Source of the DNA: a virus
Length of the DNA: 27,818 nt
Virus record (IMG/VR): IMGVR_UViG_3300020205_000768
Span: 1-27,818 of that record
Strand: one strand, 5' to 3'
The notes beneath the pieces were generated by a model. It worked only from the letters and a program-made list of their open reading frames with translations, did no database searches and was not told the DNA's origin. A program made the position numbers and the translations under genes. Below, piece by piece: positions 1-27,818 of the stretch; position 1 is the first letter of the stretch, and each line of letters opens with the position of its first letter.

Positions 1-486
1 TTAATAATGTGGATTATAAGCATTGTCCCAATCATCCTCTTCTTCATCATCATTGTCCCATTCATCATCATATTCTTCAAAGACATCTACACGCATTATC
101 GTGCATTTACCTTCAAACAGAATAGGTTCATCTGTTTCATCATCCACCTCAATCATGATGTTGAAATCATCATCTTGAATGATGCTATTCATATCCTTGA
201 TTTCAAGGTCTCTAAGACTATCACAATCAGGACCATCATCTATCCAAGCTATTTGATCTTGTTGTGTCAATACAACATCATCATCATCAATGTTTGGATT
301 ACCTATCAGTAGGATGTATGGTTTAACAGGATAACCATTGAGATTCATATATGCCTCAATATCTCTTATTCCTGATATTGAATACACATAAGGCTCACCC
401 TTAGTGTTCTTTTGATAGAATATATATTCATTCTGTTCTTCAGAAGGAACATAATATTGGAATATAAGTTTTGCTTCTATATACAT
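1..486 (-). CDS. Acidic hypothetical protein (161 aa)
   Basis: I do not recognise this protein. It is strongly acidic, and its C-terminal quarter is dominated by Asp and Glu with interspersed Trp and Tyr (EEYDDEWDNDDEEEDDW). The N-terminal part looks like a mixed alpha/beta globular domain. No signal peptide or membrane segment is visible. The reading frame is complete, with the TAA stop at the very edge of the window and ATG at 484-486. It is the last visible member of a leftward cluster and starts 6 nt after the stop of the 101-residue gene, so the two are probably co-transcribed. Acidic tails of this kind occur in DNA mimics and chaperone-like phage proteins, but nothing here proves such a role. 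Confidence 0.8.
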   Translation of the reverse strand: MYIEAKLIFQYYVPSEEQNEYIFYQKNTKGEPYVYSISGIRDIEAYMNLNGYPVKPYILLIGNPNIDDDDVVLTQQDQIAWIDDGPDCDSLRDLEIKDMNSIIQDDDFNIMIEVDDETDEPILFEGKCTIMRVDVFEEYDDEWDNDDEEEDDWDNAYNPHY

Positions 487-492
487 AACTAG

Positions 493-798
493 TTATTTTT
501 CAACGATTTCGTATTTGATTTTCTTAGTATCAAGGATATGACACACCCTATAATAATCCTTATCTGTGTACCATATACTCTCACTAGCAAGTCTATGATA
601 CATAATGGCATAATCCTCTTTCTGAGGGCTTAGGATGCTAATATAGACATCCACGTTAGGAACTGTCCTTTGTGGTATGTCATTAGGAAATGTGAGCATA
701 AACTGCCTTATTTCCATTCCTAGCTCAAATGCTTTCCTTTTAGTCTCATATAAATCTATCAGTGAAAAGTCTTTCTTGGTTTTAAATATGTAAGCCAT
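493..798 (-). CDS. Hypothetical protein (101 aa)
   Basis: Unrecognised small soluble protein rich in Lys, Asp, Glu and Tyr. No membrane segment or cysteine motif is present. The N-terminal part (residues 10-45) is probably helical and the C-terminal half contains short hydrophobic strands. Its ATG lies 3 nt after the stop of the 28-residue membrane micro-protein and its stop lies 6 nt before the start of the 161-residue acidic gene. All three therefore look like one leftward transcript from the promoter at 902-932. Function unknown; coding status rests on length, tight spacing and the absence of any competing frame. Confidence 0.75.
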   Translation of the reverse strand: MAYIFKTKKDFSLIDLYETKRKAFELGMEIRQFMLTFPNDIPQRTVPNVDVYISILSPQKEDYAIMYHRLASESIWYTDKDYYRVCHILDTKKIKYEIVEK

Positions 799-801
799 TG
801 G

Positions 802-888
802 TTATTGCTGTTTTAAGGTTAATACGTAAGACAATGCTATAATCAATATGAAAAATAGCGTGCACATAATTTTTTCTTTGGTAGTCAT
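802..888 (-). CDS. Single-pass membrane micro-protein (28 aa)
   Basis: A 28-residue frame with a short charged N-terminus (MTTKEK), a continuous hydrophobic stretch of about 19 residues (IMCTLFFILIIALSYVLTL) and a polar end (KQQ). That is the layout of a single transmembrane helix. It starts about 14 nt downstream of a consensus Bacteroidota promoter and ends 3 nt before the next ATG, which supports it as a real first cistron. Small one-helix proteins of phages include superinfection-exclusion factors, holin-like proteins and toxins, but the sequence does not distinguish these. No second lysis gene is visible nearby. Confidence 0.6.
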   Translation of the reverse strand: MTTKEKIMCTLFFILIIALSYVLTLKQQ

Positions 889-901
889 GGTTAATTTTTT
901 A

Positions 902-932
902 CAAAGATAATAAAAAGCCTTATGTAATCAAA
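902..932 (-). promoter_or_regulatory. Bacteroidota-type promoter for the 28/101/161-aa genes
   Basis: On the minus strand a TTTG element (929-932) is followed after exactly 19 nt by TATCTTTG (902-909), an exact match to the TAnnTTTG -7 consensus of Bacteroidota housekeeping promoters. The predicted start leaves a leader of only several bases before the ATG at 888. The 19-nt spacer lies largely inside the terminator hairpin at 914-943. Confidence 0.6.
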
Positions 933-943
933 CATAAGGCTTT
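914..943 (-). terminator. Intrinsic terminator, 12-bp perfect stem
   Basis: AAAGCCTTATGT (914-925) pairs perfectly with ACATAAGGCTTT (932-943) around a 6-nt loop. Read leftward it is followed by a T-rich tail (TTTTTATTAT), so it should end the transcript of the 47-residue gene just upstream. It overlaps the spacer of the promoter for the next cistron. Confidence 0.75.
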
Positions 944-952
944 AAATTAGGA

Positions 953-1096
953 CTAATCAATTAGTCCTTCATAATCTGTTTCTTCTTTAAATGTGTCATT
1001 AATGATGTCTTGTTTCTCTCTATGAGAGTCAACAAACTCTATTACGTCCTCTAAACTGAGGACACCCTCAATGATTAAATCTTCTACTCTTAACAT
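953..1096 (-). CDS. Small acidic hypothetical protein (47 aa)
   Basis: A 47-residue acidic frame beginning MLRVEDLIIEGVLSLEDVIE and ending EETDYEGLID. It is predicted to be mostly helical, with no cysteines or membrane segment. It is preceded by an A-rich leader (34 nt after the stop of the 131-residue gene) and followed within 10 nt by the perfect 12-bp terminator at 914-943. That boundary makes a genuine last cistron more likely than a chance frame. Function unknown. Confidence 0.6.
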   Translation of the reverse strand: MLRVEDLIIEGVLSLEDVIEFVDSHREKQDIINDTFKEETDYEGLID

Positions 1097-1130
1097 GGCT
1101 TTCTTGTTTATTTGGTTTTGTAATTAATGA

Positions 1131-1526
1131 CTATTCGTAATGAGATGCATCACCATCCCAATAATCTGCTTCTGTCAATTCATTGATTTCATCTTCTAGA
1201 AAATTCTTTTCTATATTAGATGATGTTCTATCAAATTGTGTGAATCCTGCAGAATCATGTTCTGGTTCATCATCTTTAGGTTCTACAAGAAGCTTAAATC
1301 CAAATGCACACACCATATGATATTCACCATTGATTTCAATGATGTCTCCAATAGATGTGCTTCTGCAAGAGTTATAATGATTCCAAGGAATATCTCCATT
1401 CTGAGACTTCTGATAAGCCATTTCAAGGCTATTAGCTATTACATGACCTGCATAACGCCTTTCTTGCTCAATTGTCTCAGTGAAGCTATTTTTTCCTGTT
1501 GTGTGATAAATACAATAAATGTCCAT
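1131..1526 (-). CDS. Hypothetical protein (131 aa)
   Basis: Unrecognised soluble protein. It begins with a strand-like segment (MDIYCIYHTTGKNSF). A middle part contains WNHYNSCRSTSIGDIIEINGEYHMVCAFGFKLL, that is, a Gly-containing turn followed by two hydrophobic strands, and the C-terminus is acidic (residues 85-131). The central 'SIGDIIEINGEYHMV' pattern looks like a small beta-barrel or single-domain binding fold, but I cannot assign a family. The start is ATG at 1524-1526, 22 nt after the stop of the 45-residue gene. The two plus the downstream 47-residue gene form one likely leftward transcript ending at the 914-943 terminator. Confidence 0.75.
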   Translation of the reverse strand: MDIYCIYHTTGKNSFTETIEQERRYAGHVIANSLEMAYQKSQNGDIPWNHYNSCRSTSIGDIIEINGEYHMVCAFGFKLLVEPKDDEPEHDSAGFTQFDRTSSNIEKNFLEDEINELTEADYWDGDASHYE

Positions 1527-1548
1527 GCTTTCTAGTTTAATTGATTTA

Positions 1549-1686
1549 TTAATTGGTTACTAACTGATGCTTACATTTGGGATAGATGAACAACAGCTTG
1601 TGTAAAGCTGCATCATAATCCTCACTTTCCATATGTACAATAAATGTCCTATTGTCATATGTAATACTAAATTTATATATGTTCAT
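1549..1686 (-). CDS. Small hypothetical protein (45 aa)
   Basis: The frame stays open to about 1752, but its upstream part runs through the terminator hairpin at 1704-1738, which would give an artificial hydrophobic N-terminus. The first ATG after the hairpin (1684-1686) gives a 45-residue protein starting MNIYKFSITYDNRTFIVHME, with 'SEDYDAALHKLLFIYPKC' further on. This looks like a small alpha/beta protein with two N-terminal strands and one helix. It is followed 22 nt later by the 131-residue gene. Function unknown. Confidence 0.55.
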   Translation of the reverse strand: MNIYKFSITYDNRTFIVHMESEDYDAALHKLLFIYPKCKHQLVTN

Positions 1687-1703
1687 AAGAATAGAATAAA
1701 AGA

Positions 1704-1738
1704 ATAATAAAATCCCCCAACATAGAAATGTCAGGGGC
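1704..1738 (-). terminator. Intrinsic terminator with TTCT loop
   Basis: Read leftward, CCCC (1734-1737) and ACAT pair with ATGT and GGGGG (1714-1718) around a TTCT loop, with a small TG/T internal loop. A T-rich tail (ATTTTATTATTC) follows. It lies 33 nt beyond the stop of the 47-residue gene at 1771-1914. A very similar hairpin with compensatory changes occurs at 18974-18997 on the other strand. Confidence 0.7.
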
Positions 1739-1770
1739 AAATCTAAAATCACAAACTATATTAAAAAAGG

Positions 1771-1914
1771 CTAATGTAGACTCTCTATTATAACATCTGT
1801 GAAATTCTCAAACTCATCCCATATGAGTCTTTGTCTGAGTTGATTAAGGTTTAAACTCTCATATTTAACCTTATAACCTAACGTTACATCAAAATAGCTG
1901 TAATTGTATAACAT
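1771..1914 (-). CDS. Small hypothetical protein (47 aa)
   Basis: A 47-residue frame starting MLYNYSYFDVTLGYKVKYES and ending in FTDVIIESLH. The first half is Tyr-rich and strand-like; the second half (residues 21-46) is probably one helix carrying Arg, Gln and Glu. It sits between two terminators (1947-1964 upstream, 1704-1738 downstream), so it is a separate transcription unit or an attenuated cistron. No family recognised. Confidence rests on the clean match of the frame to the terminator-bounded interval. Confidence 0.55.
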   Translation of the reverse strand: MLYNYSYFDVTLGYKVKYESLNLNQLRQRLIWDEFENFTDVIIESLH

Positions 1915-1936
1915 GCATCTAAATTTAAATGGTTTA

Positions 1937-1964
1937 CAAAAGAAATAAGAGCCCGAAGGCTCTT
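1937..1964 (-). terminator. Intrinsic terminator with UUCG tetraloop
   Basis: Read leftward, AAGAGCC (1958-1964) and GGCTCTT (1947-1953) form a 7-bp stem closed by TTCG, the very stable UUCG tetraloop. It is followed by the T-rich tail TATTTCTTTT. The stem overlaps the stop codon of the 51-residue gene. Confidence 0.8.
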
Positions 1965-2118
1965 AAAATATTTGAAGACTATCCCATCTATATATAATAT
2001 CTCTAAGAGAGAATCTAATATATCCATTAGGAGATGTAAATGTCTTAATAAGCTTATCATGATGTTGTTCAACATATCCATTGTCTAATAGATATGTAAT
2101 CTTTTTTGATAATGTCAT
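1963..2118 (-). CDS. Small hypothetical protein (51 aa)
   Basis: A 51-residue frame starting MTLSKKITYLLDNGYVEQHH and ending in IIYRWDSLQIF. Residues 4-13 look helical; the segment TFTSPNGYIRFSLRD suggests a beta hairpin. This is the kind of small basic/polar fold seen in phage accessory proteins, but I recognise no family. The stop codon overlaps the UUCG terminator at 1937-1964, strong support for this frame over the competing 65-residue frame in the same interval. An AT-rich tract upstream (about 2160-2215) may contain its promoter, but I see no exact TAnnTTTG box. Confidence 0.6.
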   Translation of the reverse strand: MTLSKKITYLLDNGYVEQHHDKLIKTFTSPNGYIRFSLRDIIYRWDSLQIF

Positions 2119-2227
2119 AATACATTGATTTAATTGGTTTAAGCATCGTTAATAGACCTAAACTTATATATACATAATATATATAAACCAAACATATAAA
2201 TATATGTTTTGCACCAATATAAAGAAA

Positions 2228-2245
2228 GAAAGAGTCCTAAGACTC
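2228..2245 (-). terminator. Probable short intrinsic terminator
   Basis: GAGTC (2232-2236) and GACTC (2241-2245) form a 5-bp stem around CTAA. Read leftward it is followed by TTTCTTTCTTTA. The stem overlaps the stop codon of the 90-residue gene. It is shorter than the other terminators here, so support is moderate. Confidence 0.55.
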
Positions 2246-2509
2246 AATCTTTCTACTTAAACATTCAATACCAGTTTTTAACTGATTATACTTTGATGAA
2301 TAAGTTATTTCTAAACCATAAGGACAATGTTTCATAAGAACATCCAAATGATCTTGATTCAATTTATCACCATATATAGTGATGTCCAATACATCATCTG
2401 TTAACTCACCATATAAGGACAAATGTCCTCCATATTCATTAACAATATCAACTAATGTCTCTCTTATTGCTTTGTCTGCTATTGCACTAACAATTTCTTG
2501 ATTGGTCAT
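2237..2509 (-). CDS. Hypothetical protein (90 aa)
   Basis: Unrecognised soluble protein. The N-terminal 25 residues form a probable helix (MTNQEIVSAIADKAIRETLV). A Gly-containing strand region follows (EYGGHLSLYGELTDDVLDITIYG), then a second helix (LNQDHLDVLMKHC) and a strand (LEITYSS). A beta-alpha-beta layout of this size could be a ferredoxin-like fold, but this is inference from the residue pattern only. It ends at a short terminator and has a 220-nt gap upstream before the 126-residue gene, so it is likely its own unit. Confidence 0.75.
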   Translation of the reverse strand: MTNQEIVSAIADKAIRETLVDIVNEYGGHLSLYGELTDDVLDITIYGDKLNQDHLDVLMKHCPYGLEITYSSKYNQLKTGIECLSRKIES

Positions 2510-2696
2510 AAATGTTCATTTAATGATTAATAATTGCTATATGTATGTTTAATTATTCTCAATATTTCCACTGTCTAGTTATTATACTAACAGGCATGTT
2601 GTGTGATTACATCACCTCTTTAATCATCAATAACTAATTGATTATCAACTGATTATATACGCCCACCCTACGTTGCAATACAACCCACCCTGATAT
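2510..2696. other. Gene-free gap with operator-like inverted repeats
   Basis: No frame of useful length is present on either strand. Two perfect short inverted repeats are visible: GTGAT-TAC-ATCAC at 2603-2615 and TTGATTATCAA at 2638-2648. The second belongs to a near-duplicated AT-rich motif (ACTAATTGATTA, then CAACTGATTATA). On the minus strand the motif GGGTGGG occurs twice within 30 nt (about 2660-2692). These may be regulator sites controlling the 90-residue gene, but no promoter core is evident. Confidence 0.3.
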
Positions 2697-2723
2697 ATGA
2701 AAAAAGGGGGAATTTCACCCCCC
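2697..2723 (-). terminator. Strong intrinsic terminator
   Basis: Read leftward, GGGGG (complement of 2718-2722) and CCCCC (complement of 2706-2710) form a GC-only stem around a 7-nt loop. A run of six T residues (2700-2705) follows. It lies a few bases beyond the stop of the 126-residue gene. Confidence 0.85.
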
Positions 2724-2729
2724 TATAAT

Positions 2730-3110
2730 CTAAGCAATCAACTTCTCGTAGTTAATTGGCTTTGCAACGTAAGCCTTAGCAACAATCTTCTTAACCGCAA
2801 CCCATCCTTCGTTAGGTATTCCCACAAAGAAGCCTTTCTCTCCGTGGAAAACAGGGAAGTTAACAATGTGTTCCATTGTAATCTCACCACTACGTACTCT
2901 TGGTGTTATGTCCAATGAACAGATTACGTTAAATGTCTTTGTACGGTCTGCAGGATCTGTCATCAGGATGGTTGCTCTTTCCGCTCCATTCTTGCTTTTG
3001 CGAAGCAAAAGTGCTTCGTACGCACCAAACAATTCCTTAAAATTTCCAATCGATGCCTTTCCTGTGGTTTCTGATGTTCTCCACTGAATTAATTCGTTAA
3101 TGTCTTGCAT
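2730..3110 (-). CDS. Hypothetical protein, probably well expressed (126 aa)
   Basis: I do not recognise the family. The protein is soluble and slightly basic. It starts with a helical part (MQDINELIQWRTSETTGKAS), a second helix rich in Leu, Lys and Arg (FKELFGAYEALLLRKSKNG), a strand (RATILMTD), then several strands around 'FNVICSLDITPRVRSGEI' and 'GFFVGIPNEGWVAVKKI'. Base composition is more GC-rich than in the neighbouring small genes. It is flanked by a GC-rich 5' hairpin and a very strong terminator, which suggests high or tightly controlled expression. A small nucleic-acid-binding protein would fit the size, but there is no diagnostic motif. Confidence 0.8.
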   Translation of the reverse strand: MQDINELIQWRTSETTGKASIGNFKELFGAYEALLLRKSKNGAERATILMTDPADRTKTFNVICSLDITPRVRSGEITMEHIVNFPVFHGEKGFFVGIPNEGWVAVKKIVAKAYVAKPINYEKLIA

Positions 3111-3125
3111 ATTGTTGTTTTTATG

Positions 3126-3146
3126 GGGGGACCAACCCGATCCCCC
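3126..3146 (-). promoter_or_regulatory. GC-rich hairpin at the 5' end of the 126-aa transcript
   Basis: In the leftward transcript GGGGGATC pairs with GGTCCCCC (one G-U pair) around a 5-nt loop, giving an 8-bp stem. It lies immediately after the -7 box and about 15 nt before the ATG. The stem would occupy the extreme 5' end of the mRNA, where hairpins often protect against decay or control translation. Confidence 0.5.
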
Positions 3147-3153
3147 AAATGTA
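3146..3153 (-). promoter_or_regulatory. Promoter -7 box for the 126-aa gene
   Basis: TACATTTG on the minus strand exactly matches the Bacteroidota TAnnTTTG -7 consensus and lies about 36 nt upstream of the ATG. No TTTG is found 19-21 nt further upstream (one occurs after only 10 nt), so the -33 element is missing or non-canonical. Confidence 0.45.
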
Positions 3154-3229
3154 GGTGGGGTAGCAAATTGGTAGTAACCTCCTCTCTCATCTATAAGGAA
3201 GGGGGGGGCTATTTAGAAAAAAAATTATT

Positions 3230-3262
3230 TTTGGTGGGTATTACTAAATACCCTTACCTTTG
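3230..3262 (+). promoter_or_regulatory. Bacteroidota-type promoter for the rightward module
   Basis: TTTG (3230-3233) is followed after 21 nt by TACCTTTG (3255-3262), an exact TAnnTTTG box. The spacer contains a 7-bp hairpin (GGGTATT / AATACCC, loop ACTA). It lies about 50 nt before the 82-residue gene and diverges from the leftward promoter at 3146-3153. Confidence 0.55.
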
Positions 3263-3313
3263 AAGGGTGGAGGGTGGGAATGGAATTTATGAACACAGCT
3301 TAATATAACATAT

Positions 3314-3562
3314 ATGATTGTAGTTTATTGTTTATTGTTTCTTCTTATATTGTCTATTGTATGTGGACTTATTGGTTCTTTGGAAATCACATTTGCTTTT
3401 GAGGTTAATACGTTAAATTCTCCTTTCTATAAGATAGGTGTGTTCTCAGAGAGGTATACATTGTCTGATGGTTCCACAGAAGACGAAATTGTTATAGGGT
3501 TATTTTTTGTTAATATATCAATAGTATTTTGGAAAAATGCTAACATAGAAGAAGATTTGTAG
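3314..3562 (+). CDS. Membrane-anchored hypothetical protein (82 aa)
   Basis: The N-terminus is a hydrophobic segment (residues 2-22, VVYCLLFLLILSIVCGLIGS) with almost no preceding charged residues, consistent with a signal anchor. The remaining 60 residues are polar with aromatic positions (FYKIGVFSERYTLSDGST) and a second hydrophobic patch (IVIGLFFVNISIVFW), which could be a second membrane strand or helix. It is the first gene of the rightward set, about 50 nt downstream of the promoter at 3230-3262. A role in host envelope modification or superinfection exclusion is possible but not shown. Confidence 0.7.
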   Translation: MIVVYCLLFLLILSIVCGLIGSLEITFAFEVNTLNSPFYKIGVFSERYTLSDGSTEDEIVIGLFFVNISIVFWKNANIEEDL

Positions 3563-3593
3563 GCATAATATAGCATTCAGGATTTTAGAGCTA

Positions 3594-3624
3594 TTTGTCA
3601 ATAAGTGAGATGTTTGTATATTTG
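3594..3624 (+). promoter_or_regulatory. Consensus Bacteroidota promoter, near-leaderless
   Basis: TTTG (3594-3597), a 19-nt spacer, then TATATTTG (3617-3624): both boxes and the spacing match the consensus exactly. The ATG of the winged-helix gene begins at 3637, so the leader would be only about 6 nt. It should drive the compact operon from the winged-helix gene towards the terminase. Confidence 0.65.
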
Positions 3625-3636
3625 TATTAATTATAT

Positions 3637-3999
3637 ATGGAAACCAATAGAAAGATAATAGGTCAGAGGATTAAACGTTCATTACCAGATAGCTATGTTC
3701 TTGCTGAGAAGTATTATTCATTTGTCTCTATTGTTAATGATTTGAATTTGACAGAGAGAGAAGTTCAATTAGTTGCCTTTACAGCTATTAAGGGAAACAT
3801 TAGTTATGCTAACAATAGACAAGAGTTTTGTGCTAAGTATAAGAGTTCAGAAGCTACGATATATAATATAATAAGCAAGCTGAAGAAGATAGGTGTCTTA
3901 GTTAAGGATGGTAATAAGGTGAAGGTCAATCCTGTTCTGTCATTGGATTTTGATAACAATCTCTCCTTAGAGATTAAATTGATTCATGATGGAGATTGA
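3637..3999 (+). CDS. Winged-helix DNA-binding protein (120 aa)
   Basis: Residues 40-105 have the layout of a winged helix: helix 'TEREVQLVAFTAIKG', then 'NRQEFCAKYKS', a recognition-type helix 'EATIYNIISKLKKIGVL' and a two-stranded wing 'LVKDGNKVKVNPVL'. This resembles MarR-like or phage replication/regulator domains, though the exact family is uncertain. The basic N-terminus (GQRIKRSL) may add DNA contacts. It is the first gene after a perfect promoter, and its end overlaps the IHF-like gene by 14 nt, implying translational coupling. It may regulate the late operon or take part in DNA packaging. I am fairly confident of the fold, not of the role. Confidence 0.75.
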   Translation: METNRKIIGQRIKRSLPDSYVLAEKYYSFVSIVNDLNLTEREVQLVAFTAIKGNISYANNRQEFCAKYKSSEATIYNIISKLKKIGVLVKDGNKVKVNPVLSLDFDNNLSLEIKLIHDGD

Positions 4000-4411
4000 T
4001 AATAAGCCTATTAGTATGTCTATGAAGGATTATTTGATTAGGGTGCAGTCAGTCAAGGCTATGATGAGTGAGAAGGTTATTGAAGCTGTGGTTAATCATC
4101 AGTTCCAATCTGCAAGCTTAGCTATGAGAACAAACAATAGCATAGAGCTCTCTGGGTTTGGGAAGTTTTATTTCAATACGAAGAAGGCTATTAAACGCTT
4201 AACCTCCCTAGAAAGGAAAAGAGATGATTTACAGAACATAGTGGATTCTCCAGAAACAAAAGAAGCTAAGCTCACCAAAGCACATACATATTTAAAGAAT
4301 GTCCTATTGGACATTGAATATATTAAATCAAAAACCAATGAGCCTGTTACAGATTTACGAGGGATGGAAGAACAAGTTAGTTCCATCGAAGCTTCTGAAG
4401 GAACAGATTAA
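3986..4411 (+). CDS. IHF/HU-like DNA-bending protein (141 aa)
   Basis: The core resembles an HU/IHF subunit. An N-terminal helical region (residues 14-47) is followed by 'SIELSGFGKFYF' (52-63), which matches the family signature around the conserved Gly-Phe-Gly, and then a basic stretch 'NTKKAIKRL' where the DNA-binding arm begins. The C-terminal half (70-141) is a charged helical extension not found in standard HU (about 90 aa). IHF-like genes near the packaging genes are a known feature of crAss-like phages. Two adjacent ATGs (3986, 3989) could start it; both overlap the winged-helix gene. It probably bends genome DNA during packaging or transcription. Confidence 0.75.
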   Translation: MMEIDNKPISMSMKDYLIRVQSVKAMMSEKVIEAVVNHQFQSASLAMRTNNSIELSGFGKFYFNTKKAIKRLTSLERKRDDLQNIVDSPETKEAKLTKAHTYLKNVLLDIEYIKSKTNEPVTDLRGMEEQVSSIEASEGTD

Positions 4412-4646
4412 AGAAGTTAGTCAAAAGAGAATGGATGTTTGTAATACGTGTCCATTAAATTCTGAGAATAGAAAACTAATAGATGAGAAGTTTAAGACAA
4501 TTAGACCAGATGTCCATTGCACAAGCTGTGGATGTACATTGTCTGCTAAAACAGCTTGTCTTTCTTGCAGCTGCCCTAAGAAGTTTTGGATGGAAGTTCT
4601 TTCTGAAGAACAAGAGAATGATATAAATGAAGACAATGAAGAATAA
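4338..4646 (+). CDS. Cysteine-rich zinc-ribbon-like protein (102 aa)
   Basis: Eight cysteines are arranged as C35-x2-C38, C61-x2-C64-x-C66 and C74-x2-C77-x-C79, which should bind zinc. An N-terminal helix (LLQIYEGWKNKLVPSKLLKE) precedes them and the C-terminus is acidic. The frame opens earlier (4299), but the ATG at 4338 gives the start I recall for similar proteins of crAss-like phages, upstream of the terminase. It overlaps the IHF-like gene by 74 nt, an unusually long overlap. The role is unknown; a structural zinc module binding DNA or a virion protein would fit. Fold confidence is good, function low. Confidence 0.75.
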   Translation: MSLLQIYEGWKNKLVPSKLLKEQIKEVSQKRMDVCNTCPLNSENRKLIDEKFKTIRPDVHCTSCGCTLSAKTACLSCSCPKKFWMEVLSEEQENDINEDNEE

Positions 4647-4908
4647 TAACGTTAAGATTAGAAAGGTTCCTGTGGAAGCGTTTTTAAACCTTCTTGCAGA
4701 TTTGTTTGATCAGGGAGTGGATTATATAGACATTGTTGGAATCCTTGATGATAATCAAGATTCTATAGGAATTGCGTTTTCAAGGGAATATATGTCTGAG
4801 GATATGCAGGAGAATTTTGATGACATTACACCTATAACTGTCAACAAGACATCAGACACAATAAAGATTAATTTATCAAATAACGAAGATTTAAACCAAA
4901 TTATATGA
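4627..4908 (+). CDS. Conserved-looking hypothetical protein (93 aa)
   Basis: The N-terminal part reads 'VKIRKVPVEAFLNLLADLFDQGVDYIDIVGILDDNQDSIGIAFSREY', a helix flanked by strands, typical of a small alpha/beta domain. The C-terminal third is polar and Asn-rich. I have an impression of similar short proteins before the terminase of other crAss-like phages but cannot name a function. The start may be 4627 or the in-frame ATG at 4636; both overlap the zinc-ribbon gene. Its last codons overlap the next gene start (4905). Confidence 0.75.
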   Translation: MKTMKNNNVKIRKVPVEAFLNLLADLFDQGVDYIDIVGILDDNQDSIGIAFSREYMSEDMQENFDDITPITVNKTSDTIKINLSNNEDLNQII

Positions 4909-5090
4909 ATTACAATGTATTACAAGAAGCGTTCTTGATTATGGAAAGACTGGGTGCTCTATGTGCTACAGGTGGAATTACAGAAGAAACACAAAAGATT
5001 GCTAATCAGCACATTCAAACAATTTTAACATCTGTTATACAACAAAACGTATCAGAGCTTGGAGCTAAGGGAGCAGGACTTGTGCTGTAA
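4905..5090 (+). CDS. Small helical hypothetical protein (61 aa)
   Basis: Almost entirely predicted helix: 'NVLQEAFLIMERLGALC', a Gly-containing turn 'ATGGITEE', then 'TQKIANQHIQTILTSVIQQN', ending in a Gly/Ala-rich tail. A two-helix hairpin is likely. It overlaps the preceding gene by 4 nt (ATGA) and is followed 10 nt later by the 90-residue gene, so it is firmly in the operon. No recognised domain. Confidence 0.7.
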   Translation: MNYNVLQEAFLIMERLGALCATGGITEETQKIANQHIQTILTSVIQQNVSELGAKGAGLVL

Positions 5091-5100
5091 ATTTTAAGAA

Positions 5101-5373
5101 ATGAGAAAAGCGAATTATTACAACCAAGCAATCAGCATATTGCAAGAATTACATAAGGATCACCCAACCTACAATATGGGAAGACACATTTCTACAGCCT
5201 TAGATGGTTATGGAGATGTTTGGGGAATGACAGATAAGGAACTCACTTACGCTCTAGAGAAATATAAGGCAGAGCTAGGAATTAACATTGTTCCAGATGA
5301 AGACATTGACAAGATTGTTAATGATGGATTAAACCTTGACAGTTTATTTAAAGAAGAAGAAAATGAATATTAA
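5101..5373 (+). CDS. Hypothetical protein (90 aa)
   Basis: An N-terminal helix 'NYYNQAISILQELHKDHPTYNMGRHISTALDGYGDVWGMTDKELTYALEKYKAEL' (two or three helices) is followed by an acidic tail containing 'EDIDKIVNDGLNLDSLFKEEE'. The phrase 'HPTYNMGRHISTAL' looks conserved in kind, and similar small proteins precede the terminase in crAss-like phages as far as I recall. The acidic tail suggests protein-protein contact. It overlaps the next gene by 11 nt. Function unknown. Confidence 0.7.
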   Translation: MRKANYYNQAISILQELHKDHPTYNMGRHISTALDGYGDVWGMTDKELTYALEKYKAELGINIVPDEDIDKIVNDGLNLDSLFKEEENEY

Positions 5374-5587
5374 AGAAAACCTCGAACAGAACTTAGCTTA
5401 CGAACCTACAACTACAGAGTCAATTAACAACTATCTCTCGCTATCAGATGAAACTATACAAGGTGAACGAGACATACTTGAACAACTTAAACAGTTTTAT
5501 TATGACAGGCGAGCAGAGGCTAATACACAAATAATTAAGTTAAAAGCTGAAGTGAATAACATCAATAAAAAACTAGAGGAGATGTAA
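5363..5587 (+). CDS. Small coiled-coil protein (74 aa)
   Basis: The frame opens at 5336, but the ATG at 5363 gives a better start (MNIKENLEQNLAYEP), overlapping the previous gene by only 11 nt. After a Ser/Thr-rich N-terminal part, residues 38-74 form a coiled coil (ILEQLKQFYYDRRAEANTQI, continuing to KLEEM) with heptad-spaced Leu and Ile. It ends 1 nt into the start codon region of the 110-residue gene (TAATGG). Small coiled-coil proteins beside terminases are often oligomeric accessory factors; no specific role can be shown. Confidence 0.7.
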   Translation: MNIKENLEQNLAYEPTTTESINNYLSLSDETIQGERDILEQLKQFYYDRRAEANTQIIKLKAEVNNINKKLEEM

Positions 5588-5919
5588 TGGCAACTATTAA
5601 GAAAACTACATATATTAATACAGAGCTTGAATGGGCTGAAGAACAGCTCAAGAGCTGGAGAGCTTATGTTGATGCCAATCCCCTACATGAATTGAAGGAT
5701 AGGATTGAGTGGAAACCTACATCTAAAGGAGGCATGCTTCCAATGGTGATAGCATCTATCGAAGCACAAGGTAAGTTTGTTCAAGAAACTATGAAGAACT
5801 ACTTAGCTCTGGTTGAAGTGGTTGATAAGCTTAGGAAGATGGAAGAGGCTAAAATTGAGGTGAGAGGTAAAGGAGAACTTAGCTCTATGGCTGAAGACTT
5901 CCTTAAAAACAGAAAATGA
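5587..5919 (+). CDS. Candidate small terminase subunit (110 aa)
   Basis: Position immediately before the large terminase, with an ATGA overlap, and a helical, charged composition make this a candidate small terminase (DNA recognition during packaging). Residues 14-30 form an amphipathic helix (EWAEEQLKSWRAYVDAN). The central 'LKDRIEWKPTSKGGMLPMVIASIEAQ' contains a Gly-Gly turn, and residues 66-95 are a long helix suitable for ring oligomerisation. I see no clear helix-turn-helix, which lowers confidence. The region resembles a conserved crAss-like protein as I recall it. It could instead be an unrelated packaging accessory protein. Confidence 0.55.
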   Translation: MATIKKTTYINTELEWAEEQLKSWRAYVDANPLHELKDRIEWKPTSKGGMLPMVIASIEAQGKFVQETMKNYLALVEVVDKLRKMEEAKIEVRGKGELSSMAEDFLKNRK

Positions 5920-7946
5920 ACAACATACAAAGTGTAGATTATAAGGATTGGTTTATTAACCAACCTAGGATTCCTGATAAGGAAAGTGAGGAGCATAGGG
6001 CATTTTTTGATTTTCATAAAGACTTGTGCTTAAATGGAGCTATGGTGAATGGGGTGTATATCAACCCCTTTTTATATTGGCATCTAAACTTCTGGAACAC
6101 AGAAGTGGATATTATAGATGAGCGTGGTAGAATTTCTCAGAAGTATTCTAATCCCCTTCTTAGGGATAATGAGTGGGTGATAACAAATGAGATAGACAGA
6201 GCTCAGAATGAAAAGAAAGGATTGGTTATTCTTGGTATTAGACGTTTGGCTAAATCAGTTATTGAAAGCTCGTATATTGCATGGGGAGCTACATTTGATG
6301 AGAACAGTCAGAACATTATTGCTGGCTTGAATGCTCCAGATATAAAACTAATTACAGACAAGATTGATAAAGGATTAAACTTCTTACCAGAAGCTTGGAG
6401 ATGGCAACGAATTGAGGACAACTGGAAGAATCAAGTGACGCTTGGTATTAAGACTAGAGCAGGAGAAAGGATACCATTCTCCCAAATCCTTATACGTAAT
6501 CTAGATGAAGGTAATAATGAGGAGGCTATTGCAGGTACAAAACCACGTAAATTAATTATAGATGAAATCGGTAAAGGAAGTTTCCTCAGAGGTTTTCAAG
6601 CGGCTGTGCCTGGTTTCACAACACCCTTTGGTTGGGGATGCTCTCCAATTCTTACGGGTACTGGGGGTGATATGAAGAGATTTATGGATGCAAAGAGCTT
6701 AATGTTCGATGTAGACAATTTTAATTTCCTTACATATAATAATGAGAAGGATACACACAGGATACATGGGCTATTCATTTCTAATAAATATAGAATGGAA
6801 GCCAAAGAGAGTTCTTCATTAGGAGCCTACCTTGAAGAACCAGCAGGAAGTGGATTATATGATATGCCAATGCTGGTTAGCAATGCAGAGAAAGCTAATG
6901 AAATAACTATTGCTAATTTAGAACGTCTAAAGAAGGCAGGAGATAGAATAGCCTACCTCAAAGAAAAGATGTACTATCCCCTAGAAGTGGATGATATATT
7001 CTTAAATGAGGATACGAACATATTTGACATTGAGGCTGCTAAGAGGCAAAAGACTAGACTGTTGAATCAAGAACGTACAGGTATTCCTGTAATATTATAT
7101 GCAGATGAGGATAAAATAGGTCATGAGTTTACAGACAAGATGCCTATTACAAACTTTCCTCTAAAGAACTCAGATGCAAAAGATGCTCCTGTAGTTATAT
7201 ATGAGTTTCCTGTAGCCAACCCAACTTATGGGTTATATGTAGCTGGAGTGGATCCCTACAGACAAGGACAAGCTGCTTATAGCTCCTCATTAGGAGCTGT
7301 ATATGTTTATAAGAGGATGCATGATTTAACAGGAGAGAAGTATCAAGATATGTTTGTAGCTTCTTATGTAGCTAGACCAGATAAGAAGGAGAAATGGGAA
7401 GAACAAGCTCGCTTACTTATTAAATACTACAATGCTCGCACGCTTTGTGAGAATGATGACATCTCATTCATAGAATATATGAAAGCTAAGGGAGATGGTC
7501 ATTATTTAGAGAAACAGCCTCAGTGGTTGATGGAGATTGTTCCTAACACTACGGTTAAAAGGGAATATGGCATACATAGAAGTTCTCAGAAGATTATAGA
7601 CTATCTTCATAACTGTCTTAAGAAGTATATGGAAGAAACTATTCATATTGAGAAGAATGAAGATGGTGTTATAACTAGAGAAGTGACAGGAGTGAGTAAG
7701 ATGTTTGATCCTGTTCTATTAGAAGAGATTATACAATATAATGATTCAGGTAACTTTGATAGGATTGTAGCAGCAGAACTAGCTATTGCTCAAGCACTTA
7801 AGATGGATCCTATTATGGGAAGAGCTGGAGGAAGTGGTGATGAAAGAGTGGCAGCACTGTATTCAAAAAAGAAAACTGGAAATAGATTGTTTGATACATC
7901 TTCTTCAGGATTATTTGGAAATAAAAAACGTAAACTTTTTACATAA
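5916..7946 (+). CDS. terL: Terminase large subunit (TerL)
   Basis: Motor ATPase and nuclease that packages genome DNA through the portal. A Walker A-like motif GIRRLAKS (residues 107-114) sits in the N-terminal ATPase domain and a Walker B LIIDE (213-217) supplies the acidic pair D216/E217. The C-terminal RNase H-like nuclease domain shows D446 in 'GVDPYRQ', E512 in 'CENDD' and D615 in 'NFDRIVAAELA' as the probable metal-binding triad. At 676 residues it has the size usual for this family. It overlaps the upstream gene by ATGA and the portal gene by one base (TAATG), so the three are translationally coupled. Confidence 0.95.
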   Translation: MNNIQSVDYKDWFINQPRIPDKESEEHRAFFDFHKDLCLNGAMVNGVYINPFLYWHLNFWNTEVDIIDERGRISQKYSNPLLRDNEWVITNEIDRAQNEKKGLVILGIRRLAKSVIESSYIAWGATFDENSQNIIAGLNAPDIKLITDKIDKGLNFLPEAWRWQRIEDNWKNQVTLGIKTRAGERIPFSQILIRNLDEGNNEEAIAGTKPRKLIIDEIGKGSFLRGFQAAVPGFTTPFGWGCSPILTGTGGDMKRFMDAKSLMFDVDNFNFLTYNNEKDTHRIHGLFISNKYRMEAKESSSLGAYLEEPAGSGLYDMPMLVSNAEKANEITIANLERLKKAGDRIAYLKEKMYYPLEVDDIFLNEDTNIFDIEAAKRQKTRLLNQERTGIPVILYADEDKIGHEFTDKMPITNFPLKNSDAKDAPVVIYEFPVANPTYGLYVAGVDPYRQGQAAYSSSLGAVYVYKRMHDLTGEKYQDMFVASYVARPDKKEKWEEQARLLIKYYNARTLCENDDISFIEYMKAKGDGHYLEKQPQWLMEIVPNTTVKREYGIHRSSQKIIDYLHNCLKKYMEETIHIEKNEDGVITREVTGVSKMFDPVLLEEIIQYNDSGNFDRIVAAELAIAQALKMDPIMGRAGGSGDERVAALYSKKKTGNRLFDTSSSGLFGNKKRKLFT

Positions 7947-10528
7947 TGGCAATAATTAGATATACGAAAGACGCTACCATTAGGTATGCCTATCTCAACA
8001 TCTTCCCAGATCAGTTTAAAACTGAGAAAGAAAAAAGGGATGAGAGCTGGATTAAGAACACGATGGACTACTTTGCTAACAAGGCTTATGCTGAATATGT
8101 AAAGAACAGAGATACATTTGTTAAGAACTATGATCTTGTTAAGGGAATCCTTAGAATGGAAGACTTCTATCAAGAACCACAGGTTAAGAGCTTTACAGAC
8201 ATGCTCACAGCAGATTTGAATCTTCCTGCGTACGTGAAGCACTATTCTATTATTACAACACCTATTAATGAATTGGTTGGTGAAATCTCCAAAAGACCTG
8301 ATGCATTTAGGATTAAAGCATTTGATGATGATTCCCAGTCTGAAGAACTAGAATATAAAACAGGTATGCTCCAGGAATATGTTATTGCTCAAGCAAAACA
8401 ACAGATTATGGAGAAGGTTGCTCAATCAGGAGAAGAGGTTGAAGATGAACAGATTCAGCAAATGACTATGGAAGAAGTTCAAGATGATCTTGATTCTTAC
8501 ACATCTGTAGCTGAGAAATGGGCTAATCATATTCTTACATGTCAGAAGGCTGATTTTAATCTAAAAGAAAAGAGTGAGGATGCATTTAGAGATATGCTAA
8601 TATCTGCTAGAGAGTTCTATCATATATATGAAGATAACTCAAAGGTTGGATATAATATAGAAGTGGCTAATCCTAAGAACACATGGTTCCTTACAACACC
8701 AGACAGGAAATACATTTCTGATCCTACAGGTAGAGCACAAGGTGCGTATGCTGCTGGTACTGTGCAAGTTATGGAGCTTTCTGAAATCATCGAAGCTATT
8801 CCAGACTTAACCAAGGATGAGATAGATCATCTAAGAAGTTCTTTACAAGATTATGGATTGATTAATGTACGTGATTCTAATTTAGGTAATCCAAACGCTG
8901 CTCCAGGTATTGATTCTGTACAATATGATACATACGATCCCCTTGTTCTACAAACAAGGATGATGATTGAGTCTGAGATGAAAGAGAACAATGATGGACT
9001 AAAAGACTTCTTAGGACTAACGTCTAATGTGTCTTCATTTGGATACAAGTATGTAGTTGTAAGAAGTTATTGGATTAGTAAGAGAAAGATTGGTAAACTC
9101 ATCTATTTAGATGAAATGGGTAATGAACAATCTGTACTTGTAGATGAAAATTACAAATCAGGAACTATTCCTACACAACAATCTCTAGAATGGGGATGGA
9201 TTAATGAATGGTATCAAGGAATTAAGATTGGACCAGACATCTATCACATTAAACCTTACAAACTTTTAAACTATTGTCCTATTATAGGACTTACACATGA
9301 GGTGAAGAACACAGAAGCTAAGAGCTTAGTTGATCTTATGAAACCTTTCCAAGTTCTTTACAATGTTTGTATGAACCAGTTGTACAAGCTTCTTGAGAAA
9401 GAAGTGGGTAAGGTTTATTTGACATCTATCAGGCATATTCCTATTCCTAAGGATGGAGATGCGCAAGATGCTCTTGACATATGGGAAATGGAAGCTAGAA
9501 ACCGAGGAGTGATGTTTATTGATGACTCTCCAGAGAATCTAAAGAGTCCTTCAAGCTTTAATCAGTTCAGAGATATTGACTTAACTAGAACACAAGAAAT
9601 CCAATCTCGTTATCAACTTGCTATGCAGTTGAAGAATGAGTGTTGGGAACTTGTAGGTATGTCCAGACAAAGAATGGGATCTATATCAGCTAGTGAGTCT
9701 GCTACAGGTACAAACGCTGCAATTACACAAAGTTATTCTCAAACAGAACCTCTTTTCGTAGCACATGAGTATATATTGATGCAGCTTTATCAAGCAATCA
9801 TTGATGCCTCTCTATATGTAGAAAGCAGAAAACCTCAATCCACCCTATCATACATTACATCAAAAGGAGAATCTGCATTTGTTCAAGTGAATGGTACAGA
9901 CCTCAAGTTTCGTGATTTGAAAGTGTTTGCTACAAACAGACCTGAAGATAAAAAGATGTTTGAAGAGATTAGAGGATTGTCTCAAGCTGTTATTCAAAAT
10001 GGTGGATCGCTCCACGATGTAATAGAGCTCTATTCTACCAACTCTGTACGAGAGATGAAGAAGGTGTTCAAAACATTAAAAGACAGGCAGGAAGCTATAC
10101 AAGATCAACAAATGCAGCAACAACAGCAGCAGATGGAACAACAGCAGCAACAAGCTCAAGCTCAATTACAACAAGCACAACTTGCTCAAGAACAACAACT
10201 TGCGCACGATGATTATCAAAAAGAGCTTGATAGGATTAATAAGAAAGAAATTGCTCTTATTGCAGCTGAATCAAAGAGTGGAGGTTTGCCTGATGTAGAT
10301 CAAACTGGTGTTCCTGATGTATTAGAAATCAGCAAGCTGGCTAATGAACAATCAAAAGCAAGTAGAGACTACCAAGCAAAAATGGCTGACATACAATCTA
10401 AGAATACACTAGCTGCTCAAAAGCTACAAGTGGAAAGAGAGAAGCTACAAGTGGCTAGAGAGAACCAAGCTAACGATCTAGCCATTGCTAGAGAAAATGC
10501 AAAAGGAAGAAATAAAACTAAGAAATAG
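7946..10528 (+). CDS. Portal protein
   Basis: The 860-residue size, position directly after TerL and the sequence pattern identify the dodecameric portal at the head vertex, the DNA entry channel. The N-terminal half is mixed alpha/beta with acidic loops. Conserved-looking segments include 'LMKPFQVLYNVCMNQLYKLLEKEVGKVY' (about residues 465-495), the helical stem/wing region of crAss-like portals. The C-terminus from about residue 718 is Gln-rich, then a long charged coiled coil; this probably forms an extended barrel or crown inside the head. The Q-tract is coded by mixed CAA/CAG, so it is not a simple microsatellite. The gene ends at TAG, whose last base begins the terminator stem. Confidence 0.92.
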   Translation: MAIIRYTKDATIRYAYLNIFPDQFKTEKEKRDESWIKNTMDYFANKAYAEYVKNRDTFVKNYDLVKGILRMEDFYQEPQVKSFTDMLTADLNLPAYVKHYSIITTPINELVGEISKRPDAFRIKAFDDDSQSEELEYKTGMLQEYVIAQAKQQIMEKVAQSGEEVEDEQIQQMTMEEVQDDLDSYTSVAEKWANHILTCQKADFNLKEKSEDAFRDMLISAREFYHIYEDNSKVGYNIEVANPKNTWFLTTPDRKYISDPTGRAQGAYAAGTVQVMELSEIIEAIPDLTKDEIDHLRSSLQDYGLINVRDSNLGNPNAAPGIDSVQYDTYDPLVLQTRMMIESEMKENNDGLKDFLGLTSNVSSFGYKYVVVRSYWISKRKIGKLIYLDEMGNEQSVLVDENYKSGTIPTQQSLEWGWINEWYQGIKIGPDIYHIKPYKLLNYCPIIGLTHEVKNTEAKSLVDLMKPFQVLYNVCMNQLYKLLEKEVGKVYLTSIRHIPIPKDGDAQDALDIWEMEARNRGVMFIDDSPENLKSPSSFNQFRDIDLTRTQEIQSRYQLAMQLKNECWELVGMSRQRMGSISASESATGTNAAITQSYSQTEPLFVAHEYILMQLYQAIIDASLYVESRKPQSTLSYITSKGESAFVQVNGTDLKFRDLKVFATNRPEDKKMFEEIRGLSQAVIQNGGSLHDVIELYSTNSVREMKKVFKTLKDRQEAIQDQQMQQQQQQMEQQQQQAQAQLQQAQLAQEQQLAHDDYQKELDRINKKEIALIAAESKSGGLPDVDQTGVPDVLEISKLANEQSKASRDYQAKMADIQSKNTLAAQKLQVEREKLQVARENQANDLAIARENAKGRNKTKK

Positions 10529-10550
10529 TGGGCTAAACCCACTCTTTCTT
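10527..10550 (+). terminator. Intrinsic terminator after the portal gene
   Basis: AGTGGG (10527-10532) pairs with CCCACT (10538-10543) around CTAAA, followed by TCTTTCTT. It overlaps the portal stop codon. It separates the packaging operon from the scaffold/capsid genes. Confidence 0.7.
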
Positions 10551-10551
10551 A

Positions 10552-10567
10552 TGTTTCACGTGAAACT
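10552..10567. promoter_or_regulatory. parS-like ParB/Spo0J binding site
   Basis: TGTTTCACGTGAAACT matches 15 of 16 bases of the bacterial chromosomal centromere site parS (consensus TGTTNCACGTGAAACA, established in Bacillus subtilis and widely conserved). The inner 14 bases are a perfect palindrome. It lies in the non-coding gap right after the portal terminator. No parB-like gene is in the window. It may bind host ParB, or a phage ParB-like protein encoded elsewhere. Confidence 0.55.
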
Positions 10568-10705
10568 ATAAACATTTTTAGTTAAAGTAAAAAATAGTAA
10601 TGCTATATTATCCACAAAATTCAACTCATTAATGCTCAATCTCTTTGCTATTAATTTCATATAATATATTTTTACATTACAAACCAATTTATAAAAGAAC
10701 TACAT
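10568..10705. other. AT-rich gap with weak promoter candidate
   Basis: This stretch is strongly AT-rich and carries no frame. The best promoter candidate is TTTG (10644-10647), 17 nt, then TATATTTT (10665-10672), with the last base of the -7 box and the spacing both off consensus. A promoter is expected here because the terminator at 10527 should stop readthrough, but evidence is weak. Confidence 0.3.
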
Positions 10706-11941
10706 ATGGCTGATAATCAAGAAAATGCCCCATTTGGAAACTTTAGTATTGAAAACACTATGGAAATGGGCATGGGTAGCTCTGAGTTGTTAAATGATTT
10801 AATGTCTCCTGAGACATCAACATCTTCTCCTGAAGATGTAACAGAAATCAAAAATGAACCAGCTCCAAAGAAAACACAAGAGAAAAAAGTTGATGAACCT
10901 GTTTCTGAAGAAAAAAACACCACCGCATCCATCCAAGACTTTTTACTTGGTGGAGATGATGATGAAGATGAAGAAGATGACACTGTTACAACACCAGCAA
11001 AAACTAAAGCTCCTGCAGAAAAGACAGTGGCTGAAGATGATGGTGATGAAGAGGAAGTTGAAGTTAGCAGATTTGGTGCTCTATCAAATGATTTATTCAA
11101 ACTAGGAGTGTTTAATAAGGATGAGGATGAAGAAGATGTAAACATATCTTCTCCAGAAGAATTCCTTGAAAGGTTTAACCTAGAAAAGAAGAAAGGTGCT
11201 ATTGATATAGTACAAAACTTTATAGGTCAATTTGGAGAAGACTACCAACAAGCATTTGATGCCATATTTGTTAAAGGAGTTGATCCTAAAGAATATTTTG
11301 GTACATATAATCAAATTCAAACTTTTGCAGACCTCGATCTTTCACAAGAATCCAATCAAGTATCTGTATTAAAGCAAGCTCTTACAGATCAAGGATTTGA
11401 TCCTGAAGATGTTGAGACAGAAGTTGAAAGATTAAAAAACTACGGAGATCTTGAATCAGTTGCTGCAAAACATCACAAGGTGTTGGTTAAGAAAGAAGCA
11501 GCAAAGCTTGCTCAGATGGAGCAACAGAAAGAAGTGGAGCTCCAGAAACAACATGCATACAAACAGCAATACGTAAGTAACGTACAATCTGTTCTACAAG
11601 ATAAGGTTAAAGCTAAAGAGTTTGATGGTATTCCCATCAATCCTAAACTTGCTAACGAACTACAAGATTTCCTTTTGGTTGATAAATATCAAACCTCTTC
11701 AGGCGAAAAGCTTACAGAATTTGATAGGCAAATTTTAGAATTGAAAAGACCAGAGAACCACGCACAGAAAGTGAAGCTTGGACTCTTATTAAAGATTCTA
11801 GAAACCGATCCTACACTATCAACCATCCAGAAGAGAGGAATCAGTAAAAAGTCAGATGATCTATTTAGTGAAGTGGCTAGACAAACATCTAAAACAGGCA
11901 CTAAAGGAAAATCATCTACCCCAACCTCTTGGTTTCAATAA
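10706..11941 (+). CDS. Scaffold-like acidic head protein (411 aa)
   Basis: Located between portal and major capsid genes, the usual place of a scaffolding protein, which shapes the procapsid and then leaves. The N-terminal 140 residues are disordered, Ser/Thr/Pro/Glu-rich and very acidic, with Asp/Glu runs near residues 83-91 and 111-118. The central part is helical (FLERFNLEKKKGAIDIVQNF). A Gln/Glu/Lys coiled coil spans about residues 255-295. The C-terminal 30 residues are basic and end in TPTSWFQ. A basic C-terminal segment that contacts the capsid protein is typical of scaffolds. Identification rests on position and composition, not on sequence similarity. Confidence 0.65.
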   Translation: MADNQENAPFGNFSIENTMEMGMGSSELLNDLMSPETSTSSPEDVTEIKNEPAPKKTQEKKVDEPVSEEKNTTASIQDFLLGGDDDEDEEDDTVTTPAKTKAPAEKTVAEDDGDEEEVEVSRFGALSNDLFKLGVFNKDEDEEDVNISSPEEFLERFNLEKKKGAIDIVQNFIGQFGEDYQQAFDAIFVKGVDPKEYFGTYNQIQTFADLDLSQESNQVSVLKQALTDQGFDPEDVETEVERLKNYGDLESVAAKHHKVLVKKEAAKLAQMEQQKEVELQKQHAYKQQYVSNVQSVLQDKVKAKEFDGIPINPKLANELQDFLLVDKYQTSSGEKLTEFDRQILELKRPENHAQKVKLGLLLKILETDPTLSTIQKRGISKKSDDLFSEVARQTSKTGTKGKSSTPTSWFQ

Positions 11942-11966
11942 TTATTAATATAAAAAGAAAACACAA

Positions 11967-13520
11967 ATGGCAATTTCAACAATACCAGGTTTAACTGGTT
12001 TCACGTATGCTCGTGTGGCTTCTATGGATAAACGTGCTGTAGGCAAGCTTACAGATTCGAATCACCTAGAAAGTTTCCACAGTACAGAGCCTGCTGATTA
12101 TGATAAGAAAATAATCAGTCTTTACACTCAGAGCTCATTGTACAGCAATGACTTCTTGGACATGATTAACAAGTCCACTCCTTATTACATTGATAATAAC
12201 AGTGATGCTTGGAAATGGCAGGTTCAAGTTCCTTACAAATTCCCTAAAATTATCAATGTTCCTCAAGCAACACTTGATCTTTTGAAGCCTGGTATTGATG
12301 GTCAAGAGTTTTCTCTTGTTCTTGATACTAATGAGTTTTCTAAGAATGCAATTGTTTCTGTAGGTTCTCGTCAGTATGGTCCTAGGTTCTACGTTGTTAA
12401 AGATCCAGTTCCTTGGAACATGGGCTATCTTTATTCTTTCACTCTAGTTAGTGACAATCCAACTATAGATTTCGTAAGTTCTCAGTTCCTTGCTGTTGGT
12501 GTTGAACTTGAATTAGTTGATGCTGCAATTGGTGAATTCGATCAAGACTTATTAGGTCTTCCTCGTTTGGGTGAGCAAATCACAATGTTTGAATCTTTAG
12601 GTTCTGCATATGGTTATGAGCACAAAATCACTGAGTGGGCTGATGACAAAATGATGGTTGATGCTTCTGGCAAACCTTTGGACATCTTGGTTTATGCTCC
12701 ACAAAGACGTAACCAACTTCCTCTAACTAGGAATGATGTTAAATGGGAACCATTCATTGAGTTCTGGATGCGTAAGTCTATGCTTGAATTGAAAGTTAAG
12801 CGTATGATTTGGAGCAAGCCTGGAACTGTTAAAACAAATGGTTCTAAGCAAGAATTGAAGCGTACATCTGCTGGTGTTTATCACAGGATGCGTAACAATG
12901 GTAACTTGGTACAATATAATCGTGGTGAATTCACTGCAAACTTGATTCGTTCTGTATTTGGTGATTTGTTCTATCGTAGGGTGGATGTTAAAGACAGACG
13001 TGTTAAAATGTACACCAACGAAGCTGGATTTGATGTATTCCAACAAGCTTTGAAAACAGACGCTTTGAACAGTGGTCTTACTTTCATGGCTGATTCTGGA
13101 AATCGTTATATGCAAGGCGAAGGTCAGCACATCACTTACAACTTTGCTTTTGATAGCATGGTTACTCGTGAAACTGGTCGTGTTGAACTTATTCACTTGA
13201 AAGAATTAGATCTTCCACAATCTAATCTTGAATTTGGTCAGAACAAGAAGTCCACTCCTGTATTCATGGTATTTGATGTAAGCCCTATGAGCGATGGTTC
13301 TATGGTTAACAACATCAGAGAAGTGAGAATGAAAGGTGCTCCTTCTATGACTTGGGGATATATCGATGGTACTCGTCATCACTTAGGTTTTGCTAAATCT
13401 CAAGGTATGTCTAGTGCTAACAAATTCCCTGGATATGAAATCTGGATGAAAGACCGTTGTGATGTATTCATTGAAGACTTGTCTCGTACAGTTTTGATTG
13501 AAGAGATTCCACAGTTCTAA
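11967..13520 (+). CDS. Major capsid protein
   Basis: The 517-residue length, position after portal and scaffold, and overall pattern match crAss-like major capsid proteins (HK97 fold). No signal or membrane segment is present. Codon use differs from the small genes: Arg is very often CGT, Val GTT, Gly GGT and Ala GCT, a bias expected for the most abundant virion protein. The gene starts at ATG 11967 after an A-rich leader and is followed by an 11-bp terminator. The antisense strand shows several shadow frames but no credible gene. Hundreds of copies build the icosahedral head. Confidence 0.9.
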   Translation: MAISTIPGLTGFTYARVASMDKRAVGKLTDSNHLESFHSTEPADYDKKIISLYTQSSLYSNDFLDMINKSTPYYIDNNSDAWKWQVQVPYKFPKIINVPQATLDLLKPGIDGQEFSLVLDTNEFSKNAIVSVGSRQYGPRFYVVKDPVPWNMGYLYSFTLVSDNPTIDFVSSQFLAVGVELELVDAAIGEFDQDLLGLPRLGEQITMFESLGSAYGYEHKITEWADDKMMVDASGKPLDILVYAPQRRNQLPLTRNDVKWEPFIEFWMRKSMLELKVKRMIWSKPGTVKTNGSKQELKRTSAGVYHRMRNNGNLVQYNRGEFTANLIRSVFGDLFYRRVDVKDRRVKMYTNEAGFDVFQQALKTDALNSGLTFMADSGNRYMQGEGQHITYNFAFDSMVTRETGRVELIHLKELDLPQSNLEFGQNKKSTPVFMVFDVSPMSDGSMVNNIREVRMKGAPSMTWGYIDGTRHHLGFAKSQGMSSANKFPGYEIWMKDRCDVFIEDLSRTVLIEEIPQF

Positions 13521-13534
13521 AAATAAAAATAAGA

Positions 13535-13565
13535 AGAGCCCTCTATAAATTAGGGGGCTCTCCTT
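13535..13565 (+). terminator. Terminator after the capsid gene
   Basis: An 11-bp stem (13535-13545 with 13551-13561, one G-T pair) around the TAAAT loop, followed by a weak T-containing tail (CTCCTT). The stem is GC-rich at its base. It begins 14 nt after the capsid stop codon. The short U tract suggests a partial terminator that may allow some readthrough into the next genes. Confidence 0.7.
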
Positions 13566-13570
13566 AAACT

Positions 13571-13629
13571 ACAGAGTGTTGGATTGGGGTGTCTCCCATT
13601 CGCTATCCCTTCAATGGGAATCGCTCTGC
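13571..13629 (+). ncRNA. Candidate structured RNA element
   Basis: A 57-nt GC-richer island. An outer 7-bp stem CAGAGTG (13572-13578) / CGCTCTG (13622-13628) has one G-U pair. It encloses an inner 7-bp stem TCCCATT (13594-13600) / AATGGGA (13613-13619) with a 12-nt loop. GGGGT (13586-13590) before the inner stem can pair with ATCCC in that loop (13605-13609), giving an H-type pseudoknot. It lies between the capsid terminator and the ATG at 13660. It is too short for a tRNA and I recognise no known riboswitch class. It may be a cis-acting leader of the 321-residue gene or a processed small RNA. Confidence 0.45.
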
Positions 13630-13659
13630 AACTCAAAACCAAAGTTAAAATAACTAAAT

Positions 13660-14625
13660 ATGGGCAAAATCGGGAAAATCTCCACAATAAAAAAGGAGTA
13701 TAATAGTTCTCAACTTCAGACAATGCAAGGTGGTCTAGCACAAAAAGGTATGACAAGAATCCCTGGTACAGGTGTATTTAAGTATCCTTATAAAGAACTC
13801 GATGGACAATACAGAACAGGATTAAATCCTAATGCTGCATACATCCAAAGAATTCAAGATCTTACTGAGAAAGAATTAGAAATCGAACGTGTTACAAAAT
13901 TAAAAGCTAAGCTTGAGGCTGCATTGAGTGTAGACCTTGGTCCTCGTGCTACATTTTGGAACAGTGGTTTAACCTCTTCTCAATACGATGAATTACACAT
14001 TCAACCTGTTAAACTTTTGGATGGTGATAATTTCTTTGATCTGAACCAACCAATGCAAGAACTAGCCTTCTCATGGCTTAGGGTTCATCCAACAATTGCA
14101 AGCTCTTATCAAGCCTGGGAACGTGGTGAATATCCTGCTGACATACAATTTTATGTTGTAGATGATGAGATTGAAAGTGCTGTAATCTTTAAGAAGAAAC
14201 AAATTATCAACAAGGCAATTAGCAAGTTTGATGGTATGACTCCTGAGAAGAAGCGAAAGGTTGCAAGACTATTAGGACTCCCTGTTACTGATAACACTAA
14301 AGAAGAAATTGTTTACAACCTTGTTGATAATGTTATTAAAGAAACAGAATTTAAAACAGGTAAATTCCAAGGCTTATCTACAGTGGAAGTGTTCAATCGC
14401 TTTGCTGATATGAAGGAAAATTTGCTCCATATTAAAGATCTTGTTAGACAAGCAATAAGCCATTCTATATATAGAACTAAACCAAACGGTAAAGTTTATG
14501 AGGGTGAATTTGAATTAGCTCAGGATGAAGAGGATCTTGTAAAATCTCTTGCTGATGATGATAACCAAGATTTACTTCTTACGTTAGAACAAAAACTCAA
14601 GACTAAAAAATTAGCATCTGTATGA
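13660..14625 (+). CDS. Conserved virion-module protein (321 aa)
   Basis: I recognise this as the kind of protein found directly after the capsid gene in crAss-like phages, but cannot give a firm function. The N-terminus is basic with 'QGGLAQKGMTRIPGTGVFKYPYKELDGQYRTGL', then a charged coiled coil (residues 64-90, LTEKELEIERVTKLKAKLEA). A middle domain has 'PMQELAFSWLRVHPTIASSYQAWERGEYPADIQFYVVDDEIE'. The rest is helical with an acidic C-terminal part (EDLVKSLADDDNQDLLLTLE). It is probably a head-completion or head-tail connection protein. It ends in an ATGA overlap with the ring-like gene, so the two are translated together. Confidence 0.65.
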   Translation: MGKIGKISTIKKEYNSSQLQTMQGGLAQKGMTRIPGTGVFKYPYKELDGQYRTGLNPNAAYIQRIQDLTEKELEIERVTKLKAKLEAALSVDLGPRATFWNSGLTSSQYDELHIQPVKLLDGDNFFDLNQPMQELAFSWLRVHPTIASSYQAWERGEYPADIQFYVVDDEIESAVIFKKKQIINKAISKFDGMTPEKKRKVARLLGLPVTDNTKEEIVYNLVDNVIKETEFKTGKFQGLSTVEVFNRFADMKENLLHIKDLVRQAISHSIYRTKPNGKVYEGEFELAQDEEDLVKSLADDDNQDLLLTLEQKLKTKKLASV

Positions 14626-15353
14626 TACCAGTAGATAGTTTATTATATAAAATCGATCAGAAACTAAATAAACTATCAACCAATGAGCATCAACAGATTC
14701 AACTTGAAGATAAAATCTTAGCATTAAATGAGGCTCAGATAAAGCTTATAAAGCAAAAGGTTGATGGTATTAGTGTAGTGAGTGGTATGGGGTTTGATTC
14801 TTTTAAAAAGCGTTATGAAGACCTCCAAAGCTTGGTAGTAAATTATGCTCACCAACCTTTGACACTAACTCTAAAGAATACACAATTACATCAATGGTTT
14901 GCATATTTGCATGAACTAGAGCCCAAGTATATGTTCTACATTGATAGTTATATTCTTGCTGATAAGGGAAGATGTAAAGATAGAACGATTTGGATAAATA
15001 GGGATCTTGCAAAACATGGTGACCTATCTCTTATTCTGAATAACGATCATTACAAACCTTCTTTCGAATATCAAGAAACGTTTAATTTTATATCATCTGA
15101 TGAAATCTCAGTGTTTACAGATGGTACATTTACACCAAGTAAAATCTACATCTCGTACATGCGCTATCCTGTTTATATCAATAAAGAGGGATATGTAATG
15201 CTAGATGGTCAAGATTCATACAACCAAGATTGTGAACTGGAAACTTATTTAGAAGATGAACTTCTAGACTTAACAGTTCAAAACTTGGCAATGTATACAG
15301 AAAATGCATCTGCTGTGCAAAGTGCACAGTATAGGATACAAACGAATGAATAG
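14622..15353 (+). CDS. Probable ring/head-tail adaptor protein (243 aa)
   Basis: An N-terminal helical coiled coil (residues 8-48) is followed by a long beta-rich region. Segments such as 'SKIYISYMRYPVYINKEGYVMLDGQD' and 'DCELETYLEDELLDLTVQNLAMYTEN' resemble ring proteins of crAss-like phages, the stacked rings between portal and tail, as I remember them. The length fits an adaptor-like protein. The start codon overlaps the stop of the upstream gene (ATGA). It could also be a tail-completion protein, since no motif is decisive; placement in the connector module is the firmest part. Confidence 0.65.
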   Translation: MIPVDSLLYKIDQKLNKLSTNEHQQIQLEDKILALNEAQIKLIKQKVDGISVVSGMGFDSFKKRYEDLQSLVVNYAHQPLTLTLKNTQLHQWFAYLHELEPKYMFYIDSYILADKGRCKDRTIWINRDLAKHGDLSLILNNDHYKPSFEYQETFNFISSDEISVFTDGTFTPSKIYISYMRYPVYINKEGYVMLDGQDSYNQDCELETYLEDELLDLTVQNLAMYTENASAVQSAQYRIQTNE

Positions 15354-15383
15354 TTTTTTCATTACAATTTTAAATAAAACAAA

Positions 15384-16460
15384 ATGGCTGATTTTTCTCT
15401 AACTACGCTCTTCGTGGTTCCAGTATCACAAACAACGTTTCCTACCACTGGATCAACTCAGATTTTGACTGCTGGTCAAGTTGGTGTATACAGTAATGCG
15501 TATGCTGCTTTAGCTCCAGGCACTATTGCTGCTGCTCCTTATTTCTATATTGCACAAGGTAGAACAAACACTTATTTACAAGGATCTAAAAGGTCTGATA
15601 AGATCTCTGGCAAAAACAATGCTGGTACAGGATCTAATGTAACTGAGTGGTACAAAGTTACAGGTAACGCAACAGCAAACGTTCAAATTACTAACGTTAA
15701 TTCATGGAACGTTAAATGTGGTGATGTTCTTACAATCACTCTTCGTGCTCATTCTAGCTACATTGATACATTGTATTTCAATGGTTTCACTCGTAGCATT
15801 ACAGTTGTAGCTCCTTGTTGTGATTGTGGTGGTGATCCTTGTACTCAAGTTGATTACGAAGCTTTGGTTACACAAATCATTGCTAAGTTTGAAGCTCAAG
15901 CTCCTGGTATCAACCCTGACGACATTAACTTTAACACTTTCTATTTGTTCACTCAGCCTTCTGCTGGTGTTCTTAGAATTACAGGAAAGCCTTTGACTAA
16001 ATATGGTGTTCCATGTGATGTTGCAGCATTCCCTTGGGAGTATGACAGAATGTATTTCAGAACTTTTGTTTACAGTGGTCCTGCTACTACAGCTGACTTT
16101 ATTGTTGACGATTCTTGTAATATTGTTGCTGTTGCTACTGTAAGTCAAAATTCATCTTACCCTTCAGGTACTTCTGATGAAATCATCCAACTTGAAAAGA
16201 ACTTCTACAGCTACCAAGCTGGTTATTTGAAGCATCTTTACAGAATGGCTGGTTACAACCAGAACTTCGAAAGCTGGGTTTCTGCAGGTACTACGTATGA
16301 TACTTATTACATTAAGTTTAATGCGTATGACAAGTCTTTGTATCAGTGGGGTGATTACATTCATGAAGATTCAATGGTTATCATAGCTGTTGCAAATGGA
16401 TCTGCTGCTGCCACTGCGCTTAGTGCAATTCTTGTACCTGCTCTTGGAACTCCTGCATAG
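15384..16460 (+). CDS. Candidate capsid decoration/auxiliary protein (358 aa)
   Basis: Beta-rich, Gly/Ala/Thr/Ser-rich protein without a signal peptide. Its N-terminus is hydrophobic and extended (residues 5-20). A Cys cluster 'CCDCGGDPC' at about residues 148-156 separates an N-terminal Ig-like half from a larger C-terminal half. Codon preference (GTT, GCT, GGT, CGT) matches the capsid gene and differs from the neighbouring accessory genes, so it is probably made in large amounts. Abundance, beta structure and position suggest an auxiliary capsid or decoration protein; a tail tube component is the main alternative. It ends with TAG and is followed by a strong terminator. Confidence 0.55.
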   Translation: MADFSLTTLFVVPVSQTTFPTTGSTQILTAGQVGVYSNAYAALAPGTIAAAPYFYIAQGRTNTYLQGSKRSDKISGKNNAGTGSNVTEWYKVTGNATANVQITNVNSWNVKCGDVLTITLRAHSSYIDTLYFNGFTRSITVVAPCCDCGGDPCTQVDYEALVTQIIAKFEAQAPGINPDDINFNTFYLFTQPSAGVLRITGKPLTKYGVPCDVAAFPWEYDRMYFRTFVYSGPATTADFIVDDSCNIVAVATVSQNSSYPSGTSDEIIQLEKNFYSYQAGYLKHLYRMAGYNQNFESWVSAGTTYDTYYIKFNAYDKSLYQWGDYIHEDSMVIIAVANGSAAATALSAILVPALGTPA

Positions 16461-16484
16461 TAATTAACATAAATCATATAACCT

Positions 16485-16539
16485 GTGCCTGAGGGTGAGA
16501 GAGGATATTCTCAAGTCCTCGGGCACATTTATTTTTATC
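16485..16539 (+). terminator. Terminator with long stem after the 358-aa gene
   Basis: GTGCCTGAGG (16485-16494) pairs with CCTCGGGCAC (16517-16526), a 10-bp stem with one wobble pair. A possible inner GAGA/TCTC pairing lies in the loop. A T-rich tail (ATTTATTTTTATC) follows. The ATG of the next gene lies at 16543, right after the tail. Confidence 0.75.
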
Positions 16540-16542
16540 AAC

Positions 16543-17109
16543 ATGGCAGATGTATTAAATATATTAGTAATTGATACACACGATTCTAGATTATTAGGAA
16601 TCGCTGATGCATCAACTTACACTAGTGGACCAGCATCTCCTTCTATATCAATAACTGTTCCTGGATTCGATCCTATTGTTCTTCCCTTTGTACCAAATGA
16701 TTTCAATATATTTAATTCTGCTACATTAGGATTAAGTGCTGTTGGAATTAGTCAGCCTCTTCCTGATGGAATTTATTACTTAACATATTCAGTAGCTCCT
16801 GCAATAACAAGTTTTGTAAATAAAACTATAATGAGAGTTGACTTGATACAAGAGAAGTTTGATAACGCATTTATGAAACTTGATATGATGGAGTGTGATC
16901 TGATGATAAAACAACAAGCAAAGGTTGAACTTAACAGCATATACTATTTTATACAAGGATCAATCGCAGCTGCAAACAATTGTGCTGTAGCAACATCTAA
17001 TAAATTGTACATGCAAGCAAATCTAATGCTTGATAACTTTATACGCAACAATTGTGGTTGTTCTGGAACCAATTACTTCAATAATTTTAGACAATATGGC
17101 ACAATGTAG
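16543..17109 (+). CDS. Virion/fibre-module protein (188 aa)
   Basis: The frame opens at 16495, but that start lies inside the terminator hairpin, so ATG 16543 (MADVLNILVIDTHDSRLLGI) is chosen. Residues 1-95 look like a beta sandwich: 'ISITVPGFDPIVLPFVPNDFNIFNSATLGL' then 'PLPDGIYYLTYSVAP'. Residues 100-170 are helical and contain 'NKTIMRVDLIQEKFDNAFMKLDMMECDLMIKQQAKVELNSIYYFIQGSI'. The C-terminus has 'NNCGCSGTNYF'. Similar proteins precede head fibre genes in crAss-like phages, as far as I recall. A capsid-bound fibre base is plausible. It overlaps the zinc-finger-like micro-gene by 14 nt. Confidence 0.65.
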   Translation: MADVLNILVIDTHDSRLLGIADASTYTSGPASPSISITVPGFDPIVLPFVPNDFNIFNSATLGLSAVGISQPLPDGIYYLTYSVAPAITSFVNKTIMRVDLIQEKFDNAFMKLDMMECDLMIKQQAKVELNSIYYFIQGSIAAANNCAVATSNKLYMQANLMLDNFIRNNCGCSGTNYFNNFRQYGTM

Positions 17110-17230
17110 AAACTGTGGTATGAAAGTAGGATGTGGCTGTCAACTTATTAACGGTCTTTGTGGAGCGTGTAACGCTACAATTAAACAAGGTATAAAACGA
17201 TTTAAAAATGTTATCACCAAGACTCGTTAA
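17096..17230 (+). CDS. Cysteine-rich micro-protein, zinc-finger-like (44 aa)
   Basis: A 44-residue frame starting MAQCRNCGMKVGCGCQLING with a further C-x2-C (CGAC) and a basic tail (KQGIKRFKNVITKTR). The pattern CxxC...CxC...CxxC can hold one or two zinc ions. It overlaps the upstream gene by 14 nt and the next by 23 nt, the packing seen in genuine phage operons. A longer opening of the frame at 17030 exists but would start with an unrelated hydrophobic segment. A nucleic-acid-binding role is possible; a disulfide- or zinc-stabilised virion piece is the alternative. Confidence 0.6.
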   Translation: MAQCRNCGMKVGCGCQLINGLCGACNATIKQGIKRFKNVITKTR

Positions 17231-17474
17231 CTGTATTGATTGCACCACTCCTCAATTTCTAATTGATGAGATTGATTGTAAGCTAACAGAGTTGGCAAAT
17301 AATCAATATAACAATATTGTATATATTTTGAATCTACCATTTCCAGGAAATGTAATTGGTGACCTTTTAAACTATAAAAGAATATTGGTAAGTAAGTTAT
17401 GTAACCCAGCTTATGCAGAAATGTATACAATAGAAATGGTTGCTAGTAAAGTTAAAATTCTAATTCATAAATAA
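17208..17474 (+). CDS. Hypothetical fibre-module protein (88 aa)
   Basis: Unrecognised. 'RLVNCIDCTTPQFLIDEIDCKLTELANNQYNNIVYILNLPF' suggests a short strand and then a helix; the C-terminal part is helical (IGDLLNYKRILVSKLCNPAYAE). Four cysteines are present but not in a clear metal site. It overlaps the micro-gene by 23 nt and lies 8 nt before the collar-fibre gene. Its position suggests a small virion or assembly protein. Confidence 0.65.
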   Translation: MLSPRLVNCIDCTTPQFLIDEIDCKLTELANNQYNNIVYILNLPFPGNVIGDLLNYKRILVSKLCNPAYAEMYTIEMVASKVKILIHK

Positions 17475-17482
17475 ATTATAAA

Positions 17483-18622
17483 ATGAGTTGTAATAATTGT
17501 TATAATGGCTGTGTAGAAACCACCTCTGACAAGTGTGTCAGATATACAGGAAATGATGTACCATCCCTATCTATAGAAACTAATGATAGTCTTTTTGTTG
17601 TTGAACAAGCATTGATTGATGCTGTAGTTTCTTTTCTTAATGGAACAGGAATAAAAATAACAGTCACTCCATCAGCATACTGTGCTCTCGTTACATCCTA
17701 TCTACCTGTAAGCCCTACAGTCACTACACCAACAGCTGTACAGCTATTCGAAGCTCTTGTTAAAGCAGCATGTAGTCTTCAAACTCAAGTGACAGCAATT
17801 GATGCTACACTCACCACACTTAATGCAGATTATACAATAGGGTGTCTTACAGGCGTAACAGCTAGTTCTGATACACATGCTATTGTTCAAGCTGTCATCA
17901 CTAAGCTTTGTCAATTAGGTGTAGATCTTGCAGCTCTTGCTCTTGATGTAAGCACTAACTATGTTAAGATTTCAAACATTAACACATACATAGCTGCATA
18001 TTTAGCAGGAATTGCTCCTAGTACAAATAACTATGAGAAAATGGTTCCATATATTGCTTATGAATATTATGGATCATTAACAGGATTTAATACAGGATCT
18101 GGTGTAGGTTCTGGTGTTTGGCAAAAAGTTTATTTGTGTAATGGATTAAATGGAACTCCTGATAAGAGAGGAAGGGTTGCTGTAGGTGCTATACAATTTG
18201 CAGGAACAAGTAATCCTCTCAATGCTTCTGTAGATCCTGTTGTAGATCCTGCATACAATCCTAATTACGCAGTTAATCAAATTCTTGGATCAAACAGTGT
18301 AACTCTTTTAACTACACAGATACCAGCACATACGCACGTTGCCACTGTTACAGACAACCACTTCCATTATCAATACACTAGTGCTGTAAGCACAACAGAT
18401 ATTGCTGTAGACTCATCTAGTCAAGTTGCAAGAGCTCTTAATTTAAGTCCTTCTTCTAACTTGGAATACAATATGAATGCTAGTCCGTTTCCTTCTACAC
18501 TTGGTAAATCTGGTGGAACTCAAGGAACAATCAGTGTTAGTAATGCAAATGCTGGTAGCGGAGCAGCTCATGATAATAAACAACCTGTCATTGCTGCCTA
18601 CTATATAATGTACATACCTTAA
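17483..18622 (+). CDS. Fibre protein with tail-collar domain (379 aa)
   Basis: The N-terminus is Cys-rich (MSCNNCYNGCVETT) and carries 'CVRYTGNDVPSLSIETNDSL', a probable virion-attachment motif shared in form with the 99-residue gene downstream. Residues 40-170 are Ala/Thr/Leu-rich helical or coiled stem. The C-terminal domain matches the phage tail-collar/microcystin-dependent-like family: 'WQKVYLCNGLNGTPDKRGRVAVGA', 'PAHTH', 'HFHY' and the final 'HDNKQPVIAAYYIMYIP'. The His-rich motifs are typical of receptor-contact domains with bound metal. It is probably a head or tail fibre; crAss-like phages carry both. Confidence 0.8.
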   Translation: MSCNNCYNGCVETTSDKCVRYTGNDVPSLSIETNDSLFVVEQALIDAVVSFLNGTGIKITVTPSAYCALVTSYLPVSPTVTTPTAVQLFEALVKAACSLQTQVTAIDATLTTLNADYTIGCLTGVTASSDTHAIVQAVITKLCQLGVDLAALALDVSTNYVKISNINTYIAAYLAGIAPSTNNYEKMVPYIAYEYYGSLTGFNTGSGVGSGVWQKVYLCNGLNGTPDKRGRVAVGAIQFAGTSNPLNASVDPVVDPAYNPNYAVNQILGSNSVTLLTTQIPAHTHVATVTDNHFHYQYTSAVSTTDIAVDSSSQVARALNLSPSSNLEYNMNASPFPSTLGKSGGTQGTISVSNANAGSGAAHDNKQPVIAAYYIMYIP

Positions 18623-18633
18623 ACTATTAATAT

Positions 18634-18933
18634 ATGTCTTGTTTACCTGGAATGCCTTGTTACGATAACACTACAGTGACTGTATACACAACCTATCCTT
18701 CGGGTTGTACACCTCCTCTGTTCTTAGGATATCCTGTAGGATCTGATTATACATCATACACAGGAGCAAATCTTCCTAATACAGGAATACTAAATAATGA
18801 TTTTCTCACTACGGCTTTTCAAAAGATAGATAACAAATTAGATCCAACAGATCTTGTTACTAAGATGATAGCTGAATTGACAGTTAATCCAGCACTAAGA
18901 GCACTTTTTTGTAATCTTGTAAATAACTGCTAA
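18634..18933 (+). CDS. Short fibre-attachment-like protein (99 aa)
   Basis: The N-terminus MSCLPGMPCYDN is Cys/Pro-rich and the centre carries 'YTGANLPNTGILNNDFLTTAFQKIDNKL', which resembles the corresponding region of the collar-fibre gene upstream (YTG-x2-hydrophobic-P, then I-x3-D). The C-terminal 30 residues are helical. It looks like a fibre base without the receptor-binding domain. It could be a capsid-proximal stub or the remnant of a shortened paralogue. It ends in CNLVNNC, and the double hairpin follows at 18944. Confidence 0.65.
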   Translation: MSCLPGMPCYDNTTVTVYTTYPSGCTPPLFLGYPVGSDYTSYTGANLPNTGILNNDFLTTAFQKIDNKLDPTDLVTKMIAELTVNPALRALFCNLVNNC

Positions 18934-18943
18934 TAAAACTTAA

Positions 18944-19002
18944 AAACTCTGATTTGTTGGTTTTTCAGAGTTTCCCCTGATGTTTCTACATTGGGGGTTT
19001 TT
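18944..19002 (+). terminator. Double hairpin terminator of the fibre module
   Basis: First hairpin: AAACTCTGA (18944-18952) with TCAGAGTTT (18965-18973), 9 bp. Directly after it a second: CCCC (18974-18977) and ATGT with ACAT and GGGGG (18993-18997), loop TTCT, followed by TTTTT (18998-19002). The second is a classic intrinsic terminator and has a twin at 1704-1738. Confidence 0.85.
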
Positions 19003-19044
19003 AATTATATAAGTTAACCTATATAATCAATCAAGTTAAAATAA

Positions 19045-19077
19045 TTTGGTATATACAAAAAATATTCCATATCTTTA
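19045..19077 (+). promoter_or_regulatory. Bacteroidota-type promoter before the phosphoesterase
   Basis: TTTG (19045-19048), 21 nt, then TATCTTTA (19070-19077), one mismatch in the last base of TAnnTTTG. Placed 43 nt after the double terminator and 25 nt before the ATG at 19103, where a promoter is expected. This also argues against the non-ATG start at 19046. Confidence 0.5.
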
Positions 19078-19102
19078 TGATAATTTACATAAATTTTTAC
19101 AA

Positions 19103-20347
19103 ATGGCTGATAACCAATCGTTATTAACACAGCTACAACAATTGCTAAGTTGGAAAAAGAGTAAAAAGTTCTACGCTGAAAAACTAGATATTACAGAAGC
19201 AGAAGTGGACGAACTTCTAAAAGAAATCAAAGCACAACAATCAATCCAAGTTGAAACTGCAAATTATATAAATGAGCTTGAAGAAGCCATTGTTAAATAT
19301 ACAGAAGATGTTTCTAAAGGAACAGGAGAGATTGTGTTTAATTCTCCTGATGAAATCAAATCACTGGACGAGCTTATAGTTAAGTCAAAGATTGATACAG
19401 AAGTATGGGAGATAACTAAATACGTTCAAAACTATTGGGGAAACAGTGGAACACCTCATTGGCAGGTTAAAGCTTGGATGTCTAAGAAATCCACTGAGCA
19501 GTTATTCCAAAATTCATTTATTGAGTTTCTAAAGGAGTATAAACCTACAGCTAAAGATGTTGATGGTCCTGTTTATGATAGTAAGAAGTCTCCAGGATGC
19601 TTAGTTATCAACAAACAAGACTCTCATCTAAATAAGTTTGATATAGATGGTAATAATAACATACATGATAGATTTGATAGCATCCTAAATAAAGTGAAGG
19701 TTATTGTAGATCAAGCGCATCTATCAAATTACGTAGATACGATATTCTATATTATAGGTTCTGATGAATTCAATAGTGAATTTACAGGAACTACAACTAA
19801 AGGAACTCCTCAACAGAACATAGATACATATCATAATTCTTTTGAAAATATATGTGAGCATGAGATAAAAATGATCATAATGCTTCTTCAGAAGACAGAT
19901 AATTTACAAGTTGTCTATGTAGCTGGTAATCATGATGAGTTTGTAGGATGGCACATGATCACTTGGTTAGCTGCATATTTCAAAGACTCATCTAGAGTGA
20001 GATTTGATTGCTCTCCTAAGTATAGAAAGTATGTAAGTTATGGAGAAACAGCATTGATGTTTAATCATGGTGATGCTATAAAGCCTGCAAAGCTTGCTAG
20101 TATATTCCCAATAGAATACAGAGAGAAATGGTCAGCTCATCAAAACTTTTACATATTCACAGGTGACAAACACCACGAATTAAGTATTGACTTTGGTGGA
20201 ATTAAGTTTTATCAAATACCAGCCTTCTCTAATGCTAAAAGTTCTTGGGATGAAAAGAATGGTTATACAACCTCTAAAGCTGAAGTTACAGGATTCCTTA
20301 TAGATTTTGAACAAGGAATGACAAATATATTCAAACAATATTTATAA
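19103..20347 (+). CDS. Calcineurin-like metallophosphoesterase with HTH-like start (414 aa)
   Basis: The metal-binding motifs of the calcineurin-like family are present in order: D173-x-H175 in 'QDSHLN', D221 in 'GSDEF', N276-H277-D278 in 'GNHDE', H322 in 'NHGD' and H357/H358 in 'GDKHHE'. Residues 15-50 (LSWKKSKKFYAEKLDITEAEVDELLKEI) look like a helix-turn-helix or zipper that could bind DNA or a partner. This suggests a phosphodiesterase or nuclease acting on nucleic acid, as Mre11/SbcD or DNA-repair enzymes do, but a nucleotide target is possible. The ATG at 19103 is chosen because the TTG at 19046 precedes the promoter -7 box. The gene stop is one base from the start of the ring gene. Confidence 0.8.
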   Translation: MADNQSLLTQLQQLLSWKKSKKFYAEKLDITEAEVDELLKEIKAQQSIQVETANYINELEEAIVKYTEDVSKGTGEIVFNSPDEIKSLDELIVKSKIDTEVWEITKYVQNYWGNSGTPHWQVKAWMSKKSTEQLFQNSFIEFLKEYKPTAKDVDGPVYDSKKSPGCLVINKQDSHLNKFDIDGNNNIHDRFDSILNKVKVIVDQAHLSNYVDTIFYIIGSDEFNSEFTGTTTKGTPQQNIDTYHNSFENICEHEIKMIIMLLQKTDNLQVVYVAGNHDEFVGWHMITWLAAYFKDSSRVRFDCSPKYRKYVSYGETALMFNHGDAIKPAKLASIFPIEYREKWSAHQNFYIFTGDKHHELSIDFGGIKFYQIPAFSNAKSSWDEKNGYTTSKAEVTGFLIDFEQGMTNIFKQYL

Positions 20348-21072
20348 TGTCAACATTAAGAAAATTAGTTTCAGATGTACGTAGCATGCACAAGTTGCTG
20401 TCTACAGACTCTCTTATTACTGATAGAGCTATTGCATCTGAGATTAGAAATAACTCATTGCTTCTCATTAAGAGAGAAACTAATCTCAGAAAACTCTGGG
20501 CAACAGATACACTATTCACCACACTTCCTTGTTTGGAAATGGTACAAGTGCCTATATCAGAATGTTGTGATTATGTAGATCCTTGCTCTATAGGAAGAAG
20601 CAGATTTAAACTTCCTCGTATAGCTGAAGGAAACTACCAATATATTATTCAAGGTGTTTATTCAATAAACGCAATGAGTGGTCAAGGAAAGAAACTTAAA
20701 GAGATTACAGTTAACAGGTATATCAATCTCTTAAAACTTCCTATTATAAAGAATGAAGAATACTTCTGGATACAGAATGAATACTTATATGTAAACAATC
20801 CTTATTTAAAAGCAATAAGGATATCTGCATTATTTGAGAACGATGTTCCTAATGAACTTCTCTATCCAGAATGCTGTTGTGGTGAAGACATTGTTATTGA
20901 AGATTATTGCAAGAACCCTCTTGATAAGCCATATGCTGTTCCTGGTTATCTTCAATCACAAGTGTTAGAACTTACAACCAAAAAGCTAGTGTCTACATAT
21001 TTTTCAATTAAAACAGACATCTCAGATGATGGGCTTGATGGTCAAGCACCGAACGTTAAACCAACTAGTTAA
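20347..21072 (+). CDS. Probable ring protein (241 aa)
   Basis: The N-terminal 50 residues are helical (LRKLVSDVRSMHKLLSTDSL). The rest is beta-rich with a Cys-containing segment 'ISECCDYVDPCSIGRSRFKLP' and 'EDYCKNPLDKPYAVPGYLQSQVLELTTKKLVSTYFSIKTD'. This resembles the ring proteins I recall between portal and muzzle in crAss-like phages. It overlaps the phosphoesterase stop by one base (TAATG) and ends with TAATG into the next gene, so the three are coupled. Likely part of the stacked rings of the short tail. Confidence 0.6.
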   Translation: MSTLRKLVSDVRSMHKLLSTDSLITDRAIASEIRNNSLLLIKRETNLRKLWATDTLFTTLPCLEMVQVPISECCDYVDPCSIGRSRFKLPRIAEGNYQYIIQGVYSINAMSGQGKKLKEITVNRYINLLKLPIIKNEEYFWIQNEYLYVNNPYLKAIRISALFENDVPNELLYPECCCGEDIVIEDYCKNPLDKPYAVPGYLQSQVLELTTKKLVSTYFSIKTDISDDGLDGQAPNVKPTS

Positions 21073-21545
21073 TGAGAACCCGTATTGATTGGAGATCTGC
21101 AAGTAAAGAAAACTATAAAAACTTTTGTAAAAAGAATCCAGAGGTTCAATTAAGCTTTGACCAATGGAAAAACATCATATACACATTTAACGAATCTTTT
21201 AGAAACTACATTCTTGAAACAGGAAAAAAAGAAAAACTTCCCTATGGATTTGGGGAGTTTTCTATTCAGAAGAAGAAGAGAAGAAAAAAGAAAGGATTAA
21301 GTGATGAGTTCATAAACCTTCCTATAGATTGGCAAAAGACAAAAGAAAAAGGAAAGGTGATATATAATTTTAATTATCACACAGAAGGATATTTCTTTGG
21401 GTGGATTTGGTTTAAAGAATCTGCAAGATTAAAAGGAACCAGTTTCTGGTATTTCAAACCATCAAGAGTTACATCAAGAATGCTTGCTCACTACATAAAA
21501 GCTAATGACAAGTATCAACATATTTACTGTGAACATAAATTATAA
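21072..21545 (+). CDS. Basic tail-module protein with HU/IHF-like motif (157 aa)
   Basis: Strongly basic (RKKK clusters). The segment 'YILETGKKEKLPYGFGEFSIQKKKRRKKKG' (about residues 46-75) has the Gly-Phe-Gly-x-Phe signature that opens the DNA-binding arm of HU/IHF proteins, followed by a very basic arm. The preceding helices also fit. The C-terminal part is aromatic (IYNFNYHTEGYFFGWIWFKES) and unlike HU. I recall conserved relatives between ring genes of crAss-like phages. It may bind DNA at the portal-tail interface or be a virion protein that borrowed the motif. Family assignment is tentative. Confidence 0.6.
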   Translation: MRTRIDWRSASKENYKNFCKKNPEVQLSFDQWKNIIYTFNESFRNYILETGKKEKLPYGFGEFSIQKKKRRKKKGLSDEFINLPIDWQKTKEKGKVIYNFNYHTEGYFFGWIWFKESARLKGTSFWYFKPSRVTSRMLAHYIKANDKYQHIYCEHKL

Positions 21546-21549
21546 ATAA

Positions 21550-22482
21550 ATGAGTTATTATTATAAATATGATTTCGTCAGTCCTGAACCTGTTTATTCC
21601 ACCATCAAGGAGGAATTAAAGAGCTATTTTGACACTGGTGCAATCGATGACCTAATGTTCCCTACATATTTAGACAAGTGCTTAAAGAAGCTGGGAAGGT
21701 CCTCATACGTGATTCAAGAAACCTATCTTGATATATGTGATTTTGAAGCTAGACTTCCAGATAACTTTTTTGCTGTACGTGAAGCGTGGATGTGCACATC
21801 TGTAGATGCTCGACCATATCAATCAGCTAATTCATTTTATTCTCAAGCTGAATCACAAACAACAATTCAAGTGAGTCCTGTAATATCTAATCAAACTCCT
21901 TGTACAAACGATGGATGTTCAGATCCTGGATGTGATGGTTTATCATGTATGCCTGTATTGATTCAAGCTGTATATAAAACAAACAATTCAGTTAATCGTT
22001 CTGTACAAAGACAATACTTGCTTAAGCCAGGAAACATTTCTGTAAAAGCTCATTGTACATTAGATTGTGCAAACATAGGAAGTTCAGCTGATGATAGTTT
22101 TGACATTAGGGATAATAAGTTTGTTACTAATTTCAGAAATGGAACAGTGCATTTAGTATTCTACTGTTATGAATACGATGTTGTTGGTAATCAAATGATT
22201 CCAGATAACTATCGTATTAGAGAGTTTGTTGAAGCATTCATTAAATATAAAATGTTTGAATTGCTTGTTAATCAAATCAATGATGAAACATTCAATCAAC
22301 TTCAACAGAAGCTTGTATATTATAAACAAGCACATGATGAAGCATTCATTATGGCAGACATAGAAATTAAAAAAACTACAGCACATCAAAAACAAAGAAA
22401 GATCAAAGAAGACTTGAACCGCTTCAATATGTACGAGTTGCCTAATAGAACAAATAGATACGGATGGAGGAGAAATTCATAA
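21550..22482 (+). CDS. Probable ring/tail protein (310 aa)
   Basis: Soluble, beta-rich protein. The N-terminal part (1-95) contains 'YYKYDFVSPEPVYSTIKEELKSYF' and 'IQETYLDICDFEARLPDNF'. A Cys-rich insert (CTNDGCSDPGCDGLSC, about residues 117-132) may be metal-bound or disulfide-held. The C-terminal 80 residues are a long helical part (IREFVEAFIKYKMFELLVNQ onward) with basic end. The pattern matches ring proteins that precede the muzzle gene in crAss-like phages as I remember them. The muzzle would follow directly but for the inserted endonuclease gene. Confidence 0.65.
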   Translation: MSYYYKYDFVSPEPVYSTIKEELKSYFDTGAIDDLMFPTYLDKCLKKLGRSSYVIQETYLDICDFEARLPDNFFAVREAWMCTSVDARPYQSANSFYSQAESQTTIQVSPVISNQTPCTNDGCSDPGCDGLSCMPVLIQAVYKTNNSVNRSVQRQYLLKPGNISVKAHCTLDCANIGSSADDSFDIRDNKFVTNFRNGTVHLVFYCYEYDVVGNQMIPDNYRIREFVEAFIKYKMFELLVNQINDETFNQLQQKLVYYKQAHDEAFIMADIEIKKTTAHQKQRKIKEDLNRFNMYELPNRTNRYGWRRNS

Positions 22483-22485
22483 TAT

Positions 22486-23154
22486 ATGCCAGTAATTTAT
22501 AAAATAACATCTCCTTCAAATAAGGTTTATATTGGACAGTCTTGGGATTGGGTTAGTAGAAAAAGCAAGTATAAAAAATTAAAGAACGTAGAGCAAATTA
22601 AAATTCATAGATCATTATTAAAATACGGATATGATAATCATAAAGTTGAAATAATTTGTGATCTGCCAAAAGATGTTTCTCAAGAAACATTAGATAATTA
22701 TGAAATTTTATACTGGCAGTCATATAAAGATTGTGGAGTTGAGATGTTAAATATCAAATACCCTGGCAGCAAAGGTAAATTATCAGAAGAAACCAAACAT
22801 AAACTAAGCATTTCTCATTCTGGATCCAATAATGCAATGTTTGGTAAAAAAGGAGAAGATCATCCTGCCTTTGGGCAAGTTGGATATTGGAAAAACAAAC
22901 CAAAAGAGAGTCATCCTAGATTTGGATCCTCTGGAGATAAAAATCCAAATTTTGGTAGAGTTGGAGAAAAACATCCAATGTTTGGTAAACGTGGAGGAAA
23001 CAGTCCTTTTGCAAAAAAAGTAATAAATACAGTAACTGGAGAAATATATCCTTCTGTAAAAGATGCAGCAGAAATATTAAAAATCAATTACTCGTCTTTA
23101 ACAAGTAGACTAAGAAAAGATAGTAATAAAGTTTTTTATTTAAGATATTTATAA
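22486..23154 (+). CDS. GIY-YIG homing endonuclease (222 aa)
   Basis: A free-standing homing endonuclease that would cut an allele lacking it and be copied in by repair. The N-terminal GIY-YIG domain is seen as I4-Y5 and Y15-I16-G17; R25 and E73 have the spacing of the catalytic Arg and Glu of I-TevI. Residues about 113-170 hold six NUMOD3-like DNA-binding repeats (AMFG, HPAFG, HPRFG, NPNFG, HPMFG, NSPFA). Residues 175-212 match NUMOD1 (VINTVTGEIYPSVKDAAEIL). The gene sits 3 nt after the ring gene and 1 nt before the muzzle gene, and its AT-rich codon use differs from both neighbours, as expected of a recent insertion. Confidence 0.9.
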   Translation: MPVIYKITSPSNKVYIGQSWDWVSRKSKYKKLKNVEQIKIHRSLLKYGYDNHKVEIICDLPKDVSQETLDNYEILYWQSYKDCGVEMLNIKYPGSKGKLSEETKHKLSISHSGSNNAMFGKKGEDHPAFGQVGYWKNKPKESHPRFGSSGDKNPNFGRVGEKHPMFGKRGGNSPFAKKVINTVTGEIYPSVKDAAEILKINYSSLTSRLRKDSNKVFYLRYL

Positions 23155-23155
23155 A

Positions 23156-26100
23156 ATGGCAGAAAACGAACAAAGTAACATTAGGTTGGAGCAAGCTATT
23201 GGTAGAATGGGGCTTGATATGGATTCATCTTTAAATCAGATTGAACAGGGAAAGCTTTCTTATGCCCTTAACGCTGCTTTAGAAAACTTTGACGCTAATA
23301 CTGTTAACTATCAAAACGATGCCTCTAATGAGCTTTGTTTAAACTTTCCTAAAGACTATCACGTTATAGGTGAGCATTTCATCAATGAACAAAACAAACA
23401 TGTATTCTTCTTAGTAAATCCTACAACAGGAGCTTCTGAAATAGGATATATGGAGAATAATGATTGCACCTATCACACGTACGTTAGTGGTGCATGTCTT
23501 AATTTTAATATTGACAATCCTATACACAAAGCTGTACATAAGATTACAAATTGTGCTACAGAGATTTATTGGACTGATGGACTTAATCAACGTAGATATT
23601 TAAATCTTACAGATCCAAACTCTTGGAAAAAGATTGTTCCTGGAACAGTTGTTTGTGACAATCGATATCTTGATGAACTAGATTGTAACAAACTAAACAT
23701 ACAACCTGATTTTACTATTCCTCAATTAGCTGTTAAAGAAATAATTAATGTAGGAAGTCTTACAGCAGGAACGTATCAATTTGCAATTCAGTATTCAAAT
23801 GGATCAGGAGATGGATATACATCTTATTATTCTGTAACAAACCCTACACCAATCTTTGATGCAAAGATTGTAACTCCTGATTTTAACTATCCTGTAGGAA
23901 AAGCAATTGTTTTAAACATCAGCAACATAGATGTTACAGGGTATTTTCAATATTTCAATCTTGCTGTAATTAAAACAGTAAACTCTATAACTTCTGTAGA
24001 ACTTGTAGGTACATATTTCATTGATACATTTACAAGAGAAATTACATACACTGGACAGAACCAAACACAAATAAGACTTACTGTTAATGATATATTTGAG
24101 AAGTTTCCTTATTACGAAATAGCTCAAGACCTAACAGCTGTACAAGATGTTCTTGTATGGGATAATTTAACATCTATAGATACAGTTAATTATCAAGGTG
24201 TTGCTAACCAAATAACATTAAACTGGGAAACATATAAACTCCCTGCTAATGAAGATTATGCTGATGGTTTCAATGCTACAAACCTTAGAGGTTATTTAAG
24301 GGATGAAGTGTATGCATTTGAGATTGTGTTCCTTCTTACGAATGGTAAGCAAACAGATGGTTTTCACATTCCAGGAAGAGTTAAAGGTCCTATTGAACTA
24401 TCCACTCCAGATGTACCAAATACAAATGATGATTTCATAGGAACTGGTACAAGTGCTCCTTATTGGAAAATATATAACACAGCTACAGTGATAGGACCTG
24501 CTACAGGAGATCCTATTGGTAACGCTACACCATATCAATATGGTGAATTTGCTTATTGGGAATCTGAAGAAGTATATCCATGCAACGAACTTGTTTGGGG
24601 TTCTCTTGCTAACACACCAATTAGACATCATAAGTTCCCTGACATTCTTGTAAGTCCTGCATTTGAAAGTGCACAACCAACAATTGAATTAGATGGTAAG
24701 TACACTAAGCTAAAAATACAAGATGATTCTGTTTTTCCACTTGGTGTAAAACTTGACATTGCTCAAGTTCAAAATTTAATAAGACTATCATCTCTTTCAC
24801 AAGAACAGAAAGATGCTATCACTGGATTTAAAATAGTACGTGGTAACAGATCTACAAACAGTTCAATTGTAGCTAAAGGTATTCTTAGGAATGTAGGTGA
24901 GTATGAAAGAGATAAAACAAAATATTATTTCCCTAACTATCCATACAACGATCTTAGACAAGATCCATTCCTATTAAAAGAAAGTAATGCTTTCAATAGT
25001 CAATGTGATACATACACTGTTGCTTCTGCTGGTGTAGATGTTATAAATTATACAGATTGTATAACAGGTGATCTTGCTACAAAAGATATCGATGCAACTG
25101 AGACATTAACACTATGTTCAATCACTGTACCAACAGGACAATCTACAACACCTGTAGTAACAAAAATAACTGTTGATACATATAGAATCACTATTACAAA
25201 ACCTGATAGAGCAGCATACTTTAAAATAACTACAGTTAGTGGTGATGTTACATATTTTGGAGTTACTAACAACACTCCTTTTGGCATATATCGTTCTTCT
25301 CCAGCAACAGTAAATTCTACAACCTATCCTGAATACACTGATGGTACATTAGAATTTAGAATTGAACAATTAAATAGTAATAACAATGATTACTGTAAAC
25401 CACCTAATCTAAATGCATTCTCTGAAGATACTTCCAAATTCAGACATGTATTTAATTCTCCTGACACATCTTTTGGACAACCGTTTCTTGGAAATATTCT
25501 TAAACTTGAGAATGTAATATATGGTGCTGGAACAGCTCATTTTACACAAGTGAAGAAGAATGCAACATATAAATTACTTAGTAAAGAAGCTCAAGCTGAT
25601 GCTTTACAATCAAGTCAATTGGTTGCAACAATATCAGGTACACTTGATCCAACAGCAATGTTCACTGCCTATCAAGCATATTTACAAATATACATCAATG
25701 GCATAACTAGAAGAAACTATGCCTATTCATATAACTCTATAGCTAGTTATGATTATTCTGCAAACATTGCTAACGGTCTAGGAATAAAACAAAGAACTCT
25801 TGATTTATATCAATATCTTATTCCTGGTGTACAGAATGTAGGCGATACTAGTGATGTAAATAATTTTAGTAGAGAATCATCTGTATATTTAAAAACAGTT
25901 AAATCTCTTCCCTATCCAAGTCAAACTCCTAGTTTAATTCTTCCCACTGGTGATAGTGCTATTGTAGACGCATCTAGATATACAATAAGTGAAAGAAACA
26001 ATTGCTCAATACCAGAAAATAACTTTGAGATAAGTGCTGTTTCTTATTACGGATCTATAAAGAATATATTTCCTAATCAATGGGGACAGATGTATTCTTA

Positions 26101-27818
26101 TGATACAATTGACACAGGATTTCAAGTGGATTTTGATTACTCATCTACACAAGTTGTGTTTGGTGGAGATACATTCATTAATAAGTTTGCATTTAAAACT
26201 AAACTTCCTTTCTTTATAGACAATCGAGTGAATGCTCCTGATGATTCAGATGTGTTCTATGATGAAATAGGTAATGTTGCCTATCCACAATATTGGCACT
26301 CAGCTAGATCTATTCTATTTGATTATACATATCTTGCTGGTCCTCCTGCAAAAACTCTTACAAATATTATATCAATCAAGGCTCACAATTTTGATTGTCC
26401 TAACAATCAATATTATACAGCTAATAATCCTGGTAGAACTTTCTATGATGGAAAGATGTATATGTTTGCTTACGGTATTCCTTATTTCTATTGTGAGTCT
26501 AATGTTAACGTTGATCTTAGACAAGCATTTAATAATAGAGAAGGTGATTTCTATCCACATGTAAGTTCAGGTATTCCTGATAATTGGTTACAAGAAAGCT
26601 TTGTTCCCATCATACAAGACAATACATATTATTATAACGTAACATTCTCTAAGCAAAACAAAGAGAACTATTTCTCTCATCTACCTGTAGATTGGGATGA
26701 TGATCAATGTTACACTAATTTTCCATTCAGAGCTATTTATTCTGATCCTCAACAAAGCTACACAGACAACGCAATCAATAGTTGGTTGATATACAGACCA
26801 ATTAGTTTCTTTGATTTTCCACAAAACTATGGTAAACTTACAAGTCTTGATGGTATTCAGAATAGAGCGGTGCTTGCTAGATTTGAAAACAAGAGCTTGT
26901 TATACAACACTCTCTTAACTATAAACACAAGCAATCCTCAAGCTGCTTATTTAGGAAATGATTCTCTTTTCAGAAGTGCTCCTCCAATAGATTTTGCAGA
27001 AACAGATCTTGGTTATGTAGGTTCTCAAAATAAGATGTTATTAAAGATTCCTCAAGGACAAATATCAATTGATGCTAAGAGAGGACAGATATTCTTGATA
27101 GCAGGAAACCAAGCAAAAGAATTATCAGGATTTGGTTCAGGAGTTAATAGGTTCTTTACAGACCACTTAGCATTTGAAATACTTAGATATTTTCCTACAG
27201 TGGACACAGACAATCATTTCAATGGTTGTGGATTACATGGTGTGTATGATAGTAAGTATGAAAGATTCTTTATATCAAAGCTTGATTATATTCCTCTATC
27301 AAAAGAAGTTAAATATGATGATTCAACCAAAGAGTTTTATATAGAAAGAATAATAGGAACAAACACTGTTGTAAGAACAGAAGTGTATTTAACTGATTTA
27401 GATTATTTCTGTAACAAGTCTTGGACAATCTCTTTTAATTTCAACACAATGCGTTGGGTGAGCTTTCATAGCTTCGTTCCTAATTTCTATATAGCAGAAA
27501 ACAATTTCTTCTATTCTGGATTAAACACAGGATGGGATCTTGAAATGGTTGCAGTTCAAGAAGTTACATCTACTACCACTACAACAACAACAGCAATTCC
27601 TCTTGATTGTGGATTTAATGGAACTTGTGGAATATTGTACCCAGTTACAATTAATTGGAGCAATGATGAATTTGCTTCTCCATACATAGATAGTGATCTT
27701 GTTATAAATGGAGTGACATACGCAGGATCTGATGCTAGTGGAACATTTACATTACCATCAAACACAATCACAAACGTACAACAAAAATCTGATCAGAATG
27801 CTGTTGGTACATCTGCAA
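23156..27818 (+). CDS. Muzzle / P22 gp10-like stabilisation protein, partial
   Basis: Open from ATG 23156 to the window end (1554 codons seen, no stop), starting MAENEQSNIRLEQAIGRMGL. The sequence is beta-rich with repeated Gly-Thr-Asp patterns and few helices, and the opening 'GKLSYALNAALENFD' plus great length match the muzzle/stabilisation protein of crAss-like phages. This is a large ring at the tail tip that seals DNA in the head, thought to be related to P22 gp10. Near residues 1473-1479 a run of seven Thr is followed by a fresh Gly/Thr-rich domain, so the visible part includes at least one appended domain. It is incomplete at the 3' side. Confidence 0.75.
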   Translation, partial: MAENEQSNIRLEQAIGRMGLDMDSSLNQIEQGKLSYALNAALENFDANTVNYQNDASNELCLNFPKDYHVIGEHFINEQNKHVFFLVNPTTGASEIGYMENNDCTYHTYVSGACLNFNIDNPIHKAVHKITNCATEIYWTDGLNQRRYLNLTDPNSWKKIVPGTVVCDNRYLDELDCNKLNIQPDFTIPQLAVKEIINVGSLTAGTYQFAIQYSNGSGDGYTSYYSVTNPTPIFDAKIVTPDFNYPVGKAIVLNISNIDVTGYFQYFNLAVIKTVNSITSVELVGTYFIDTFTREITYTGQNQTQIRLTVNDIFEKFPYYEIAQDLTAVQDVLVWDNLTSIDTVNYQGVANQITLNWETYKLPANEDYADGFNATNLRGYLRDEVYAFEIVFLLTNGKQTDGFHIPGRVKGPIELSTPDVPNTNDDFIGTGTSAPYWKIYNTATVIGPATGDPIGNATPYQYGEFAYWESEEVYPCNELVWGSLANTPIRHHKFPDILVSPAFESAQPTIELDGKYTKLKIQDDSVFPLGVKLDIAQVQNLIRLSSLSQEQKDAITGFKIVRGNRSTNSSIVAKGILRNVGEYERDKTKYYFPNYPYNDLRQDPFLLKESNAFNSQCDTYTVASAGVDVINYTDCITGDLATKDIDATETLTLCSITVPTGQSTTPVVTKITVDTYRITITKPDRAAYFKITTVSGDVTYFGVTNNTPFGIYRSSPATVNSTTYPEYTDGTLEFRIEQLNSNNNDYCKPPNLNAFSEDTSKFRHVFNSPDTSFGQPFLGNILKLENVIYGAGTAHFTQVKKNATYKLLSKEAQADALQSSQLVATISGTLDPTAMFTAYQAYLQIYINGITRRNYAYSYNSIASYDYSANIANGLGIKQRTLDLYQYLIPGVQNVGDTSDVNNFSRESSVYLKTVKSLPYPSQTPSLILPTGDSAIVDASRYTISERNNCSIPENNFEISAVSYYGSIKNIFPNQWGQMYSYDTIDTGFQVDFDYSSTQVVFGGDTFINKFAFKTKLPFFIDNRVNAPDDSDVFYDEIGNVAYPQYWHSARSILFDYTYLAGPPAKTLTNIISIKAHNFDCPNNQYYTANNPGRTFYDGKMYMFAYGIPYFYCESNVNVDLRQAFNNREGDFYPHVSSGIPDNWLQESFVPIIQDNTYYYNVTFSKQNKENYFSHLPVDWDDDQCYTNFPFRAIYSDPQQSYTDNAINSWLIYRPISFFDFPQNYGKLTSLDGIQNRAVLARFENKSLLYNTLLTINTSNPQAAYLGNDSLFRSAPPIDFAETDLGYVGSQNKMLLKIPQGQISIDAKRGQIFLIAGNQAKELSGFGSGVNRFFTDHLAFEILRYFPTVDTDNHFNGCGLHGVYDSKYERFFISKLDYIPLSKEVKYDDSTKEFYIERIIGTNTVVRTEVYLTDLDYFCNKSWTISFNFNTMRWVSFHSFVPNFYIAENNFFYSGLNTGWDLEMVAVQEVTSTTTTTTTAIPLDCGFNGTCGILYPVTINWSNDEFASPYIDSDLVINGVTYAGSDASGTFTLPSNTITNVQQKSDQNAVGTSA

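Follow-up and report, generated by a model that had tools for sequence, protein, structure and literature searches.

A conserved three-way-junction RNA between the capsid gene and the next virion-region gene of crAss-like phages

Behind the major capsid protein gene of a crAss-like virus and its relatives lies a plus-strand RNA under selection for a three-way-junction fold. The junction has an invariant bulged G and an arm capped by a UUCRRU loop, and about 28 nt separate it from the start codon of the next open reading frame, whichever that is. The element was analysed in the IMG/VR record IMGVR_UViG_3300020205_000768, of which the window, that is, the whole stretch of virus DNA under analysis, comprises 27,818 nt. 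The head genes of the window are crAss-like and include a terminase, a P22-like portal and a capsid protein matching the Pfam family Crass_capsid. The gap containing the element is bounded by the capsid stop at 13520 and the start of a gene for a 321-residue protein at 13660, and the element thus precedes this gene as originally predicted (Table 1). A profile of the 321-residue product gave no match in the PDB, and the naming of the downstream genes as neck/tail therefore follows from gene order and PHROG names.

Table 1. Coordinates of the RNA element, its parts and its neighbours in the window
Feature	Position	Strand	Details
Major capsid protein gene (Pfam Crass_capsid, PF23898)	11967-13520	+	protein-family match
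Long GA/CU-armed hairpin 3' of the capsid stop codon, without a U-run ("terminator" of the original prediction)	13530-13566	+	fold
Three-way-junction RNA element	13571-13631	+	covariance model R1 (window sequence included in the model), 74.7 bits, E 5.5e-21
P1, 5' strand CAGAGUG	13572-13578	+	7 bp with 13622-13628
P2	13579-13605	+	upper stem 13582-13589/13594-13601, lower stem 13579-13581/13603-13605
Bulged G, 3' side of P2	13602-13602	+	invariant in the main class, 134/134 full-length sequences
P3	13606-13619	+	13606-13609/13616-13619; hexaloop UUCAAU 13610-13615 (consensus UUCRRU, T-loop-like)
P1, 3' strand CGCUCUG	13622-13628	+	
Conserved C-N-A directly 3' of P1	13629-13631	+	C 133/134, A 133/134
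A-rich leader without Shine-Dalgarno, ending AACTAAAT before the start codon of the 321-aa gene	13632-13659	+	
321-aa virion-region gene, PHROG 16383 (unknown function), downstream neighbour of the element	13660-14625	+	

Fold and covariation of the element

A compact, GC-rich RNA fold had been predicted at this site, and a stable one is indeed present, with a minimum free energy of -21.5 kcal/mol for the element region (z -2.5, with 2 of 200 shuffles equally good). The minimum-energy fold of this region is, however, already unlike the structure drawn at first, in which two nested 7-bp stems were combined with a five-pair GGGGU/AUCCC pseudoknot. The outer of the two stems is retained as P1, which encloses P2, the stem bearing the invariant bulged G, and P3, a 4-bp helix with the UUCRRU cap. 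The lower stem of P2 is mostly not a standard stem in the window, where the pair G13581-C13603 has a probability of only 0.12.

Protein searches for relatives led to a set of 162 sequences, of which 154 had a complete gap, 98 of these gaps being distinct; the elements taken from the gaps gave 87 distinct sequences, which were aligned with MAFFT (alignment A1). In this alignment 93.0% of the cells of the junction are paired, compared with a shuffled mean of 70.6%, double-change cells number 404 versus 107.9 after shuffling, and changes on both sides are found in 21 of the 22 junction pairs. Pairing extends over 98.9% of the cells in P1 (7 bp, both-side changes in 6 of 7 pairs), 89.1% in P2 (11 bp, both-side changes in 11 of 11 pairs) and 93.7% in P3 (4 bp), and RNAalifold, run unaided, returned the same three helices minus the lower P2 pairs. 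Covariation was also assessed with a tree-aware test in which substitutions are shuffled along the tree, an implementation of our own that is R-scape-like and not R-scape itself. When run on 87 sequences (528 substitutions), it placed eleven junction pairs at the top of all column pairs, six of them at E<0.05. With 134 sequences and 725 substitutions, seven of the 22 junction pairs reached E<0.05 and ranked first to seventh of all pairs, the nine top-ranked column pairs were all junction pairs, and 107 same-branch compensatory events were spread over 21 of the 22 pairs. The other 15 pairs were individually below significance, in part because the outer pairs of P1 hardly vary. Under this R-scape-like null, compensatory change exceeds the phylogenetic expectation, and the element constitutes a conserved structured RNA family.

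Compensatory change among relatives had been proposed as the check on the original prediction, and it is the three-way junction that passes, whereas the pseudoknotted structure fails. The pairs of an H-type pseudoknot inside the 7-bp stem can be drawn in the window sequence, but the inner 7-bp stem (13594-13600/13613-13619) is paired in 64% of the cells in the 87 relatives and has window pair probabilities of 0.00 (to two decimals), the main helix of the pseudoknot is paired in 61%, the nested part of the fold is 7.5 kcal/mol worse in the window (-14.0 vs -21.5 kcal/mol), and the best pair of either helix has E ~775 in the tree-aware test with 134 sequences. The loop-upstream pairing is neither conserved nor covarying, and the probability that the element belongs to this class is close to nil.

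Over the 22 pairs, G-U cells number 155 and A-C cells 24. Since a minus-strand RNA would give the reverse, the selected molecule is plus-strand RNA, in the sense of the head genes, and an element acting at the DNA level or a minus-strand RNA is disfavoured. About ten unpaired letters are conserved, including an A just 5' of P1 and the C-N-A just 3' of it, the C and the A of which are each present, in a second count, in 97 of 98 sequences. In the P3 loop of the 134 full-length sequences, U46 is found in 133, U47 is invariant (134/134) and C48 is found in 130, while the fifth base is G in 23. In the T-loop motif, a purine from another part of the RNA inserts into a UUCRA-type loop. The UUCRRU loop appears to resemble it, and the bulged G three pairs up P2 could, judging from its invariance, be the base that slots in.

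Occurrence and genomic setting

Covariance model R1, which counts the window sequence among its 87 members, finds one site in the window at 74.7 bits, the next best scoring 10.0 bits. Each of 30 longer records likewise has a single strong site (30/30), the only second rows having E values of 0.42 and 0.72; no second copy stood above noise in the window or in these records. A DNA pattern scan of viral contigs listed 80 loci, 63 with a strong R1 match and 17 without, and all 63 strong matches lie at the gap between the capsid and 321-aa genes (within the fetched stretch, a detected 321-aa gene is missing in L219 and L248 and a detected capsid gene in L182 and L207). A second pattern without the P1 letters picked out 41 stretches, 40 of them in the same gap and the remaining one without either neighbour gene.

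The model also matched 69 of 71 loci reached by walking from a more distant capsid gene, and 71 of 88 loci in a further set, the 17 misses in the latter being eight outgroup loci (L368-L375), eight loci L376-L383, and L429, in which P3 is changed. Both neighbours were present at 398 of 455 loci, which gave 199 distinct gaps; the locus set is biased in that L174 and later loci were fetched by an element pattern and that one contig is often represented by several overlapping loci. A simple descriptor of P1, P3 and the loop is satisfied by 190 of the 199 gaps and by 3 of 895 shuffled shorter gaps. Among the nine gaps in which it fails, L096, L151 and L429 hold variants recognisable by eye and the other six hold none. 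These six distinct gaps of the clade (L335, L360, L377, L378, L380 and L382) lack the element and contain just the hairpin and the leader, and it was not found in the Leptolyngbya phage, eight relatives of the Leptolyngbya phage or Cellulophaga phage phi17:2, which indicates that the element is not essential to the layout.

Several variants help to delimit the core of the structure. In a 49-nt subclass, P1, a short P2 and a UUYGAU-capped P3 are kept and no clear bulged G is present; inspection by eye shows P2 to be nearly missing in L331, and L321 to retain the bulged G and UUCGAU on new stems. The three-arm shape recurs in L367, where the stems are wholly different and UUCGAU is kept; L367 gave no R1 match, its descriptor score of 29 was reached by 0 of 2000 shuffles, and its place and shape point to homology. 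Together these variants indicate that the P2 tips are dispensable and that the core consists of the closing stem and the capped arm. L367 (JACIXZ010000023.1), the sole genome-collection match, is a crAss-like capsid region in a MAG labelled Tissierellales and may be a mis-binned phage contig; this label was not accepted as evidence on the host.

The element had been described as following the capsid terminator. A strong hairpin does lie just upstream, and the relatives have a counterpart of it, with a helix-to-P1 linker of 2-8 nt in 167 of the 190 descriptor-positive gaps; its supposed nature as a terminator is not borne out, as it is not a GC-rich hairpin followed by a U-run and is absent from the output of a consensus terminator scan. 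In 165 of the 190 gaps, no T run within the 30 nt preceding P1 is longer than 3. On the downstream side, the first ATG is found 24-39 nt after P1 in 167 of the 190 descriptor-positive gaps, with a mode of 28; the descriptor is misplaced in some gaps, e.g. L030, L050 and L053, where the distances are 98-101. In sixteen gaps, the element and the 321-aa gene are separated by an inserted ORF of 102-157 aa. In these, the inserted ORF starts 14-30 nt after the element and the start of the 321-aa gene is 353-512 nt away, and the retention of the element despite the insertion indicates a tie to the transcript and not to the 321-aa start codon alone.

The inserted ORFs (L099:4737-5045, L387:2035-2490 and those of 14 other gaps) take over the element and the leader, and the 321-aa gene gets a new leader. 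The inserted proteins of L099 and L387 are presumably HNH-like, as judged by their Cys/His pattern; Pfam gave only helix-turn-helix and sigma-70 region 4 matches for the L387 insert and no match for that of L099. Similar leaders of the form AAACCAA ... AACTA(C/A)AT are present in the window at 10681-10705, before a 411-aa gene, and at 13636-13659, before the 321-aa gene, both after an intergenic gap, and AAACCAA occurs 19 times in the window versus 6.8 expected.

Extra structured-looking inserts are found between the upstream hairpin and the junction in the L126, L036 and L135 gaps, and the gap seems to gather modular RNA hairpins. A second small hairpin-like motif, around CC-N-(U/C)AAGA(A/U)C(A/U)G inside an outer stem, has 20 matches in the 199 distinct gaps (L010, L036, L040, L050, L053, L056, L072, L077, L099, L120, L126, L133, L206, L216, L315, L325, L387, L405 and L438). 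Its usual place is just 3' of the capsid stop, with L072 and L077 having it behind the three-way junction as well, and no Rfam family reached gathering score for it among the loci scanned. Among L002-L161 the capsid protein is ~93-100% identical, and the 321-aa protein (~75-96%) and the adjacent RNA stems vary far more.

Proposed role and alternative explanations

The element likely acts in cis, since it is a sense RNA that has a fixed place, is present in one copy and is kept in the transcript despite an intruding ORF. Our preferred reading, taken in a broad sense and held with about even confidence, is that the neck/tail transcript carries a new cis-acting RNA, either a leader or an intercistronic element, located at the border of the capsid and neck/tail cistrons in aquatic crAss-like phages. 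Directly behind the capsid hairpin, the fold would form in mRNA that is either read through or processed, and the P3 loop would probably dock on the bulged G, as the invariance of both suggests, to give a compact body. This body might then act on the downstream transcript, either as a protected 5' end after cleavage in the short A-rich linker or as a binding site for a phage or host protein, with the outcome that neck/tail gene expression would be set apart from the much larger capsid output. Because the upstream hairpin mostly lacks a U-run, read-through with cleavage or protection at the border appears to fit better than plain termination, and the fixed distance to the next ORF favours a 5' leader over a capsid 3' end. 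As originally suggested, the element could bear on the expression of the connector genes relative to that of the capsid.

A translational operator or riboswitch, in which a phage protein (e.g. an autogenously acting capsid or neck protein) or a small ligand would bind the junction and gate initiation ~28 nt downstream, is possible and distinctly less probable. The spacing to the next start codon is fixed, the invariant unpaired G, UUC and C-N-A would suit recognition, and phages are known to use bulged-purine operators, but the element is also kept in the 16 gaps with the distant 321-aa start, and no Rfam riboswitch family matches. It is unlikely that the capsid/neck transcript is cut to release the element as a stable small RNA with a function in trans. 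A compact fold between unstructured A-rich linkers would agree with such a product, but there is no conserved single-stranded seed beyond the 6-nt loop and no U-run after P1, and the distance to the downstream ORF is constant; a base-pairing sRNA in particular is disfavoured because no long single-stranded stretch is conserved.

Equally doubtful is that the junction represents a new functional class that would physically separate the capsid from the neck/tail messages, whether as a minimal self-cleaving ribozyme or through being read by RNA polymerase or a nuclease; if true, it would be what sets virion stoichiometry across a widespread aquatic group of crAss-like phages. Taken by itself, a new small self-cleaving ribozyme separating the two cistrons would be quite improbable. 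A three-way junction with about ten conserved unpaired letters, including those on both sides of P1, might be expected of one, but the 49-nt subclass has no clear bulged G, and the sole ribozyme family in a permissive scan was RAGATH-13 (Rfam RF02688), at a chance-level 11.8 bits compared with a gathering score of 80 (E 8.9). It also seems very improbable that, by analogy with put of HK022, RNA polymerase reads the element as a processive antitermination RNA where the neck/tail unit begins, for although a structured RNA with a bulge would stand early in a long late unit, it comes after and not before the nearest hairpin, and no downstream terminator series is shown by the terminator scan, which is consensus-based only.

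The covariance model, the natural deletion set and the insertion set together make it directly testable how capsid output in these phages comes to exceed that of connector protein so greatly. In ~190 distinct gaps a tightly defined RNA persists at a single place while nearly every paired letter changes, next to a capsid protein that is ~87-100% identical.

Comparison with known RNA families and systems

A survey of candidate structured RNAs from microbiome comparative genomics (PMC8040213, Genome Biol 2021) includes covarying motifs near phage genes with unknown function. These motifs and the element are alike in being covarying RNA near phage genes, and the words "capsid" and "crAss" are absent from the main text of the survey. 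Searches of an open-access paper library listed no description of the element, and an unnamed earlier listing is possible.

At the gathering threshold, Rfam 15 (4227 families) gave no matches in the whole window or in 20 relative loci, and the known nucleolytic ribozymes in Rfam likewise had none at gathering score. Permissive Rfam scans over the element returned only sub-threshold chance matches, among them miRNA families at chance level. The MS2 operator (RF02359) had a sole match of 11.1 bits, on the opposite strand and with a gathering score of 40, and RAGATH-13, of which the element is not a member, shows a loosely similar stem order in the permissive alignment. ARAGORN found no tRNA or tmRNA in the window or in L367, and the scans are thereby in agreement with the earlier view that the element is neither a tRNA nor a known riboswitch.

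Some likeness to the acceptor and T-arm of tRNA can be seen in the 7-bp closing stem beside a short arm with a UUCRA-type loop, within a total of ~57-61 nt. While tRNA has a 7-nt T-loop, an anticodon arm and a CCA end, the element has a loop of 6 nt closed mostly by C-G, G as the fifth loop base in 23/134 sequences, 1-2 nt between P3 and P1, no anticodon arm and no CCA, and the resemblance in shape is a lead only. The put RNA of HK022 is an antitermination RNA of two stem-loops; like put, the element is a structured phage RNA that opens a transcription unit and carries a conserved bulge, but it consists of one three-way junction 3' of a hairpin. MS2-type coat-protein operators share with it a bulged purine in a stem near a virion gene, the element differing in being a three-way junction. 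With its fold corrected, the element is well supported as a structured RNA that is new as a family and of a known general kind, the cis-acting phage RNAs.
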